Below, piece by piece: positions 1 through 64,000 of a stretch of DNA of 64,000 nt. This stretch comes from Microbacterium sp. SL75 (lineage in GTDB: Bacteria; Actinomycetota; Actinomycetes; Actinomycetales; Microbacteriaceae), in the NCBI RefSeq assembly GCF_026625865.1, contig NZ_CP113067.1:3348001-3412000 (forward strand), written 5' to 3'. The position numbers and the translations under genes were made by a program. Under the pieces are notes generated by a model. It searched no databases, was not told the DNA's origin, and saw only the letters and a program-made list of their open reading frames with translations. The first letter of the stretch is position 1. Every line of letters starts with the position of its first letter.

Positions 1-427
1 GCGCCACGACCTGTGGGAGCGCCGCGAGCTGCTCGGCGTTGACGATCCCTCGCGCGGTCTCGCACAGAGCGATCACCTCGAACCCGCCCGTGGGATCGAG
101 GGATGCCGGCGTCTCGGCCTTCGCGACCATCACGCGCCGCACGCGCGTGAGCGCCAGCGCCTCGAGGTCGAGCGCGAAGTCCGGTGTCTCCGGTGCGTTC
201 ACCCGCACGATCACGCGCTCGGGGTCGGGATCGGCGGCGATCATCGCCTCGCGCGCCGATGCCTTCGCCTCTGCGGACACGGCATCCTCGAGGTCGAGGA
301 TCGCGGCATCCGCCCGCTCGAGGGCCTTCGGCAGCCGTTCGGGGCGATCGGCCGGAACGAACAACAACGCGGGTCCGAGGGCGAACGCGCGTGTTGCCGA
401 GCGGGCGTCGGGGTGAATCCCGCTCAT
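1..427 (-). CDS. CoA ester lyase (CitE/HpcH family), 3' end beyond window
   Basis: Only the N-terminal ~142 residues are inside the window; the gene runs off the left edge. The reading frame starts with ATG at 427 (MSGIHPDARS). It shows the family's early strand FVPADRPERL, the metal-binding stretch ILDLEDAV and the CoA-site strand VRVNAPETPDF, all typical of HpcH/HpaI aldolase/citrate-lyase-beta-like CoA ester lyases. The ATG overlaps the TGA of the MaoC gene by a 4-bp ATGA, so the two are translationally coupled. In the M. tuberculosis cluster with the same gene order the equivalent protein (Rv2498c) cleaves beta-hydroxyacyl-CoA thioesters, including HMG-CoA-type substrates. By analogy this would be the last step of leucine breakdown; the exact substrate is inferred. 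Confidence 0.85.
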   Translation of the reverse strand, partial: MSGIHPDARSATRAFALGPALLFVPADRPERLPKALERADAAILDLEDAVSAEAKASAREAMIAADPDPERVIVRVNAPETPDFALDLEALALTRVRRVMVAKAETPASLDPTGGFEVIALCETARGIVNAEQLAALPQVVA

Positions 428-891
428 GCCCGCCCCTCGCTCGCCCAGACCAGCACCGTGCGGGTGGCGGTGGCCACGACCTCGTCGTTCTGCGAGCGCC
501 CGGTGTGCGCCATGACGACCACGCCCTGCCCCTGGCGGGAGGCGGAGGGCCGCACCGACACGATCTCGGTCTCGGCGGCCAGGGTGTCGCCGACGAACAG
601 CGGCGCGGGAAAGCTCACGTCGGTCAGCCCCAGCTGCGCCACGAGTGTTCCCTGCGTCAGCTGCCCGACGGAGAGGCCGACGAGGGTCGACAGCGTCCAC
701 ATCGAGTTGACCAGGGGACGACCGAAAGGCTGGGTCGCCGCATAGGCGGAATCGAGATGCAGGGCCTGCGCGTTCATCGTCAGGGTCGTGAACAGGACGT
801 TGTCGGCATCGGTCACGGTGCGCCCGGGGCGGTGCGCGTACCTCTCGCCGACGATGAACTCCTCCAAATACAGGCCGCGCTGCTCGATCAT
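424..891 (-). CDS. MaoC-like hotdog-fold acyl-CoA hydratase
   Basis: 155 residues starting MIEQRGLYLE at the ATG at 891. The family's active-site region is visible as TMNAQALHLD (Asn and His in the usual N-x-x-x-x-H arrangement) followed by PFGRPLVNS. Members hydrate 2-enoyl-CoA thioesters without metal. The start overlaps the TGA of the acyl-CoA dehydrogenase gene (ATGA, 888-891) and the stop overlaps the lyase start, so it sits mid-operon. Its position between an acyl-CoA dehydrogenase/carboxylase and a CoA ester lyase suggests it hydrates 3-methylglutaconyl-CoA or a similar branched enoyl-CoA. That substrate is inferred from the operon only. Confidence 0.88.
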   Translation of the reverse strand: MIEQRGLYLEEFIVGERYAHRPGRTVTDADNVLFTTLTMNAQALHLDSAYAATQPFGRPLVNSMWTLSTLVGLSVGQLTQGTLVAQLGLTDVSFPAPLFVGDTLAAETEIVSVRPSASRQGQGVVVMAHTGRSQNDEVVATATRTVLVWASEGRA

Positions 892-2063
892 GCGGCAACG
901 GTACCCGCGAGCCCCAGCGCGCGCGAGATCACCATGAGCTGCACCTCGGTGGTGCCCTCTCCGATCTCGAGGATCTTCGAGTCGCGGTAGTGCCGCGCCA
1001 CGGGGTACTCGTTGATGAATCCGTTGCCGCCGAACACCTGTGTCGCATCCCGCGCGTTCGCCATCGCGGCGTCGCTCGCGGTCATCTTCGCCACGGCCGC
1101 ATCGACCGTGAAGGGCTTGCCGGCGTCGCACAGCCGCGCGGCGTGCACCCACGCCAGGCGCGCGGTGTGGACGCGGGCATGCATGCGCGCGAGCAGGAAC
1201 TGCATGCTCTGGCGCGTCGACAGCCGCTCGCCGAAGACGGTGCGGCTGCGGGCGTAGTCGACGGCGGCCTCGAGGCACCCCTCCGCGGCACCCGTGGCGA
1301 GCGCCGCGATCGCGACGCGGCCCTCGTCGAGCGTGCGCAGGAAGTTCTTGAACCCGTGCCCGCGCTCGCCGAGCAGGTTGGCCTCGGGCACGCGCACGCC
1401 GTCGAAGGTCAGCGGGTGGGTGTCGGAGGCGTTCCAGCCGACCTTGTCGTACGCGGGGCCGACGGTGAAGCCGGGCGTGCCGTTGGGCACGATGATCGTC
1501 GAGATCTCGGAGCGCTCGCCCGTGCGGCCGGTGACGGCGGTGACGGTGACGAACCGGGTGATGTCGGTGCCGGAGTTGGTGATGAACTGCTTCGACCCTT
1601 CGATCACCCACTCGCCGCCCTCGAGCGTCGCGGTGGTGCGGGTGGCCCCGGCGTCGCTGCCCGCCTCGGCCTCGGTGAGTCCGAATCCGGCGAGGGCACG
1701 ACCCGCGACGAGGTCGGGCAGGTACCGGGCCTTCTGATCCTCGGTGCCGTAGCGGTAGATGGGCATGGCGCCCAGCCCCACGCCCGCCTCGAGGGTGATC
1801 GCCATCGACTGATCGACGCGCGCGATACCCTCGATCGCGACGCAGAGGCTCGCGTAGTCGCCGCCCTGTCCGCCGACCTCCTCGGGGAAGGGCAGCCCGA
1901 ACAGCCCGAGCTCGCCCATCTGCTCGACCAGGTCGAGGGGCAGCTCGTGCGCACGGTCGGCTTCGTACGAGCGCGGCGCGATGACCTCGTCGGCGAACTC
2001 GCGCACCATCGCGCTCAGTTCGCGCTCGTCGTCGGTGAAGGCCTGCTGGCCGTCGATGCTCAC
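888..2063 (-). CDS. acyl-CoA dehydrogenase, probably isovaleryl-CoA type
   Basis: 391 residues from a GTG start at 2063 (GTGA overlap with the carboxylase alpha stop). All three acyl-CoA dehydrogenase domains are present: N-terminal helices, a beta-domain with the FAD/substrate signature GFGLTEAEAGSDAG, and a C-terminal helical domain with FGGNGFINEYPVARHYRD and IGEGTTEVQ; the Glu near residue 369 occupies the position of the usual catalytic base. It would oxidise a short branched acyl-CoA with FAD, passing electrons to ETF. Being followed by a carboxylase pair and CoA lyase, as fadE19 is with accA1/accD1 in M. tuberculosis, points to isovaleryl-CoA; substrate not proven by sequence. Confidence 0.92.
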   Translation of the reverse strand: MSIDGQQAFTDDERELSAMVREFADEVIAPRSYEADRAHELPLDLVEQMGELGLFGLPFPEEVGGQGGDYASLCVAIEGIARVDQSMAITLEAGVGLGAMPIYRYGTEDQKARYLPDLVAGRALAGFGLTEAEAGSDAGATRTTATLEGGEWVIEGSKQFITNSGTDITRFVTVTAVTGRTGERSEISTIIVPNGTPGFTVGPAYDKVGWNASDTHPLTFDGVRVPEANLLGERGHGFKNFLRTLDEGRVAIAALATGAAEGCLEAAVDYARSRTVFGERLSTRQSMQFLLARMHARVHTARLAWVHAARLCDAGKPFTVDAAVAKMTASDAAMANARDATQVFGGNGFINEYPVARHYRDSKILEIGEGTTEVQLMVISRALGLAGTVAA

Positions 2064-4665
2064 GGGAGGGTCTCCTTGTGGGAAGGGATGGTGGCGGATG
2101 CCTGGACGGGCGCGGATGCCGGGACGGGCGCGGATGCCGGGGTGGGGGCGGATCCCGGGGTGCCGGCGGATCCCGGGGTGCCGGCGGATCCCGGGGTGCC
2201 GGCGGATCCCGGGGTGCCGGCGTGATCGCGGGGCCCGGGGACGCCCGGGGGCACCGCGTCGGCGCGCACATCCTCCGCGATCCGCACATCCTCAGCCCCA
2301 CCCGCCGCCCCCGCAACGGAGGTTGCGCGAATCGCTGAGGTTCTGCTCGCGACGCCGGCGCGATCGTGGGGGCCGGGGACACCCGGGCGCACCACGTCGG
2401 CGCGCACATCCTCCGCGATCCGCACATCCTCAGCCCCACCCGCCGCCCCCGCGACGGAGGTTGCGCGAATCGCTGAGGTTCTGCTCGCGACGCCGACGCG
2501 ATCATGGGGGTCGGGGACGCCCGGGCGCATCACGTCGGCGCGCATGTCCTCCGCGACGCCGACGCGATCGCGGGGCCCAGGGACACCCGGGGGCACCGCG
2601 TCGGCGCGCACATCCTCCGCGATCCGCACATCCTCAGCCCCACCCGCCGCCCCCGTAACGGAGGTTGCGCGAATCGCTGAAGTCCTGCGCGCGACGCCGG
2701 CGGATGCCGAGGCTCCGGCGTGACCGTCGGGCTCGGAGACCGCGGGGGTCACCGTCGCGACGACCGCGTCGCGGGCGACCTGCGCGCCCGTCGCCGTGTG
2801 CAGCCGCACGATGCCGGCGTGTGGTGCGGTGACCGTGTGCTCCATCTTCATGGCCTCGATCGTGACGAGCCGGGCACCGGCCTCGACGGCGTCCGCATCG
2901 GCGACGTGCACCGCGACGACGGTGCCCGGAAGGGGGGCGACGAGGTCGGGCGCCACGACCCCGGGGCCGCGGCCCGCGGCGGTTCGGCGACGCTCGGCGG
3001 CGGCCCGGCGCGAAACGAGACGCAGGCGGTGCGCGACGCCGTCGGCGTGCACCCAGTACTCGACCGGACCGCCCGTCACACGGGCATCGACCTCGGCCGG
3101 GCTGACCAGGTGCACACGGCCGCCGTCGTCCTCGAGCGCCACCGTCCGGGCGGGCGTCGCTCCCCCGGCACGCCAGGCTCCGACGCGATGCCACACCGAG
3201 CCGTCGCCCGGGGTCTCGGCATCCGCCCTCGCCCGCGCGGCCACCGCGGCCAACGCGGTCGGCGACGGTTCCGGGGCCGCGGGGGTCCCCGCCGGTCCAG
3301 CAGCCCGGTGTCGAGATCCCCCGCGCGCACGGCGGCGTCGGCCAGCAGCGCCCGCAGGTCGGCGATGTTCGTGTCGACGCCGAGCACGACCGTCTCGGCC
3401 AGCGCCGCGTCGAGGCGGGCGATCGCGCTCTCGCGATCGGGGCCGTGCGCGATGATCTTGGCGATCATCGGGTCGTACAGCGAGCTGACGACGCTTCCGG
3501 TCTCGACGGCGCTGTCGACGCGAGCGGATCCCGGATGCCACAGACTCACGGTCCCGGTCGAGGGCAGGTAGCCGCGCGAGGGCGTCTCGGCGTACACGCG
3601 CGCCTCGATCGCGTGGCCCTCGAGGCGGATCTCGGGCAGATCCAGCGCGAAGCCCGCCGCGACCCGCAGTTGCTGCTCGACGAGGTCGATGCCGGTGATC
3701 ATCTCGGTCACGGGGTGCTCGACCTGCAGGCGCGTGTTCATCTCGATGAAGAACGGCTCGTCGAGTCGGTCGCCCGCGACCAGGAATTCCACGGTGCCGG
3801 CGCCGAGGTAGCCGACGCTCCGCGCCGCGGCGACGGCCGCCTCCCCCAGACGCGCGCGTGTCACGGGGTCGACCACGGGCGAGGGCGCCTCCTCGATCAC
3901 CTTCTGGTGCCGCCGCTGCAGAGTGCACTCGCGCTCGCCGAGAGAGAGGGTGGTGCCGTGCGCGTCGGCGAGCACCTGCACCTCGATGTGGCGCGGGCGC
4001 TCCAGCAGGCGCTCGAGCAGCAGGGTGTCGTCGCCGAAGGCCGCGGCGGCGACCCGGCGGGCGGTCGCGAGGGCGTCGGCCAGGTCGGCGGGGCCGGTAG
4101 CCACGGTCATACCCTTGCCGCCCCCGCCGGCGGACGGCTTCACGAGCAGGGGGTATCCGGCGTGGTCGGCCTCGGCGGCGATCTCGTCGTCGCTCAACCC
4201 CATCGCGGAGAAGCCCGGCACGGTCGGCACGTCGTGCTCCGCGACGTGCTCCTTCGCGCGGATCTTGTCGCCCATCACCTCGAGCGCCTCAACTCCCGGG
4301 CCGACGAACACGATCCCGGCCGCGGCGCACGCGCGCGCGAAACCGGCGTTCTCGCTGAGAAAGCCGTAGCCCGGGTGCACGGCCCCCGCGCCCGAGGCCA
4401 CCGCGGCGGCCACCACCGCGTCGACGTCGAGATACGACGGCACGCGCACGGCGCGGTCGGCCTCACGGGCGTGGGGGGCGTCGGCATCCGCATCGGTGAA
4501 GACCGCGACCGAGCGGATGCCGAGACGCCGCAGCGTCCGGAACACCCGGCGCGCGATCTCGCCGCGGTTGGCGACGAGAACGGACGCGAACATCCGGGGC
4601 GCGTCGGCACCGGAGCGCGGGATCGACGTCACGACCGACGCCGGCGGGCTGGAGATCTCGGTCAT
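2060..4665 (-). CDS. acyl-CoA carboxylase alpha subunit (biotin carboxylase + biotinyl domain), frameshifted, with repetitive C-terminal tail
   Basis: Reads [10 protein letters not shown] from the ATG at 4665 (5 nt after the beta-subunit stop); a second candidate start is the ATG at 4593 ([16 protein letters not shown]), where most homologues begin. The biotin carboxylase domain is intact: [11 protein letters not shown] glycine loop, [32 protein letters not shown]. The frame is then lost at a C4 run (3287-3290, G4 on the coding strand) and continues one frame over through the linker and the biotinyl domain with its biotinylation motif EAMKMEHTV. One missing G would restore a single protein. 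After the biotinyl domain come ~215 extra residues of tandem repeats to the stop at 2060. With the beta subunit it would carboxylate 3-methylcrotonyl-CoA (leucine pathway). Either a sequencing error or a real lesion or slippage site. Confidence 0.85.
2093..2222 (-). repeat. 18-bp in-frame tandem repeat
   Basis: At least four near-identical 18-bp units (GCGGATCCCGGGGTGCCG on the plus strand, 2151-2222), plus diverged units up to 2093. They encode the hexapeptide TPGSAG and then degenerate PASAPV units at the very end of the carboxylase alpha tail. Unit length is a multiple of three, so copy changes keep the frame. Confidence 0.9.
2224..2703 (-). repeat. 138-bp in-frame tandem repeat (3 full units and one 66-bp partial)
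   Basis: Units begin near 2224, 2362, 2500 and 2566; full period 138 bp (46 codons), the third unit is shortened to 66 bp (22 codons). Each encodes a variant of [29 protein letters not shown] and [14 protein letters not shown]. Inside each full unit is a 51-bp segment ended by the inverted repeat CCTCAGC/GCTGAGG (2290-2340, 2428-2478, 2632-2682; the last has one mismatch). Period and partial unit are multiples of three, so the tail remains open to the GTGA overlap with the next gene. Confidence 0.93.
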
Positions 4666-4670
4666 CTCGC

Positions 4671-6260
4671 TCACATCCGGAAGAGCCCGAAGGCTCGGTC
4701 TGCCAGCGGCACCCGGCTGACGACATCGAGAGCGAGCCCGAGCATCGTGCGGGTGTCGGCGGGGTCGATCACGCCGTCGTCCCAGAGCCGGGCGGTGGCG
4801 TAGTAGGGGCTGCCCTGCTCTTCGTAGCGTTCGCGGATGGGCCGCTGGAACGCCTGGTCGTCGGCATCCGTCCACTCCTGACCGCGCGCGGCGCGCTGCT
4901 CGCGCGTGACGGTCGAGAGGACGGAGGCCGCCTGCGCCCCGCCCATGACCGAGATGCGGCTCGACGGCCAGGTCCAGAGGAATCTCGGGTCGTACGCGCG
5001 CCCGCACATCGCGTAGTTGCCGGCGCCGTACGAGCCGCCCACGAGCACCGTGAGCTTGGGGACGCGGGTGGAGGCGACGGCGGTGACCATCTTGGCGCCG
5101 TCTTTCGCGATGCCGCCGGCCTCGGCATCGCGCCCCACCATGAACCCGGTGATGTTCTGGAGGAAGAGCAGGGGGATGCCGCGCTGATCGGCGAGCTCGA
5201 TGAAGTGCGCGGCCTTGAGGGCGGACTCGCTGAAGAGCACGCCGTCGTTGGCGATGACGGCGACGGGGTGTCCGTGCAGGCGGGCGAAGGTCGTGATGAC
5301 GCTCTCGCCGTAGAGCGCCTTGAACTCGTGCAGGGAATCGGCGTCGACGAGGGTGTCGATGATCGCGCGCATGTCGACGGGCTGCGAGACGTCGGCGGGG
5401 ACGATGTCGTAGAGCTCCTCGGGGGCGCGTGCCGGGGGCGCTTGTTCGACCACGTCCCATACCGGGGCGGGCGTCGGCGGCAGCGTGGCGACGATGTCCC
5501 GCACGATCTCGAGCGCGTGCTCGTCGTCGTCGGCGAGGTGGTCGACCACCCCCGAGCGGCGGGCGTGCAGATCACCGCCGCCGAGCTGTTCGGCGGTGAC
5601 ATCTTCGCCGATCGCGGCCTTGACCAGGGGCGGTCCGCCCAGGAACACCGTGCCCTGGCCGCGCACGATGACGCTCTCGTCGCTCATCGCGGGGACGTAG
5701 GCGCCGCCCGCTGTGCACGAGCCCATGACGGCGGCGATCTGCGGGATGCCGAGGGCCGACAGCTGCGCCTGATTGCGGAAGATGCGCCCGAAGTGATCGC
5801 GGTCGGGGAACACCTCGTCCTGCATCGGCAGGAAGGCCCCGCCGGAGTCGACGAGGTAGACGCAGGGCAGGCGGTTCTCGCGCGCGATCTCCTGCGCGCG
5901 CAGGTGCTTCTTCACCGTGAGCGGGAAGTAGGCTCCGCCCTTCACGGTCGCGTCGTTCGCGAGCACCATGACGTGGCGCCCGTGCACGAGCCCGATCCCC
6001 GCGACGACGCCGGCTCCGGGCGCCTCGCCGTCGTAGAGGCCGTGGGCCGCGAGCGGGGCGACCTCGAGAAAGGGGCTGCCCTCGTCGAGGAGCCGGTCGA
6101 TACGCTCGCGCGCGAGGAGTTTGCCGCGGCCCGTGTGCCGTTCGCGCGCGGTGTCCGAGCCGCCGCGGGCTGCGCGGGCCAGGATCGCGCGGAGCTCTTC
6201 GACGAGGCCGCGTTGGGTCGGCGCGGGTGCGGCGGTGTCGATGACCGGTGCTGTGCTCAT
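4671..6260 (-). CDS. acyl-CoA carboxylase beta subunit (carboxyltransferase), methylcrotonyl-CoA type
   Basis: 529 residues from the ATG at 6260 ([10 protein letters not shown]), preceded by GGAG ten bases upstream; an upstream in-frame ATG at 6296 lacks this. Two crotonase-like carboxyltransferase domains are present: [16 protein letters not shown] and [15 protein letters not shown] in the N half, [12 protein letters not shown] and [20 protein letters not shown] in the C half. The latter block resembles methylcrotonyl-CoA carboxylase beta subunits. It transfers CO2 from carboxybiotin to the acyl-CoA and forms the holoenzyme with the alpha subunit encoded 5 bp downstream. First gene of the operon, so its promoter lies in 6261-6378 with the TetR operator. 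Confidence 0.93.
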
Positions 6261-6332
6261 GGCGGCTCCGTCTCGGTGCCGCATCGTCGACGGCACCGTC
6301 GTTCCCGTCGGGGTCGTTCCCGCGGGGTGGGG

Positions 6333-6358
6333 TTTCAGTTAATGTTGGCTAACTGAAA
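6333..6358. promoter_or_regulatory. 9-bp perfect inverted repeat, candidate TetR operator
   Basis: TTTCAGTTA (6333-6341) and TAACTGAAA (6350-6358) are perfect inverted arms around an 8-bp spacer. The site is AT-rich in a very GC-rich region and lies between the carboxylase operon and the divergent TetR gene, where such a repressor normally binds to control both directions. Confidence 0.75.
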
Positions 6359-6378
6359 TGCCAGGCTAACCCGAGCGG

Positions 6379-7130
6379 ATGCCGATGACAAGAGCGAACG
6401 AGGGCCCCCCGGCGATCGCCGGTACGCCACGAGCCGACGCGGCGACTCCCCCGCCCCCGCGGGCACGGCGCGCGACCGCGCCAAGGCCGATCGCCGCGCG
6501 GCCCTGCTCGCCGCCGCGGCCCGCCTCTTCGCCGAACGCGGCTTCGACGGCGTCACCCTCGGCGACATCGGCGAAGCGGCGGGGGTGAGCGGCCCCGCCG
6601 TGTACCGGCACGTCTCCAGCAAGCAGGCGCTGCTCGGCGCGATCCTGGTCGACGTCAGCGAGCGGTTGCTGCGGGGCGGACGTGGGGTCGGACACGATCC
6701 CCAGACACCCGACGACCGTCTCGCGCGATGCAGCCCCGACACACCCGCCCCGGCGTTCGAGAACCCCGGTCCCGAGACCGACCCCCGCACGACGAAAGGC
6801 CCGGGCGGCGTCCTCGAAGCCCTGGTCGACTTCCACGTCACGTTCGCGCTCGCCGAGGCCGACGTGATCCGCGTGCAGGATCGCGACCTCGACCGCCTAT
6901 CCCCCGACGACCGTCGCGCCGTCCGCGACCTACAGAACGCGTACGTCGCCGTCTGGACGGCGGCTCTCGCCGCGCGGAATCCGGATGCCGAGTCCCCGGC
7001 CGAGCGCCGCGTGCGCGCCCTCGCGTGCTTCGGCCTGATCAACTCGACGCCGCACAGTGTGCGGGGCGTGCCCGCGTCACGCGTCCGCCCCACCCTGACC
7101 CGCATGGCTCTGGCGGCGCTGACGGCGTGA
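6379..7130 (+). CDS. TetR-family regulator of the catabolic operon, apparent 1-nt frameshift near the start
   Basis: The DNA-binding domain is clear: RRAALLAAAARLFAERGF, then GVTLGDIGEAAGVSGPAVYRHV, followed by a TetR-type C-terminal domain to LALAALTA. However, the frame carrying the helix-turn-helix has no ATG, GTG or TTG between the upstream stop (6354) and GTG 6585, which is inside the recognition helix. ATGs at 6379 and 6385 are one frame off. A single missing base in the GGGCCCCCC run (6402-6410) would join MTRANEGPP to the HTH frame. Position, divergent to the carboxylase operon and next to the branched-chain oxoacid dehydrogenase genes, matches BkaR (Rv2506) of mycobacteria. Either a base-call error or a disrupted repressor. 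Confidence 0.75.
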
Positions 7131-7162
7131 GCTGCGGCATCCGCCCGCCCCTTCACCGCCGC

Positions 7163-7218
7163 GAGTGTCCAAGAAACCCGGACGCCCCCGACATCGCGCC
7201 CGGGTGTTCTGGACACTC
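7163..7218. repeat. 56-bp palindrome-ended repeat, copy 1
   Basis: Starts GAGTGTCCAAGAAACCC and ends TGGACACTC, so the 9-bp ends GAGTGTCCA/TGGACACTC are perfect inverted repeats. It is intergenic, between the TetR gene and the E2 gene, and has the same length as copy 2. Confidence 0.9.
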
Positions 7219-7247
7219 AACGGGAACACGCACCCACACCCCCGGGC

Positions 7248-7303
7248 GAGTGTCCACGAAACCCCGCGCACCGGGCGGAGATTGCGGCATGCCCTGGACA
7301 CTC
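7248..7303. repeat. 56-bp palindrome-ended repeat, copy 2
   Basis: Starts GAGTGTCCACGAAACCC and ends TGGACACTC. It shares both ends and the exact 56-bp length with copy 1, 29 bp away in the same orientation, while the cores differ. Looks like a small dispersed actinobacterial palindromic repeat; function unknown. Confidence 0.9.
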
Positions 7304-7364
7304 GATCAGGCGTCACCCCGGCTCCCACTGCCCGCGAGCACGAACCGGGGCCCGCGCCACCGGC

Positions 7365-8966
7365 TCAGCGCAGCAGCATCGCCCGCCCAGGCTCGCGAAG
7401 CACTCCGGCGACGTCGGTGAGGAAGCGCGCGGCCTCGGCCCCGTCGACCAGCCGGTGGTCGAACGAGAGGCTGAGGGTGAGCACATCGCGCAGCGCGATC
7501 TCGCCGTGGTGCTCCCAGGGGGTGCGCCGCAGGGCGCCGACGGCGAGGATTGCGGCCTCGCCCGGGTTGAGGATCGGGGTTCCGGCATCCACTCCGAACA
7601 CACCCACGTTGGTGATCGAGAAGGTTCCGCCGGTCATCGCGGCGGGGGCGGTGCGCCCGGCGCGGGCGGTGGCAGCGAGTTCGGCGATCGTGTCGGCCAG
7701 GTCGACGAGGTCGAGACGGTCCGCGTCGGCGATCACCGGAACCACCAGTCCCCGGTCGGTCGCGGCGGCGATCCCCAGGTTCACGTAGTGGTGCTCGACG
7801 ATCTCTCCGGCCGCCCCGTCCCACTTCGCATTCAGTGCGGGAGTCCGCCCGAGAGCGAGGCACACCGCCTTCGCCACGATCGCGAGCAGCCCGATTCTGT
7901 GCCCGTCCAGTGCACGGTCGGTTTTGAGGGATGCCAGCAGCTCGGTCGTCGCGGTCGCATCCAGCGTGAGGAAGGTCGTCGCGTGCGGGGCGGTGAACGC
8001 GCTCTGCACCATCGCCGCCGCCGTGTGTTTGCGCACCCCGCGGATCGGCGTGCGCGTGACCCGGTCTCCCGGCGAGGGGGGAACGCTCGCGTGAGGCACC
8101 GCGGCATCCGGCGGCGACACCGCGGCACGGGCGAGGTACTCCTCGACGTGCGCTCGTGTGACCATCTCGCCCGGATGCGCAGCCGCGACGAGCACCAGGT
8201 CGACCCCGTGGTCCTTCGCGAACTTGCGCACCGGAGGCGTGGACCGCGGACGCTCGACCGGGAGGTCGATCGGACCCGTCCGCACGATGTCGTGCGGGGC
8301 CGCCTCGCGCACGGCGTGGTCGGTGTCGAGCGTGACGGTTCCGGCCCCGCGGGCGCGGCGGCGCGGGCGGGTGCCCGAGCTCGGCGCGGCGCCGTAGCCG
8401 ACGAGGTTGGGCGTCGCCCGTTCTCCCTCTCCCGCACTCGGAGCCGTCGTGCGGATGTCGGCGGCGACACGCCGTTCGGCAGGGTCCGAAAGCGGCGTGT
8501 CGCCGCCCGACTCCGCAGGACGGTCGGCCGATCCACCCGCGGACCGCGACGAACCCGTCGTCTGACCCTCGGTCCGTGCCGCGACACCCTGCCCCGCGGT
8601 AGCCTGCCCCGCAGGCACCTGTCCCGCGACGGCCTGCCCCGCGGGCGCCTGCCCCGCGGGCATCTGCCCCGCGACAGCCTGGCCCGCGACCGCCTGCCCC
8701 GCGGGCGCCGAGGTGCCGGCATCCGCCCCCTCGACGGCGAACGACACGAGGGGCGAACCGACCTCGACCGTGTCTCCGGCCGCGGCGTGCAGACCCTGCA
8801 CGGTGCCCGCGTAGGGCGAGGGGATCTCGACGATGGCCTTGGCCGTCTCGACCTCGGCGATGGTCTGGTTGAGGGCGACGGTGTCGCCCTCCGACACGTG
8901 CCACTGCACGATCTCGGCTTCGGGAAGACCCTCGCCGAGATCGGGGAGGCGGAACTCCGCGATCAT
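7365..8966 (-). CDS. bkdC: branched-chain 2-oxoacid dehydrogenase E2 (dihydrolipoyl acyltransferase)
   Basis: 533 residues from the ATG at 8966 (MIAEFRLPDLGEGLPEAE). Lipoyl domain residues 1-80 with the lipoylated Lys43 in EVETAKAIVE; a long linker of AGQxP-type pentapeptide repeats (~85-130); an E3/E1-binding domain (TPPVRKFAKDHGVDL, ~285-320); and the acyltransferase domain ending in the catalytic FDHRLVDG (His504, Asp508). It transfers the branched acyl group from lipoamide to CoA. ATGA overlap with the E1beta stop. Downstream, 7131-7364 holds two 56-bp repeats. Confidence 0.95.
   Translation of the reverse strand: MIAEFRLPDLGEGLPEAEIVQWHVSEGDTVALNQTIAEVETAKAIVEIPSPYAGTVQGLHAAAGDTVEVGSPLVSFAVEGADAGTSAPAGQAVAGQAVAGQMPAGQAPAGQAVAGQVPAGQATAGQGVAARTEGQTTGSSRSAGGSADRPAESGGDTPLSDPAERRVAADIRTTAPSAGEGERATPNLVGYGAAPSSGTRPRRRARGAGTVTLDTDHAVREAAPHDIVRTGPIDLPVERPRSTPPVRKFAKDHGVDLVLVAAAHPGEMVTRAHVEEYLARAAVSPPDAAVPHASVPPSPGDRVTRTPIRGVRKHTAAAMVQSAFTAPHATTFLTLDATATTELLASLKTDRALDGHRIGLLAIVAKAVCLALGRTPALNAKWDGAAGEIVEHHYVNLGIAAATDRGLVVPVIADADRLDLVDLADTIAELAATARAGRTAPAAMTGGTFSITNVGVFGVDAGTPILNPGEAAILAVGALRRTPWEHHGEIALRDVLTLSLSFDHRLVDGAEAARFLTDVAGVLREPGRAMLLR
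8590..8705 (-). repeat. 15-bp tandem repeat encoding AGQ-linker of E2
   Basis: About eight imperfect 15-bp units (consensus CCTGCCCCGCGGGCG on the plus strand) encode pentapeptides such as AGQAV, AGQMP, AGQAP and AGQVP. Flexible Ala/Pro-rich linkers are normal in E2 proteins, but the regular repeat suggests recent copy-number expansion. Confidence 0.85.
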
Positions 8967-9991
8967 CGAACTCCCCCTCCGCTCGTCTCGACGGCGCTCT
9001 CGTGCGACCCGCGCTCCCGCACCCGGTCGACCGCGTGCAGGATCCGATCCAGATCCGGCACGTGGTGCTTCTCGAGCTTCGAGGGCGGATACGGGATGTC
9101 GTGCCCGGTCACACGCTGCGGCGGCGCCTCGAGGTAGTGGAAGCACTGCTCGGTGATGCTCGCGACGAGCTCGGCCCCCACCCCCGCCTCGCGGGCCGCC
9201 TCATGGGTGACCACGACCCGACCGGTTTTGCGGACGGATGCCGCGACCGTGTTCATGTCGATCGGCGAGAGCGAGCGCAGGTCGATGACCTCGAGCGAGA
9301 TCCCCTCGTCCTCCGCGGCGAGCGCGGCGTCGAGAGCCGTGCGCACCTGGGCGCCGTAGGTGACGATCGTCGCGTCGGTGCCCTCGCGGGCGACGCGGGC
9401 GAGGTGCATCGGCGGAGCGTCGGCGAGGTCGACATCCAGATCGACCTCGCCCTTGGAGTGATACAGACGCTTGGGCTCGAAGAAGATGACCGGGTCGTCA
9501 GAGGCGATCGCCTGCCGCAGCATGACGTACGCGTCCTGCGGGTTCGACGCCGCGACCACGCGCAGCCCGGCGGTGTGCACGAAGTACGCCTCGGGCGACT
9601 CGGAGTGATGCTCGGCTGCTCCCACTCCCCCGGCCCACGGGATGCGGATCACCAGCGGCATCCGGATCCGCCCGTTGCTGCGGTAGTGGAGCTTGGCGAC
9701 CTGGCAGACGATCTGATCGAACGCCGGGTAGACGAAGCCGTCGAACTGGATCTCGACGACGGGGCGGTAGCCGCGCAGGGCGAGGCCGACCGCGGTCCCG
9801 ACGATCCCGGCTTCGGCGAGCGGGGTGTCGACCACGCGGTGCGCGCCGAAACGCTGCTGCAGGCCGTCGGTCACGCGGAAGACGCCGCCGAGCTTGCCGA
9901 TGTCCTCGCCCATGAGCAGGACTTTCTCATCGCCGTCCAGAGCGCGGGACAGGCCCGCGTTTATCGCGGAACCGAGGGTGAGGGAAGTCAT
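8963..9991 (-). CDS. bkdB: branched-chain 2-oxoacid dehydrogenase E1 beta subunit
   Basis: 342 residues from the ATG at 9991 (MTSLTLGSAI), preceded by GGAGG eight bases upstream. Transketolase-type pyrimidine-binding domain with LLMGEDIGKLGGVFRVTDGL, the conserved DTPLAEAGIVGTAVGLAL and a C-terminal transketolase domain (TYGAQVRTAL, VTHEAAREAGVGAELV). Forms the alpha2beta2 thiamine-diphosphate decarboxylase with the E1alpha encoded 49 bp upstream. The family covers pyruvate and branched-chain enzymes; branched-chain specificity is inferred from the adjacent leucine pathway and the order matching pdhA-pdhB-pdhC (bkdABC) of M. tuberculosis. Confidence 0.94.
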   Translation of the reverse strand: MTSLTLGSAINAGLSRALDGDEKVLLMGEDIGKLGGVFRVTDGLQQRFGAHRVVDTPLAEAGIVGTAVGLALRGYRPVVEIQFDGFVYPAFDQIVCQVAKLHYRSNGRIRMPLVIRIPWAGGVGAAEHHSESPEAYFVHTAGLRVVAASNPQDAYVMLRQAIASDDPVIFFEPKRLYHSKGEVDLDVDLADAPPMHLARVAREGTDATIVTYGAQVRTALDAALAAEDEGISLEVIDLRSLSPIDMNTVAASVRKTGRVVVTHEAAREAGVGAELVASITEQCFHYLEAPPQRVTGHDIPYPPSKLEKHHVPDLDRILHAVDRVRERGSHESAVETSGGGVR

Positions 9992-10040
9992 CGCGACGCC
10001 TCCGTGCTTCCTGTCGCCGTACCGGTCGTGGTGGACATCG

Positions 10041-11177
10041 TCATCGCGAACCCTCCCCTTCGAAGCCGGCCATGTACTCGACGTACTCCGCCCTCTGCCG
10101 CGCGAGCCCGGCGTGGGGTTCCGCATACACGTGGTCGAACATCGTCTCGGGTGCGCGCGTCGTCGCCCCGATGCACGCCGCGCGCACCTCGGCGGCGAGC
10201 GCGTCGGCGGCACGGGCGACCTCGGCCATGCCGGAATCGTCCAGCATCCCCTCGGCGCGCAGGTACGCCTCGAGCCGCGCGATGGGGTCGCGCTGCGCCC
10301 ACTCCTCGACCTCGGCGGCATCGCGGTAGCGGGTGGGGTCGTCGCTCGTGGTGTGGGGTCCCATGCGGTAGGTCACGGCCTCGATGAACGAGGGACCCTC
10401 ACCGCGTCGAGCGCGATCGAGGGCCCACCGCATCGCGGCGACGCAGGCGAGGGCGTCGTTGCCGTCGATCCGGAGGCTCGGGATGCCGAACCCCGGCGCC
10501 CGACCCGCGATGGGGTACTTCGCCTGGACGGTGACGGGTTCGCTGATCGCCCACTGATTGTTCGAGCAGACGAAGACGACGGGGGCGCGGAACGACGAGG
10601 CGAAGACCATCGCTTCGTTGACGTCGCCCTGGCTGGTCGCCCCGTCGCCGTAGTACGCGACCGCGACGTCGGAGGAGCCGTCGCGCTGGGCGCCCATCGC
10701 CCAGCCGGTGGCGTGCAGCGACTGCGCGCCGATGATGATCTGGGGAGGAGCGGCGTTGATCGACGTGTGGTCGTAGGCCGAGTGCTCCTCGCCGCGCCAC
10801 GCGAGCACGTAGTCGGCGGGCTTGGCGCCACGCCCGAGCAGCACGCCGTGCTCGCGATAGCTGGGGAAGACGAAGTCGCCGGGGGCGAGGGCGTGGGCCG
10901 TGCCCACCTGGGTGGCCTCCTGTCCGCGGCACGGAGCCCACAGCGCCAGCTGGCCCTGACGCTGCAGGGCGACGCCCTCGGCATCCAATCTGCGGGTGAG
11001 GACCATGTCGCGGTGCAGGGCGCGCAGCTCGTGAGGTGAGAGGTCGGCGACCCAGGGGTCGAGGGTGTCGTCGGCGATCCGGGAGCCGTCGGGCTCGAGA
11101 AGGCGGAGCACATCCTCGGGGGCGTCGTGATCGTCGGCGCTTCCCGCAGAAGAGCCTCGCGTCTGGGTGTACGTCAT
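10041..11177 (-). CDS. bkdA: branched-chain 2-oxoacid dehydrogenase E1 alpha subunit
   Basis: 378 residues from the ATG at 11177 (MTYTQTRGSS). An in-frame ATG two codons upstream (11183) directly abuts the GGAGGG ribosome-binding site, so 11177, with about six bases of spacing, is preferred. The thiamine-diphosphate motif runs from GDGATSQGDVNEA to NNQW, and the phosphorylation-loop-like segment YRMGPHTTSDDPTRYR follows. It decarboxylates 2-oxoisocaproate and related keto acids. First gene of the operon; the promoter lies in 11178-11350, shared with the divergent Lrp/AsnC regulator. Confidence 0.94.
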   Translation of the reverse strand: MTYTQTRGSSAGSADDHDAPEDVLRLLEPDGSRIADDTLDPWVADLSPHELRALHRDMVLTRRLDAEGVALQRQGQLALWAPCRGQEATQVGTAHALAPGDFVFPSYREHGVLLGRGAKPADYVLAWRGEEHSAYDHTSINAAPPQIIIGAQSLHATGWAMGAQRDGSSDVAVAYYGDGATSQGDVNEAMVFASSFRAPVVFVCSNNQWAISEPVTVQAKYPIAGRAPGFGIPSLRIDGNDALACVAAMRWALDRARRGEGPSFIEAVTYRMGPHTTSDDPTRYRDAAEVEEWAQRDPIARLEAYLRAEGMLDDSGMAEVARAADALAAEVRAACIGATTRAPETMFDHVYAEPHAGLARQRAEYVEYMAGFEGEGSR

Positions 11178-11295
11178 CGTCATCCCTCCGTGCTGCCCGG
11201 GCTCCTCGTGAGAGCGGGGGCGTATGGATGCCGGCAGCACCGCCGACGAGGCCGACCGTACGCGCGGAACGCACCCCGCTCAAGACCTCGCCGTC

Positions 11296-11342
11296 ACATT
11301 GAGCATCGTGCCCACCGCGAACGACCCTCGCGCTGCTAATGT
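11296..11342. promoter_or_regulatory. near-palindromic pair between bkdA and the Lrp gene
   Basis: ACATTGAGCA (11296-11305) and TGCTAATGT (11334-11342) are inverted with one base missing, separated by 28 bp. The right arm contains a TAATGT that could be a -10 element for the Lrp/AsnC gene (ATG at 11351). Lrp-family proteins often bind spaced, imperfect palindromes. Weak evidence. Confidence 0.35.
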
Positions 11343-11350
11343 TTCGCACC

Positions 11351-11824
11351 ATGAGCAAGCTCGACGCGGTCGACCTCGACCTCCTCCGCGCCCTGTCCGC
11401 CGATCCGCGCGCCACCGTCGTCGCCCTCGCCGAGAAACTCGGACTCTCCCGCAACACCGTCCAGGCGCGCATGAGCCGCCTGGAACGCGGGGGCGTCTTC
11501 CTCTCGTACGAACGCACGCTGTCGGCGGAAGCCCTCGGCTTCCCGATCGAGGCGTTCCTGCAGGTGACCGTCCGTCAGGCCGAGCTGCCGGTGATCCGCG
11601 CCGAGCTCGCCAAGGTTCCCGAGGTCCTGCAGGCGCACGGGCTCAGCGGGCAGGTCGATCTGCTCGTGCGGGTCGCGTGCCGCGACACCCAGCACCTGTT
11701 CGACACCGACGCCCGCATCCTCGCGATCGAGGGCGTCGAGCGCACCGAGACGTCTCTCGTCATGGGCGAGGTCATCGGCTACCGCGTGGGCCCGTTGATG
11801 CAGCTGGCGCGCGACGAGATCTAG
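11351..11824 (+). CDS. Lrp/AsnC-family regulator of the bkd operon
   Basis: 157 residues from the ATG at 11351 (MSKLDAVDLDLLRALSADPR). N-terminal winged-helix HTH (TVVALAEKLGLSRNTVQARMSRLE, written here as two adjoining parts TVVALAEKLGLS and RNTVQARMSRLE) and a C-terminal RAM/ligand-binding ferredoxin-like domain with HGLSGQVDLLVRVACRDT. Divergent to bkdABC, as BkdR regulators are; it probably responds to branched-chain amino acids or their keto acids. Ligand and direction of control inferred. Confidence 0.9.
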   Translation: MSKLDAVDLDLLRALSADPRATVVALAEKLGLSRNTVQARMSRLERGGVFLSYERTLSAEALGFPIEAFLQVTVRQAELPVIRAELAKVPEVLQAHGLSGQVDLLVRVACRDTQHLFDTDARILAIEGVERTETSLVMGEVIGYRVGPLMQLARDEI

Positions 11825-11870
11825 CGTCGGCGCCGGGGGTCGCCGATCTCACGGCGCCGAAACCCTCCGT

Positions 11871-12863
11871 CTACGGCGCCGGGATCACCGGAATGCTCGC
11901 CGTCTCGGTCTTCTGCTCGGTCGGGCTCCCGGCATCCATCCGCACGAGAACCACGCCCACGAGGATCAGCGCTCCGCCCGCGAACTGGACCGGCGCCGGT
12001 GTCTCACCGAGCAGCAGCCACGCGAACCCCAGCGCGAACAGTACCTCGCTGAGCCCCACGAAAGAGGCCAGCCGCGCGCCGATGAGCGGCACCGCGATGA
12101 CCCCGAGCGCGTAACCGACGGTGGTCGCGACACCGCCCACCCACAGCAGAGGCAGGATGCCGGGAAGCTCGAGCCCCGCGAGCGACACGGTGATCGAGGG
12201 TGCCGCGAAGGGCAGCACTCCGGTGAGCACCAGCACCCCCATGAGCAGCGCCCCGGTGAGCAGGCCGCCGGCGGCGAGAGCCAGGGGCGGGAGGTCGTCG
12301 CCCGCGCGCCCGGCGATGACGAAGTACGCCGCCGCGCACACCGCGGCGCACAGCGCGAAGAGCGTGCCGAGCAGGTCGAACCGTGCACCGCTGATGTCGA
12401 CGACGAGCACGAGACCGGCCATCGCCACGACGGACCCGATCAGCACGGCCCTCGACGGCGAGCGGCGGGTGCGCACCCACACGGCGATGACGATGAGCAC
12501 CGGCGCGATGTACTGGATGAGCAGGGCGACGGCCACCGGCATCCGCTGCATCGCGGCGAAGTAGAACAGCTGGCATCCGGCGACGGCGGTCAGACCGAAC
12601 GACACGATCAGCAGCCCGTGGCGGCGCAGGAACCCGGGCTGCCGGAGTACCGCGCGAACGAGCGCGGGCGAGAGCAGCAGCGCCGCGAGCCCCATGCGCA
12701 CCAGGAGCACCGCTCCCAGCGACCAGCCGCCGTCGAGCAGGGGTTTGACGAACGGCCCGCTGGAGGAGAACGCCAAGGCCGAGGCCACGGCGATCGCGAG
12801 GCCGGTGACGGCGGTGGAGCCGCGGTGGGTGGGACGCGGGAGGGTCACGGAGGACGTGGTCAT
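11871..12863 (-). CDS. EamA/DMT-family transporter (10 TM)
   Basis: 330 residues with two tandem EamA repeats (~20-155 and ~165-310) forming about ten membrane helices, e.g. GLAIAVASALAFSSSGPFVK and LPLLWVGGVATTVGYALGVI. Drug/metabolite transporter superfamily proteins usually export small metabolites or amino acids; the substrate cannot be read from the sequence. The start is ATG 12863, ten bases from a perfect 12-bp inverted repeat shared with the divergent CGNR gene, which suggests that regulator controls it. Convergent with the Lrp gene. Confidence 0.9.
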   Translation of the reverse strand: MTTSSVTLPRPTHRGSTAVTGLAIAVASALAFSSSGPFVKPLLDGGWSLGAVLLVRMGLAALLLSPALVRAVLRQPGFLRRHGLLIVSFGLTAVAGCQLFYFAAMQRMPVAVALLIQYIAPVLIVIAVWVRTRRSPSRAVLIGSVVAMAGLVLVVDISGARFDLLGTLFALCAAVCAAAYFVIAGRAGDDLPPLALAAGGLLTGALLMGVLVLTGVLPFAAPSITVSLAGLELPGILPLLWVGGVATTVGYALGVIAVPLIGARLASFVGLSEVLFALGFAWLLLGETPAPVQFAGGALILVGVVLVRMDAGSPTEQKTETASIPVIPAP

Positions 12864-12872
12864 GCGGGCCTG

Positions 12873-12907
12873 CTGTCACGAGTGAAGGGGGTTTACACTC
12901 GTGACAG
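12873..12907. promoter_or_regulatory. perfect 12-bp inverted repeat, candidate CGNR/EamA operator
   Basis: CTGTCACGAGTG (12873-12884) and CACTCGTGACAG (12896-12907), spacer 11 bp including GTTTA. It occupies the 71-bp gap between the divergent EamA and CGNR starts, so a dimeric regulator bound here would sit on both promoters. Confidence 0.8.
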
Positions 12908-12934
12908 TACGGCCTCTACCTGTCAGGAGTCAAC

Positions 12935-13495
12935 GTGGTCTTCATCCGTGACACCGAACTCGTGCTGCGCGCCGCCGTCGAGCTCGTCAACACCCTGCCC
13001 CACACGGAGGTCAGCGGCGTCGACACCCTCGTCGACGCCTCCGACCTCGAGGCCTTCACCGGCCGCCACGGCTACACCGGCTCGCGCACGCGCGACGCCC
13101 GCGAGCTCGCCGATGTCCGCGGCATCCGGCCCCGCATCCTGGAGCTGTGGAGCGCGGATCGCGACGCGGCAGCCCCCCTCGTCAACGCGATGCTCGCCGA
13201 CGGGCGGGCGCTCCCCCAGCTCGTGCGTCACGACGGCCTCGACTGGCACATCCACGCGAGCGACCCGGCGGATCCGCTGGCCACGCGCATCCTCGTCGAG
13301 ACGGCGCTCGCCTTCGTCGACGTCATCCGCGCCGACGAGTACGACCGCGTGCGCGTGTGCGACGCCGACGACTGCAACGGCGTGTACGTCGACTTCTCCA
13401 AGAACGGATCGAAGCGGTACTGCGACGCGGGCAACTGCGGCAACCGCATGAACGTCAACGCCTACCGCAAGCGCAAGGCGCACGCGCCCTCCTGA
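12935..13495 (+). CDS. CGNR zinc-finger / ABATE-domain regulator
   Basis: 186 residues from GTG 12935 (MVFIRDTELV), with GGAG six bases before it. N-terminal ABATE-like domain (ELVNTLPHTEVSGVDTL, DASDLEAFTGRHGY) and a C-terminal CGNR zinc-finger: RVCDADDCNGVYVDFS, SKRYCDAGNCGNRMNVNAYR, with four Cys as zinc ligands and the diagnostic C-G-N-R. Proteins of this type are thought to be transcription regulators with an N-terminal ligand sensor. Divergent from the EamA exporter across a perfect inverted repeat, suggesting an effector-controlled efflux pair. Confidence 0.9.
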   Translation: MVFIRDTELVLRAAVELVNTLPHTEVSGVDTLVDASDLEAFTGRHGYTGSRTRDARELADVRGIRPRILELWSADRDAAAPLVNAMLADGRALPQLVRHDGLDWHIHASDPADPLATRILVETALAFVDVIRADEYDRVRVCDADDCNGVYVDFSKNGSKRYCDAGNCGNRMNVNAYRKRKAHAPS

Positions 13496-13509
13496 CCGGA
13501 CGCGGTCTC

Positions 13510-13538
13510 GCGCTCGGCCCGACTTCGGGGCCGAGCGC
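13510..13538. terminator. hairpin between CGNR gene and convergent hydrolase
   Basis: GCGCTCGGCCC (13510-13520) pairs perfectly with GGGCCGAGCGC (13528-13538). No clear T-run follows, so it may be a bidirectional, weakly intrinsic terminator. Confidence 0.55.
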
Positions 13539-13547
13539 TCCGCGCGA

Positions 13548-14420
13548 CTACTCCACGAACTCCCGGATCGCGGATGCCGCCGCCTCCGGCGTCTCGTAAT
13601 GGATCAGGTGCCCGACCTCGGGGATCTCCACGAGCCGCGCATCGGGGAACAGCGTCGCCAGGTGACGCTCGGCCTCGATCGGGGTGATGTCGTCCTTCTC
13701 GGCCGCGATGAGAAGCGTCGGCTGCGCGATGCGCGGGGCGAACTCGCGCACGTCGTGCGAGACGCTCGTAACGAAAGCCTCGTGCAGCACGTCGCGGTCG
13801 GCGAAGCGCGAGAAGTACTCGTCGTGCTGCTCGTGCACGAAACGGCGCAGGTCGGGGTCGCGCGTCTTGGCCATGGCGTTGCTCATCACGCGCACGATGA
13901 GGCCGTTGCGCAGCAGCGCGTCGCCGAGCACGCGCGGAAGCCTCGCCCCGGCCAGGTAGTAGAACACGGCGAGACGAGTCAGAATGCCTCGCGGCCCCTC
14001 GAGGGCTGGGGCCCCGATGGGGTTCACGAGAATGAGCTTCGGCGTCGACAACCCGCCCGCCACCGCCGCGGACGCCACGATCGAGCCGAACGAGTGGCCG
14101 AGCACGACGGCATCCGGAGCGACCTGCTCGACGAACGCCCGCAGCCACGCGGCGTAGGTGTCGAGATCGTGGGGGCGGCCGACGAACGGCGCGGTCTCAC
14201 CGAACCCGGGAAGGTCGGGAGAGATGACCCGGATGCCGGGAAGATGCGCCACCACCGGATCGAGCCCGTGGTGCTCACCGCGGAAGCCGTGCACCGCGAC
14301 GATCGTCGTCTCGGCGTCGTCGTCGCCGTACACCCAGTACGCCGTGGTCCCCCCGAGAACCCGCGCCTCGCGCCGCACGACGGGGATCTGAGCGAGGCGT
14401 TCGGCGTACGGGTTCGGCAT
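13548..14420 (-). CDS. alpha/beta-fold hydrolase
   Basis: 290 residues. Oxyanion region VHGFRGEHHG, nucleophile elbow LGHSFGS (Ser110), acid region after LLIAAEKDDITPIEAE and the catalytic His in EVGHLIHYE near the C-terminus. A complete Ser-Asp-His enzyme of the epoxide-hydrolase/lipase-like group; substrate unknown. A TANNNT -10 (TAGACT, 14432-14427 on the minus strand) ends six bases before the ATG at 14420, implying a leaderless transcript. Divergent to the exonuclease gene. Confidence 0.85.
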   Translation of the reverse strand: MPNPYAERLAQIPVVRREARVLGGTTAYWVYGDDDAETTIVAVHGFRGEHHGLDPVVAHLPGIRVISPDLPGFGETAPFVGRPHDLDTYAAWLRAFVEQVAPDAVVLGHSFGSIVASAAVAGGLSTPKLILVNPIGAPALEGPRGILTRLAVFYYLAGARLPRVLGDALLRNGLIVRVMSNAMAKTRDPDLRRFVHEQHDEYFSRFADRDVLHEAFVTSVSHDVREFAPRIAQPTLLIAAEKDDITPIEAERHLATLFPDARLVEIPEVGHLIHYETPEAAASAIREFVE

Positions 14421-14502
14421 GCGTCGAGTCTACGAGGGGGGACACACGACTCTGATCGAGCGCTCTTCGTCATCCACCCCGCTCTGCGCGCCTCGACGGT
14501 GA

Positions 14503-14524
14503 TGTCGGAGCTCCCCTCTACCGT
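14503..14524 (+). promoter_or_regulatory. TGTCGGAG-N8-TACCGT promoter of the exonuclease gene
   Basis: TGTCGGAG (14503-14510), eight bases, TACCGT (14519-14524), then six bases to the ATG at 14531. Spacing and sequence resemble the mycobacterial RecA-independent DNA-damage promoter (TTGTCRGTG-N8-TANNNT, PafBC-dependent), except GAG for GTG. Two more copies are at 16070 and 25315. Confidence 0.65.
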
Positions 14525-14530
14525 GAGCGC

Positions 14531-15265
14531 ATGACCACGTGGCAGGCCGAGCCGCTCCCCCTCTTCCAGACGCCCGAGTGGGCGCGCCTCGTCGGCGTGT
14601 TCGACCTCGAGACCACGGGGATCGATGTCGAGAACGATCGCATCGTCACCGCGCACGTGGGTGTACTCGACGCCGAAGGCAACGTCGTCGACGCGCGCGA
14701 CTGGCTCGCCGACCCCGGCGTCGAGATCCCGGCGGGAGCCGCGGCCATCCACGGCATCTCCACCGATCGCGCCCGCGCCGACGGCGCTCCGGCGCCGCGC
14801 GTGGTGGCCGAGGTCGTCGAGGCTCTCGGGTCGCTCTTCGCCGCCGGCATCCCGGTCGTCGCCTACAACGCGCCCTTCGACTTCTCGATGCTGAAGAACG
14901 AAGCCGTGCGTCACGGCGTGACTCCGATCGCCGCCCCCTCCCCCGTCATCGACCCTCTCGTGGTCGACAAGACCTTCGATCGGTACCGCCGCGGCAAGCG
15001 CACCCTCTCGGTCGTCGCCGAGCACTACCGTGTGCCGCTCGAATCCGCCCACGAGGCCTGCGCCGACGCGGTCGCTGCGGGGCGACTCGCCCTGGCGCTC
15101 GCCGAGAAGTTCGGCCCGTGGCTCCCCTCGACCCTCGACGAGCTCCATACCCGCCAGATCGCCTGGGCCCGCGCTCAAGCCGAGAGCCTCACGGAGTACT
15201 TCGTGAAGATCGGCCGGCTGGATGCCACCGCTCCCGCGATCGACGGGGCTTGGCCGATCCGCTGA
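14531..15265 (+). CDS. DEDDh 3'-5' exonuclease (DNA polymerase III epsilon-like)
   Basis: 244 residues. ExoI motif FDLETTG (Asp25, Glu27), ExoII YNAPFD (Asp117) and ExoIII HEACADA (His174, Asp179) give the complete DEDDh metal-binding set. The C-terminus continues with a helical region but no polymerase or BRCT domain, so this is a stand-alone proofreading/repair-type exonuclease, not the main DnaQ subunit for certain. Expressed from a DNA-damage-like promoter with the ATG at the predicted transcription start. Confidence 0.9.
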   Translation: MTTWQAEPLPLFQTPEWARLVGVFDLETTGIDVENDRIVTAHVGVLDAEGNVVDARDWLADPGVEIPAGAAAIHGISTDRARADGAPAPRVVAEVVEALGSLFAAGIPVVAYNAPFDFSMLKNEAVRHGVTPIAAPSPVIDPLVVDKTFDRYRRGKRTLSVVAEHYRVPLESAHEACADAVAAGRLALALAEKFGPWLPSTLDELHTRQIAWARAQAESLTEYFVKIGRLDATAPAIDGAWPIR

Positions 15266-16069
15266 CGCCCGGACGACCGGTCTCGGGCTCCCGGCATCCG
15301 ACAGTATCGAATCTCACCGGGCGCCCGGCCGCCTTCCCGGCACGGCGATCGAGTGTGCGACCTGATCGCCCTACCCGCTGAACACCCCATCCGCACGAGC
15401 CCGACACCATCGAGCTGCACCTGAGCCGACCTCTTCGCTTGGTCGAAAAGCACACTCATACGAGCCGGCGCGACGATCCGAGCCCGAACCCCTCTCCGAT
15501 TCCGGCGCGAAACACGACTCGCGCGAGCGGACCACACGACCGAAACCCGAACCCCGCTTCCTCACCGGTCGAAGCTCCGGCCCCACCACCGGCCACCACG
15601 ACACACACCCGACCTCCGATCCCGCCCCGGTCGAAACACCACCCACCCGACCCCGACACCGCGACCCGGACCTGCTCTCGCCCCCGTCCCGGTGCACGAC
15701 ACCGCCCCCCCACACCACGACACGAGCCTGAACCCAGGCCCCACCCCGGTCAGGAGCAAGACCCGACGCCCCGATCCGAGCCTGTTCTCCCCCCCCCCCG
15801 TCCCGGTGCACAACACCGCCCCCACCGCCTCGACACCAACCTGACCCCAGGTGCCGCCCCGGTCAGGAGCAAGGCCCGACGCCCGGTCCAGGCCTGCTCC
15901 TCCCCCTCTCCTAGGCGAAGAGGTCACGAGCGCGGCCACTGAGGAGCAGCGTTGAGGGAGTTCCGCAACCACCCCTGCTCTACCCCTGCACTCGCCGGCC
16001 TTCACCGGACTCGCGTGCGAGGTCGCCCTTGAGACTCGGATTCACCAAGTGAATGCGACCCCGACCCAA
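15266..16069. other. C-rich repeat-containing region without recognisable genes
   Basis: About 800 bp with strongly skewed composition (C-rich plus strand, few codon-like patterns). Open frames exist on both strands but encode low-complexity Pro/Thr/Arg or Gly/Arg strings without family features. It includes a ~114-bp tandem duplication (15686 onward). Probably degenerate intergenic repeat DNA upstream of the HNH gene. Confidence 0.7.
15686..15905. repeat. ~114-bp imperfect tandem duplication
   Basis: GTCCCGGTGCAC starts at 15686 and recurs at 15800; both copies continue with ACACCGCCCCC, then CCCCGGTCAGGAGCAAG and CCCGACGCCC. Earlier sequence (15565-15680) has weaker similarity (CCGGTCGAA motifs), so the array may be older and longer. 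Confidence 0.75.
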
Positions 16070-16091
16070 TGTCGGAGGTCGGCGATACCGT
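16070..16091 (+). promoter_or_regulatory. TGTCGGAG-N8-TACCGT promoter of the DUF222-HNH gene
   Basis: TGTCGGAG (16070-16077), eight bases, TACCGT (16086-16091), six bases, ATG at 16098. Same architecture as at 14503; the start codon again falls at the expected transcription start. Confidence 0.65.
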
Positions 16092-16097
16092 TCTCCC

Positions 16098-17876
16098 ATG
16101 ACCCGCATCGCACGCTCCGAAGACCGGCCGACGCCGGTGTTCCGAGAGTGCGACGGCGCGCCCTGGCCCAGCGACGACGAGCTCGAGCTCGAAGCCGCAT
16201 GGGCTGCTTTTCGCGAGAGCGGCGATGTGCAATGGTCGACGGGCGACGAGGCCCCGTCGGCGAACCCTGTGTCTCCCTCTCTCGCCCGCAGCGCGCCGCT
16301 GCGGGTGCCGCACACTCTTCATGCCCCCGACGGTGCCGCGACCTGGGAGTGGGAGTGGGACGACGTCATCGACCCGCCCGGCGGCGAAACCGCAGGGGTC
16401 TCCGACATCGACGCGCGATTGGGGCATCTCGAGTGCGTCGTCAGGGATCGGCAGCGTGCGACCGCCGACGAGTACCGTCTGATCCTGGCGATCCTCGACG
16501 ATGCCGCCTTCGACCCCACACCGTGGGTCGGACCCGACCCCACGGTGGATCGCGCCTGGAGTGATTCCCGAGGCCGCACGCCCGGCGCCGTGCGGCGCGA
16601 CCGCGTCGACCTCGCGGAACGCGCCGCTGTCGCCGAGATCGCGGTGCGCCTGCATCTGTCCGAACAGACGGTCCGGACGAGGGCCGCTCACGCGCGGACG
16701 CTGGCCGTTGGGTGCCCAAAGCTGTGGACCGCCTTCGGCGAGGGGCGCTTTTCCGAGAAGCACGCCGTCGACGCGGCCCGGATGGCTTCGACCCTCCCCG
16801 CCGGCGACGCCGACGCCTTTCGGCGCTTCGACGACGAAGCGTGCGCGCAGGCGCTGGCCCTGCCCCCGGCGAAGTTCGCCGTGGCGGCCCGCGCCATTCG
16901 CGAGCGCGTCCACGCCGAGTCCATCGAGACCCGTCACCGTCGGGCTGTAGAGGAGCGCGGCGTGTGGATGAGAGCCGAGCTCGACGGCATGGCTTCGCTG
17001 CACGCGCTTCTCCCCGCTGACCGCGCTCGCGCCGTGATGTCGCGCCTCGACCAGGCAGCTCGGCACCTGCGCGCTGCGCCCGACGAAGAGCGCACGCTCG
17101 CGCAACTGCGAGCAGACGCCCTCGCGGACCTGGTGACGATGACAGACGACCCGGTGCCCGCAGCGATGGGCCCGACCCCGGCTGACGGCACCGTCGGCCC
17201 CTCCCCTCAAGCGGTCGATGGTGCAGGCCCGAGGCCTCATTCACCGGGCGAAGCGCTACGCGCGCCCTACCCACCCGACATACGGCACGCCGAGCCCCGC
17301 GGATCATCCAGCGCTCACGAAACCGGAGCCCCGCGACCCGCGCCCGCACCCTCACCCGACGCACCCCATGATTCACCTACCGCCCCGCGCACCTTCCGAG
17401 CCGCGCCTTCAGCGACCGTCGTCGTCACGATCCCCGCGCTCACCCTCCTAGGTCACAGCAGCGAGCCCGCAACGCTCGAGGGGTACGGGCCGATCGATCT
17501 CGACACGGCGCGGCGCTTGGCCGGCACCGCGACCTCATGGATCCGACTCCTCACCCATCCGGTGACCGGCGCCCCGCTCATACTCGACCGCAAGACGTAC
17601 CGGGTTCCCGTCGCCCTCCGCCGGTGGCTCGGTGTCACCTCGCCCACCTGCGTCTTCCCCGGGTGCGGTCGCGCTGCACGCGAGTGCGACATCGATCACC
17701 GCACCGCGTGGGCCGACGGCGGAACCACCGATGATGACAACCTCGACCCCAAATGCCGCCATCACCATCGCCTGCGCCACGAGAGCCGCTGGGATATCGA
17801 CCACGGGGCCGGCGGCGACAGCGCCTGGACCTCTCCCCTCGGTGGGAGATACGGGACAGATCCACCGCCGTTCTAG
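16098..17876 (+). CDS. DUF222-HNH endonuclease (13E12-repeat-family type)
   Basis: 592 residues from the ATG at 16098 (MTRIARSEDR). A large DUF222-like region (~80-340, e.g. RERVHAESIETRHRRAVEER) is followed by a low-complexity Pro/Ala linker (~355-450) and a C-terminal HNH nuclease: CVFPGCGRAARECDIDHR, then GGTTDDDNLDPKCRHHHRLRH, with two Cys pairs likely binding zinc and the H-N-H catalytic residues. Related genes are multi-copy in many actinobacteria (REP13E12 family of M. tuberculosis) and some are DNA-damage induced; the promoter here agrees. Cellular role is not established. Flanked on both sides by C-rich repeats, compatible with mobility, but no terminal repeats were found. Confidence 0.9.
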   Translation: MTRIARSEDRPTPVFRECDGAPWPSDDELELEAAWAAFRESGDVQWSTGDEAPSANPVSPSLARSAPLRVPHTLHAPDGAATWEWEWDDVIDPPGGETAGVSDIDARLGHLECVVRDRQRATADEYRLILAILDDAAFDPTPWVGPDPTVDRAWSDSRGRTPGAVRRDRVDLAERAAVAEIAVRLHLSEQTVRTRAAHARTLAVGCPKLWTAFGEGRFSEKHAVDAARMASTLPAGDADAFRRFDDEACAQALALPPAKFAVAARAIRERVHAESIETRHRRAVEERGVWMRAELDGMASLHALLPADRARAVMSRLDQAARHLRAAPDEERTLAQLRADALADLVTMTDDPVPAAMGPTPADGTVGPSPQAVDGAGPRPHSPGEALRAPYPPDIRHAEPRGSSSAHETGAPRPAPAPSPDAPHDSPTAPRTFRAAPSATVVVTIPALTLLGHSSEPATLEGYGPIDLDTARRLAGTATSWIRLLTHPVTGAPLILDRKTYRVPVALRRWLGVTSPTCVFPGCGRAARECDIDHRTAWADGGTTDDDNLDPKCRHHHRLRHESRWDIDHGAGGDSAWTSPLGGRYGTDPPPF

Positions 17877-18482
17877 GAACGACGTGGCGAGACCGCCGCG
17901 ATGGGACCGGACCGCGAGCTCGGTTCGCCCTGCACCGACGCACGCGCTGTTCCAAACCGGCAGTCGCGTTGCCTTGGACCCGGCCCTCCCGTGGCCCTCT
18001 CCTCCCGCACCGCTTCCCCCTGACTGAACCCCGATCCTGCCCTTCCTGCGCCCGCACTGCGCGGCCGCTCCCGCAAACCCGGCCCGGACCCCGACCCCGC
18101 CCGATCTTTGGGCCGCGCCGCGCACCTGCTGGCATCGCCTGCACTGGTCCAGGCTCCGACTCGACCCCGGGTCTCGCTGCGCCCGCGCCGCTGCCCCGAT
18201 TCCGAGTCCGGCCCCGACCCCAACCCGGGCTCACCGCCGGGCCGCTGCCCGATCTCGAATCCGCCCCCAACCCCTGCACACTTCCGCACCGCGCCGCGCA
18301 CCCGCCGCCGTCGCCTGCCCCTGCTCGAGGCCCCGACCCAGCCCTGGGCCTCCCCCTTGACCGCACCGCGCTACCGCTGCCCCGATCCCAGACCCGACAC
18401 CAACACCGATCCACTTCCGCGCCCTGCCCGCCCCGCCACCGCCGACCGCAACGACCCGCCCCTGACCTGTCAAACTGCTCTC
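17877..18482. other. C-rich intergenic region with diverged tandem repeat
   Basis: 606 bp between the HNH and nitrilase genes. Composition matches 15266-16069. Open frames extend through it but encode low-complexity sequence with no recognisable family. The last ~20 bases contain CAAACT six bases before the nitrilase GTG, a possible -10. Confidence 0.65.
18113..18430. repeat. diverged ~180-bp tandem duplication
   Basis: CCGCGCCGCGCACC at 18113 recurs at 18289, and GCTGCCCCGAT at 18190 recurs at 18376; between them the copies are alignable but diverged and of slightly different length. Confidence 0.6.
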
Positions 18483-19310
18483 GTGACCGCCCGCATTGCC
18501 ACCGTCCAGGCCGAGGCCGTCCCTGGCGCCGTCGAGGTCAACGTCACGCGAGCGGCGCAGTTCGTCATCGAAAGCGACGCGTCCGGAGCAGACGTCGTCC
18601 TCTTTCCCGAGGCGTTCCTCACCGGCTACGACGAGACCGTTTTCGCCGCTGGTGTGCTGCCGAGCATCGCGGACCGCGCGTGGCTCGCCCCGCTGCAGGA
18701 GGCTGTCGACGAGACGGGCGTCGCCGCCGTAGTGAATACCGCGCTCCAGGCGGGCGATCGACGAACGCTGACCGACCTCCTGTTCACCCCCGGCCAACCG
18801 CCCTACCCCGCGTACTCCAAGCAACACCTCCACTCGCCCGAGCGCGCCTTGTTCACCTCCGGCGCGCGTGGATACTCGTTCCGAATCCGCGACGTCGAGT
18901 TCGCCTTATCGGTCTGTTATGACGCGAACTTTCCCGAGCATGCCGCCGCGGCTGCGGCTGCCGGCGCCACCGTCTATCTCAACAGCGGCGCATATTTTCC
19001 GGGCGGTGGCCGCCGCCGCGATCTTCACCTGGCCGCACGTGCGCTCGACAACGGCATCTACGTCGTCTACAGCGGTCTCGTCGGCGTTCCGAGCGACTTC
19101 ATCGGCGGCTCGGCCATCTTCGACCCGCTGGGACGCCGCATCGCGGCCGTCGGCGAACGCGAAGGGCTGGCCATCGCCGACATCGACCCCGCTGTCGTGG
19201 AAGACGTCCGTCGCGACCAGCGCATGTGGGCGGACCGCCGAGACGACCTGGGCGCCTTCGAGCGATCCGGCGAACTCCGGTCACAAGCCGGTCGCGCAGC
19301 ACCGGCCTGA
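18483..19310 (+). CDS. carbon-nitrogen hydrolase (nitrilase superfamily)
   Basis: 275 residues from GTG 18483 (VTARIATVQA). The catalytic triad is complete: Glu43 in LFPEAFLTG, Lys113 in YSKQHLHSPE, Cys145 in LSVCYDANFPE. Members hydrolyse amides or omega-amides (e.g. carbamoyl compounds); the substrate is not readable. Longer upstream frames lie in repeat DNA and are not credible starts. The last codons (around 19293-19310) are the first, diverged copy of the repeat that follows, so the C-terminus has been shaped by repeat expansion. Confidence 0.87.
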   Translation: MTARIATVQAEAVPGAVEVNVTRAAQFVIESDASGADVVLFPEAFLTGYDETVFAAGVLPSIADRAWLAPLQEAVDETGVAAVVNTALQAGDRRTLTDLLFTPGQPPYPAYSKQHLHSPERALFTSGARGYSFRIRDVEFALSVCYDANFPEHAAAAAAAGATVYLNSGAYFPGGGRRRDLHLAARALDNGIYVVYSGLVGVPSDFIGGSAIFDPLGRRIAAVGEREGLAIADIDPAVVEDVRRDQRMWADRRDDLGAFERSGELRSQAGRAAPA

Positions 19311-19580
19311 AACGGCTGAGCGAATCTCCCCCACCACCCGCCCGTCCCGCCAGACCCTCTACCCGCGCGGCGACCCCGCGCCACGAGGCGCGCAACGCCG
19401 GCCCGAACCAGTCCGGCGAACCTCCCCCACCACCCGGCCGTCCCGCCCGTCCCTCAACCCGCGCGGCGAACCCACGCCACGAGCCGCTCCCGCAACACCG
19501 GCCCGAACCAGCCCGGCGAACGTCCGCCACCACCCGCCCGTCCCTCACCCCGCACGGCGACCCCGCGCCACGAGCCGACA
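19293..19580. repeat. 96-100-bp tandem repeat derived from the nitrilase 3' end
   Basis: The end of the nitrilase gene (GCGCAGCACCGGCCTGAA...GCGAA) is the first copy of a block repeated as CGCAACGCCGGCCCGAACC and CGCAACACCGGCCCGAACC. Unit anchors (GCGAAnnTCC) are at 19320, 19416 and 19516, giving periods of 96 and 100 bp; the last unit is incomplete. The repeat carries CCACCACCCG and CCCGCGCGGCGA blocks in each copy. Confidence 0.8.
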
Positions 19581-19795
19581 GCACCGCACAACCGAAGACA
19601 TTCCGCCGAGCCCTCTCACCACCCCGCAGCGGTACGCGACTCAGAGGTCATCGCCGCCCCACGAAGTTCACCGGGTTTCTCAGGGTCCACAGCTCGGCGG
19701 CGGTTGCAGCGCCCGTCCGCGTGAGGCGAATACCGCAGAACAATCCGCTCACGCGCAGGAAAACGAACGTGCTTCAACGCGCTCCCCGTGTAACG
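19581..19795. other. intergenic segment, no gene seen
   Basis: Continuation of the 540-bp gap between the nitrilase gene and convergent rpmE. No family-like coding frame, palindrome or repeat was recognised before the terminator at 19796. Confidence 0.5.
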
Positions 19796-19831
19796 CGAAA
19801 GCCCCCCATCCCGAAGGACGAGGGGCTTTCG
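19796..19831. terminator. terminator hairpin of rpmE
   Basis: CGAAAGCCCC (19796-19805) pairs with GGGGCTTTCG (19822-19831) around a loop containing CATCCCGAAGGA. It lies 19 bp after the rpmE stop on the minus strand; the minus-strand stem ends in a GAAAGC/GCTTTC pair. Confidence 0.75.
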
Positions 19832-19850
19832 CTGCGAGAACCGCTGCGGA

Positions 19851-20102
19851 TCAACGACCGCCGAAGTTCTTGAAGCGCTGGTTGAACTTCTCGACGCGAC
19901 CGGCCGAGTCCATGATGCGCTGCTTGCCCGTGTAGAACGGGTGCGAAGCCGACGAGATCTCCACGTCGATGACGGGGTACTCCACGCCGTCGAGCTCGAT
20001 CGTCTTGTCGCTGGACACGGTCGAACGGGTGAGGAACGTGTCGCCCGAACCGAGGTCGCGGAACACGACGGCCTTGTACGTGGGGTGGATGTCAGTCTTC
20101 AT
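19851..20102 (-). CDS. rpmE: 50S ribosomal protein L31 type B
   Basis: 83 residues, [20 protein letters not shown] to [11 protein letters not shown]. It has the type B length and lacks the CxxC zinc-ribbon cysteines of type A L31, so it is the zinc-independent paralogue (often called rpmE2 or ykgM). It joins the 50S subunit at the intersubunit bridge. The 5' leader folds into a nested hairpin covering the ribosome-binding site (see 20103-20151), the likely control element. Confidence 0.97.
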
Positions 20103-20151
20103 GGGAGGTCCTTTGAGAAGTGGTGTCCTGGATTCTGCCAGGACGTCAAAG
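20103..20151 (-). promoter_or_regulatory. candidate L31 ribosomal-protein leader (cis-regulatory RNA)
   Basis: On the minus strand, CTTTGA (20151-20146) pairs with TCAAAG (20116-20111), enclosing a hairpin GTCCTGG (20144-20138) / CCAGGAC (20131-20125) with a 6-nt loop CAGAAT. The outer stem's 3' half includes part of the AAAGGA ribosome-binding site, so folding would hide it from ribosomes. Structured L31 leaders that mediate feedback by L31 are known in Actinobacteria (Rfam L31 leader families); the match to a given family has not been computed. Confidence 0.65.
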
Positions 20152-20233
20152 TCTGCGGCGCCGATGGCACCAACGGAAGAGTCTACCAGGCCCAGCTCCG
20201 CGCCGCGGCCCCGTGATTCGAGCGCCGATCGGA

Positions 20234-21016
20234 TCAGGAGGCGCGAGCCGCCCAGCGCCCGGCTTCGTGCGTGAGCGTGATGTCGAGCCCGAACGTCTTG
20301 GAGAGGTTCTCGGCCGTCAGCGCCTCGTCGAGGGGCCCGGATGCCACGACCTCACCGTCACGCAGAAGAAGAACGTGCGTGAACCCGACGGGGATCTCCT
20401 CGACGTGGTGCGTCACCATGACCATCGCGGGCGTGGTGGGAGCCTGTGCGTAACCGGACAGCAGAGCCAGCAGTTCTTCGCGCGCTCCGAGGTCGAGGCT
20501 GGCCGTCGGCTCGTCGAGCAGCAACAGCTCGGGGTCGGTCATGACCGCGCGGGCGATCTGCACGCGCTTCTGCTCGCCGTCGCTCAGGGTGCCGAAGGTG
20601 CGGTCGGCGAGGTGGTCGAGTTTCCACTCGGCCAGCACGCGCAGTGCGCGACGCTCGTCGATGTCGTCGTAGTCCTCGCGCCAGCGACCGACGACTGAGA
20701 AGGCCGCCGTGAGCACGACGTCGAGCACCGTCTCTTCCGGCGGCACGCGACGCGCCATCGCCGACGACGCGAACCCGATGCGCGGGCGGAGCTCGAACAC
20801 GTCGGTGCGCCCCAGACGCTCGCCGAGGATCGTCACCGAACCCGACGTGGGGTGCAGCAGCGTGTCGGCGAGCTGGAGGACCGTCGTCTTCCCCGCACCG
20901 TTCGGGCCGAGGACGACCCAGCGCTGGTCATCCGACACCGTCCAGTCGAGGTGGGACACGATGTCCCGCGCGTTCCGGCGGACGACGACGTCGGAGAACT
21001 CGAGAACCTGGGGCAT
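20234..21016 (-). CDS. ABC-transporter ATP-binding protein (stand-alone)
   Basis: 260 residues. Walker [10 protein letters not shown], signature [14 protein letters not shown] (LSDGE rather than LSGGQ), Walker [15 protein letters not shown]-loop [10 protein letters not shown]. No permease is encoded next to it, so it resembles the ModF/YlmA-like single ATPases of unknown partner. Located between rpmE and glgA on the same strand; the rpmE leader occupies the downstream gap. Confidence 0.88.
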
Positions 21017-21100
21017 GCCTCCAGCCTACTGTCCGAGCCGGAGAGAATCGGATGCCACGCGGCCCCTGTGGACAGCGGGCCACGGCCAGCGCAGGACCCG

Positions 21101-21300
21101 GGCGCACAGCACCACCACGCCCCCGACGACCACCGCGAGCTCCCTCCCCGCAACCGCCGCGCACAGCACCACCGCGCCTAGACGACCGCCCGGAACTCCC
21201 TCCCCGCAACCGCCGCGCACAACGCCACCGCGCCCCCGACGAGCACCGCGAGTTACTTCCCCGCAACCTCCGCGTACAGCGCCGCCGTGGTCTCCGCGAT
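21101..21300. repeat. 56-57-bp tandem repeat derived from the glgA 3' end
   Basis: The last ~48 bp of glgA (TTCCCCGCAACC to GCCGCCGTGG on the plus strand, 21257-21300) recur downstream: CTCCCTCCCCGCAACC at 21140 and 21196 corresponds to TTACTTCCCCGCAACC at 21253, giving periods of 56 and 57 bp, and a partial copy begins near 21101. The TTA (stop codon on the minus strand) is changed in the downstream copies. Confidence 0.85.
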
Positions 21301-22443
21301 CGCCGCCCAGCTGAAGTCATCGACCGCGCGCTGGCGTCCGGCGCGTCCGTAGGCCCGGGCCTTCTCGGCATCCATCGACACCTCCGTCAGCACACGGGCG
21401 AGGTCGTCGACGAAACGCTCGGGATCCACGGGCGTTCCCGTGCCGTCCTGCACCTGGTCGATCGGCACGAGGCGGCCGGTCACGCCGTCCACGACGACCT
21501 CCGGAATACCGCCCGTCGCCGTTCCCACCACCGCGGCACCGCACGCCATGGCCTCGAGGTTCACGATGCCCAGGGGCTCGTACACCGAGGGGCACACGAA
21601 CGTGGTCGCGGCCGTGAGAATGGCGCACAGCTCGTGGCGCGGCAGCAGTCGCTCGATCCAGACGACCCCGTCGCGGGTGGCCTGCAGTCCCCGCACGAGC
21701 TCCTGGACCTCGGCCATGATCTGCGGGGTGTCGGGAGCTCCCGCGCACAGGATCACCTGCACCTCGGGCGGAAGCTGCTCCGCCGCACGCAGCAGATACG
21801 GCAGGCCCTTCTGACGGGTGATGCGACCGACGAACACGACCGACGGGCGTGCGGGGTCGATTCCCTGCGACCGCAGGAAGTCGTCGTCCGACACCGGATG
21901 CCATGACTCGGTGTCGATGCCGTTGTAGATGACCCGAACCTTGTCGGGGTCGAGCGAGGGGTAGCTGCGCAGGATGTCGTCGCGCATGCCCGAGCTGACC
22001 GCGACGACCGCCGCGGCGCCCTCGTACGCGGTCTTCTCGATGTAGCTCGACACCGCGTAGCCGCCACCGAGTTGTTCGGCCTTCCACGGGCGGAGCGGTT
22101 CGAGGCTGTGAGCGGTGACGACATGCGGGATGCCGTGGAGAAGCGACGCCAGGTGACCCGCGAAGTTCGCGTACCAGGTGTGGGAGTGCACGACGTCGGC
22201 GCCCGCGATGTCCGACACGATCGCCAGATCGGTGCCGAGTGTCTGGATGGCACCGTTCGCCGACGCGAGCTCGGCGGGCACGCCGTACGAGGTCGTGTCC
22301 GCCTCCTCGCGCGACGCGCCGAACGCGCGCACCTGCACCTCGGTGCCCTCGGCGCGCAGCGCCTTCACGAGTTCGGTGGCGTGGACCCCGGCTCCGCCGT
22401 AGATCTCCGGCGGGTACTCCTTGGTCACGATGTCGACGCGCAT
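21253..22443 (-). CDS. glgA: glycogen synthase-like glycosyltransferase (actinobacterial GlgA, GT4)
   Basis: 396 residues, MRVDIVTKEYPPEIYGGAGV to LYAEVAGK. Actinobacterial short GlgA/GlgM type: N-terminal KEYPPEIYGGAGVH, the glycine-rich acceptor site, and the C-terminal nucleotide-sugar binding segment VYEPLGIVNLEAMACG with E-x7-E geometry. It uses ADP-glucose to extend alpha-glucan or to form maltose-1-phosphate. Divergent to glgC, which makes its substrate, across a 76-bp gap. The 3' end has been duplicated downstream into tandem copies. Confidence 0.95.
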   Translation of the reverse strand: MRVDIVTKEYPPEIYGGAGVHATELVKALRAEGTEVQVRAFGASREEADTTSYGVPAELASANGAIQTLGTDLAIVSDIAGADVVHSHTWYANFAGHLASLLHGIPHVVTAHSLEPLRPWKAEQLGGGYAVSSYIEKTAYEGAAAVVAVSSGMRDDILRSYPSLDPDKVRVIYNGIDTESWHPVSDDDFLRSQGIDPARPSVVFVGRITRQKGLPYLLRAAEQLPPEVQVILCAGAPDTPQIMAEVQELVRGLQATRDGVVWIERLLPRHELCAILTAATTFVCPSVYEPLGIVNLEAMACGAAVVGTATGGIPEVVVDGVTGRLVPIDQVQDGTGTPVDPERFVDDLARVLTEVSMDAEKARAYGRAGRQRAVDDFSWAAIAETTAALYAEVAGK

Positions 22444-22519
22444 GAGACGAACCGTAGTACAGGCAGAGACGCGCCGTGAACGTGTTCCCGCTCGCTTCCC
22501 TGAGCCCTAGGGTGGTGCC

Positions 22520-23764
22520 ATGCCTGCAGCGCCGAAGGTCTTCGGAATCATCCTCGCCGGCGGCGAGGGAAAGCGACTCATGCCCCTGACGGCGGACCGC
22601 GCCAAACCCGCCGTCCCCTTCGGCGGCCAGTACCGCCTGATCGACTTCGCGATATCGAACCTGATCAATTCGGGACTGCGTCAGCTCGTCGTGCTGACGC
22701 AGTACAAGTCGCACAGCCTCGACCGCCACATCTCGCAGACGTGGCGCATGTCGCCGATGCTCGGCGCGTACGTCGCCTCGGTCCCGGCCCAGCAGCGACT
22801 CGGCAAACGGTGGTTCTCGGGCTCTGCCGACGCGATCCTGCAGTCGATGAACCTGATCCGCGACGAGAAGCCCGACATCGTCGTCGTCATCGGCGCCGAC
22901 CACGTGTACCGCATGGACTTCAAGCAGATGCTCGACGCCCACATCGCTTCCGACGCGCGGGCGACGGTCGCCGGCATCCGTCAACCGATCTCGCTCGCGA
23001 ACCAGTTCGGCGTGATCGACACCGACCCCACCGACCCGACGAAGATCCGTGCCTTCCTCGAGAAGCCGCAGAACCCCGAGGGACTGGCCGATGCCCCCCA
23101 CGAGGTGCTCGCCTCGATGGGCAACTACATCTTCGACACCGACGCCCTGGTCGAAGCCGTCGCCCACGACGGGGAGCTGCCGACCTCGGCGCACGACATG
23201 GGCGGCGATATCGTGCCCTACTTCGTCAATCGCGGTGAGGCCGCCGTCTACGACTTCAACCGCAACGACGTGCCCGGCTCCACGCCGCGCGATCAGTCGT
23301 ACTGGCGCGACGTCGGCACGATCGAGTCGTTCTACGACGCGCACATGGACCTGATCTCGACCCTGCCCGTGTTCAACCTCTACAACAACGACTGGCCGAT
23401 CTACTCGCAGACCTTCAACGCCCCGCCGGCGAAGTTCGTGCGCGACTCCGTCGGACGCATCGGCAACGCGATCGACTCGATCGTGTCTCTCGGTTCCGTG
23501 CTCTCGGGCACGCATCTCGAGCGCAGCGTCGTCGGCCCGTGGGCCCTCGCCGGGGGCGGCTCGACGATCACCGATTCGGTGCTCTTCGACAGCGTGCAGG
23601 TCGGCGCGGGCGCGCGGATCCACCGTGCGATCCTCGACAAGAACGTCGTCCTCGAGCCCGGCGCGACCATCGGCGTCGACCGCGAGCGCGACCTCGCCCG
23701 CGGGTTCACCGTGACCGAGACGGGCATCACCGTCGTCGGCAAGGACGTGCACGTCCACGCCTAG
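22520..23764 (+). CDS. glgC: glucose-1-phosphate adenylyltransferase
   Basis: 414 residues. Nucleotidyltransferase signature [34 protein letters not shown], catalytic-site [14 protein letters not shown] and a C-terminal left-handed beta-helix ([32 protein letters not shown]). It makes ADP-glucose from glucose-1-phosphate and ATP, the committed step of glycogen synthesis, and is normally allosterically controlled. A TAGGGT -10 (22508-22513) ends six bases before the ATG, indicating a leaderless transcript. Confidence 0.97.
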
Positions 23765-23806
23765 CGATCGGGACGGCTCCGGATGCCGCACGGCTCCGGG
23801 TGCAGA

Positions 23807-23841
23807 AGAGGGGCGGTGACCGAGCTGGTCACCGCCCCTCT
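23807..23841. terminator. bidirectional terminator between glgC and luxS
   Basis: A 15-bp perfect stem AGAGGGGCGGTGACC / GGTCACCGCCCCTCT around the 5-nt loop GAGCT, followed by CTTGTC. It lies between convergent glgC and luxS. Confidence 0.85.
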
Positions 23842-23947
23842 CTTGTCGGGAGAGCGATCTTCTCACCATCGCGCCCGAGGCCGTCGCACGGGATGGGCGC
23901 CTGCGACGCGGGCCGGGTGAGACGCGCTCGCACGCAGAGGCCCTCTC

Positions 23948-24421
23948 TCAGACCCCCACGCGCTCGAACGCGTCGCGCGAGATGCCCTTGGCGAGAACGG
24001 CTTTCGACCACTCCTTCGCCGTGTGCAGGCTGTGGTCGCGGTAGTTGCCGCAGCTGAAAGCGTCGGTGCCGGGGACGTCGTCCCACTCCACGTCGTCGGC
24101 GATCGCGCGCAGCGAGTCGGAGATCGCGTCGACGAGGGCCGCGACCTCGGGCTCGCCCCACATGATCACGTGGAAGCCGGTGCGGCAGCCGAACGGCGAG
24201 ATGTCGATCAGACCGTCGATGCGATCGCGCACGAGGCTGGCGAGAAGGTGCTCGATGGTGTGGAGCCCGGCGGTGGGGATCTCCTGCTCGTTCGGCTGCA
24301 CGAGACGCAGGTCGAAGTTCGAGATGACGTCGCCGCGAGGCCCCGACTCGGTGCCGATGAGGCGTACGTACGGCGCCAGCACGGCGGTGTGATCCAGGGT
24401 GAAGCTTTCGACGTCGGCCAT
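23948..24421 (-). CDS. luxS: S-ribosylhomocysteine lyase
   Basis: 157 residues from the ATG at 24421 ([14 protein letters not shown]). The zinc site HTIEH (His54, His58; Glu57 general base) and Cys124 in SCGNYRDHS, plus catalytic Cys79 in PFGCRTGFH, are all present. It cleaves S-ribosylhomocysteine to homocysteine and DPD, the AI-2 precursor, in the activated methyl cycle. No pfs, metK or AI-2 transport genes are adjacent, so the metabolic role is more likely than signalling here. Confidence 0.97.
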
Positions 24422-24582
24422 GAGGGGGTCCCTTCGGAGGAAGCGGGGGTACCGCACGAGCCTACGGCGGGCGCGCCGCCGGCAGACCCCGCGTGACGCC
24501 GTGCGACGCCGACGGCCGCGTCTTCCGGCGCGCGGACGCGACCCGGCGGGGCGTCCCTTCTCGAACCGCTAGCGTGGAGCGC

Positions 24583-25224
24583 GTGCCTGCGACTGCCCGT
24601 TTCCTCGTCGTCCTCGATGCCGATTCCACGCTGATCCGCAACGAGGTCATCGAGCTCCTTGCCGACGAGGCCGGCCGGGGTGCCGAGGTGGCCGCCGCCA
24701 CCGAAGCCGCGATGCGCGGCGAGGTCGACTTCGCCACGAGCCTGCGCTCGCGGGTGCACGCACTGGCGGGCGTACCCACCGAGGCGTTCGAGCGGGCGAT
24801 CGCGCGCATCGACCCCACCCCGGGCGTGCGCGAGCTGATCGCCGCCGTGCACGAGCGCGGCGGGGTCGTCGGCGTCGTGTCGGGCGGGTTCCACGAGGTT
24901 CTCGACACCGTGGCTCCCGGCCTGGGCGTCGACCTCTGGCGCGCGAACCGGCTCGTGGCCGTCGACGGAGCTCTCACGGGAGAGGTCGACGGAGACATCG
25001 TGGATGCCACGGCCAAGGCCGACACGCTCCGTCGCTGGGCCGCCGAGCTCGGTGTTCCCCTCCCCCTCACCTTCGCGATCGGAGATGGCGCGAACGATCT
25101 CGAGATGATGGCGACCGCGGGCCTGGGTCTGGCATTCAACGCCAAGCCCGCCGTGCGCGAGCGCGCGGATCTCGTGGTCGGCCCCGTCAACCTCGCGCAG
25201 GTCGTCGCCCTCCTCCCCCGCTGA
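24583..25224 (+). CDS. serB: phosphoserine phosphatase (HAD superfamily)
   Basis: 213 residues from GTG 24583 (VPATARFLVV), with GGAG four bases upstream; the frame is open further up but without a better start. HAD motif I LDADSTL (Asp12, Asp14), motif II VVSGGFHEV, motif III/IV with GDGANDLEMM. It lacks the ACT domains of the long SerB. It hydrolyses O-phospho-L-serine in serine synthesis; other HAD phosphomonoesters are possible. Confidence 0.88.
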   Translation: MPATARFLVVLDADSTLIRNEVIELLADEAGRGAEVAAATEAAMRGEVDFATSLRSRVHALAGVPTEAFERAIARIDPTPGVRELIAAVHERGGVVGVVSGGFHEVLDTVAPGLGVDLWRANRLVAVDGALTGEVDGDIVDATAKADTLRRWAAELGVPLPLTFAIGDGANDLEMMATAGLGLAFNAKPAVRERADLVVGPVNLAQVVALLPR

Positions 25225-25314
25225 CGGGGCGCCCCGGGCTGACGACCGCCTCGGACTCTCCCTCCGGCGGCGGCCTGCCGCCCCACCGAGCCGACGCGAC
25301 GGTCCCCTTCCCGA

Positions 25315-25336
25315 TGTCGGAGGTCCGTTCTACCCT
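25315..25336 (+). promoter_or_regulatory. TGTCGGAG-N8-TACCCT promoter
   Basis: TGTCGGAG (25315-25322), eight bases, TACCCT (25331-25336), six bases, ATG at 25343. Third copy of the motif in front of the exonuclease and HNH genes. Confidence 0.6.
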
Positions 25337-25342
25337 CGCCGC

Positions 25343-26020
25343 ATGGACGTCATCTTGGTTCCCGGTCTGTGGCTCGACGCGTCGTCGTGGGACGACATCA
25401 TCCCCGCCCTCGAGGCGGCCGACCATCGTCCGCATCCGTTGACTCTGCCTGGACCAGCCGTGGGCGACCTGGTCGTCGATGACTGGGTCGATGCGGTCGT
25501 CGCAGAGATCGACCGCATCGGTGGCCGGGTGATCCTCGTCGGGCACTCCGGTGGCGGCAACGTCGTCTGGGGTGCGGCCGACCGCCGGCCCGACGAGGTC
25601 GCGCGCGTCATCCTCGTCGACACGATCGTGCCGCATCCGGGCGCGATGATCTCCGAATTCCCCATCGGGGACGGTGTCGTGCACTTCCCCGGGTGGGACT
25701 TCTTCGACGAAGACGACGTCGCCGACCTCGACCCACAGACGCGAGAGCGCACCGCGCAGCAGGTCGTCGATGTGCCCGGCCGCGTGCCGAGCTCGCGGAT
25801 CACCCTGAGCGACGAGCGGCGATTCACCGTGCCCGTGACGATCCTGTCGGGGCAGCTCGATGCAGAAGCCCTCCCGCGGGTGCTCGCCGAGTGGGGTGCG
25901 TACGCCGAGGAGGTCGACCGCCTCGACAGTCTCGAGGTCGTGCGGCTCGGCTCCGGCCACTGGCCGCAGTTCTCGCAGCCCCAGCGGTTCGCCGAGAAGC
26001 TGGTCGCCGCGGTGCGGTGA
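25343..26020 (+). CDS. alpha/beta hydrolase
   Basis: 225 residues, MDVILVPGLWLDASSWDDII. Nucleophile elbow VGHSGGGNV, oxyanion loop VPGLWLD, catalytic His in GSGHWPQFSQP. Small hydrolases with this LVPG...LDASSW start are common in actinobacteria; substrate unknown. The leaderless promoter has the DNA-damage-like architecture, so it may belong to the same regulon as the two nucleases. Convergent with fabG. Confidence 0.83.
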   Translation: MDVILVPGLWLDASSWDDIIPALEAADHRPHPLTLPGPAVGDLVVDDWVDAVVAEIDRIGGRVILVGHSGGGNVVWGAADRRPDEVARVILVDTIVPHPGAMISEFPIGDGVVHFPGWDFFDEDDVADLDPQTRERTAQQVVDVPGRVPSSRITLSDERRFTVPVTILSGQLDAEALPRVLAEWGAYAEEVDRLDSLEVVRLGSGHWPQFSQPQRFAEKLVAAVR

Positions 26021-26095
26021 GAAACCGGGCCCGATCGATAGGGCGATGGTGTCGCGCCGGGCCTTCGGGTTCTGGGGTGAGCCGGACTCCCGGCG

Positions 26096-26806
26096 TCAGT
26101 GCCCCATGCCGAGGCCGCCGTCGACCGGAATCACGGCACCCGAGATGTACGCGGCGTCGTCACCGGCGAGCCACGTGACGACTCCGGCGACCTCGTCGGG
26201 AGAGGCGAAACGTCCGGCGGGGATGTTCTTCTTGTACTCGGACTGGGTGTCGGCGGGAAGCTCGGCCGTCATGTCGGTCTCGATGAAGCCCGGTGCCACG
26301 ACGTTCGCCGTGATCCCGCGACCGCCGAGTTCCCGCGTGAGCGAGCGGGCGAAGCCGACGAGCGCGCTCTTGGAGGCGGCGTAGTTGATCTGACCGGCCG
26401 AACCGTACAGACCGACGACGCTCGAGATGAGGATGACACGACCCCAGCGCGCCTTGAGCATGCCCTTGGAAGCGCGCTTGACCACGCGGAAGGCGCCACC
26501 GAGGTTGGTGTTGACGACGCTGTCGAAGTCGTCCTCGCTCATGCGGAGCAACAGGGTGTCCTTCGTCACACCGGCGTTCGCTACGACCACTGCGATCGGG
26601 CCGAGCTCGGCTTCCACCTGGGTGAAGGCGGCGTCCACGGCGGCGGCGTCGGTCACGTCGGCGCGCACGGTCAGGGTTCCCTCGGGGCCCTCACCGGAGC
26701 GGGCGGTCACGGCGACCTTCCATCCCTCGGCGACGAAACGCTCGGCGATGGCTCGACCGATGCCCCGGTTTCCTCCGGTGACGACGACGACGCGGTCCTG
26801 GGACAT
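26096..26806 (-). CDS. fabG: 3-oxoacyl-ACP reductase
   Basis: 236 residues from the ATG at 26806, with AGGAG ahead of it. Rossmann motif TGGNRGIG, NAG at residues 77-79 (VVANAGVTKD), catalytic Ser129 (ISS), Tyr142 and Lys146 (YAASK), and the C-terminal SGAVIPVDGGLGMGH. The sequence is closest to FabG1/MabA-like beta-ketoacyl-ACP reductases of actinobacteria, which reduce 3-oxoacyl-ACP with NADPH. No inhA or other fatty-acid gene is adjacent, so the exact role is inferred. Confidence 0.88.
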   Translation of the reverse strand: MSQDRVVVVTGGNRGIGRAIAERFVAEGWKVAVTARSGEGPEGTLTVRADVTDAAAVDAAFTQVEAELGPIAVVVANAGVTKDTLLLRMSEDDFDSVVNTNLGGAFRVVKRASKGMLKARWGRVILISSVVGLYGSAGQINYAASKSALVGFARSLTRELGGRGITANVVAPGFIETDMTAELPADTQSEYKKNIPAGRFASPDEVAGVVTWLAGDDAAYISGAVIPVDGGLGMGH

Positions 26807-26940
26807 GGTGAGACTCCTGCGCTTGCGGTGACGGAACCGCCCTAGCCTACCGAGGCGACTCCCCCGCCTCGCCCGCCGAGGTTTGACACGGGGTCTGCGC
26901 CGCTGGAACGCTGGAGGAACGCGCGACGAAAGGGGCTCCC

Positions 26941-27615
26941 GTGAGCGACGACCGCACCACCGACCCGCAGCATCCCGAGCACATCGGGTCCGACAACGCG
27001 AACGGCGGCGACCAGCCGTCGTCGCCGTACGCTCCGCAGAGCGACACGCCCCCGGCTCCCCCGTACGAGGCAGCGGGGACGTCGGCGTCCGCGGCACCTT
27101 CCGGCGCTCCGGCGGACACCGCTACGCCCTACGGAACCCCGACGCCGGAAGCCCCGGCATCCCACACACCCGCGCCCGAGGCCCCCGCCTACGGCGCACC
27201 CGCGCCCGAGGCCGGTGCAGCCTACGGCGCGCCCGCCTATGGCGCACCGGCGTACGGGCAGCCCACGACCTCGACCTACGGACAGCCCGCGTACGGTGCC
27301 CCGAACGCGGCGTACGGGTACGGGGGCGCCTACGCCGCCCCCGCGCGCACCAACGTTCTCGCGATCGTGTCGCTGGTGGCATCCCTCGTCGGCTTCGTGC
27401 TCATCCTCCCGGTGGTGGGATCGATCGCCGGTGTCATCATGGGGCACATCTCGCTCAAGCAGATCAAGGAGCGAGGCGAGCGCGGCCGCGGAATGGCGCT
27501 CGCGGGTGTCATCATCGGCTACGTGACGCTCCTGTTCGTCATCCTCTTCATCATCGGGATCTCGATCCTCATCGCCGGCAGCGCCGGTTCCAGCGGCTCG
27601 CGCTACGGCGCCTGA
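26941..27615 (+). CDS. DUF4190 membrane protein with repetitive cytosolic N-terminus
   Basis: 224 residues from GTG 26941. The first ~135 residues are disordered Pro/Ala/Gly/Tyr-rich repeats (PAYGAPA, TYGQPAYGAP); then two membrane helices (NVLAIVSLVASLVGFVLILP and GVIIGYVTLLFVILFIIGIS) with the DUF4190 signature GVIMGHISLKQIK between them. Function unknown; such proteins occur widely in actinobacteria. A terminator follows at 27626. Confidence 0.85.
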   Translation: MSDDRTTDPQHPEHIGSDNANGGDQPSSPYAPQSDTPPAPPYEAAGTSASAAPSGAPADTATPYGTPTPEAPASHTPAPEAPAYGAPAPEAGAAYGAPAYGAPAYGQPTTSTYGQPAYGAPNAAYGYGGAYAAPARTNVLAIVSLVASLVGFVLILPVVGSIAGVIMGHISLKQIKERGERGRGMALAGVIIGYVTLLFVILFIIGISILIAGSAGSSGSRYGA

Positions 27616-27625
27616 CGGTCGCGAT

Positions 27626-27659
27626 CAAGCCGCCGGGCGCTCAGGCGCCCGGCGGCTTG
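27626..27659 (+). terminator. Rho-independent-like terminator after the DUF4190 gene
   Basis: A 15-bp perfect stem CAAGCCGCCGGGCGC / GCGCCCGGCGGCTTG around the tetraloop TCAG. Confidence 0.85.
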
Positions 27660-27728
27660 TCACGATGTCGAAGAGTCGGCGCGAGAGCGCACCCTGTGTC
27701 ATCCCCACGGGCGTACCCTGATACCACT

Positions 27729-28100
27729 GTGAAGACATCGCACACCGCTCAGTCCGCGACGTCGCTCCCCAAGGCACCGAGGGAGGACGCCGATTCCCGT
27801 TTCACCAAGTACATGGTGATGATGGGGATCCGCATCGCGTGCTTCATCGCGATGGCCGTCATCACTCCCTACGGCTGGTACACCTTCGTGTTCGCGGCCG
27901 GAGCGATCTTCCTGCCCTATCTCGCCGTGATCGTCGCCAACGTCGGCGCCGACCAAGGCTCCACCGAGGCGATCAAACCCGAGCGCGCCATCGAAGCTCC
28001 CTCGGCCGTCCCCGCTCCCGCAGCCGCTGCCGAGGGCCCGCTGGTCATCCGTATCGCCGAGACCCCGCGCCTCGACCCTCCGCGCGACAACCGCTCGTGA
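27729..28100 (+). CDS. DUF3099 membrane protein
   Basis: 123 residues from GTG 27729 (VKTSHTAQSATSLPK). Two membrane helices (YMVMMGIRIACFIAMAVIT, trimmed; and WYTFVFAAGAIFLPYLAVIV) joined by PYGW, the DUF3099 core, then a Pro/Ala-rich acidic tail. Function unknown. The stop overlaps the start of the next small gene (GTGA), so the two are coupled. Confidence 0.85.
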   Translation: MKTSHTAQSATSLPKAPREDADSRFTKYMVMMGIRIACFIAMAVITPYGWYTFVFAAGAIFLPYLAVIVANVGADQGSTEAIKPERAIEAPSAVPAPAAAAEGPLVIRIAETPRLDPPRDNRS

Positions 28101-28303
28101 GCGACGAGCCCGCCGAATGCTCGCGGGCCGGATGCCGAGAAGCCGCCGTCTGGGCGATCCACTGGCGCAACCCGCGCATCCACGCGGCCGACCGCCGCAA
28201 GACCTGGGTCGCCTGCGACGAGCACGTCGCCTATCTGCGCGAGTTCCTCAGCGCCCGCGACTTCCCCGTCGAGGTCGCCGCCCTCTCGAGCGATCGCGCG
28301 TGA
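28097..28303 (+). CDS. small Cys-rich protein, putative zinc-binding
   Basis: 68 residues from GTG 28097. The pattern CSRAGC near the N-terminus, and CDEH later (CxxH-like), with conserved AVWAIHWRNPRIH between, looks like a small zinc-binding fold. Related actinobacterial proteins sit next to DUF3099 and are often mislabelled acetone carboxylase. No function can be assigned. Coupled to the DUF3099 gene by the GTGA overlap. Confidence 0.75.
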   Translation: MSDEPAECSRAGCREAAVWAIHWRNPRIHAADRRKTWVACDEHVAYLREFLSARDFPVEVAALSSDRA

Positions 28304-28381
28304 ACGCCCTGCCGTCGGACGTACCCTGGAAGGCGTGGTCTGTTCGGTCGAGATGAACGTGCGCATCGAGAGGTGCCCGCG

Positions 28382-29284
28382 ATGAGCGCGCGTGAGATGC
28401 CCGCGGCCGGGCGCTGGGCGATCTACGTCGGTATCGCGATCCTCTTCGCGATCGCCTGCGGGTTCCTCTCGAACTGGCAGTTCTCGCGCAACGCCGAGCG
28501 CAGCGAGCAACTGCAGCTCGTCGCCGACAACTACGACGCGACCCCGGTCCCCCTCGCGGAGTTGCTCGCCCCCGGCGCCGAGATGAACCCGGGAGACGAG
28601 TGGCGTCCCGTGCGCATGCAGGGGCAGTACCTCGCCGACGAGCAGCTGCTGGTCCGCAACCGCGCGCACGGGGGCTCGGCGGCCTTCGAACAGCTCGTGC
28701 CGTTCCGACTCGACGACGGCCGCACGTTCCTCGTGGACCGCGGTTGGCTCCCCCCGGGCAACCAGCAGTCGGAACCCGACGACATCCCCGCGCCGCCCTC
28801 CGGCGACGTGACCGTCGAGGTCCGTCTGCGCCCCGAAGAGGCCGCCCCGACCTCGGGTCGCACCGCCGAGGCGGGTCAGGTACCCACCATCAATCTCGGA
28901 CTCGTGGAGGAGCAGGCCGGCCCCATCGAGCAGGGCGCGTACGGCCTGCTCATGTCGGAATCCCCCGCTCCCGCGACCGCCCCCGCCCCGGTCGATCCAC
29001 CGAGCAACGACCCCGGACCGTACCTCTCGTACGCGGTGCAGTGGATCCTCTTCGCCGTGATGGGCTTCGGTTTCATCACCTACGTGATCATCAACGAGCG
29101 CAAGCTCCGCCGCGAAGAGGACGAAGACGAGGACGACGAGGACGCGCTGGTCGAACCCCTCCCCTCGCCCGAGAAGCCCTCCGGTGAGCGCCGTCGCGTC
29201 GACCCGGTCGCCCTGCACCGCTCGCGCAAACGCCCGAAGGACCGCGACGCCGACGACGAGGACGCCCTGCTCGACGCACGCTGA
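28382..29284 (+). CDS. SURF1-family cytochrome c oxidase assembly protein
   Basis: 300 residues from the ATG at 28382 (MSAREMPAAG), with AGAGG eight bases before it; a GTG three codons upstream is possible. Two membrane helices (WAIYVGIAILFAIACGFLSN and AVQWILFAVMGFGFITYVII) flank an extracytoplasmic domain with SURF1 features (FLSNWQFSRN, VRMQGQYLADEQLLVRNR, FLVDRGWLP). A long acidic/basic cytosolic tail (EEDEDEDDEDALVE) follows. Assists heme aa3 oxidase assembly; fits the ctaA and ctaB genes at 42 and 45 kb. The stop abuts the HAD remnant on the other strand. Confidence 0.92.
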   Translation: MSAREMPAAGRWAIYVGIAILFAIACGFLSNWQFSRNAERSEQLQLVADNYDATPVPLAELLAPGAEMNPGDEWRPVRMQGQYLADEQLLVRNRAHGGSAAFEQLVPFRLDDGRTFLVDRGWLPPGNQQSEPDDIPAPPSGDVTVEVRLRPEEAAPTSGRTAEAGQVPTINLGLVEEQAGPIEQGAYGLLMSESPAPATAPAPVDPPSNDPGPYLSYAVQWILFAVMGFGFITYVIINERKLRREEDEDEDDEDALVEPLPSPEKPSGERRRVDPVALHRSRKRPKDRDADDEDALLDAR

Positions 29285-29396
29285 GCGCGGGACGGACGGA
29301 TTTCCAGGCACCCCACAGACGCGTTTCGTCCACCAGCGTCTCGCCGACATCGAAGACGATCGCTCTGACGTCTTCGGGAATCTCTTGACGGGTCAC
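29285..29396 (-). pseudogene. N-terminal remnant of a HAD-family hydrolase
   Basis: From a GTG at 29396: MTRQEIPEDVRAIVFDVGET, followed by LVDETRLWGAW. This is HAD motif I (DVGET, with the nucleophile Asp) and the following family segment, but the match stops after ~37 codons and the frame then reads antisense through the SURF1 3' end. Motifs II-IV are missing. It follows the ABC-F gene on the same strand by 39 bp. A deletion probably fused a former HAD gene to the end of SURF1. Confidence 0.75.
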
Positions 29397-29435
29397 TCGG
29401 CGATGGTGCCACGCACCGCGGCCCTTCGCGACCCG

Positions 29436-31034
29436 CTACGCCAGTGTGATCAGATCCGCGTAGTCGCGACCCCAGATGTCCTCGACCCCGTCGGGCAGGA
29501 TCAGCACGCGCTCGGGGTTCAGCGCCTCGACGGCGCCCTCGTCGTGCGAGACGAGCACGACGGCGCCCTCGTAGTGCGACAGCGCGCCGAGGATCTCCTC
29601 GCGCGAGGCGGGGTCGAGGTTGTTCGTGGGCTCGTCGAGCAACAGCATGTTGGCCGACGAGACGACGAGCGTGGCGAGCGACAGGCGCGTCTTCTCGCCA
29701 CCCGAGAGGACCCCGGCGGGCTTCAATACGTCCTCGCCGACGAAAAGGAACGATCCCAGCACCTTGCGGGCCTCGGTCGCGGTGATGTGCGGGGCCGACG
29801 ACATCATGTTCTCGAGCACCGAGCGGTTCACGTCGAGATTCTCGTGCTCCTGGGCGTAGTAGCCGATCTTCAGGCCGTGCCCGGGCTCGAGCTGACCGGT
29901 GTCGGGCTGGTCGACTCCGGCGAGAATACGCAGCAGCGTGGTCTTTCCCGCACCGTTCAGCCCCAGGACGACCACGCGCGAGCCGCGATCGATAGCGAGG
30001 TCGACGTCGGTGAAGATCTCGAGCGAACCGTACGACTTCGACAGGCCCGAGGCCATGAGCGGCGTCTTGCCGCAGGGCGCGGGCTTGGGGAACCGCAGCT
30101 TCGCGACGCGCTCTTCGGCACGCACCTCGTCGAGGCCCGAGAGCATCTTCTCGGCGCGCGCGACCATCTGGTGCGCGGCTGCGGCCTTCGAGGCCTTGGC
30201 GCCGAAGCGTGCGGCCTGCAGCTGCAGCGCCGTGGCCTTCTTCTCGACGTTGACGCGCTCCTTCTTGCGACGCTCCTCGTCGGCCACCCGCTGGCGCAGG
30301 TAGTTCTTCCAGTTCATGTTGTAGACGTCGATGACCTGGCGATTGGCATCCAGGTAGAAGACACGGTTGACGGTCTCGCCGACGAGCTCGACGTCGTGCG
30401 AGATCACGATGAGCCCGCCCTTGTAGCCCTTGAGGAATTCGCGCAGCCACACGACGCTGTCGGCGTCGAGGTGGTTGGTCGGCTCGTCGAGGATCATCGT
30501 CTGCGCGTCGGAGAAGAGGATGCGCGCGAGCTCGATGCGGCGACGCTGACCACCCGAGAGGGTCTTCAGCGGCTGATCGAGGATGCGGTCGGGAAGCGAG
30601 AGGTTGTGGGCGATGGATGCCGCCTCGGCCTCGGCCGCGTATCCGCCGGCCGCCTCGAAGCGCTCGGTGAAGTTCGCGTACTTCTTCATGGCCTTCGCGG
30701 CGACGGCGGGGTCGTCGTCACCCATCGCCATCGACGCCTCGTGCATGCCCAGGGCGAGCGAGCCCAGGCCGCGGGCGTCGAGGATGCGGGTGCGCGCCAG
30801 CATCTCGGGGTCGCCCGAGCGCGGGTCCTGCGGCAGGTAACCGAGTTCACCCGAGCGGTCGACGCCGCCGTTGGCGGGCAGCAGGTCTCCGGCGAGCACC
30901 TTGGTCAGCGTCGTCTTGCCGGCGCCATTACGCCCGACGAGGCCGATCTTGTCGCCGTCGGAGACGCGGAACGCCACGTCGGACATGAGCACGCGGGCAC
31001 CCACGCGGATCTCGAGGTCGTGCACGGCGAGCAC
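29436..31034 (-). CDS. ABC-F family ATPase
   Basis: 532 residues from GTG 31034 (coding LAVHDLEIRVGAR). Two nucleotide-binding domains: Walker A GRNGAGKTT, signature LSGGQRRRIELAR, Walker B MILDEPTNHLD; and GLNGAGKTT, LSGGEKTRLSLA, LLLDEPTNNLD; joined by a charged linker (RQRVADEERRKKERVNVEKK). No membrane domain. ABC-F proteins act on the ribosomal E/P site; this actinobacterial 532-residue type is widespread and is not by itself evidence of antibiotic resistance. Upstream 31035-31298 carries promoters for this gene and the divergent siderophore operon. Confidence 0.93.
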   Translation of the reverse strand: MLAVHDLEIRVGARVLMSDVAFRVSDGDKIGLVGRNGAGKTTLTKVLAGDLLPANGGVDRSGELGYLPQDPRSGDPEMLARTRILDARGLGSLALGMHEASMAMGDDDPAVAAKAMKKYANFTERFEAAGGYAAEAEAASIAHNLSLPDRILDQPLKTLSGGQRRRIELARILFSDAQTMILDEPTNHLDADSVVWLREFLKGYKGGLIVISHDVELVGETVNRVFYLDANRQVIDVYNMNWKNYLRQRVADEERRKKERVNVEKKATALQLQAARFGAKASKAAAAHQMVARAEKMLSGLDEVRAEERVAKLRFPKPAPCGKTPLMASGLSKSYGSLEIFTDVDLAIDRGSRVVVLGLNGAGKTTLLRILAGVDQPDTGQLEPGHGLKIGYYAQEHENLDVNRSVLENMMSSAPHITATEARKVLGSFLFVGEDVLKPAGVLSGGEKTRLSLATLVVSSANMLLLDEPTNNLDPASREEILGALSHYEGAVVLVSHDEGAVEALNPERVLILPDGVEDIWGRDYADLITLA

Positions 31035-31257
31035 AGCGAACGTCCGTTCTTCGGGGATGGGGAGTGGCCGACATGGCCAGCCACCCAGTATAAGACGCAC
31101 CCCTGCATGCCCGCCGACAGCCCGCTATCTCGTCGTGGACGGGTTACCGACGTGGCGCAGCGGACACGTCGGAACGGCGGCCGAGGTTACCTCGATACCG
31201 AGACGAATCCCCCGGTCCATCACCCTCTGAGTTTGCGTTCTCACCCGATCCCTGAAC

Positions 31258-31276
31258 TAACCTAAGCCTATCCTTA
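31258..31276. promoter_or_regulatory. candidate iron box upstream of the siderophore-binding protein
   Basis: TAACCTAAGCCTATCCTTA; the right half (GCCTATCCTTA) fits the IdeR/DtxR consensus half CTWACCTWA with one change, the left half is weaker. It lies in an AT-rich patch just ahead of the binding-protein GTG at 31299. Confidence 0.55.
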
Positions 31277-31298
31277 CTTAATACGCAGGAGGCTCTTC

Positions 31299-32336
31299 GT
31301 GTCCCGATTCCGCGCTCTGGCGGCCCTCGCCGTCGGTACCGCCCTCGTCCTCACCGGCTGCGCCGGTACCTCAGCCGCGCCGGGCGCACAGGAAGGTATG
31401 TCGACGTCGGCATCGGGTTCCTTCCCCGTCACGATCGACCACGCCTTCGGCGAGACCACGATCGAGGCGGAGCCGCAGCGCGTCGTCACCGTCAGCTGGG
31501 GCAACCAGGAGGCGGCGCTCGCCCTCGGCGTCGTCCCGGTCGCCATGCCCAAGGTCACCTGGGGCGACGAAGACGGCGACGGCCTGCTGCCTTGGGTCAA
31601 GGACAAGCTCGACGAGCTCGGCGCGCAGACACCCACGCTCATGGATGAGACCGACGGTTTCGACTACGAGGCGATCGCCGACGCCAAGCCCGACGTGATC
31701 CTCGGCGCCTACTCCGGCATGACGCAGGAGCAGTACGACACGCTGAGCAAGATCGCCCCCGTCGTGGCGTTCCCCGAGATCGCGTGGGGCACCTCTTGGC
31801 AGCAGATGACGCTGGCGGATGCCAAAGCCCTCGGCCGCGAAGAGCAGGCGGAGCAGCTGATCGGCGACCTCGAGAAGCACGTGACCGACGAGTCGGCGAA
31901 GTACCCCGCCCTCGCCGGCAAGAAGACGCTGTTCACCTCGCTCGACCCGACCGACCTGAGCACCGTCGGCTTCTACTCGCTCAAGGACCCCCGCGCGCTG
32001 TACCTCTCCGAGCTCGGTATGACCCCCTCGTCGGCCGTCGAGACCGCGAGCAAGGACAGCGAGACGTTCTGGTTCACGCAGAGCACCGAGAACATCGAGT
32101 CCTTCGCCGACGTCGACGTCATCGTCGGTTACGGAACCCCGGCGCTCCTGACCCAGTTGCAGGCCGACCCGCTGTGGTCGCGCATCCCCGCCATCAAGAG
32201 CGGTGCCGTCGCGCTGCTCACCGACAACACCTCGATCGCCGCGGCGGGCAACCCCAGCCCGCTGTCGATCGGCACCTCGTACGGCGACGACTTCATCGGC
32301 CTCGTGGGCGCGGCGGCCGACAAGGCCGGCAAGTGA
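31299..32336 (+). CDS. iron-siderophore ABC transporter substrate-binding lipoprotein
   Basis: 345 residues from GTG 31299 with a strong AGGAGG (31287-31292). Lipoprotein signal peptide with lipobox LTGC (Cys21). Periplasmic-binding-protein fold of the FhuD/FecB type: RVVTVSWGNQEAALALGVVP, DVILGAYSGMTQEQYDTLSK and IVGYGTPALLTQLQADPLWS. Captures a ferric siderophore at the outer membrane face and passes it to the two permeases next in the operon. Preceded by an AT-rich patch with a partial iron box. Confidence 0.93.
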   Translation: MSRFRALAALAVGTALVLTGCAGTSAAPGAQEGMSTSASGSFPVTIDHAFGETTIEAEPQRVVTVSWGNQEAALALGVVPVAMPKVTWGDEDGDGLLPWVKDKLDELGAQTPTLMDETDGFDYEAIADAKPDVILGAYSGMTQEQYDTLSKIAPVVAFPEIAWGTSWQQMTLADAKALGREEQAEQLIGDLEKHVTDESAKYPALAGKKTLFTSLDPTDLSTVGFYSLKDPRALYLSELGMTPSSAVETASKDSETFWFTQSTENIESFADVDVIVGYGTPALLTQLQADPLWSRIPAIKSGAVALLTDNTSIAAAGNPSPLSIGTSYGDDFIGLVGAAADKAGK

Positions 32337-32361
32337 TCGCGTTCTCCCCCGCACCGGCGCG

Positions 32362-33408
32362 ATGACTCGTCTCGCCCCGGCATCGACCGCCCCCGTCGAC
32401 GCAGATCCGCGTCGACGGGGGCGGCGACGCGTGCTCTGGGTCGTCCTGTTCGCCGCGGCCCTGGCCGTCGTCGCCGTGCTCTCCGTGACGTTCGGAGCCC
32501 GTGACGTCGCACCCGCCGACATCTGGGCCGGCCTCACCGGCTCGACCGACACCGCGTCGGCCGCCGCGGTCGGCAAGCGCGTCCCGCGCACCATCCTCGC
32601 CATGCTCGTCGGTGCCGCCCTCGCCGTGGCCGGGGCCGTACTCCAGGGCGCCACGCGCAACCCTCTCGCCGACCCGCAGATCCTCGGGATCAACGGCGGT
32701 GCGTCGCTCGCGATCGTCTCGGGCATCGCGTTCTTCGGCCTCAGCTCGGCATCCGGCTACATCTGGACCGGCATGATCGGCGCGGCCGCGGCCGCCGTCT
32801 TCGTCTACGCGATCGGGTCGCTCGGTCGAGGCGGACCCACGCCCCTGCGCCTGGCTCTCGCCGGAGCCGTCACCGCCGTCGCGTTCAGCTCGCTGATCAG
32901 CGCGATTCTGCTCCCCCGCATCAACGTCATGAACGTCTTCCGCTTCTGGCAGATCGGCGGCGTGGGAGGCGCCACCCCCGACACGATCCTGCAGGTACTG
33001 CCCTTCCTTCTGGTGGGCCTCCTCGTCTGCCTCGCGAGCGCGTCGGCCCTGAACACCCTCGCTCTCGGCGACGAGCTCGCCGCGGGTCTCGGCGCTCGCG
33101 TCCGCACGGCGCGCCTCGTCGCCTCGGCAGGGGCGGTCATCCTGTGCGGCGCCGCGACGGCCGTGGCCGGTCCGATCGGCTTCGTCGGTCTCGTCGTCCC
33201 GCACATCTGCCGCCTGCTCGTGGGGGTCGACCATCGCTGGCTGCTCCCCGTCTCGGCCGCAGGCGGGGGCATCCTGCTCACCGTGTCCGACATCGTGGGG
33301 CGCGTCATCGCCCGCCCCGAAGAGATCGAGGTCGGCATCGTGACCGCGCTGATCGGCGCCCCCTTCTTCATCGCCCTCGTTCGTCGCCAGAAGATGAGGG
33401 CCCTGTGA
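32362..33408 (+). CDS. FecCD-type iron-siderophore permease 1
   Basis: 348 residues from the ATG at 32362 (MTRLAPASTA). About ten membrane helices with the FecCD signatures RVPRTILAMLVGAALAVAGA, LQGATRNPLADPQILGINGG and AGPIGFVGLVVPHICRLLVG. Pairs with permease 2; the next gene's GTG overlaps its stop (33405-33408). The N-terminus is Arg-rich (RRRGRRR) and cytosolic. Confidence 0.93.
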   Translation: MTRLAPASTAPVDADPRRRGRRRVLWVVLFAAALAVVAVLSVTFGARDVAPADIWAGLTGSTDTASAAAVGKRVPRTILAMLVGAALAVAGAVLQGATRNPLADPQILGINGGASLAIVSGIAFFGLSSASGYIWTGMIGAAAAAVFVYAIGSLGRGGPTPLRLALAGAVTAVAFSSLISAILLPRINVMNVFRFWQIGGVGGATPDTILQVLPFLLVGLLVCLASASALNTLALGDELAAGLGARVRTARLVASAGAVILCGAATAVAGPIGFVGLVVPHICRLLVGVDHRWLLPVSAAGGGILLTVSDIVGRVIARPEEIEVGIVTALIGAPFFIALVRRQKMRAL

Positions 33409-34481
33409 GCACGCACACCTCCCCACGGGTGGCCACCGCGAGCGTCGTGCCCGATGCCCTGGCATCCGTCGTCGCCGGCCGCCGCCGTCGCCGTCACCGT
33501 TGGACGCTCGTCACGGTCGTCCTCGCGATCGCGGTCGTCGTCGCCTTCGCCCTGTCGCTCATGATCGGCCAGACCTTCTACACCCCCGCCGAGGTATGGG
33601 GCGTGCTGAGCGGACAACGGGTGGCCGGCGCCTCGTTCACGGTCGGCGAACTGCGCCTTCCCCGCGCGCTGACCGGCCTTCTCACGGGACTCTGCTTCGG
33701 CATGGGCGGTGTCGTCTTCCAGTCGATGCTGCGTAACGCCCTCGCCAGCCCCGACGTGATCGGCATCAATACCGGCGCCAGCGCCGCGGCTGTCTTCGGC
33801 ATCGTCGTGCTGGGGTGGGGCGAGACCGCCGTCTCGGTCGTCGCGATGGCCGCGGCCCTCGCCGTCGCCCTGTCGATCTACCTCCTCGCCTACCGCAAGG
33901 GCGGGTCCGGTGCGCGGCTGATCCTCATCGGCATCGGCGTCGCCGCGATGTGCCAGGCGGTCGTGTCCTACGTCATCTCTCGCGCCGCCGAGTGGGACCT
34001 TCCCGCCGCGATGCGCTGGATCACCGGAAACCTCAACGACGCCACGTGGGACCGCGCCCTCCCGGTCGCCGGAGCCGTCGTCATCCTCGGACCGATCCTG
34101 CTCGCTCTGTCGGGCCGCCTCGAGATCCTGCGGATGGGCGACGACACCGCCGCCGCCGTCGGGCTCCCCGTCGAGCGCACGCGCCTGCTGCTCATCGTGG
34201 CGGCCGTGGGCCTGCTGGCCTTCGGCACCGCCGCGGCCGGTCCCATCGCCTTCGTGTCCTTCTTGGCGGGCCCCATCGCCGTACGCCTGCTCGGCCCCGT
34301 CGGCTCTCCCGTGCTCCCCGCCGGTCTCCTCGGCGCCCTGCTGGTGCTCGTGGCCGACTTCTGCGCCCAGTACGCGTTCGGAACGCGTCTGCCCGTGGGC
34401 GTCATCACCGGCGTGCTGGGCGCGCCGTATCTCATCTACCTGCTCGTTCGCAGCAGCCGAACCGGAGGAACCACGCTATGA
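33405..34481 (+). CDS. FecCD-type iron-siderophore permease 2
   Basis: 358 residues from GTG 33405 (MSTHTSPRVATA). FecCD family: LRLPRALTGLLTGLCFGMGG, FQSMLRNALASPDVIGINTG and AGPIAFVSFLAGPIAVRLLG. Forms the membrane channel with permease 1. The last codons overlap the ATPase start by ATGA. Confidence 0.93.
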   Translation: MSTHTSPRVATASVVPDALASVVAGRRRRRHRWTLVTVVLAIAVVVAFALSLMIGQTFYTPAEVWGVLSGQRVAGASFTVGELRLPRALTGLLTGLCFGMGGVVFQSMLRNALASPDVIGINTGASAAAVFGIVVLGWGETAVSVVAMAAALAVALSIYLLAYRKGGSGARLILIGIGVAAMCQAVVSYVISRAAEWDLPAAMRWITGNLNDATWDRALPVAGAVVILGPILLALSGRLEILRMGDDTAAAVGLPVERTRLLLIVAAVGLLAFGTAAAGPIAFVSFLAGPIAVRLLGPVGSPVLPAGLLGALLVLVADFCAQYAFGTRLPVGVITGVLGAPYLIYLLVRSSRTGGTTL

Positions 34482-35305
34482 CCGTCGAGCGCTCCCTGGT
34501 AGCCGAGGGCGTCACCCTCGGCTACGGAGACCGGACCATCGTCCACTCTCTCGACCTGGAGATCCCGCCGGGCAAGGTCACGACCATCGTCGGCGCGAAC
34601 GCGTGCGGCAAGTCGACGCTGCTCAAGGCCATGGCGCGCCTGCTCGCGCCCTCCGCGGGGCAGGTGCTGCTCGACGGCAAGTCCATCCACCGCCAGCCCA
34701 CCAAGCAGGTCGCGCGAGTGTTGGGGCTCCTCCCCCAGTCGCCGATCGCCCCCGACGGCATCGCCGTGTCCGATCTCGTCAGCCGCGGCCGCCACCCCCA
34801 CCAGGGCGCGCTGTCGCGCTGGACGAGCGCCGACGACGCCGCGGTGGCACGCGCCCTCGACGCCACCGACGTCGCGCACCTCGCCGACCGCCCCGTCGAC
34901 GAACTCAGCGGCGGCCAGCGCCAGCGCGTGTGGATCGCGATGGCCCTCGCTCAAGAGACCGACGTCCTGCTCCTCGACGAGCCGACGACGTTCCTCGACA
35001 TCAGCCACCAGATCGACGTCCTCGACCTGCTCGCCGACCTCAACCGCGACCGCGGAACCACGGTGGCCATGGTGCTCCACGACCTCAACCTCGCCGCCCG
35101 TTACGCCGACCACCTCGTGGCCATGGCGCAGGGCGAGGTCATCGCCGCCGGAGACCCCGCCGAGGTCCTCACCGAAGAGACCGTGCGCCGCGTCTTCGGC
35201 CTCGACAGCCGCGTCGTACCCGACCCGCTGACCGGGCGGCCCATGGTCATCCCGATCGGTCGGCACCACACGGTGGCCGAGCCGGAGCAGGCGCAGACGG
35301 CCTGA
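34478..35305 (+). CDS. iron-siderophore ABC transporter ATPase
   Basis: 275 residues from the ATG at 34478 (MTVERSLVAEGVTLGY), with GGAGGA upstream. Walker A GANACGKST (Ala/Cys instead of the usual GPNGxGKST), signature LSGGQRQRVWIAMALA, Walker B LLLDEPTTFLD, H-loop MVLHDLNLAA. FepC/FecE type. Last gene of the binding protein-permease-permease-ATPase operon; a strong terminator follows at 35317. Confidence 0.94.
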   Translation: MTVERSLVAEGVTLGYGDRTIVHSLDLEIPPGKVTTIVGANACGKSTLLKAMARLLAPSAGQVLLDGKSIHRQPTKQVARVLGLLPQSPIAPDGIAVSDLVSRGRHPHQGALSRWTSADDAAVARALDATDVAHLADRPVDELSGGQRQRVWIAMALAQETDVLLLDEPTTFLDISHQIDVLDLLADLNRDRGTTVAMVLHDLNLAARYADHLVAMAQGEVIAAGDPAEVLTEETVRRVFGLDSRVVPDPLTGRPMVIPIGRHHTVAEPEQAQTA

Positions 35306-35316
35306 CGCTCCGAGAA

Positions 35317-35352
35317 CGAGACAAGCCCCGGCCTCGGCCGGGGCTTGTCTCG
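35317..35352. terminator. strong bidirectional terminator between ATPase and SIP genes
   Basis: A 17-bp perfect stem CGAGACAAGCCCCGGCC / GGCCGGGGCTTGTCTCG separated by TC (functional loop formed by the innermost pairs). Lies between convergent genes. Confidence 0.88.
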
Positions 35353-35372
35353 TGGGGCGTGGAACGTGCCGC

Positions 35373-36302
35373 TTACGCCGTGCGCTCGACCTGACCCGCG
35401 CGCCAGTACCCCATGAACGCCACACGCCCGCGGTCGACGCCGCAGCCGGAGACGAGCATGCGGCGCAGCAGCTTCACCGTCGACGATTCGCCCGCGATCC
35501 AGGCGTAGAACTCCCCCTCGGCGTCGGCCGGGCTGTCCCACAGCAGCTCGACGTCGAGGTCGATGTCTTCGAGCACCTGCGGGCGGGGCGCGGCCGCCCG
35601 CGCCAGAACGTCACCGGATGCCGCGGTCCAGGCCTCCATGGCCTCGATCAACGCCTCGCCATGGGGCCGTTCGCCACGCGGAAGCCAGGTGACGCGCGCA
35701 TCGCCGCTTCGCACCGGAAGGGCGTCGTCGACATCGGGCACCTCGATGAACGCGTCGACCTCGAGACCCGGCTCGAGACCCTCAAGCACAGCGCAGATCG
35801 CCGGAGCGGCGGTCTCGTCGCCGGCCAGCACGATGCGACGAGCCGTACCGGGATGGAAGTCGATCCCCTGCGCCGACTCGGGGCTGCGCGCGTCGGGCCC
35901 GACGACCACGAGCTGGTCGCCGACGGTCGCGGCCTCGGCCCACGAACCCGCGGGGCCGGCGTCGTGGTGCACGACGAAGTCGATGTCGAGCTCGAGCGCC
36001 TCGGGATCGATCCGGCGCACGGTGTAGGTACGGAACGGCATCCGCTGCTCGTCGGGAAGGTCGCGCCAGCGGATGTACCACTCGCCGTTGGCGATGGCGT
36101 CCGGGTCCTCCTGCCCGATGTCGCAGACGGTGCCGTCGCGACCGGGCAGGACCAGCTTGACGCGCTGGTCGCGACGGTCGGTGCCGAAGACGTCGAAGTC
36201 GGGCGATGTGAACGTCACGCGCACGAAGTGCGGCGAGAGTCGCCGCGCTTCCTTCACCACGGCGACGTACGGGCGGTAGGCGGGACGCGTGGCAGTGATC
36301 AC
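35373..36302 (-). CDS. siderophore-interacting protein (flavin ferric reductase)
   Basis: 309 residues from GTG 36302 (MITATRPAYRPYVAVV). FAD-binding domain with RMPFRTYTVRR and HHDAGPAGSWAE, NAD(P)H/SIP domain with LAGDETAAPAICAVLE, and the C-terminal WIAGESSTVKLLRRML and GYWRAG. SIPs of the ViuB/YqjH family reduce ferric siderophores in the cytosol to release Fe(II). The iron box directly upstream (36307-36325) indicates iron-dependent repression. It complements the convergent uptake operon. Confidence 0.94.
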   Translation of the reverse strand: MITATRPAYRPYVAVVKEARRLSPHFVRVTFTSPDFDVFGTDRRDQRVKLVLPGRDGTVCDIGQEDPDAIANGEWYIRWRDLPDEQRMPFRTYTVRRIDPEALELDIDFVVHHDAGPAGSWAEAATVGDQLVVVGPDARSPESAQGIDFHPGTARRIVLAGDETAAPAICAVLEGLEPGLEVDAFIEVPDVDDALPVRSGDARVTWLPRGERPHGEALIEAMEAWTAASGDVLARAAAPRPQVLEDIDLDVELLWDSPADAEGEFYAWIAGESSTVKLLRRMLVSGCGVDRGRVAFMGYWRAGQVERTA

Positions 36303-36306
36303 GAGA

Positions 36307-36325
36307 TAAGGATACCCTTACCTTG
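36307..36325. promoter_or_regulatory. iron box (IdeR/DtxR-type) of the SIP gene
   Basis: On the minus strand CAAGGTAAGGGTATCCTTA, which fits TWAGGTWAGSCTWACCTWA at 16 of 19 positions. It lies 5-23 bp upstream of the SIP start, covering the promoter. Confidence 0.8.
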
Positions 36326-36371
36326 TCCCGAATGCCACGCCGCTGCCTCGACGACGAGGTACCCCGCCGGG

Positions 36372-37535
36372 CTATCCGCGATCGACGAGTCCCCCGATGC
36401 GCTCTATCGCCTCGCGCAGCACCTCGGGCGCGCACCCGACGTTGATGCGCACGTGCCCCACGCCCTCGACACCGAAGAGCGGCCCGTGATGCAGGGCCAC
36501 CTGGGCCTCGCGACGGATGAACGGAGCGGGGTTGTCGCCCCAGCCGTACGCCGAGACGTCGACCCACGCGAGGAACCCCGCCTCGGGAACGCGATAGCGC
36601 GCAAGCGGCAGATGCTCGGCGAGCAGGTCGGCGAGCAGCCGGCGATTGGAATCCAGGGCCACGAGCAGCGACGCGAGCCACTCGTCGCTGTCGACGGAGA
36701 ACGCCGCGCGATTTGCGATGACGCCGAACAGCCCCGCTCGCCACTCCACCTCCCACGGGAGCCCGCGGACGACGGCGGCCGTGTCCTCCGCCCCCGTCAC
36801 GATGACCGCGCACTTGAGGCCGGCGAGGTTGTACGTCTTGCTCGCGCTCGTCACGGTGTAGCCGACCGCGGCGGCATCGTCGCCGGCATCCAGGAAGGGG
36901 GTGAACACCGCCGGGGCGTGAGTGAGCGGCGCGTGGATCTCGTCGCTGACCACGCTGGCGCCGTAACGCCGGGCCAGACGCGCGAGGGCCGCGAGCGACT
37001 CACGCGAGTGCACGGTTCCGGTCGGGTTGTGCGGGTTGCACAGCAGCACGGCACGCGCGCCCCCGGCCAGCGCCCGCTCGATGCCATCGAGATCCAGACT
37101 CCACCGTTCGCCGTCGTCCACCAGCGGGACGCGCTCGACCACGGCCCCCGCCTCCTCGACGGTGTCGTAGAACGGCGGATACACCGGCGGCGTCACGACC
37201 ACCCGGTCGCCGGGCGAGGTCACCGCGCGCAGCACCTCGACGACGCCCATCATCACGTCGCCCGTCCAGCGGATGCGCGCCGCATCCGGCCGCCACCCCC
37301 ACTGCCGCTCGGCGAAGTCGGCGAAGTCGAGATCGATGCCCGGTCGCGGCGGGGTGTACCCCGTGTCACCGATCTCGACGGCCCGGTGCAGAGCGTTCGT
37401 GATGGCCGGCGCGAGCGGAAAATCGGTCTCGGCCACGAACATCGGGATCACGTCATCGTCGTAGGAACGCCATTTCGTGCTGCTGCGCTGGCGCAGAAGT
37501 TCGAGCGGCAGGGCCTGCAACGGGAGAACGCTCAT
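36372..37535 (-). CDS. MalY/PatB-type PLP-dependent aminotransferase/C-S lyase
   Basis: 387 residues. Aspartate-aminotransferase fold type I with the MalY-type opening STKWRSYDDDVIPMFVAE, substrate/PLP loops LLCNPHNPTGTVHSRE and VVSDEIHAPLTH, Schiff-base Lys233 in SASKTYNLAGLK. The KW motif early in the chain and the Asp-Glu-Ile-His pattern point to a cystathionine beta-lyase/cysteine-conjugate lyase rather than a cysteine desulfurase. Adjacent to the suf operon on the same strand but 118 bp beyond sufT, behind a possible terminator. Confidence 0.88.
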   Translation of the reverse strand: MSVLPLQALPLELLRQRSSTKWRSYDDDVIPMFVAETDFPLAPAITNALHRAVEIGDTGYTPPRPGIDLDFADFAERQWGWRPDAARIRWTGDVMMGVVEVLRAVTSPGDRVVVTPPVYPPFYDTVEEAGAVVERVPLVDDGERWSLDLDGIERALAGGARAVLLCNPHNPTGTVHSRESLAALARLARRYGASVVSDEIHAPLTHAPAVFTPFLDAGDDAAAVGYTVTSASKTYNLAGLKCAVIVTGAEDTAAVVRGLPWEVEWRAGLFGVIANRAAFSVDSDEWLASLLVALDSNRRLLADLLAEHLPLARYRVPEAGFLAWVDVSAYGWGDNPAPFIRREAQVALHHGPLFGVEGVGHVRINVGCAPEVLREAIERIGGLVDRG

Positions 37536-37614
37536 GCGAAAAGCCTAACGAGAGCCCCGGATGCCGAGCATCCGGCGCGTCAGAGGAGGACACACGGCGC
37601 GCAAGGAACCACGA

Positions 37615-37640
37615 ACGCCCACCCCCGGAGGGATGGGCGT
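37615..37640 (-). terminator. possible terminator of the suf operon
   Basis: ACGCCCA (37615-37621) pairs with TGGGCGT (37634-37640), extended by a CCC/GGG inner pairing. Lies 14 bp after the sufT stop on the minus strand. Confidence 0.55.
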
Positions 37641-37653
37641 CCATGAGAGGGTC

Positions 37654-37983
37654 TCAGATCGCGAAACCGAGGGCGCGCATCATGTCGCGGCCGTCGTCGG
37701 TGATCCGTTCGGGGCCCCACGGCGGCATCCACACCCAGTTGATGCGGAAGCGTTCCACGACGTTGTCGAGGGCCTGGGCCGTCTGCTCTTCGAGCACGTC
37801 GGTCAGCGGGCAGCCGGCCGAGGTAAGGGTCATGTGGATGACGAGCGCGTCGTTCTCGTCATCCCACGCGAGATCGTAGATGAGGCCGAGGTCGACGACG
37901 TTGATCCCCAGTTCGGGGTCCATGACGTCTTTGAGAGCCTCGGTGACCTCGTCGTACTTCTCGGGAGCGAGGGTTGCGGTCAT
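37654..37983 (-). CDS. sufT: metal-sulfur cluster assembly factor SufT (DUF59/MIP18)
   Basis: 109 residues. DUF59 core DPELGINVVDLGLIYDLAW, the conserved Cys in LTSAGCPLTDVLEEQ, and the terminal WMPPWGPERITDDGRDMMRA. SufT-like proteins help Fe-S maturation. Located at the end of the suf operon, 9 bp after sufC. Confidence 0.93.
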   Translation of the reverse strand: MTATLAPEKYDEVTEALKDVMDPELGINVVDLGLIYDLAWDDENDALVIHMTLTSAGCPLTDVLEEQTAQALDNVVERFRINWVWMPPWGPERITDDGRDMMRALGFAI

Positions 37984-37992
37984 GTAACGATC

Positions 37993-38763
37993 CTACGCGT
38001 CGATCGGCGTACCGGCCTCGAGGAAGCGGTCGTAACCCTCTTCTTCGAGTCGGTCGGCGAGCTCGGGCCCGCCCTCTTCGACGATGCGGCCCTTGACGAC
38101 CACGTGCACGAAGTCGGGGCGGATGTAGCGCAGGATTCGCGTGTAGTGGGTGATGAGCAGCACACCGAGATCGGTCTGCTCCTTCGCGCGGTTCACACCC
38201 TCGGACACGATCTTCAGCGCGTCGACGTCGAGACCCGAGTCGGTCTCGTCGAGCACGGCGATCTTCGGCTTGAGAAGCTCGAGCTGGAGGATCTCGTGAC
38301 GCTTCTTCTCGCCGCCCGAGAAGCCCTCGTTCACATTGCGGGAGGCGAACTTCGGGTCCATGCGGAGGTTCTCCATGGCGCCCTTGACGTCCTTGGTCCA
38401 CGAGCGGATCGCCGGGGCCTCGCCGTCGATGGCCGTCTTGGCGGTGCGCAGGAAGTTCGTGACGGTGACGCCGGGGATCTCGACCGGGTACTGCATCGCC
38501 AGGAAGAGGCCCGCGCGAGCGCGCTCGTCGACGCTCATCTCGAGGACGTCCTCGCCGTCGAGCGTGATGGAGCCGCTCGTGACGGTGTACTTGGGGTGAC
38601 CGGCGATCGTGTACGCCAGGGTCGACTTGCCCGAGCCGTTGGGGCCCATGATCGCGTGGGTCTCACCGGTGCGCATGGTGAGCGTCACGCCGTTGAGGAT
38701 CGGGGTCGTACCGTTCTCCGTCTCGACCGTCACGTGGAGGTCGCGGATCTCGAGGACAGACAT
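37993..38763 (-). CDS. sufC: SUF Fe-S assembly ATPase
   Basis: 256 residues from the ATG at 38763. Walker A GPNGSGKST (residues 40-48), ABC signature FSGGEKKRHEILQLELL, Walker B AVLDETDSGLD; the SufC-specific PKYTVTSGSITLDGEDVLEM and QYPVEIPGVTVTNFLR are present. Energises the SufBD scaffold. The Rieske protein gene is inserted between sufD and sufC. Confidence 0.97.
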   Translation of the reverse strand: MSVLEIRDLHVTVETENGTTPILNGVTLTMRTGETHAIMGPNGSGKSTLAYTIAGHPKYTVTSGSITLDGEDVLEMSVDERARAGLFLAMQYPVEIPGVTVTNFLRTAKTAIDGEAPAIRSWTKDVKGAMENLRMDPKFASRNVNEGFSGGEKKRHEILQLELLKPKIAVLDETDSGLDVDALKIVSEGVNRAKEQTDLGVLLITHYTRILRYIRPDFVHVVVKGRIVEEGGPELADRLEEEGYDRFLEAGTPIDA

Positions 38764-38804
38764 GGTGTTCCTTACTCGTAAATTCTGGGGGTCGTGGGCG
38801 CGGC

Positions 38805-39134
38805 TCAGGCCGTCGCCTTGGTGACGGACGGATCGATGAGCACGTCGTCTCCGTCGATCACGACCTCGTACACGGGAACCGGCTCGTAAGCCGGGAGGTT
38901 CAGCGGGCGACCGGTCTTCAGCGAGAACGCCGAGCCGTGGGCCCAGCACTCCAGGGTCTCTCCCTCGACGAAGCCGTCGGAGAGCGAGATGTCGCCGTGC
39001 GTGCACACGTCGCCGATCGCGTGGACATCGCCGTTGCCGTCGAGGACGACGGCGATCGCGACACCGTCGATCTCGACGCGGTGCGCCTCGTCTTGCGTGA
39101 GGTCGCTGAGGGCGCAGGCGCGGGAGGCGCTCAC
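38805..39134 (-). CDS. Rieske-type [2Fe-2S] ferredoxin in the suf operon
   Basis: 109 residues from GTG 39134 (overlaps the sufD stop, GTGA). Rieske cluster motifs CTHGDISLSDGF and ECWAHGSAF (C-x-H ... C-x2-H). Similar to ferredoxin subunits of ring-hydroxylating oxygenases, but no oxygenase is nearby. In actinobacterial suf operons this gene is typically present between sufD and sufC; it may carry electrons to the assembly machinery. Role inferred. Confidence 0.92.
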   Translation of the reverse strand: MSASRACALSDLTQDEAHRVEIDGVAIAVVLDGNGDVHAIGDVCTHGDISLSDGFVEGETLECWAHGSAFSLKTGRPLNLPAYEPVPVYEVVIDGDDVLIDPSVTKATA

Positions 39135-40324
39135 GCCGGGGCTCCCGCGGCCAGCTCGTGCTCGATGGCCTCGATGAGCTCGATCTCGAGCTCGGGGATG
39201 CCGATGCGCTGCACGATCTCGCTGAGGAAGCCGAGCACGACGAGGCGGCGAGCCTCGTCTTCCGCGATGCCGCGAGCCTGCAGGTAGAACAGCTGCTCGT
39301 CGTCGAAACGCCCCGTGGCGCTGGCGTGGCCGGCGCCCTGGATGTCGCCCGTCTCGATCTCGAGGTTCGGGATCGAGTCGGCGCGAGCACCGTCGGTGAG
39401 AACGAGGTTGCGGTTGGCCTCGTAGGAGTCGGTGCCCGTGGCATCCGGTCCGATGAGGACATCGCCGATCCACACGCTGCGCGCGCTCTCGCCCTGCAGG
39501 GCGCCCTTGTACAGCACGTCGCCGACCGTGTGCGGTCCCTTGTGATGCAGGTAGACCTGCGACTCGAGGTGCTGACCGGCGTCGGCGAACGACAGGCCGT
39601 ACAGGCGTCCCTCGGCGCCGGGTCCCGACAGCTCCACCGAGGGGTTCACGCGCACGACGCCGCCGCCGAAGCTCACCACGACGTGCGTGAGCTTGGCGTC
39701 GCGGTCGACACGAGCCTGGTGGGATGCCGCGTGCACGGCGTCGTCGTTCCAGCGCTGCACCGAGACGACGGTGAGATCGGCGCCGTCGCGCACGATGATC
39801 TCGACGTTCTGCGCGTGGTTCGCGGTGCCCTCGTGACGCAGCACCACGGTGCCGCGCGAGTTCGGCTGCGCCTCGATCACGACGTGGGCGTGCGCGAGGC
39901 CGCCCGTGCCGGTCAGGCGAACGACGACGGGCTCGTCGAGCTCGACGTTCGCGGGGATACGCAGCAGCGGCGCCTCGGCCTCGTGCTGCCAGGCGAGGGC
40001 GGCGGTGAGGTCTTCCGGACGGAAGTGCTCGCCACGCGGAGCCTCACCGGCGGCCAGCCGCAGCTGCTCGACGGCGGCGGGGGCGCTCACCTCGACCGAG
40101 ACGACGCCCGAGGGGCCCGCCTCGTCGACGAACAGCGGCGCGAGCCGGGCGATGGGCGTCAGCTTCCAGTTGACCTCGCGGCCCGTGGGCACGCCGAAGT
40201 CAGCCGGATCGAACGAGGTCGGTCGCTCGGAGCGCGTCTGCACCGGAACGACGGATGCCACGAGTGCGGCGGGGTCGATATGCCCCTCCGCGGCGGCTGC
40301 GGGGGTCTGAGTCGCAGTCGTCAT
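39131..40324 (-). CDS. sufD: SufD, Fe-S scaffold subunit
   Basis: 397 residues. The SufBD-type beta-helix core is visible as DLTVVSVQRWNDDAVHAAS, HHKGPHTVGDVLYKGALQGE and the conserved ATGRFDDEQLFYLQARGI near the C-terminus. Forms the SufBC2D scaffold with sufB immediately upstream. The N-terminal ~25 residues are low-complexity (TTATQTPAAAA). Confidence 0.96.
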   Translation of the reverse strand: MTTATQTPAAAAEGHIDPAALVASVVPVQTRSERPTSFDPADFGVPTGREVNWKLTPIARLAPLFVDEAGPSGVVSVEVSAPAAVEQLRLAAGEAPRGEHFRPEDLTAALAWQHEAEAPLLRIPANVELDEPVVVRLTGTGGLAHAHVVIEAQPNSRGTVVLRHEGTANHAQNVEIIVRDGADLTVVSVQRWNDDAVHAASHQARVDRDAKLTHVVVSFGGGVVRVNPSVELSGPGAEGRLYGLSFADAGQHLESQVYLHHKGPHTVGDVLYKGALQGESARSVWIGDVLIGPDATGTDSYEANRNLVLTDGARADSIPNLEIETGDIQGAGHASATGRFDDEQLFYLQARGIAEDEARRLVVLGFLSEIVQRIGIPELEIELIEAIEHELAAGAPA

Positions 40325-41743
40325 TTAGCCTACGGATCCTTCCATGCCCATCTCGATGAGCTTGTTGAGCTCGAGCGCGTATTCCATCGGCAGCTCGCGA
40401 GCGATCGGCTCGATGAAGCCGCGCACGATCATGGCCATGGCCTCGTCTTCGGGCATACCGCGCGACTGCAGGTAGAACAGCTGCTCTTCGCTGACCTTGG
40501 AGACCGTGGCCTCGTGGCCGAGCTGCACGTCGTCGACGCGGATGTCGATCGCGGGATAGGTGTCGCTGCGCGAGATCGTGTCGACCAGCAGGGCGTCGCA
40601 ACGCACCGTGTTCGCGGAGTGGTGCGCATTGGCATCCACTCGGACCTCACCGCGGTAGCCCGCCCGACCGCCACCGCGGGCGATCGACTTCGAGACGATC
40701 GACGACTGCGTGTAGGGCGCCATGTGGATCATCTTCGCGCCGGCGTCCTGGTGCTGGCCGGGACCGGCGAAGGCGACCGAGAGGGTCTCGCCCTTGGCGT
40801 GCTCACCCATGAGGTAGATGGAGGGGTACTTCATCGTGACCTTGGAGCCGATGTTGCCGTCGACCCACTCCATGGTCGCGCCCTCGTGCGCGATGGCGCG
40901 CTTGGTGACGAGGTTGTAGACGTTGTTCGACCAGTTCTGGATCGTCGTGTAGCGAACGCGGGCGTTCTTCTTCACGATGATCTCGACCACGGCCGAGTGC
41001 AGCGAGTCGCTCTTGTAGATGGGAGCGGTGCAGCCCTCGATGTAGTGGACGTAGCTGTCCTCGTCGGCGATGATCAGCGTCCGCTCGAACTGACCCATGT
41101 TCTCGGTGTTGATGCGGAAGTACGCCTGGAGGGGGATCTCGACGTGCACGCCCTTAGGGACGTAGACGAAGGAGCCGCCCGACCAGACCGCCGTGTTCAG
41201 AGCGGCGAACTTGTTGTCTCCGGCGGGGATGACGGTGCCGAAGTACTCTTCGAAGAATTCGGGGTGCTCGCGCAGAGCGGTGTCGGTGTCCATGAAGATG
41301 ACACCCTGCTGCTCGAGGTCCTCGCGGATCTGGTGGTAGACCACCTCGGACTCGTACTGCGCGGCGACGCCGGCGACGAGGCGCTGACGCTCGGCCTCGG
41401 GGATGCCGAGCTTCTCGTAGGTGTTGCGGATCTCTTCCGGAAGGTCTTCCCAGGTCTGCGCCTGCTTCTCGGTCGAGCGCACGAAGTACTTGATGTTGTC
41501 GAAGTCGATCTCCGACAGGTCTGCACCCCAGGTGGGCATGGGCTTGCGGCCGAAGAGCTGGTAGCCCTTCAGGCGCGTCTTCAGCATCCACTCGGGCTCG
41601 GACTTGAGGGCGGAGATCCCGCGCACCACGTCCTCGTTGATCCCGCGCTGCGCGATCGCGCCGGCGGCATCGGTGTCGTGCCAGCCGAACTCGTATTGCC
41701 CCAGGCTTTCGAGCTCGGGTCGGTCGATGAGTACATCGGACAT
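40325..41743 (-). CDS. sufB: SufB, Fe-S scaffold subunit
   Basis: 472 residues from the ATG at 41743 ([10 protein letters not shown]), with a GGAGAG site ten bases upstream; the in-frame GTG at 41752 lies too close to that site. SufB blocks: [60 protein letters not shown] and [20 protein letters not shown]. The Cys in EGCTAP is the typical scaffold cysteine. First gene of the suf operon; divergent to heme A synthase. No sufR-type repressor gene precedes it. Confidence 0.97.
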
Positions 41744-41992
41744 GGTGATCACTCTCCTTCTCGGGCCACAACGGTGTCATCCGCCCCGGCATTCCGGACT
41801 CCGGTCGAAGTCTCAGGAAGGTCGCTGGTGGGCCCGCTCGAAGGCGCTGGCTGCGCGCCTAGACTGTCGTGGGTGCGGAACGCGTGAGCGCTGCACCCGG
41901 ACCCTTTGATTCTACAGGCAACACCCGCTCTCGGCATGGCAGGCCCACTCTCCCGACGGCCAGGAGCACTTCGACGCCAGGAAGCCGTACGC

Positions 41993-42979
41993 ATGCCCTC
42001 CGCCTCGTCCCCCACCGCCTCCACCCGCGACTCCGGCGCTCTGCGCCGCCTCATCGGATGGCTCCCCACCGACGTCGACCGTCGCGTGCGCGTTTTCGCC
42101 TGGTTGTCGTTCGTCGCCGAGGTGCTCATCATCGGCACCGGGGGCGCCGTGCGCCTCACCGGCTCGGGCCTCGGCTGCCCGACCTGGCCCAAGTGCACGC
42201 CCGACTCGCTCGTGAACACGCAGGAGATGGGTATCCACGGTGTCATCGAGTTCGGCAACCGGACGCTGACCGGGCTGGTCGGAATCCTCGCCATCGCCGT
42301 GGTGGTGCTCGTCTGGCGTATGCGGCACGAGCGCCGCGTGCTGTTCGTGCTCGCGCTCGTCGTGCTCGTCGGGATCGTCGCCCAGGCCGTCGTCGGCGGC
42401 ATCACGGTGCTCACCGGCCTCAACCCCTTTATCGTCGGCTTCCACTACGTCGCCTCGGTGTCCCTGGTGGCGGTGTGCGCCGCCTTCCTCGTGCGGATGA
42501 ACCAGCCCGCCGGCCCTCGCCTGCTCGCGGTCCCCCGCTGGTTCGCCGGCCTGGTCCACGCGACGACGGGCGTCCTCGCGCTCACGATCGTCTTCGGCGT
42601 GCTCACCACCGGCGCGGGCCCCCACTCGGGTGACGCCTCCGCCGGACGCAACGGGTTCGACGCAGAAGTGCTCGAGCACGTGCACTCGTGGCCCGGGTAC
42701 GCGCTGTTCGCGCTGACGCTCGTCGTGGTCGTCGCGGCGTGGCGTCTGCGCCTGCCGGTGCGCCGCTGGGCGACCGCCCTGCTCGCCGTCGAACTCGTTC
42801 AGATCGCCGTCGGTCTCTACCAGGCACGCAACGGTCTGCCCGAGTTCGCGGTCGGTACCCATATGGTGCTCGCGGCCCTGACCGCCGCCACCATGACCGT
42901 CGTGGTGCTGCGCCTGAAGCAGCCCGCGACCGCGGGCCGCCACGATGCCGCACGCGAGACGGCGGCCGCCCGCGGCTGA
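41993..42979 (+). CDS. ctaA: heme A synthase (COX15/CtaA)
   Basis: 328 residues from the ATG at 41993 (MPSASSPTAS), with AGGAAG nine bases upstream. About eight membrane helices in two four-helix units; heme-ligand histidines in HGVIEFGNRTLTGLVG, VGFHYVASVS, HVHSWPGYALFAL and VGTHMVLAALTA, and the entry motif GGAVRLTGSGLGCPTWPKC, which includes the conserved Cys. Oxidises heme O to heme A for the aa3 oxidase. Together with ctaB and SURF1 it gives most of the heme A maturation set in this window. Confidence 0.95.
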   Translation: MPSASSPTASTRDSGALRRLIGWLPTDVDRRVRVFAWLSFVAEVLIIGTGGAVRLTGSGLGCPTWPKCTPDSLVNTQEMGIHGVIEFGNRTLTGLVGILAIAVVVLVWRMRHERRVLFVLALVVLVGIVAQAVVGGITVLTGLNPFIVGFHYVASVSLVAVCAAFLVRMNQPAGPRLLAVPRWFAGLVHATTGVLALTIVFGVLTTGAGPHSGDASAGRNGFDAEVLEHVHSWPGYALFALTLVVVVAAWRLRLPVRRWATALLAVELVQIAVGLYQARNGLPEFAVGTHMVLAALTAATMTVVVLRLKQPATAGRHDAARETAAARG

Positions 42980-43259
42980 CGCGGGGCCGGGGTCTGCGCC
43001 GAGACGCGCTCTCGCCGACGGTCCGCTTCGCCGCCGGCCGGCATCCGCTCGGCACCGCGATGTCCACCTCCGCATGCCCTCAGGGCGCGGATCGGACCCC
43101 CTTATACGCTCATAGGCGTTTCATCGGCGACCCCTACACAGCACACCGGCGCATGGGTCATGGTCGAACATGGCACTTTCGTGTCCACCGTCCCGTCGTC
43201 CCCCGCTTCGGGACCCGCCGCCCGACACCCCCCTGTCGGAACGACAAGGAGTACTCCCC

Positions 43260-43751
43260 ATGAAGACCCGTCCCCGCCTGGTGACCAGCATCCCGTTCTG
43301 GGTGCTCGTCGTCGCATCCCTGGCCGCCATCGCCGGCGGACTCGCGATCGTCCTGAACGGGATCGACGCGATGGAGCAGGTGCTCAACGATCCGAACGCC
43401 ACCGTCGTGCAGGTCTACGTCGGCCAGTCGTGGGTCGTCGTCGGCGCCGCCGTCCTCGGCGCGGGTGCGATCGGCATCGTCGCGGTCCTCGCCCTCGCCG
43501 CCGCCACCGCGCTCACCCACCGTCCCGACGTCGCTATCGAGACCATCGACTGGAGCAGCGACGACGAGACCGTCGCCGAGGACTCCGCTCCCGTCTCCCC
43601 GTTCGCGCCCGCCACGACCGCCACGCCCCTCGCGGTGGAGGATGCCGACGTCGAGACGCCGTCGACCGCGACCGCTCCCCCGCAGGCCGCAGCTGCTGCT
43701 CGCCACGACGAGCCCCGGCTCGACGCCGGAGACGACGCCACGCGCCGCTGA
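43260..43751 (+). CDS. small two-helix membrane protein (labelled dinucleotide-utilizing enzyme in related genomes)
   Basis: 163 residues from the ATG at 43260 (MKTRPRLVTSIPFWVLVVAS), preceded by AAGGAG. Two helices (residues ~11-32 and ~55-78) followed by a long Ala/Pro/Glu-rich, disordered tail. No Rossmann or other nucleotide-binding motif is seen, so the inherited enzyme label is unsupported. A strong terminator follows at 43764. Confidence 0.8.
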   Translation: MKTRPRLVTSIPFWVLVVASLAAIAGGLAIVLNGIDAMEQVLNDPNATVVQVYVGQSWVVVGAAVLGAGAIGIVAVLALAAATALTHRPDVAIETIDWSSDDETVAEDSAPVSPFAPATTATPLAVEDADVETPSTATAPPQAAAAARHDEPRLDAGDDATRR

Positions 43752-43763
43752 TCCCGCGCCTCG

Positions 43764-43796
43764 AAGCGCCCGCTCCCGATGGGGGCGGGCGCTTTT
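43764..43796 (+). terminator. Rho-independent terminator
   Basis: AAGCGCCCGCTCCC (43764-43777) pairs with GGGGGCGGGCGCTT (43781-43794; one G-T wobble) around GAT, followed by TTTT. Confidence 0.88.
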
Positions 43797-43836
43797 CGCG
43801 TCTCCGGAGGACGGGTCGAATGCGTACCGTGGAGGG

Positions 43837-44391
43837 ATGTTCACACTGCGCACGACCCGGGAGGTCGACTGGCCAGAGGTGCGGTCGTTCCGCATCGAGA
43901 ACGCCACGGACAACCCCGTGTCGTGGACCGCGACCGTCGAAGAGACGCTGCTCATCCCGGACGAAGGCTGGAAGATGCGCGCACGTCGCGGCGAACAACC
44001 AAACACGACGAGCCTGGCCGCCATCGCCGACGAGACGGGTCGATGGCTCGGGATGATGTGCGCGCAGCTCGGCGATGCGCACGGTCCGGAACCCGTCCTC
44101 ACGGGCGTGTATGTGACCCCGGACGCGCGCGGGCGTGAGAACGGCGTCACCGACGCCCTGCTCGCCGCGGTCCTGAGCTGGGCGGCCACACGCGGAACGA
44201 CCCTCCGGCTCTGGGTGGCCGAGCGCGCCGCCCCGGCCCGGAAGTACTACACCCGAAACGGGTTCGTCGCGACCGGGCGCACCCAGGAGCTCCGGGTCCT
44301 CGGGCGCCGTTCGCTCCCCGAGGACGGCGGCCTCGTGGAGATGAGCCGCTCCCTCATCGCCGACGCACCCCGCACGCACGCCGACCGCTGA
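43837..44391 (+). CDS. GNAT-family N-acetyltransferase
   Basis: 184 residues from the ATG at 43837 (MFTLRTTREVDWPEVRSFRI). The acetyl-CoA-binding turn is in VYVTPDARGRENGVTDALLA (R/Q-x2-G-x-G/A-like, here RGRENG), and the C-terminal LWVAERAAPARKYYTRNGF gives the usual GNAT beta5-alpha4 region. Substrate unknown. A TACCGT -10 (43825-43830) ends six bases before the ATG. The adjacent GGAGGG abuts the ATG and is too close to act as a normal ribosome-binding site. Confidence 0.87.
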   Translation: MFTLRTTREVDWPEVRSFRIENATDNPVSWTATVEETLLIPDEGWKMRARRGEQPNTTSLAAIADETGRWLGMMCAQLGDAHGPEPVLTGVYVTPDARGRENGVTDALLAAVLSWAATRGTTLRLWVAERAAPARKYYTRNGFVATGRTQELRVLGRRSLPEDGGLVEMSRSLIADAPRTHADR

Positions 44392-44442
44392 TCGCCACCG
44401 CGCCGGCTCGCTCGGACACCCCGGGAACCGGCATCCGGAACG

Positions 44443-44480
44443 AGAAAGCGCCCGCCCCGAGAACGGGACGGGCGCTTTCT
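44443..44480 (-). terminator. terminator of ctaB
   Basis: AGAAAGCGCCCG (44443-44454) pairs with CGGGCGCTTTCT (44469-44480), with partly paired CCCCG/CGGGA inside. It lies 8 bp after the ctaB stop; convergent GNAT gene on the other side. Confidence 0.82.
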
Positions 44481-44488
44481 GAATCCGC

Positions 44489-45415
44489 TCAGAACGGAAG
44501 CAGCGGGTCGACCGCGATCGCGACGAACAACAGGGTGAGGTAGGTGATGGAGGCGTGGAACACGCGCATCGGCCGGGGCTCTCCGCCGCGCACGGCACGG
44601 GAGTACAGCCGGTGCGACTCGTAGATGAACCACCCGCCGAAGACAAGCGCCGAGACCGTGTAGACCAGGCCCATCGGCGCGACGGGGATGAGCAGCAGCG
44701 AGCACGCGACGGTGGCCCACGCGTAGAGGATGACCTGCAGGCCGACCTGCGAACCACTGCGCGTCGCGCCGAGCATGGGTACGTCGACCTCGTCGTACTG
44801 GGCGGCGTACTTCATCGACAGCGGCCAGTAGTGCGGGGGCGTCCACAGGAACACCAGGGCGAAGAGGATGAACGGCGTCCACGAGAGCGAGCCCGTCACC
44901 GCCGACCAGCCGATGAGCACCGGGAAGCACCCCGCGATGCCGCCCCAGACGATGTTCTGCTCGGTGCGGCGCTTGAGGATCATCGTGTAGATCACGACGT
45001 AGAAGAAGATCGCTGCGGCCGACAGACCCGCCGCGAGGACGTTGGTGAAGGCCCACAGCCAGATCGTCGAGACCGCCGCGAGCGTCCACGCGAAGACCAG
45101 CGCACCGCGCGGCGAGACCTCTCCCGTCACGAGCGGGCGGTTGACCGTGCGCTGCATGTGGGCGTCGATGTCGCGATCGAGGTACATGTTGAACGCCGCC
45201 GCCGACCCCGCGCTGAGCGAACCGCCGATGACGGTGGCGAGGATCAGCCACAGGTTGGGAAGGCCACCCTGCGCCAGGATCATCACCGGCACGGTGGTCA
45301 CCAACAGAAGCTCGAGGACGCGGGGCTTGGTCAGAGCGACGTAGGCCCGGAGGGTGCGTCCGACGGAGCGGCGATCGGTCGTCGCAATGACGTGCGACGT
45401 CGTCGAGATGTCCAT
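44489..45415 (-). CDS. ctaB: heme O synthase (protoheme IX farnesyltransferase)
   Basis: 308 residues from the ATG at 45415 ([10 protein letters not shown]); GGGGGA precedes it. UbiA prenyltransferase family with the two Asp-rich motifs [15 protein letters not shown] and [24 protein letters not shown] and [11 protein letters not shown], typical of CtaB. Adds the farnesyl group to heme B. Divergent to tkt, an arrangement conserved in actinobacteria. Confidence 0.97.
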
Positions 45416-45644
45416 CGTCCCCCGGGATAGCGCGAATAGAACCCTCACGATTCTATGCCATCCCCACCACACGCCCGGCCGCCTGTCGACCCCCGTCACG
45501 CACCGCGACCTGCACCGGCGTTCTCGCTATGCTGACGGAGAACGCGCGCCCCGCGCCGACACCCCACCCCTCTCCCACTCCTACGGTGGTGAGTGCGGCG
45601 TCGGAAGTGAACCCGGGCGCTCAGTATCGAGAAAGGCGACCCAG

Positions 45645-47774
<2,130 letters not shown>

Positions 47775-47793
47775 TCAGAGGAGAACCAGAACA

Positions 47794-48915
47794 ATGAGCA
47801 CTCCCACCGCAGATCTCTCCGCCGCAGGCGTCAGCATCTGGCTCGACGACCTGTCGCGTCAGCGCATCCAGTCCGGCAACCTCGCCGAGCTCATCGAGAA
47901 GCGCGACGTCTCGGGCGTCACCACCAACCCGACGATCTTCGCCGGTGCGCTGTCGAAGGGCGAGGCGTACGAGGGCCAGGTCAAAGAGCTCGCAGCCCAG
48001 GGCGCCAGCGTCGACGAGGCGATCTTCTCGATCACCACCGACGACGTGCGCGACGCGTGCGACATCTTCCTCCCGGTCTTCGAGGCCACCAACGGCGTCG
48101 ACGGTCGCGTCTCGATCGAGGTCTCCCCCGACCTCGCGCACGACACCGAGGGCACCGTCGCTCAGGCGAAGGACCTCTCGGCCCGCGTCGACCGCAAGAA
48201 CGTCCTCATCAAGATCCCCGCGACCAAGGCCGGCCTGCCCGCCATCACCGAGGTCATCGGCGCCGGCATCTCGGTCAACGTCACGCTCATCTTCAGCCTC
48301 GAGCGCTACGAAGAGGTCATCGACGCGTACCTCGCGGGCGTCGAGAAGGCGCGCGACGCCGGTCACGACATCGCGAACCTGCAGTCCGTCGCGTCGTTCT
48401 TCGTCTCGCGGGTCGACACCGAGATCGACAAGCGTCTCGCCGCGATCGGCACCGACGAGGCCGCCGACCTCAAGGGCAAGGCCGGCATCGCCAACGCGCG
48501 CCTGGCCTACGAGCTCTTCGAGAAGAAGTTCGCCGAGCCCCGCGCCAAGGAGCTCCTGGATGCCGGTGCCACGGTGCAGCGTCCGCTGTGGGCCTCGACC
48601 GGGGTCAAGGACCCGGCTCTGCCCGACACGCTCTACGTGACCGAGCTCGTCGCCCCCGGCACCGTGAACACGATGCCCGAGAAGACGCTCGAGGCCACGT
48701 TCGACCACGGCGTCATCACCGGCGACACCGTCACCGGCGCGTACTCCGACGCGCACGAGGTCTTCGACCGCCTCGCCGCGGCAGGCGTCGACGTCACCGA
48801 CGCCACCCAGGTGCTCGAGGACGAGGGCGTCGAGAAGTTCATCGCCTCCTGGCACGAGCTGCAGGACACCGTGAAGACCGCACTGCAGGCCGGAAGCGCC
48901 CAGGCCGCGCAGTGA
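47794..48915 (+). CDS. tal: transaldolase
   Basis: 373 residues from the ATG at 47794, with AGGAGA upstream. Long actinobacterial type: start motif [18 protein letters not shown], Schiff-base Lys in [16 protein letters not shown], and [20 protein letters not shown]. The stop overlaps the pgi GTG (GTGA). Confidence 0.97.
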
Positions 48916-50537
48916 CTCTCGCCGTCAAGGTCACCGGCCACGTCAAGTCGGTCGTCGACGCGGAGCTGCCGGGCCTGACGGGCTCGCTCATCGCGTCGGG
49001 CATCACCGCGGGCGACGCCTCCCTGTGGGGCGCCGCCGCGGAGGACGAGGCCTCGCGTCGGCTCGGGTGGGTGCGGGCGGTCTCCGTCTCGCGCCCGCTC
49101 GTGCCCGAGATCACGGCCCTGCGCGACGAGCTCGTCGCGCAGGGCGTGACCCGTGTCGTCCTGGCGGGGATGGGCGGATCCTCGCTCGCCCCCGAGGTCA
49201 TCGCGCAGTCAGCGGGCGTACCTCTCGTCATCCTCGACTCGACCGCTCCGGGCCAGGTGCTGGCTGCGATCGACGGCGATGCCGAGTCCGGTGGCCTCGA
49301 GAAGACCGTGCTGGTGGTCTCGAGCAAGTCGGGCTCCACGATCGAGACCGATTCCGCCAAGCGCGCCTTCGAGGCCGCCTTCCGCGACCTCGGCATCGAC
49401 CCGGTGGGTCGCATCGTCGTCGTCACCGACCCCGGCTCCCCGCTGGAGGAGTCGGCTCTCGCCGACGGCTACCGCGTCTTCACCGCCGACCCCACCGTGG
49501 GTGGGCGCTACTCGGCACTGACGGCGTTCGGACTCGTCCCCACGGGCCTCGCGGGCGTCGACATCGAGGATCTCCTCGACGAGGCGGATGCCACGTTGCT
49601 CGAGGTCGCGATCGACTCGCCCGAGAACCCGGCGCTCGTGCTGGCGGCAGCCATCGCCGGAGGCGGCGACCTGCGCCGCGACAAGCTCGGACTGGTCACC
49701 GACGGCAGCCACATCATCGGCCTCCCCGACTGGATCGAGCAGCTGGTGGCCGAGTCGACGGGTAAGAACGGCACCGGCATCCTGCCCGTCGTCCTGCTCC
49801 CGGTCTCGCCCGAGCTCGAGACGAGACCGGACGACCTTCAGGTCGTGCGCTTCGTCGACGACGCCGACGCCTTCCACCTGTTCGAGCGCCACACCGGCGA
49901 GGTGCTGGTGAGCGGCTCACTCGGCGCGCAGTTCGTCGTGTGGGAGTACGCCACCGCGATCGCCGGTCGGCTGCTCGGGATCGACCCCTTCGATCAGCCC
50001 GACGTCGAGTCGGCCAAGACCGCGACGCGCGGTCTGCTCGACGCGCAACCCGCCCCCACCGCCCCGGCCTTCGTCGATGGCGGAGTAGAGGTGCGCGTCT
50101 CCGACCCGGCCCTGGCGGCCAGCGGAACGGTCGCCGGTGTGCTCGCGGCGCTGTGGCAGACGGTACCCGCGGACGGCTACGTCAGCGTTCAGGCGTACGT
50201 GAACCGACTCGACCTCGCCCAGCTTGCGGGACTGCGCGAACTCGTGGCCGCCGATTCCGGTCGCCCCACGACGTTCGGGTGGGGACCGCGGTTCCTGCAC
50301 TCCACCGGGCAGTACCACAAGGGAGGACCCGCGACCGGCGTCTTCCTGCAGATCCTCGAACGCACCGATGTCGACCTCGAAATCCCCGGTCGACCGTTCA
50401 CGTTCGGACAACTCATCCAGGCACAGGCCGCGGGAGACGCGAGCGTGTTGGCGGAGGGCCACGGCCGTCCCGTCGTCACGCTGACGCTGACCGACCCGCA
50501 GGTCGAGGTCCTCTCACTCTTCGAGGCGGCACAGTAA
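48912..50537 (+). CDS. pgi: glucose-6-phosphate isomerase
   Basis: 541 residues from GTG 48912. SIS-type sugar-binding domain with [14 protein letters not shown] and [18 protein letters not shown], and the C-terminal active-site helices [20 protein letters not shown]. This is the actinobacterial short Pgi, without the classical plant-like N-terminal region. Interconverts glucose-6-P and fructose-6-P; its place in the PPP operon allows carbon recycling into zwf. GTGA overlap with tal. Confidence 0.95.
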
Positions 50538-50539
50538 GC

Positions 50540-52090
50540 ATGGTCGTAGAGATCACTCCGGGTCACAATCCGTTGCGCGATCCCGAGGATCGTCGCTTGA
50601 GCCGAATTGCGGGGCCCAGCGCCCTCGTGATCTTCGGCGTCACCGGCGACCTCTCGCGCAAGAAACTCATGCCGGCGGTCTACGACCTCGCCAACCGCGG
50701 GCTGTTGCCCCCGGGCTTCGCGCTCGTGGGGTTCGCACGCCGCGACTGGGAGGACCAGGACTTCGCGAAAGTCGTCTACGAGTCGGTCAAGAAGTACGCC
50801 CGCACGGAGTTCCGCGAGGAGACGTGGAAAGAACTCCTCGAGGGCATCCGCTTCGTCCAGGGCGAGTTCGACGACCCCGAAGCCTTCCAGCGCCTGCGTG
50901 CGACGGTCGACAAGCTCGACACCGAGCGCGGCACGATGGGCAACCACGCCTACTACCTCTCGATCCCGCCGAAGGCCTTCCCGCTGGTGACCACCCAGCT
51001 CAAGGCATCGGGGCTCGTCGGAGACGAGTCCGACGGCGTCAACGGGTGGCGTCGCGTGGTCATCGAGAAGCCGTTCGGCCACGATCTCGCTTCCGCTCGC
51101 GAGCTGAACGAGGTCGTCGAGAGCGCCTTCCCCGCCGACTCGATCTTCCGCATCGACCACTACCTCGGCAAAGAGACGGTGCAGAACATCCTCGCGCTGC
51201 GTTTCGCCAACGAGCTGTACGAGCCGATCTGGAATCGCAACTACGTCGATCACGTGCAGATCACCATGGCGGAGGACATCGGTGTCGGCGGCCGAGCCGG
51301 CTACTACGACGGCATCGGTGCAGCCCGTGACGTCATCCAAAACCACCTGCTCCAGCTCCTGGCCCTCACCGCGATGGAAGAGCCCATCAGCTTCAACGCC
51401 GCGGATCTGCGTGCCGAGAAGGAGAAGGTGCTCGCCGCGGTCCGCGTGCCCGAGAACCTCGCCGAGGCCACCGCTCGCGGTCAGTACGCCGGCGGGTGGC
51501 AGGGCGGGGAGCAGGTGCTCGGCTTCCTCGAGGAAGACGGCATGAATCCCGAGTCGGTCACCGAGACGTACGCGGCGATCAAGCTCGAGATCAACACGCG
51601 CCGCTGGTCGGGCGTGCCCTTCTACGTCCGCAGCGGCAAACGCCTGGGCCGCCGCGTGACCGAGGTTGCCGTCGTGTTCAAGCGCGCGCCGCAGCAGCTG
51701 TTCTCGCAGAGCCAGACGCAGGAGCTGGGGCAGAACGCCCTCGTCATCCGTGTTCAGCCCGACGAGGGTGTGACGATCCGTTTCGGCTCGAAGGTCCCCG
51801 GCGACGGCACCCAGGTGCGCGACGTCACGATGGACTTCGGCTACGGGCACGCTTTCACCGAGGCGAGCCCCGAGGCCTACGAGCGCCTCATCCTCGACGT
51901 GCTGCTCGGAGACCCGCCGCTGTTCCCCCGTCACGAAGAGGTGGAGCTCAGCTGGAAGATCCTCGACCCGATCGAGGAGTTCTGGGCCGCCCAGGGCGGT
52001 CCGCTCGAACAGTATTCGCCCGGTTCGTGGGGTCCGGCTTCCGCCGACGAACTCCTCGCCCGCGACGGCCGCACCTGGAGACGCCCGTGA
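50540..52090 (+). CDS. zwf: glucose-6-phosphate 1-dehydrogenase
   Basis: 516 residues from the ATG at 50540 (MVVEITPGHN). NADP-binding GVTGDLSRKKLMPA (residues 33-46), EKPFGHDLASARELN, and the active-site RIDHYLGKETVQNILALRF; C-terminal dehydrogenase domain with PFYVRSGKRLG. Starts the oxidative pentose-phosphate branch. The opcA assembly factor follows with a GTGA overlap. Confidence 0.98.
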   Translation: MVVEITPGHNPLRDPEDRRLSRIAGPSALVIFGVTGDLSRKKLMPAVYDLANRGLLPPGFALVGFARRDWEDQDFAKVVYESVKKYARTEFREETWKELLEGIRFVQGEFDDPEAFQRLRATVDKLDTERGTMGNHAYYLSIPPKAFPLVTTQLKASGLVGDESDGVNGWRRVVIEKPFGHDLASARELNEVVESAFPADSIFRIDHYLGKETVQNILALRFANELYEPIWNRNYVDHVQITMAEDIGVGGRAGYYDGIGAARDVIQNHLLQLLALTAMEEPISFNAADLRAEKEKVLAAVRVPENLAEATARGQYAGGWQGGEQVLGFLEEDGMNPESVTETYAAIKLEINTRRWSGVPFYVRSGKRLGRRVTEVAVVFKRAPQQLFSQSQTQELGQNALVIRVQPDEGVTIRFGSKVPGDGTQVRDVTMDFGYGHAFTEASPEAYERLILDVLLGDPPLFPRHEEVELSWKILDPIEEFWAAQGGPLEQYSPGSWGPASADELLARDGRTWRRP

Positions 52091-53034
52091 TCATCGATCT
52101 TCCCGACACCACTGTCAGCGCCATCTCGAAGAAGCTCGTGAGCGTGCGCGAAGAGGGCGGCGCCGTGGCCCTCGGCCGCGTGCTGACGCTCATCATCGTC
52201 ACGCACCACGGTGCCGAAGAAGAGGTCATCGAGGCCGCGAACGACGCGTCGCGCGAGCACCCGATGCGCGTCATCGCCGTCCTGTTCGGCGACGGCGATG
52301 TCGAGCCGCGTCTCGACGCGCAGATCCGCGTGGGCGGCGACGCCGGGGCGAGCGAGGTCGTGGTGCTCCGTGCCCACGGCGCCGCGGGCTCCAACGCCGA
52401 GAGTCTCGTGACCGGTCTGCTGCTCCCCGACGCGCCGGTCGTCGCGTGGTGGCCGGCCGACGCTCCCGACGATCCATCGCATTCCGCGATCGGTCGCATC
52501 GCCCAGCGTCGCATCACCGACGCGTCCTCTCAGGCGGATCCCGCCGCGTGGGTCGCGCACCTCGGCGAGCACTACGCCCCCGGCGACACCGACTTCGCAT
52601 GGACCCGCGTGACGCGCTGGCGCGAGCAGTTGGCCGCGGTCCTCGACCAGCCGCCCTACGAGCCGGTCACCGCGATCGAGGTCCGCGGCGCCGCCGACTC
52701 CCCCTCCACCGCCCTGCTGGCGGCGTGGCTGGGAATGAAGCTCGAAGCCCCCGTCGACTACGCGTACCTGCCCGCGGACGAGTGGTCGAGCGGCATCAAG
52801 TCGGTCCGTCTGACGCGGGCAAGCGGCGACACCCTTCTCGAGCGCCCGGAGTCCGGTGTCGCGGTGCTGACCCAGCCGGGTCAGCCCACGCACGACCTGG
52901 CATTCCCCCGGCGCACGCTCCGCGAGTGCCTCGCCGAGGAGCTCCGCCGCCTCGACCCCGACCTGCTCTACGGTCGCGTCATCACCGAGGGGCACGACCT
53001 TCTGCTCGCAGCGAGCGAGCGGAACGCGTCATGA
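52087..53034 (+). CDS. opcA: OpcA, glucose-6-phosphate dehydrogenase assembly/allosteric protein
   Basis: 315 residues from GTG 52087. Family landmarks: MRVIAVLFGDGDVEPRLDAQ, LLLPDAPVVAWWPADAP, and the C-terminal LDPDLLYGRVITEGHDLLL. OpcA modulates Zwf oligomerisation/redox control in cyanobacteria and actinobacteria. Coupled to zwf and pgl by overlaps. Confidence 0.95.
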   Translation: MIIDLPDTTVSAISKKLVSVREEGGAVALGRVLTLIIVTHHGAEEEVIEAANDASREHPMRVIAVLFGDGDVEPRLDAQIRVGGDAGASEVVVLRAHGAAGSNAESLVTGLLLPDAPVVAWWPADAPDDPSHSAIGRIAQRRITDASSQADPAAWVAHLGEHYAPGDTDFAWTRVTRWREQLAAVLDQPPYEPVTAIEVRGAADSPSTALLAAWLGMKLEAPVDYAYLPADEWSSGIKSVRLTRASGDTLLERPESGVAVLTQPGQPTHDLAFPRRTLRECLAEELRRLDPDLLYGRVITEGHDLLLAASERNAS

Positions 53035-53822
53035 CCGACAACGGCTCGGCCAAACAGGTCATCATCAAGCCGGATGCCGAGACCCTGGCATCCTACGTCG
53101 CCACCCGTTTCGTGAACCGCATCGTCAAGCGCGTCGCCGAGGGCAAGCGCATGCACGTGTGCCTGACCGGCGGGACGATGGGCGGAGCGGTGCTGCGCAC
53201 GGCCGCGCGCGACGAGCGCATCGGGCAGATCGACTGGTCGCTCGTGCACTTCTGGTTCGGCGACGAGCGGTTCGTTCCGCGCGACTCCGACGATCGCAAC
53301 GAGAAGCAGGCGCGCGAGGCGTTCCTGGACCACCTCGACATCCCGGCCGAGAACATCCACACCGTGGCCTCGAGCGAAGACGGACTCGACCTCGATGCGG
53401 CGGCCATCGCCTACGCCGACGAGCTGGCGCAATTCGCGCCGTCCGATCGCAGCGAAACCGGTCCGTGGCCCGCGTTCGACATCTGCTTCCTCGGTGTCGG
53501 TCCCGACGCGCACATCGCCTCGCTGTTTCCGGATCGCCCCGAGATCTCGGTGGTCGATCGAGCCACCGTGCCGGTGCGCAACTCCCCCAAGCCGCCGAGC
53601 GAGCGTGTGTCGCTGACGCGACCGGTGATCAATTCGTCCAAGCGCGTGTGGATGGTCGTGGCGGGTGCCGACAAGGCCGCTGCTCTGGGCCTCGCCCTCG
53701 CCGGCGCCAGCTATCAGAGCGTGCCGGCGGCCGGAGCCAAGGGACGCCGCCGCACGGCGTTCTTCGTCGACGAGGTCGCGGCCGACCAGGTTCCGCCGCA
53801 GCTCATCGACCGCGAGTACTGA
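53031..53822 (+). CDS. pgl: 6-phosphogluconolactonase (DevB type)
   Basis: 263 residues from the ATG at 53031 (ATGA overlap with opcA). DevB/Pgl signatures VCLTGGTMGGAVLRTA, FWFGDERFVPRDSDDRNEKQ, DICFLGVGPDAHIASLFPDR and RVSLTRPVINSSKRVWMVVA. Hydrolyses the lactone formed by Zwf. Last gene of the operon; terminator hairpin at 53863. Confidence 0.95.
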   Translation: MTDNGSAKQVIIKPDAETLASYVATRFVNRIVKRVAEGKRMHVCLTGGTMGGAVLRTAARDERIGQIDWSLVHFWFGDERFVPRDSDDRNEKQAREAFLDHLDIPAENIHTVASSEDGLDLDAAAIAYADELAQFAPSDRSETGPWPAFDICFLGVGPDAHIASLFPDRPEISVVDRATVPVRNSPKPPSERVSLTRPVINSSKRVWMVVAGADKAAALGLALAGASYQSVPAAGAKGRRRTAFFVDEVAADQVPPQLIDREY

Positions 53823-53862
53823 GACTCGCGAGAACGAGCGCTGCCGCCTGCGTCACGCCTGT

Positions 53863-53894
53863 CGAGACCGGATGCCAAACGGCATCCGGTCTCG
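53863..53894 (+). terminator. hairpin after pgl
   Basis: CGAGACCGGATGCC (53863-53876) and GGCATCCGGTCTCG (53881-53894) form a 14-bp perfect stem with loop AAAC. Confidence 0.85.
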
Positions 53895-54052
53895 GTCGTT
53901 ACGCACTCGTAAGTCTGCCGGGGTCCCCGCCCATTGTCTTCGACCCATCGCGGTCTTACTCTTCTCGTGGGGGGCATCCTTGACCACTCGACGGGGCTCG
54001 ATCCGCAAGGGTCGATCAGCGACGAGCGGCCGACGCAGCAGGGAGCGTTCGG

Positions 54053-56578
54053 ATGCCATTTTTCGGTCGAGACCGAGAAAAGCAGGTCACAGATAAAGAC
54101 GTCGCGGCGCACAACGGCTCGGCGAGATTGTTGTTCGGAGAGCCCGGAATCGGCAAGACGCGCCTCGCGTGGGCTATCGCCGAGCGGCACGAGACGGTCG
54201 TCGTGTCGGCGAGCCCGAGTGAGCGCATGTGGCCGTACTCGGGGCTGTCGGCCGCTGCCGCGGCTCTCGGCGGCGCACGGGGAGCCGCCATCGACGGTCT
54301 GCTGGCTCGAGGTCGCGACTGGCCGGAGCACCTGTTCGCCGAGGAGCTGAACCGGACTCTGCATCTGGTCCACGACGAACCCGCCGTCCTCGTCATCGAC
54401 GACCTCGATGAGATGGACAATGCGAGCATCGTCGTGCTGTCCTTCGTGTTCGCCCGCCTGCACGGGACGGGACTCACCGTCCTCGCCACCGCCCGCGAGT
54501 CCGGCGGCCGCCACGACTTCACGGGTATGGCGCATACGCGGATCCGGCGGCTGTCGTTCGACGAGTCCGTCGACCTCGCCCGGTCGGTCCTCGGATCGAG
54601 CACCGCCGCGGCCGTCCTCTACACGATCGCGGAGTTCACGGCGGGCCACCCGGGCACGATCGTCCGTGTGCGGCTGACGCCTCGAGAGGCCGCCGGCGAC
54701 CAGCCCCTTCCCCTCCCCCTGCGCCTGGCAGACGACCGCGCACGTCGTCGCAGGGAAGGGCGTACCGCCGATGACCCGCGAGTGACCTCGCTGCTCGATC
54801 TGCTGGCGGTCGGCCCCGTCTTCAGCTATGACAGGTTGGAACTCGTCGCCGAGGAGCGCGGCGTCGACCTCGAGGCGCTCATCGACGACGGTCTCGTCTC
54901 GGTGCACGACGAGCTGGCCCGCATCGCCGACCCTGCCCGCCGGCTGAGCCACCACGCGGCGCTGTCGACGGAAGAACGTCGTCGACTCCATGTCCGAGCG
55001 GCGCAGGAGCACGAGAGCGCACACCCGGCCACCTACCTGTGGCACACCAGCTTCATCCAGCCCGAGGCGGACCGCGAGGGACTGCTCGTCGCGGCCGTCG
55101 AGCTCGCCCGCGGCGGCGATCACCCCGAGGCGATCGAGTTCGCGGAGAGAGCGCTGGCCAGCGAGATCTCTCCCGAGGTGCGCTGCCGCCACCTCATCGA
55201 CCTCGGCGAGGCCTTGGTGCTGCACGGTCAAGACGTGCAGGGGCGGCACTACCTGAACCGAGCCGGGCACGCGGCCCAGCCGGATCTTCGCGCTCGGGCG
55301 GCTCTCGCTCGGCTTCGCGCCACGGCGGCGATCGAGCACATGATCGACGAGGCCGCCATCGCCGTCGCGGTCGATGCCGACGACGGCCGCACCGCCGAGC
55401 ACGTCCTGTGCGAAAGCGCCCTCCTGCATCTCTGGCACGGCGAACTCGAGCGAGCCCGGGAGCTGATCGCCACGGCGATCGAGCGCGGTGTCGCCACGAC
55501 CGAGACCGCTCTGGTGGCGAGATTGCTGGAAGAGCTGGGGACCGACACCCTCTCGGACCTGACGATCGACACCGGCGTCGCCACGGCGTCGGCGGACGCC
55601 GAGCTGCCGATCGAGCTGGAGTTGCTTCAGTTGAGAGCCGGAGTCATGCGCGAGGAGTACGCCGCGGTGCGCCGCCGGATCCGAGGGCTGCTCGAGCGTA
55701 CCCCCCGCTTGGCGCCGATCTGGCGCGACCACCTCTTGTGCCTGCTCGTCACGAACGAGGTTCGCGGAGGCGACCCCCTCGGAGCACACGAGGCCGTCGT
55801 CGCGTGGCGGCGGGAATGGGTCGACGGTCGCACCGTCGACGTCGCGACGATTCTCGTGCTGGCCTCGGCCGCGGCTCTCGACCCGCTCGCCCCGCAGGCC
55901 GGCGCTCTGGTGCGGCAGGGACGCGAACTGTGCCGGAGAGCAGGGACCCCGACTCTTCTTCCGTGGTTCGCCGTCATCGAGGGGCAGACGGCCCTGGCAG
56001 AGGGCCGCTATGACGACGCCGTCGTATCGCTGCAAGCCGGGCGGGACGCGGTCGAAGCCGACGACCCGGCTCTGCTGCGCGCCGACGCCGACCTGATCGA
56101 GGCGCTCTGGCTCAGCGGACGGCGGGCGCAGGCCCAGCAGGAGCTGCACGGGCTCGAACGCGCGGCCCGACGTTCCCCGCGCCGCTGGACGACGCTGGCC
56201 CTCGCGCGGTCGCGAGCGATCTGCTCCTCGGATCGCGACGCCGTCGGTGCGTTCCGCGAGGCCGAGGCGATCTACCGCACGGACGATGCGCCGCTCGAGC
56301 GCCGCCGTCTCGCGCGCGCTCGCGAGCGCTGCGTCACCGTCCACGAACGCGTCCTCCTGCGCCCCGTGCCCCGCGCCGAGACGCGCAGTCGCTCCCTCAC
56401 CGCCCAAGAGCACGATGTCGTCGCTCTGGTCGAGAAGGGCCTGCGCAACCGCGAGATCGCGGCATCCCTCTTCCTCTCCCTCCGCACCGTCGAGCTGCGC
56501 CTCACCGGGATCTACCGCAAGCTCGGGGTCAGCTCGCGCGCCCACCTCATCGCCACACTGCACAACGCCGCGAGCTGA
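54053..56578 (+). CDS. LAL-type LuxR-family transcriptional regulator with N-terminal ATPase
   Basis: 841 residues. AAA/STAND ATPase at the N-terminus: FGRDREK, Walker A GEPGIGKT (residues 29-36), Walker B AVLVIDDLDEMD; a long alpha-helical TPR/LAL sensor middle region (~300-760); and a C-terminal LuxR HTH: LTAQEHDVVALVEKGLRNRE, then IAASLFLSLRTVELRLTGIY, with KLGVSSRAHLIA. Such large regulators often activate polysaccharide or secondary-metabolite genes in response to nucleotide or carbohydrate signals. Convergent with the GT2 gene and next to the polysaccharide module, so it is a candidate activator; the target is inferred from position. Confidence 0.9.
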   Translation: MPFFGRDREKQVTDKDVAAHNGSARLLFGEPGIGKTRLAWAIAERHETVVVSASPSERMWPYSGLSAAAAALGGARGAAIDGLLARGRDWPEHLFAEELNRTLHLVHDEPAVLVIDDLDEMDNASIVVLSFVFARLHGTGLTVLATARESGGRHDFTGMAHTRIRRLSFDESVDLARSVLGSSTAAAVLYTIAEFTAGHPGTIVRVRLTPREAAGDQPLPLPLRLADDRARRRREGRTADDPRVTSLLDLLAVGPVFSYDRLELVAEERGVDLEALIDDGLVSVHDELARIADPARRLSHHAALSTEERRRLHVRAAQEHESAHPATYLWHTSFIQPEADREGLLVAAVELARGGDHPEAIEFAERALASEISPEVRCRHLIDLGEALVLHGQDVQGRHYLNRAGHAAQPDLRARAALARLRATAAIEHMIDEAAIAVAVDADDGRTAEHVLCESALLHLWHGELERARELIATAIERGVATTETALVARLLEELGTDTLSDLTIDTGVATASADAELPIELELLQLRAGVMREEYAAVRRRIRGLLERTPRLAPIWRDHLLCLLVTNEVRGGDPLGAHEAVVAWRREWVDGRTVDVATILVLASAAALDPLAPQAGALVRQGRELCRRAGTPTLLPWFAVIEGQTALAEGRYDDAVVSLQAGRDAVEADDPALLRADADLIEALWLSGRRAQAQQELHGLERAARRSPRRWTTLALARSRAICSSDRDAVGAFREAEAIYRTDDAPLERRRLARARERCVTVHERVLLRPVPRAETRSRSLTAQEHDVVALVEKGLRNREIAASLFLSLRTVELRLTGIYRKLGVSSRAHLIATLHNAAS

Positions 56579-56692
56579 CGGGAGGGCTGCCGAGCACTCA
56601 CGGCCCCGCGCGAGGCGAGGAGACGCGGCTCGCGCGACGGGGTACGCGGCCCCTTCGACGACAGGGGAAGACGAGGGGGAACCCCGCGCCGC

Positions 56693-57973
56693 TCACGCCA
56701 CAGATTGCCGGGCGGGCCGTATCGCGCGCCGATCGGGGCTGCACCACCGGCCGTCCGAGGGACGCCCCAGGGCCGCCCCGAGTGCGCGCAAGCACTGCAC
56801 CGCGTCCCAGACGCGCATGAGGGGGAACAGCAGCATCCACGCGCGGGGACGCACGCGCGAGATCGCGCACGCGAACGCCGTCATCACGGCATCCACGACG
56901 AAGAATCCCAGCGCGATGGGCCCCACCGGGAACGCGGCCGACACCCATGCCGACACCTGCCCCGCCTCGCCCGAGAGCAGAGGGGCCGTCACCAGCGCCG
57001 CCGTTGTCACGAGCAGGACGGGCAGGATGGCCGTCAGGACGACGCTGGACACCACGGTCTCGAGCGCGAAGACGCCGACCGTCGCCGAGAAGAGCCCCGG
57101 CCGCACACCGTGGCGACGTACCGTCTGCCAGAACCCCAGGCTCCACCGCCGCACCTGCGCTGTGTAGTCGCGGAGGACGGCCGGATCCTGCGTCTCGGCG
57201 ATCGCGCACTCGGGATGGAAGGCGATGCGTCCGAGCCGCTTCGCGTGCACCTCGAACGTCATGTTGAAGTCCTCGATCGACAGGCCTGGAGCGTCGATGT
57301 CGATACGGTCGAGCACGTCGGTGCGGTACAGACTGGCAAACCCCGGCACGATCGCCACGACGTCCGCGGCGCGGGCGGCCTGACCGAACTTGTGCAGGTA
57401 CTGCGTGCAGACGTAGGTGCGCTCACGATAGGCCGTGAGGAATCGTCCCATGCGGGTGGTCGGTGCGTCGGCTGCGGTCGTGGCGCACCCGGCCACGGCG
57501 ACCACACCGTCGTCGGTGAACAGGGGCAGAGCTGTCTGAAGGTAGTCCGGCCGGGGCCGGGAGTCGGCGTCGAGCAGCAGAAGGAGGGGAAAGCGCGACG
57601 GGATGCCGAACCGCTCGAGCCCCGCGCGGATGGCACCGGCCTTCCCACGGTTGGGCGTGAGATCCCACGCGGTGGCCCCCTCGGTACGCGCGCGCTCCAC
57701 CGTCGCATCGCTCGAACCGTCGGACACCACGAACACGTTGCGCGCGGGCACCAGGCGGCACGCGGCCGCGACGGCGTCGGCGATGACGAGCTCCTCGTTG
57801 TGCGCCGCGATCAACACGGCCACCTCGTCTCGGCGGTAGTACATCGACGGCGAGAGCAGGGCGTGCTCCTGCCGACCCTCGGCCAGCAGGCGGCAGATCG
57901 CGGCGAGCCCCCACACCAGGGTCGACACGCCGATCGTGCACACAGCGACCATGACGACGACGGCGGGGGTCAT
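56693..57973 (-). CDS. processive GT2 glycosyltransferase (polysaccharide synthase-like)
   Basis: 426 residues from the ATG at 57973 (MTPAVVVMVA), with GGAGGG five bases before it. One N-terminal helix, a cytosolic GT-A domain and three to four C-terminal helices. Catalytic pattern of processive inverting synthases: Asp85 (VVSDGSSD), DADS (135-138), ED (234-235 in SIEDFNMT) and QVRRW (273-277), the Q-x-x-R-W signature shared with cellulose, chitin, hyaluronan and PNAG synthases. It likely polymerises and extrudes a hexosamine or hexosaminuronate polymer from a UDP-sugar made by the divergent operon. Donor sugar inferred. Confidence 0.88.
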   Translation of the reverse strand: MTPAVVVMVAVCTIGVSTLVWGLAAICRLLAEGRQEHALLSPSMYYRRDEVAVLIAAHNEELVIADAVAAACRLVPARNVFVVSDGSSDATVERARTEGATAWDLTPNRGKAGAIRAGLERFGIPSRFPLLLLLDADSRPRPDYLQTALPLFTDDGVVAVAGCATTAADAPTTRMGRFLTAYRERTYVCTQYLHKFGQAARAADVVAIVPGFASLYRTDVLDRIDIDAPGLSIEDFNMTFEVHAKRLGRIAFHPECAIAETQDPAVLRDYTAQVRRWSLGFWQTVRRHGVRPGLFSATVGVFALETVVSSVVLTAILPVLLVTTAALVTAPLLSGEAGQVSAWVSAAFPVGPIALGFFVVDAVMTAFACAISRVRPRAWMLLFPLMRVWDAVQCLRALGAALGRPSDGRWCSPDRRAIRPARQSVA

Positions 57974-58266
57974 GGCATCCCTCCTCTTCGGGGCGAGGCG
58001 TTCGTGCCGACGGTACGCCGTGCCCAGGCCGAAGACGACCGCAACCGCCCGCACAGCGACGTGCGGTTTCCCGCACTCCGCGGTGCGGTCGGCGGCAACC
58101 CGCATGATGCGGCCGGCGATCTTGACCGTCGCCGGAGCCGCGCCCCAGTGTGATTCCCGGAGCAGCGTCGATACCCGACGGACGCCGTCCCATCACCCGA
58201 ATTCCTCCGAGGGGGCGCCTCATCTCCCCCGAGCCGTCCCCTCGGACCCTGCCTTGGAGGATGAAC

Positions 58267-59598
58267 ATGTCCACTCTCGACATCCGGGCCGACGTGGTCA
58301 CCACGCCGCCGCCCTCTGCTCCCGCCCCGACGCGGACGTTCGACTTCGACGTCGCCATCGTGGGGCTGGGATACGTGGGGCTCCCGACGGCGCTCGCCTA
58401 CCACGCCAGCGGCTCCCGAGTGATCGCCCTCGATGTCTCCACCCGGCGCCTGCGCACCATCGCCGCTCGAGGCGCCGACCTGATCGGATCCGATCGGGAG
58501 CGTCTCGAGACGGCCCTGCGCGCACCTGCCGGATTCCGGCTCACCAGCGACCCCTCGGAGCTCCGTCGCGCCGCCGCGATCGTCGTGTGCGTGCCGACGC
58601 CCGTGGATCATCAGCAGGTGCCGGATCTCACCGCGCTCCGGGCGGCGTGCGCCACCGTCGTCGCCGCCGTCCGGCCCGGGCAGCTCGTCATGCTCACCTC
58701 GACCACCTACGTCGGGTGCACGCACGATCTGGTCGAGATGCCGCTTCGGGAGCGTGGGATGCAGGTCGGCCGCGACGTGTTCGTGACCTTCAGCGCCGAG
58801 CGCATCGACCCCGGCAACATCGGGTTCGCCCAAGAGATCGTCCCCCGCGTCGTCGGTGGAGCCACCCCGCAATGCGAAGAGGAGGGCGCTCGACTCCTCG
58901 CCCGTTACGCCGCGCGGGTGCACCGGGTGTCGAGCCTGGCCACCGCCGAGATGACGAAGCTGCTCGAGAACACCTTTCGCGCCGTCAACATCGCCCTGGC
59001 CAACGAATTCGCCGACATCTGCGGTGCTCTCGACGTGCGTATCACCGAGGTCATCGAGGCCGCGAGCACCAAGCCCTACGGCTTCATGGCGTTCTACCCG
59101 GGCCCGGGGGTCGGGGGCCACTGCATCCCGTGCGACCCGCACTACCTGCTGTGGCAGCTCAAGGCCCTCCACGTCGACGCCGGCGTGATCACCGAGGCGA
59201 TGACCCGCATCGCCGCCCGCCCCCTCCGGGTCGTCGACCGCATCCGCGACGTCCTGGGTCGCGCGGGCAAGGGAACCCTCGGCGCCCGCATCCTCATCGT
59301 CGGTGTCACCTACAAGCCCGACGTCGCCGACCTCCGAGAGTCTCCCGCCCTGGAGATCATCGACCACCTCATCGACGCCGGCGCAGAGGTGCAGTACGTC
59401 GACACGCACGCACCGCACATCCACCTCGACTCGGGGCGGGAACGCGACTCGCTCGCCGACCCCGCGGACTTCCATCCCGACGTCGTGCTCGTGCACACGC
59501 GCCACCATGACAGCGACCTCGGCTGGCTCGACGGCGAAGCCGTGGTCGTCGACGGCACCTACCGCAGCGCCGACATCGCGGGGCGGGTGCTCCTGTGA
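58267..59598 (+). CDS. UDP-N-acetyl-hexosamine 6-dehydrogenase (WbpA/TviB/WecC type)
   Basis: 443 residues from the ATG at 58267; an ATG two codons upstream (58261) directly follows GGAGG, so 58267 has the better spacing. Rossmann motif VGLGYVGLP, UDP-sugar dehydrogenase domains, and catalytic Cys286 in GVGGHCIPCDP. The GHCIP context is typical of UDP-GlcNAc/UDP-ManNAc dehydrogenases; UDP-glucose dehydrogenases usually have GGxCxPKD. It would make a UDP-N-acetylhexosaminuronic acid with 2 NAD+. The C-terminal segment TYKPDVADLRESPALEII matches the same subgroup. First gene of a plus-strand operon. Confidence 0.85.
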   Translation: MSTLDIRADVVTTPPPSAPAPTRTFDFDVAIVGLGYVGLPTALAYHASGSRVIALDVSTRRLRTIAARGADLIGSDRERLETALRAPAGFRLTSDPSELRRAAAIVVCVPTPVDHQQVPDLTALRAACATVVAAVRPGQLVMLTSTTYVGCTHDLVEMPLRERGMQVGRDVFVTFSAERIDPGNIGFAQEIVPRVVGGATPQCEEEGARLLARYAARVHRVSSLATAEMTKLLENTFRAVNIALANEFADICGALDVRITEVIEAASTKPYGFMAFYPGPGVGGHCIPCDPHYLLWQLKALHVDAGVITEAMTRIAARPLRVVDRIRDVLGRAGKGTLGARILIVGVTYKPDVADLRESPALEIIDHLIDAGAEVQYVDTHAPHIHLDSGRERDSLADPADFHPDVVLVHTRHHDSDLGWLDGEAVVVDGTYRSADIAGRVLL

Positions 59599-60659
59599 GC
59601 GGCGTGCCGGTCTATCCGGGCTCCGCGCACTCGCACACGCGCACGCTGGTCACCGGCGGCGCCGGCTTCGTCGGGAGCCACCTCGTCGAGCATCTGCTCG
59701 CTCTCGGCGACGAGGTCGTCGTCCTCGACGATCTCTCCACCGGCTCAGCCCGCAATCTCGCGGGCGTCGCCGACAACCCGCGCCTCGAGATGATCCACGG
59801 CTCGATCCTCAACACCAAGACGGTGGGCTCGGCGATGCGGGGCTGCGACCGCGTGTTCCACCTGGCCGCGGCGGTGGGGGTCAAGCTCATCGTCGAGCAG
59901 CCGCTGCGGGGACTGCGCATCAACATCCACGGCACAGAGAACGTGCTGACCGCCGCCATCGAGCAGCAGGCCTCGGTGCTGATGGTGTCGACGAGCGAGG
60001 TGTACGGCAAGAACACCGCCGACCGCCTACGCGAGGACTCCGATCGCGTGCTCGGCGACCCGCTGCTCTCACGCTGGACGTACGCCGGGGCGAAGGGGAT
60101 CGACGAGGCGTTCGCGAAAGCGTACTGCGACCAGGAGGGCCTGGACGTCTCGATCGTGCGCCTGTTCAACACCGTCGGCCCCCGCCAGACCGGACGCTAC
60201 GGCATGGTGCTGCCGAATCTCGTGGGCCAAGCCCTGCGCGGCCAGCCGCTCACCGTCTTCGGCGACGGGCTGCAGACGCGCTGCTTCTCGGCGGTCGAAG
60301 ACGTGGTTCCCGCGATGGTCGCCATCGAGAGAGATCCGCGCGCCCGCGGCCAGGCCTACAACCTCGGCGGCGCCCGCGAGATCTCGATCTCGGCGCTGGC
60401 GGAGGAGATCATCCGCACCCTGGACAGTCGCAGCACGATCCAGCTGGTTCCCTACGAGCAGGCGTATGCGCCGGGTTTCGAGGACATGCGCCGCCGTGTG
60501 CCCGACAACACCAAAGCGCACGACCTCGTGGGCTACGAGCCGCACACCTCGCTGACCTCGACCATCATGCGCGTCGCCGCCGATCTGCTTTCGCGCGAAC
60601 GACTCGGTTCGGATGCCATGCCGTTGGCCGGTGCCGGCTCCTTTCGGGGGGTTCTCTGA
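59595..60659 (+). CDS. NAD-dependent epimerase/dehydratase (nucleotide-sugar 4-epimerase-like)
   Basis: 354 residues from GTG 59595 (GTGA overlap with the dehydrogenase). Extended SDR: TGGAGFVG (residues 20-27), VSTSEVYG, catalytic Tyr163-x3-Lys167 in WTYAGAKG, and FNTVGPRQTGRYGMVLPN. Similar to UDP-GlcNAc/GalNAc(A) 4-epimerases (WbpP/TviC-like) and UDP-glucuronate decarboxylases; the gene order after the HexNAc dehydrogenase supports a UDP-HexNAcA epimerase. Exact reaction uncertain. Confidence 0.78.
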   Translation: MSGVPVYPGSAHSHTRTLVTGGAGFVGSHLVEHLLALGDEVVVLDDLSTGSARNLAGVADNPRLEMIHGSILNTKTVGSAMRGCDRVFHLAAAVGVKLIVEQPLRGLRINIHGTENVLTAAIEQQASVLMVSTSEVYGKNTADRLREDSDRVLGDPLLSRWTYAGAKGIDEAFAKAYCDQEGLDVSIVRLFNTVGPRQTGRYGMVLPNLVGQALRGQPLTVFGDGLQTRCFSAVEDVVPAMVAIERDPRARGQAYNLGGAREISISALAEEIIRTLDSRSTIQLVPYEQAYAPGFEDMRRRVPDNTKAHDLVGYEPHTSLTSTIMRVAADLLSRERLGSDAMPLAGAGSFRGVL

Positions 60660-62473
60660 TGTGCGGGATCACCGCCTATCGCGGACCATCCTCAGCCGCA
60701 TCGCGCGCGCGAAGCGCCCTCGAACGCCTGGAGTATCGGGGCTACGATTCCGCGGGCATCGCCGCCCGGCACCTCGATGGCACGACGCTGCACGTGCGCA
60801 CGCTCGACGGCGTGGCCTCCCTGACCGACGCGGTGCATTCGGATGAGTCGGGGACGGATGCCACGACCGCAGCGATCGGCCACACGCGCTGGGCCACGCA
60901 CGGCGAGGTGAGCCGACGCAATGCCCATCCGATCGAGGACTGCAGCGGCCGGCTCTTCGTGGTGCACAACGGGATCGTCGACAACGCCGATCTGCTGCGC
61001 GCGCATCTCGTCGCCGGCGGACACCGCTTCGCCACCGACGTGGACACCGAGGTGATCGTGCACCTCGTCGAGCAGGCCCTGCGCCCGGGGGTGGGTCTCG
61101 GTGACGCCCTCGCCGACGCGGCCCGGCACCTCGAGGGGTCCTGGGCTGTCGTCGCCCTCGACGCGCGCACGGGGGCCCTCGCGGGCACCGCTCACGGCTC
61201 CCCCCTCATCTTCGCCGAGGGTGAGGAGGGGGTGTACTTCGCGAGCGACGTCGGCGCGATCACACCCGTGGTGGAGGCGTTCCGCGTGCTGGAGGACGAC
61301 GACGTCGTCGAGGTCGATGCCGAGGGGATGCGCTGGCACCGTTCCGGCGGCAGCTGCCGTCCGCGGGGGCTGTGGCCGGTGCCCCAGACGGCCTATCTCG
61401 CCAGCAAGGGGCGCCACCGCGACCACATGGGCAACGAGATAGACGAGCAGCCCGCTGTGGCTCGCCGGGTGCTGGAGGTGCTCACCCCGGGTATCGCCGA
61501 CGGGCTGCTCTGGCGAGGGATGGGCCTGGCCCCGCTCGACGAGATCGACCGCGTCACCGTCCTCGGTTGCGGGACCTCGCTGCACGCGGGGCGGGCCGTC
61601 GCGCAGGTCTTCTCGCGTCTGGGCGGTCTTCCCACCCGGACCCTCGTCGCGAGCGAGGCGGCGCACGAGGTCTGGGAGCCGCGGACCCTCGTGATCGCGC
61701 TCAGTCAGTCCGGGGAGACGGCCGACGTGTTGAGGGCCCTCGACGGGCTGCCCGAGGGTGTCGCCACGGTGCTGGCACTGACGAACAATCCCTCCTCGAC
61801 GCTCGCGCGACGCGCCGACGCCACACTGGACTGCCTCGCCGGCCCCGAGATCGGCGTTGCGGCGACGAAGACCTTCATCGCGCAGGTGCTCACGGGGGCC
61901 TGCCTCGCCCTATCGGGGCTCTCCGTGTCGTCGCGAACCGACGCGATCGCGTTCGAGAGCGACCTGCGGGCGATGGCCGCGACCCCCGACGCGCTCTCGG
62001 CGGCGCTGGACACCTGGCGGGAGCCGGCCGCGAAGATGGCCGGCGAGTTCGTCGACGCGCCCGGCTTCCTCTTCCTGGGGAGGGGCTCCGGCCTCGTCTA
62101 TGCGGCCGAGGGCGCCCTCAAGCTCAAGGAGCTGTCGTATCGCTGGGCCGAGCACCAACCGGCGGGAGAGCTCAAGCACGGCCCGCTCGCCCTGGTGGAC
62201 ACCGGCACCCCCGTGTTCGTCGTCGACAACGGCGATCCTCGACTCGACGTCGACATCGCCGAGATCCTCGCCCGCGGGGGGCGCGTGCTGCGCGTCGGTG
62301 AGAGGGTGCTGAACGTCGGCGGTCTGCCCATGCACCTGCCGCGGACCGGTCCCTCGTGGGGGCCGCTCGAAACGGTGGTACCCCTGCAGATGTTCGCGCG
62401 AGAGCTCGCGCTGCGGCTGCGTCGCGACGTCGACAAGCCGCGCAATCTCGCCAAGTCGGTGACGGTCTCATGA
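60659..62473 (+). CDS. glmS: glutamine-fructose-6-phosphate aminotransferase (isomerising)
   Basis: 604 residues from the ATG at 60659, overlapping the epimerase stop (TGATG). Class II glutaminase with nucleophile Cys2 (MCGITAYRGP), HTRWATHGEVSRRNAHP; two SIS domains (LGCGTSLHAGRAVA, LSQSGETADVLRAL, LGRGSGLVYAAEGALKLKEL) and the C-terminal DKPRNLAKSVTV. Makes glucosamine-6-P, the precursor of UDP-GlcNAc. Placed inside a polysaccharide operon, it is probably a dedicated second copy beside a housekeeping glmS elsewhere; the second copy is not visible here. Confidence 0.95.
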   Translation: MCGITAYRGPSSAASRARSALERLEYRGYDSAGIAARHLDGTTLHVRTLDGVASLTDAVHSDESGTDATTAAIGHTRWATHGEVSRRNAHPIEDCSGRLFVVHNGIVDNADLLRAHLVAGGHRFATDVDTEVIVHLVEQALRPGVGLGDALADAARHLEGSWAVVALDARTGALAGTAHGSPLIFAEGEEGVYFASDVGAITPVVEAFRVLEDDDVVEVDAEGMRWHRSGGSCRPRGLWPVPQTAYLASKGRHRDHMGNEIDEQPAVARRVLEVLTPGIADGLLWRGMGLAPLDEIDRVTVLGCGTSLHAGRAVAQVFSRLGGLPTRTLVASEAAHEVWEPRTLVIALSQSGETADVLRALDGLPEGVATVLALTNNPSSTLARRADATLDCLAGPEIGVAATKTFIAQVLTGACLALSGLSVSSRTDAIAFESDLRAMAATPDALSAALDTWREPAAKMAGEFVDAPGFLFLGRGSGLVYAAEGALKLKELSYRWAEHQPAGELKHGPLALVDTGTPVFVVDNGDPRLDVDIAEILARGGRVLRVGERVLNVGGLPMHLPRTGPSWGPLETVVPLQMFARELALRLRRDVDKPRNLAKSVTVS

Positions 62474-62556
62474 CCGATCGCGCCCCCGACGAACGCGCGT
62501 CCGACGACGCCCCGGTGCGTCGACGGACGGCCCCTCTCACCCGAAAGGACTCCCCC

Positions 62557-64000
62557 ATGATCCAACGACACGCCGCCCCCGGGCGGCGACGGATTCGGGC
62601 CCTGGCGGTGCTCGCCGCCGTCGCCGTGGGAACGGGCGGGCTCATCGCCACCTCGCCCCCGGCATCGGCGCCGGCGCAGGCCGCGACCCGGACGATCGTC
62701 AGCCTTACTTTCGACGACGCCAACGCCGACCAGCTCAATGCTCTCCCCTCCCTACAGGCCAACGGCATGAAGGGGACGTTCTACGTCAACTCCGGCTTCA
62801 TCGGCGCCGCGGGGCACATGACCCGAACCGATCTGACGAACCTGAAGAACGCGGGCCATGAGCTCGGCGGCCACACCGTCAACCACCCCGACCTCGCGCA
62901 GGTGAGCATCGACGAGGCCACCCGGCAGATCTGCACCGACCGGAAGAACCTCACGTCGTGGGGGTTCGCGGTCCGCAGCTTCGCGTACCCGTTCGCATCC
63001 GCTGACGCCGCGGTCGAGAAGGCGGTGGCCAACTGCGGATACAACAGCGCACGACTTCTCGGCGACATCCGCAGCCGCTTCGGGTGCCCCGAATGCGCCT
63101 ACGCGGAGTCCACCCGACCCGCCGACAAGTACGCACTGAAAGCCCTCGATCAAGTCGACGCCACCTGGACGCTCGACGATCTCAAGGCCGGGGTCACCAA
63201 CGCCGAGAAGAACGGCGGTGGTTGGGTGCCGTACACCTTCCACGACATCTGCGACGACGCCTGCAGCGACCTCGCGGTGACCACGTCGCTCTTCGGACAG
63301 TTCACCGCGTGGCTGAAGACCCGCCAGTCGGCCGGCACGGTGGTCAAGACCGTCGGCGAGGCCATCGGCGGCGCCACCAAGCCGGTGGTCGACGGCCCGT
63401 CGGTGCCCGCGGTGACAGGGTCCGCCAACGGCATCGTCAACCCGAGCATGGAGACCGGTGCCCCCGACTGCTGGATGAGGGGCGGATACGGCGACAACTC
63501 ACCGGCCTTCAGCACGGGGTCTCCCGCCCATACGGGCAACATCTCGAGCGCTATCGCGATGTCGAACTACGTCGACGGAGACGCCAAGTTGCTGCCGCAG
63601 TTCGACCTCGGGCAGTGCTCCCCCACCGTGACGCCCGGCACGTCGTACACGCTTCGCGAGTGGTACCAGTCGAGCGGAGTGACGCAGTTCGCCGTCTATC
63701 TCCGTTCGACGAGCGGCTCGTGGTCGTACTGGACCTCCAGCCCCTGGTTCGGCTCGGCGTCGGACTGGACGCAGGCCGATTGGACGACCGCGGCCATCCC
63801 GGCCGGGTACAGCGGCATCAGCTTCGCGCTGACGATCTTCGGCAACGGCACCCTCCGAGCCGACGACCTGCAGCTCTACGACAGCGCCGGTGCCCCGCCC
63901 CTGGCTCCCGCCACCGTGACCGCTCCCTCGTTCGCCCCGATGACCGCGACACCCCCTCAGGGACCGGTGGAGAAGGTCCACCCCACCGAAAGCGACATCA
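62557..64000 (+). CDS. secreted polysaccharide deacetylase (NodB/CE4) with C-terminal beta domain, partial
   Basis: Start ATG 62557 (MIQRHAAPGRRRIRALAVLA), with AAAGGA eight bases upstream and a signal peptide (Arg-rich n-region, Ala-rich core, cleavage near ASA/AQA, ~38-43). An in-frame ATG at 62470 would add 29 residues ahead of the signal and is less likely. CE4 motifs: TFDDANADQ (Asp53, Asp54), HTVNHPDL (His106, His110) and SFAYPFASAD. Residues ~285-450 form a carbohydrate-binding-like beta domain (VNPSMETGAPDCWMRGGYGD, trimmed; LRADDLQLYDSAG). The gene runs off the right edge. It would remove N-acetyl groups from an extracellular amino-sugar polymer; substrate likely the polymer of the upstream genes. 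Confidence 0.87.
   Translation, partial: MIQRHAAPGRRRIRALAVLAAVAVGTGGLIATSPPASAPAQAATRTIVSLTFDDANADQLNALPSLQANGMKGTFYVNSGFIGAAGHMTRTDLTNLKNAGHELGGHTVNHPDLAQVSIDEATRQICTDRKNLTSWGFAVRSFAYPFASADAAVEKAVANCGYNSARLLGDIRSRFGCPECAYAESTRPADKYALKALDQVDATWTLDDLKAGVTNAEKNGGGWVPYTFHDICDDACSDLAVTTSLFGQFTAWLKTRQSAGTVVKTVGEAIGGATKPVVDGPSVPAVTGSANGIVNPSMETGAPDCWMRGGYGDNSPAFSTGSPAHTGNISSAIAMSNYVDGDAKLLPQFDLGQCSPTVTPGTSYTLREWYQSSGVTQFAVYLRSTSGSWSYWTSSPWFGSASDWTQADWTTAAIPAGYSGISFALTIFGNGTLRADDLQLYDSAGAPPLAPATVTAPSFAPMTATPPQGPVEKVHPTESDI

Follow-up and report, generated by a model that had tools for sequence, protein, structure and literature searches.

In PNAG systems (PgaC/IcaA with PgaB/IcaB), a GT2 synthase is accompanied by a secreted CE4 de-N-acetylase, and to our knowledge such systems need neither a dehydrogenase nor an SDR. 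The Vi antigen locus has a HexNAc 6-dehydrogenase that adjoins an SDR, and hyaluronan synthase alternates two donors. A pair consisting of a UDP-GlcNAc 6-dehydrogenase and a UDP-N-acetylxylosamine synthase was described in Bacillus cereus NVH 391-98, and the same pairing was proposed for IdnS2/IdnS3 of incednine (PMC5078965, PMC11284099); in those cases, the sugar goes to small molecules, namely flavonoids in an engineered strain and incednine.

We analyzed a window of 64,000 nucleotides (the whole stretch of DNA presented here) from the 3.44-Mb, single-contig genome of Microbacterium sp. SL75. The module in this window resembles the Bacillus cereus and incednine pairs, as these are described, in combining a predicted UDP-GlcNAc 6-dehydrogenase with a putative UDP-HexNAcA-decarboxylating enzyme, whereas here the pair is joined with a processive-type GT2, a CE4 enzyme and a lipoprotein. 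It shares with PNAG systems a GT2 synthase and a secreted CE4; however, the GT2 scores 46.4 bits against the PgaC_IcaA model, below the cut-off of 422.3. As in the Vi antigen locus, a HexNAc 6-dehydrogenase adjoins an SDR, but the SDR is of the decarboxylase class rather than TviC-like, and the GT2 is synthase-type. The analogy with Vi antigen drawn in the preliminary description is weak, with 90 bits for the SDR against the TviC profile (cut-off 760) and 162.5 bits for the dehydrogenase against TviB (cut-off 592). Compared to hyaluronan synthase, the GT2 is predicted to use different donor sugars; the module has a HexNAc-type 6-dehydrogenase in place of the UDP-glucose dehydrogenase, and adds the CE4 and lipoprotein partners. 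Altogether, the module would build, export and trim an extracellular polymer whose building block is a rare amino sugar with five carbons and not a uronic acid, a reading to which we give even chances.

Gene content and recurrence of the module

All genes named in the preliminary description were recovered in place by gene calls and by Pfam and NCBIfam profiles (Table 1), among them the neighboring LAL-type LuxR gene, with its AAA_16, TPR and GerE matches, which is convergent with the GT2 gene. The tight spacing was also found as described: the stop of the dehydrogenase gene and the start of the SDR gene share four bases (GTGA), and the SDR and GlmS genes overlap at TGATG. Extension to the right past base 64000, which had been suggested, added exactly one module gene, encoding a lipoprotein; this gene, overlooked earlier, begins just beyond the window, as does the CE4 stop at window-equivalent 64008. 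Further module genes beyond it were rejected, as secG, tpiA, pgk and gap, identified by eye, come next on the opposite strand.

Table 1. Features of the module, in positions of the window.
Feature	Position	Strand	Basis
LAL-type LuxR regulator	54053-56578	+	Pfam AAA_16, TPR_19, GerE
GT2 processive-type polysaccharide synthase, membrane-bound	56693-57973	-	motifs, predicted structure
Nucleotide-sugar dehydrogenase, UDP-HexNAc 6-dehydrogenase group	58261 (or 58267)-59598	+	profiles, tree, motifs
Extended SDR, UDP-hexuronate decarboxylase class (UXS/ArnA-like)	59595-60659	+	STSEVYG, YxxxK, RRVPD, trees
GlmS paralogue (glutamine--fructose-6-phosphate transaminase)	60659-62473	+	TIGR01135 492.6 bits, cut-off 418
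Secreted CE4 de-N-acetylase	about 62557-64008	+	PF01522 68 bits (cut-off 23), TFDD, HTVNH
Lipoprotein, tentative double-psi barrel	window-equivalent 64005-64754 (G000:C1:3412005-3412754; L003:11006-11755)	+	overlaps CE4 stop

A recurrence scan with the SDR, in which the best 80 of 195 relatives were kept, 78 of them named loci, revealed the same block in 47 of the 78, and the gene block is therefore more than a chance arrangement. The counts of the module and of the lipoprotein across the 47 loci follow BLAST thresholds, and the gene caller used for the neighborhoods is crude, with some genes cut or fused. The closest named orthologues among these best 80 of 195 relatives belong to a Microbacteriaceae MAG and to Microbacterium testaceum strains. 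The module is common to many actinobacteria of several genera, a recurrence beyond the reach of the preliminary description. Since the named carriers include the leaf isolates Microbacterium Leaf151, Curtobacterium Leaf261 and Arthrobacter Leaf337, we speculate that the module may bear on surface attachment.

In the open-access literature, with most of the subscription literature outside the search, we found neither a paper on the module nor one on a xylosamine-based polysaccharide from bacteria. Should the SDR prove to decarboxylate UDP-HexNAcA, a few clustered genes would suffice to encode a pentosamine polymer that differs from chitin, hyaluronan, PNAG and Vi antigen; a tightly linked lipoprotein family that has no Pfam match would thereby gain a context, and donor choice by GT2 synthases could be tested cleanly.

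The dehydrogenase and the SDR

The dehydrogenase possesses the GGHC-type active-site cysteine in the motif GPGVGGHCIPCDP, as well as the Lys/Asn motif AEMTKLLENTFRAVN. In its tree, a 100/100 split places all five HexNAc references on the side of the dehydrogenase and both Ugd references on the opposite side. Of these references, E. coli WecC and Ugd are the classical ones, and the rest take their names from annotation. This split rules out Ugd and agrees with the proposed WbpA/TviB/WecC type, as opposed to the UDP-glucose type. The protein passes the general model TIGR03026 (349 bits, cut-off 189.8), whereas it falls below the equivalog cut-offs of WecC (200 bits, cut-off 459), TviB (values given above) and the archaeal ManNAc dehydrogenase (212.5 bits, cut-off 750); it thus belongs to the HexNAc group, and to no named equivalog. 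From its sequence, the enzyme is predicted to oxidize UDP-GlcNAc at C6 to UDP-GlcNAcA. A preference for GlcNAc over ManNAc cannot be argued from a lack of WecB, because a WecB above cut-off is present.

The SDR, which had been described as 4-epimerase-like, has a Glu in the S-x-E-x-Y-G motif (STSEVYG), and 73 of 79 aligned rows share this residue. Glu or Ser at this position is described as separating decarboxylases from 4-epimerases (PMC7984243). Furthermore, its R-x-P motif RRVPD aligns with QRRPD/QRKPD and HRKPS of UXS/ArnA, and in our alignments R-x-P is absent at that place from the LegB, RmlB, GalE and 4-epimerase references. This motif has a catalytic role in UXS/ArnA. The SDR groups with the UXS/ArnA decarboxylases in four trees (99/95, 97/95, 100/97 and 98/95), built on picked rows (26 of 79, then 17, 17 and 14) with UXS references named by annotation and ArnA from E. 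coli K-12. The exact sister of the module SDRs is less sure (support 83-86); in one tree they form their own clade of 14 rows (99/98). The module SDR thus shares the Glu, R-x-P and tree position of UDP-xylose synthase and ArnA decarboxylases, but sits in a separate clade and is paired with a HexNAc-type rather than a UDP-glucose dehydrogenase. It is predicted to convert UDP-GlcNAcA to UDP-XylNAc through C4 oxidation, decarboxylation and re-reduction.

Given the Glu, the R-x-P motif and the UXS/ArnA grouping, the previously proposed N-acetylhexosaminuronate product has ceased to be the preferred interpretation. It would require an SDR that acts as a UDP-HexNAcA 4-epimerase, and a GT2 whose product, either an N-acetylhexosaminuronate or a mixed HexNAc/HexNAcA polymer, is then de-N-acetylated. 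The HexNAc-type dehydrogenase, the CE4 and the resemblance of the GT2 to hyaluronan synthase, an enzyme type that uses uronic acid and HexNAc donors, are all consistent with this scheme; nevertheless, we consider it unlikely, because the SDR carries Glu at the position occupied by Ser in 4-epimerases, scores far below the TviC cut-off as noted above, and lies outside the 4-epimerase and GalE branches in all four trees. The latter comparison covers GalE and two enzymes from Pseudomonadota that carry the general annotation NAD-dependent epimerase and that we take to be UDP-GlcA 4-epimerases, and WbpP and TviC are not among the tree rows.

The top NCBIfam match of the SDR is LegB (TIGR04180, 165.5 bits), and both have STSEVYG, which would fit a LegB-like 4,6-dehydratase acting on UDP-GlcNAc independently of the dehydrogenase to give a 6-deoxy-4-keto sugar. 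We regard this as highly improbable: the score is far under the cut-off of 475, the four rows above that cut-off form a 100/100 branch of their own outside the UXS/ArnA/module group and lack R-x-P at that place, and no 4-aminotransferase was recognized among the module genes in the window. Ten genes adjoining wider-kin SDRs were examined: three encode WecA-type transferases and one a polysaccharide deacetylase, five encode an ABC transporter, a Wzz/kinase, an ATP sulfurylase, NusG and an FkbM methyltransferase, and the tenth has no match.

The GT2 synthase and the predicted polymer

The claimed DAD, ED and QxxRW motifs of the GT2 were all found; when the window sequence is aligned with 32 orthologues (32 of 54 usable references), D135-A136-D137, E234-D235 and Q273..R276-W277 do not vary. 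Together with the C-terminal membrane helices, the DxD, ED and QxxRW motifs suggest a processive-type synthase of the hyaluronan/cellulose/chitin class, with processivity itself predicted from sequence and model. As a phmmer search of PDB sequences gave no match at E 0.1, fold comparison was used instead. Hyaluronan synthase is the best structural match of the GT2 model, with cellulose and chitin synthases ranking below, which speaks, though not conclusively, for the processive type proposed earlier; a non-synthase mannosyltransferase ties with it for best match.

In the proposed pathway, GlmS would raise the UDP-GlcNAc supply, the dehydrogenase and SDR would provide UDP-N-acetylxylosamine, and the membrane GT2, built like a hyaluronan synthase, would polymerize UDP-XylNAc alone or with another UDP-HexNAc and also move the chain across the membrane. 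Outside the cell, the CE4 would strip N-acetyl groups and the lipoprotein would bind or cut the chain. The analysis establishes the gene content, protein families, conservation, linkage, insertion site and catalytic motifs, while the substrates, the decarboxylated product, the composition and export of the polymer, the part played by the lipoprotein and the regulation are predictions. A bolder form of this pathway, which we consider less likely than not, would be a widespread actinobacterial XylNAc homopolymer, a chitin-like amino-pentose chain without C6, for which UDP-XylNAc is made by its own pathway and joined by an enzyme resembling hyaluronan synthase; it would be partly deacetylated and hence cationic, and processed by a new barrel-fold lipoprotein family through glycoside hydrolase or expansin-like loosening activity. 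Alternatively, the SDR might be a decarboxylase that leaves some UDP-HexNAcA, and the GT2 might make an alternating chain of XylNAc and GlcNAc or HexNAcA. A single GT2 with a hyaluronan synthase-like fold would suit such a chain, whereas the four-base overlap of the dehydrogenase and SDR genes suggests coupling; with the number of donors itself a prediction, we think this version improbable.

Lipoprotein, CE4, GlmS and regulator

The lipoprotein has no match in Pfam, and it may have a double-psi barrel fold, perhaps of the expansin/GH45/barwin type. It carries a GAGxDVSP motif whose Asp is invariant; 22 copies were compared. It is present in 45 of the 47 named module loci (from the best 80 of 195 relatives), and the remaining two contigs end before it. 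Among 299 Microbacteriaceae genomes, all 28 lipoprotein carriers also have the GT2, at most 9 kb apart; at the phylum level, the lipoprotein is rare (3/396 genomes, including the window's own). Distant homologues (31-37%) in two genomes (G273 and G128) have no module gene in the stretches examined, and the wider family is thus not tied to the module. Conversely, two genomes that carry the GT2 (G641 and G692) have no lipoprotein match, although the dehydrogenase and the SDR are present along with a CE4 of divergent sequence.

The CE4 consists of a signal peptide (read by eye), a NodB domain with the TFDD and H-[ST]-x-x-H metal motifs, and an extra C-terminal region; its score against an HfsH-like model is 69 bits, below the cut-off of 400. 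The strict motif pattern was found in 38 of 55 matches from 45 loci; 12 of the 17 misses still have H-[ST]-x-x-H, and the five without it are all Arthrobacter extra copies. Given the secreted CE4, the suggested later de-N-acetylation of the polymer is plausible. GlmS starts with MCGITAY and retains its N-terminal Cys; however, calling it dedicated was an overstatement, and an obligatory role in the module was rejected, as 18 of the 47 named module loci (best 80 of 195 relatives) lack it. The chromosomal glmS of this strain shows an apparent frame shift.

The LAL LuxR protein is probably the regulator that would govern expression of the module. A homologue occurs by BLAST in 31 of the 47 named module loci found among the best 80 of 195 relatives. 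An Arthrobacter locus (L060) has two tandem LuxR-LALs, uncounted by BLAST and confirmed with Pfam, while the place of LuxR is occupied by an AcrB-type transporter in Pseudoclavibacter (L067) and by another GT2 in Curtobacterium (L051).

Organization of the locus and assignment of the dehydrogenase

The genome of Microbacterium sp. SL75 (G000) is a single contig of 3.44 Mb, in which annotation and profile searches recovered all genes named in the preliminary description, in the same order. The LuxR regulator gene (LAL type) and the gene of the GT2 synthase are convergent, whereas the GT2 gene is divergent from the dehydrogenase operon. Within this operon, the dehydrogenase and SDR genes overlap at GTGA and the SDR and GlmS genes at TGATG, followed by the gene of a CE4 protein, whose signal peptide was read by eye. 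The operon ends with a lipoprotein gene, after which secG, tpiA, pgk and gap lie on the opposite strand (also by eye).

The dehydrogenase passes just one model, the general NDP-sugar dehydrogenase; all equivalog models stay below cut-off (WecC-type, 200-212; TviB, 162.5; UDP-glucose types, 46-106). When placed in a tree alongside five references of HexNAc type and two of UDP-glucose type, it falls on the HexNAc side (100/100), and the second dehydrogenase of the genome (locus L002) on the Ugd side. The proposed HexNAc type is thus upheld, with no clustering with UDP-glucose dehydrogenases.

The query aligns to the other glmS of the genome in two overlapping frames that break near its residue 500; this copy is therefore frame-shifted or mis-sequenced. 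If the frame shift is real, the module GlmS may be the sole intact GlmS of the genome.

Coordinates of the lipoprotein gene and of features in other loci
Feature	Source	Coordinates	Remark
Lipoprotein gene, last of operon	SL75	64005-64754 (window-equivalent)	Beyond base 64000; overlaps CE4 stop
Other glmS	SL75	L007:1501-3340	G000:C1:1873147-1874986
Second lipoprotein copies	Arthrobacter and Aeromicrobium	L061:19055-19804; L054:2029-2727; L056:2373-3005	
GT2 relative	Mesorhizobium plasmid	L160:1-4106	Gene overlaps that of a DUF3131 protein
WecA/MraY-type (PF00953) and CoA_binding_3 (PF13727) fusions	Planctomycetota and Desulfarculales	L075:11031-12887; L083:10988-12760; L085:10985-12742	Directly 3' of decarboxylase-class SDRs
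SDR, HexNAc-type dehydrogenase, another SDR, glmS	Haloplanus plasmid (archaeal)	L159:7064-15008	SDR homologous to that of the module

Conservation, lipoprotein linkage and insertion site

When named genomes were scanned with the SDR as query, 195 relatives emerged, the best 80 of which yielded 78 loci; among these best 80, the closest orthologues belong to a Microbacteriaceae MAG and Microbacterium testaceum strains. The module, defined as SDR, dehydrogenase and either CE4 or GT2, is present in 47 of the 78 loci, from Microbacterium, Herbiconiux, Curtobacterium, Cryobacterium, Pseudoclavibacter, Aeromicrobium, Arsenicicoccus, Arthrobacter, Prescottella, Sciscionella and a Corynebacterium-like bacterium. 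Only L065 is without GT2 and only L026 without CE4, both being short loci. GlmS is found in 29 and, by BLAST, a LuxR homologue in 31 of the 47; Pfam confirmed LAL regulators uncounted by BLAST in Arthrobacter L060, and other genes in the LuxR place in Pseudoclavibacter L067 and Curtobacterium L051. In Prescottella L050 and L070 and Arsenicicoccus L058, the SDR is followed by GH18-type proteins that fall into a single cluster (Pfam-tested for L050, by cluster membership for the others). Their presence agrees with an N-acetylated chain, since GH18 enzymes require N-acetyl groups.

The lipoprotein occurs in 45 of the 47 module loci, the other two (L026 and L041) stopping short of its place, and in none of the 31 non-module SDR loci, 12 of which are shorter than 16 kb. 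Among 299 sampled Microbacteriaceae genomes, all 28 lipoprotein carriers are among the 30 GT2 carriers, each pair on the same contig within 9 kb (hypergeometric 2.3e-37, uncorrected for kinship). The two remaining genomes, G641 and G692, combine GT2, dehydrogenase and SDR with a divergent CE4. At the phylum level the lipoprotein is rare (3/396 genomes).

The GT2 occurs in 13 of the 119 genomes sampled from the genus. The gap from pgl to tpiA is 11.7 kb in SL75 and 11.5 kb in the GT2-carrying G093; it is 0.72-0.80 kb in six of ten GT2-free genomes of the genus, the two genes being more than 100 kb apart in the other four. Because the gap is long with GT2 and short in these six, the module is a variable insertion (or loss) between pgl and tpiA. 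In the GT2-free G007, pgl and tpiA products are 91% and 95% identical to those of the window.

Several loci show further variation. Arthrobacter L060-L064 hold two or three CE4 copies, five of the extra ones without the H-[ST]-x-x-H motif and possibly inactive, and in L060, L062 and L063 three LuxR-LAL-sized genes stand in tandem around the module. Besides the second lipoprotein copies (Table), partial second matches lie at the ends of L060, L062, L063 and L064. In a Prescottella defluvii record (L094), SDR, GlmS, CE4 and lipoprotein each match in two pieces, reflecting either decay or sequence errors. A search of the plasmid collection at E 1e-15 yielded a single GT2 relative (41.5% identity), with no further module genes annotated in the stretch shown.

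The SDR and the predicted product

By sequence, the top four solved relatives of the SDR are UDP-glucuronate decarboxylases. Glu occupies the TSE position in 73 of 79 SDR rows, including 46 of the 47 module loci; according to PMC7984243, UXS, UAXS and ArnA have Glu in place of a carboxylate-binding Ser of the UDP-GlcA 4-epimerase, a difference important for decarboxylation. Four trees built from selected rows place the module SDR with the UDP-hexuronate decarboxylases UXS (and ArnA where included), with supports of 99/95, 97/95, 100/97 (four references of the 4,6-dehydratase LegB added) and 98/95 (relatives paired with CalS8-like dehydrogenases added), the ArnA and GalE branches being long and the TSE motif also occurring in LegB. 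An R-x-P motif is common to the module SDR, UXS and ArnA, and absent at that position from the LegB, RmlB, GalE and 4-epimerase references.

In more distant relatives of the SDR, a HexNAc-type dehydrogenase is encoded nearby in a Streptomyces plasmid (L107), Haloplanus L159 (by motif), L075, L081 and L088, and 24 of the 31 non-module loci gave no dehydrogenase match within the fetched stretch. A WecA/MraY-type transferase lies 3' of the SDR in L075, L083 and L085, and a polysaccharide deacetylase in L074; WecA-type enzymes use N-acetylated UDP-sugars. Combined, the relatives, Glu, trees, R-x-P motif and these neighbours point to a predicted UDP-HexNAcA decarboxylase, i.e. a UDP-XylNAc synthase.

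A UDP-GlcNAc 6-dehydrogenase and UXNAcS pair served to make UDP-XylNAc in engineered E. coli (PMC5078965), and such a pair is proposed for incednine (PMC11284099); the pairing resembles that predicted for the dehydrogenase and SDR of the module. The earlier reading is half right: the amino-sugar polymer module stands, and an N-acetylhexosaminuronate product via 4-epimerisation is probably incorrect. The best-supported model, with about an even chance of being right, is a XylNAc-containing polymer that is later de-N-acetylated.

The Haloplanus plasmid is a second occurrence of the SDR, HexNAc-type dehydrogenase and glmS combination.
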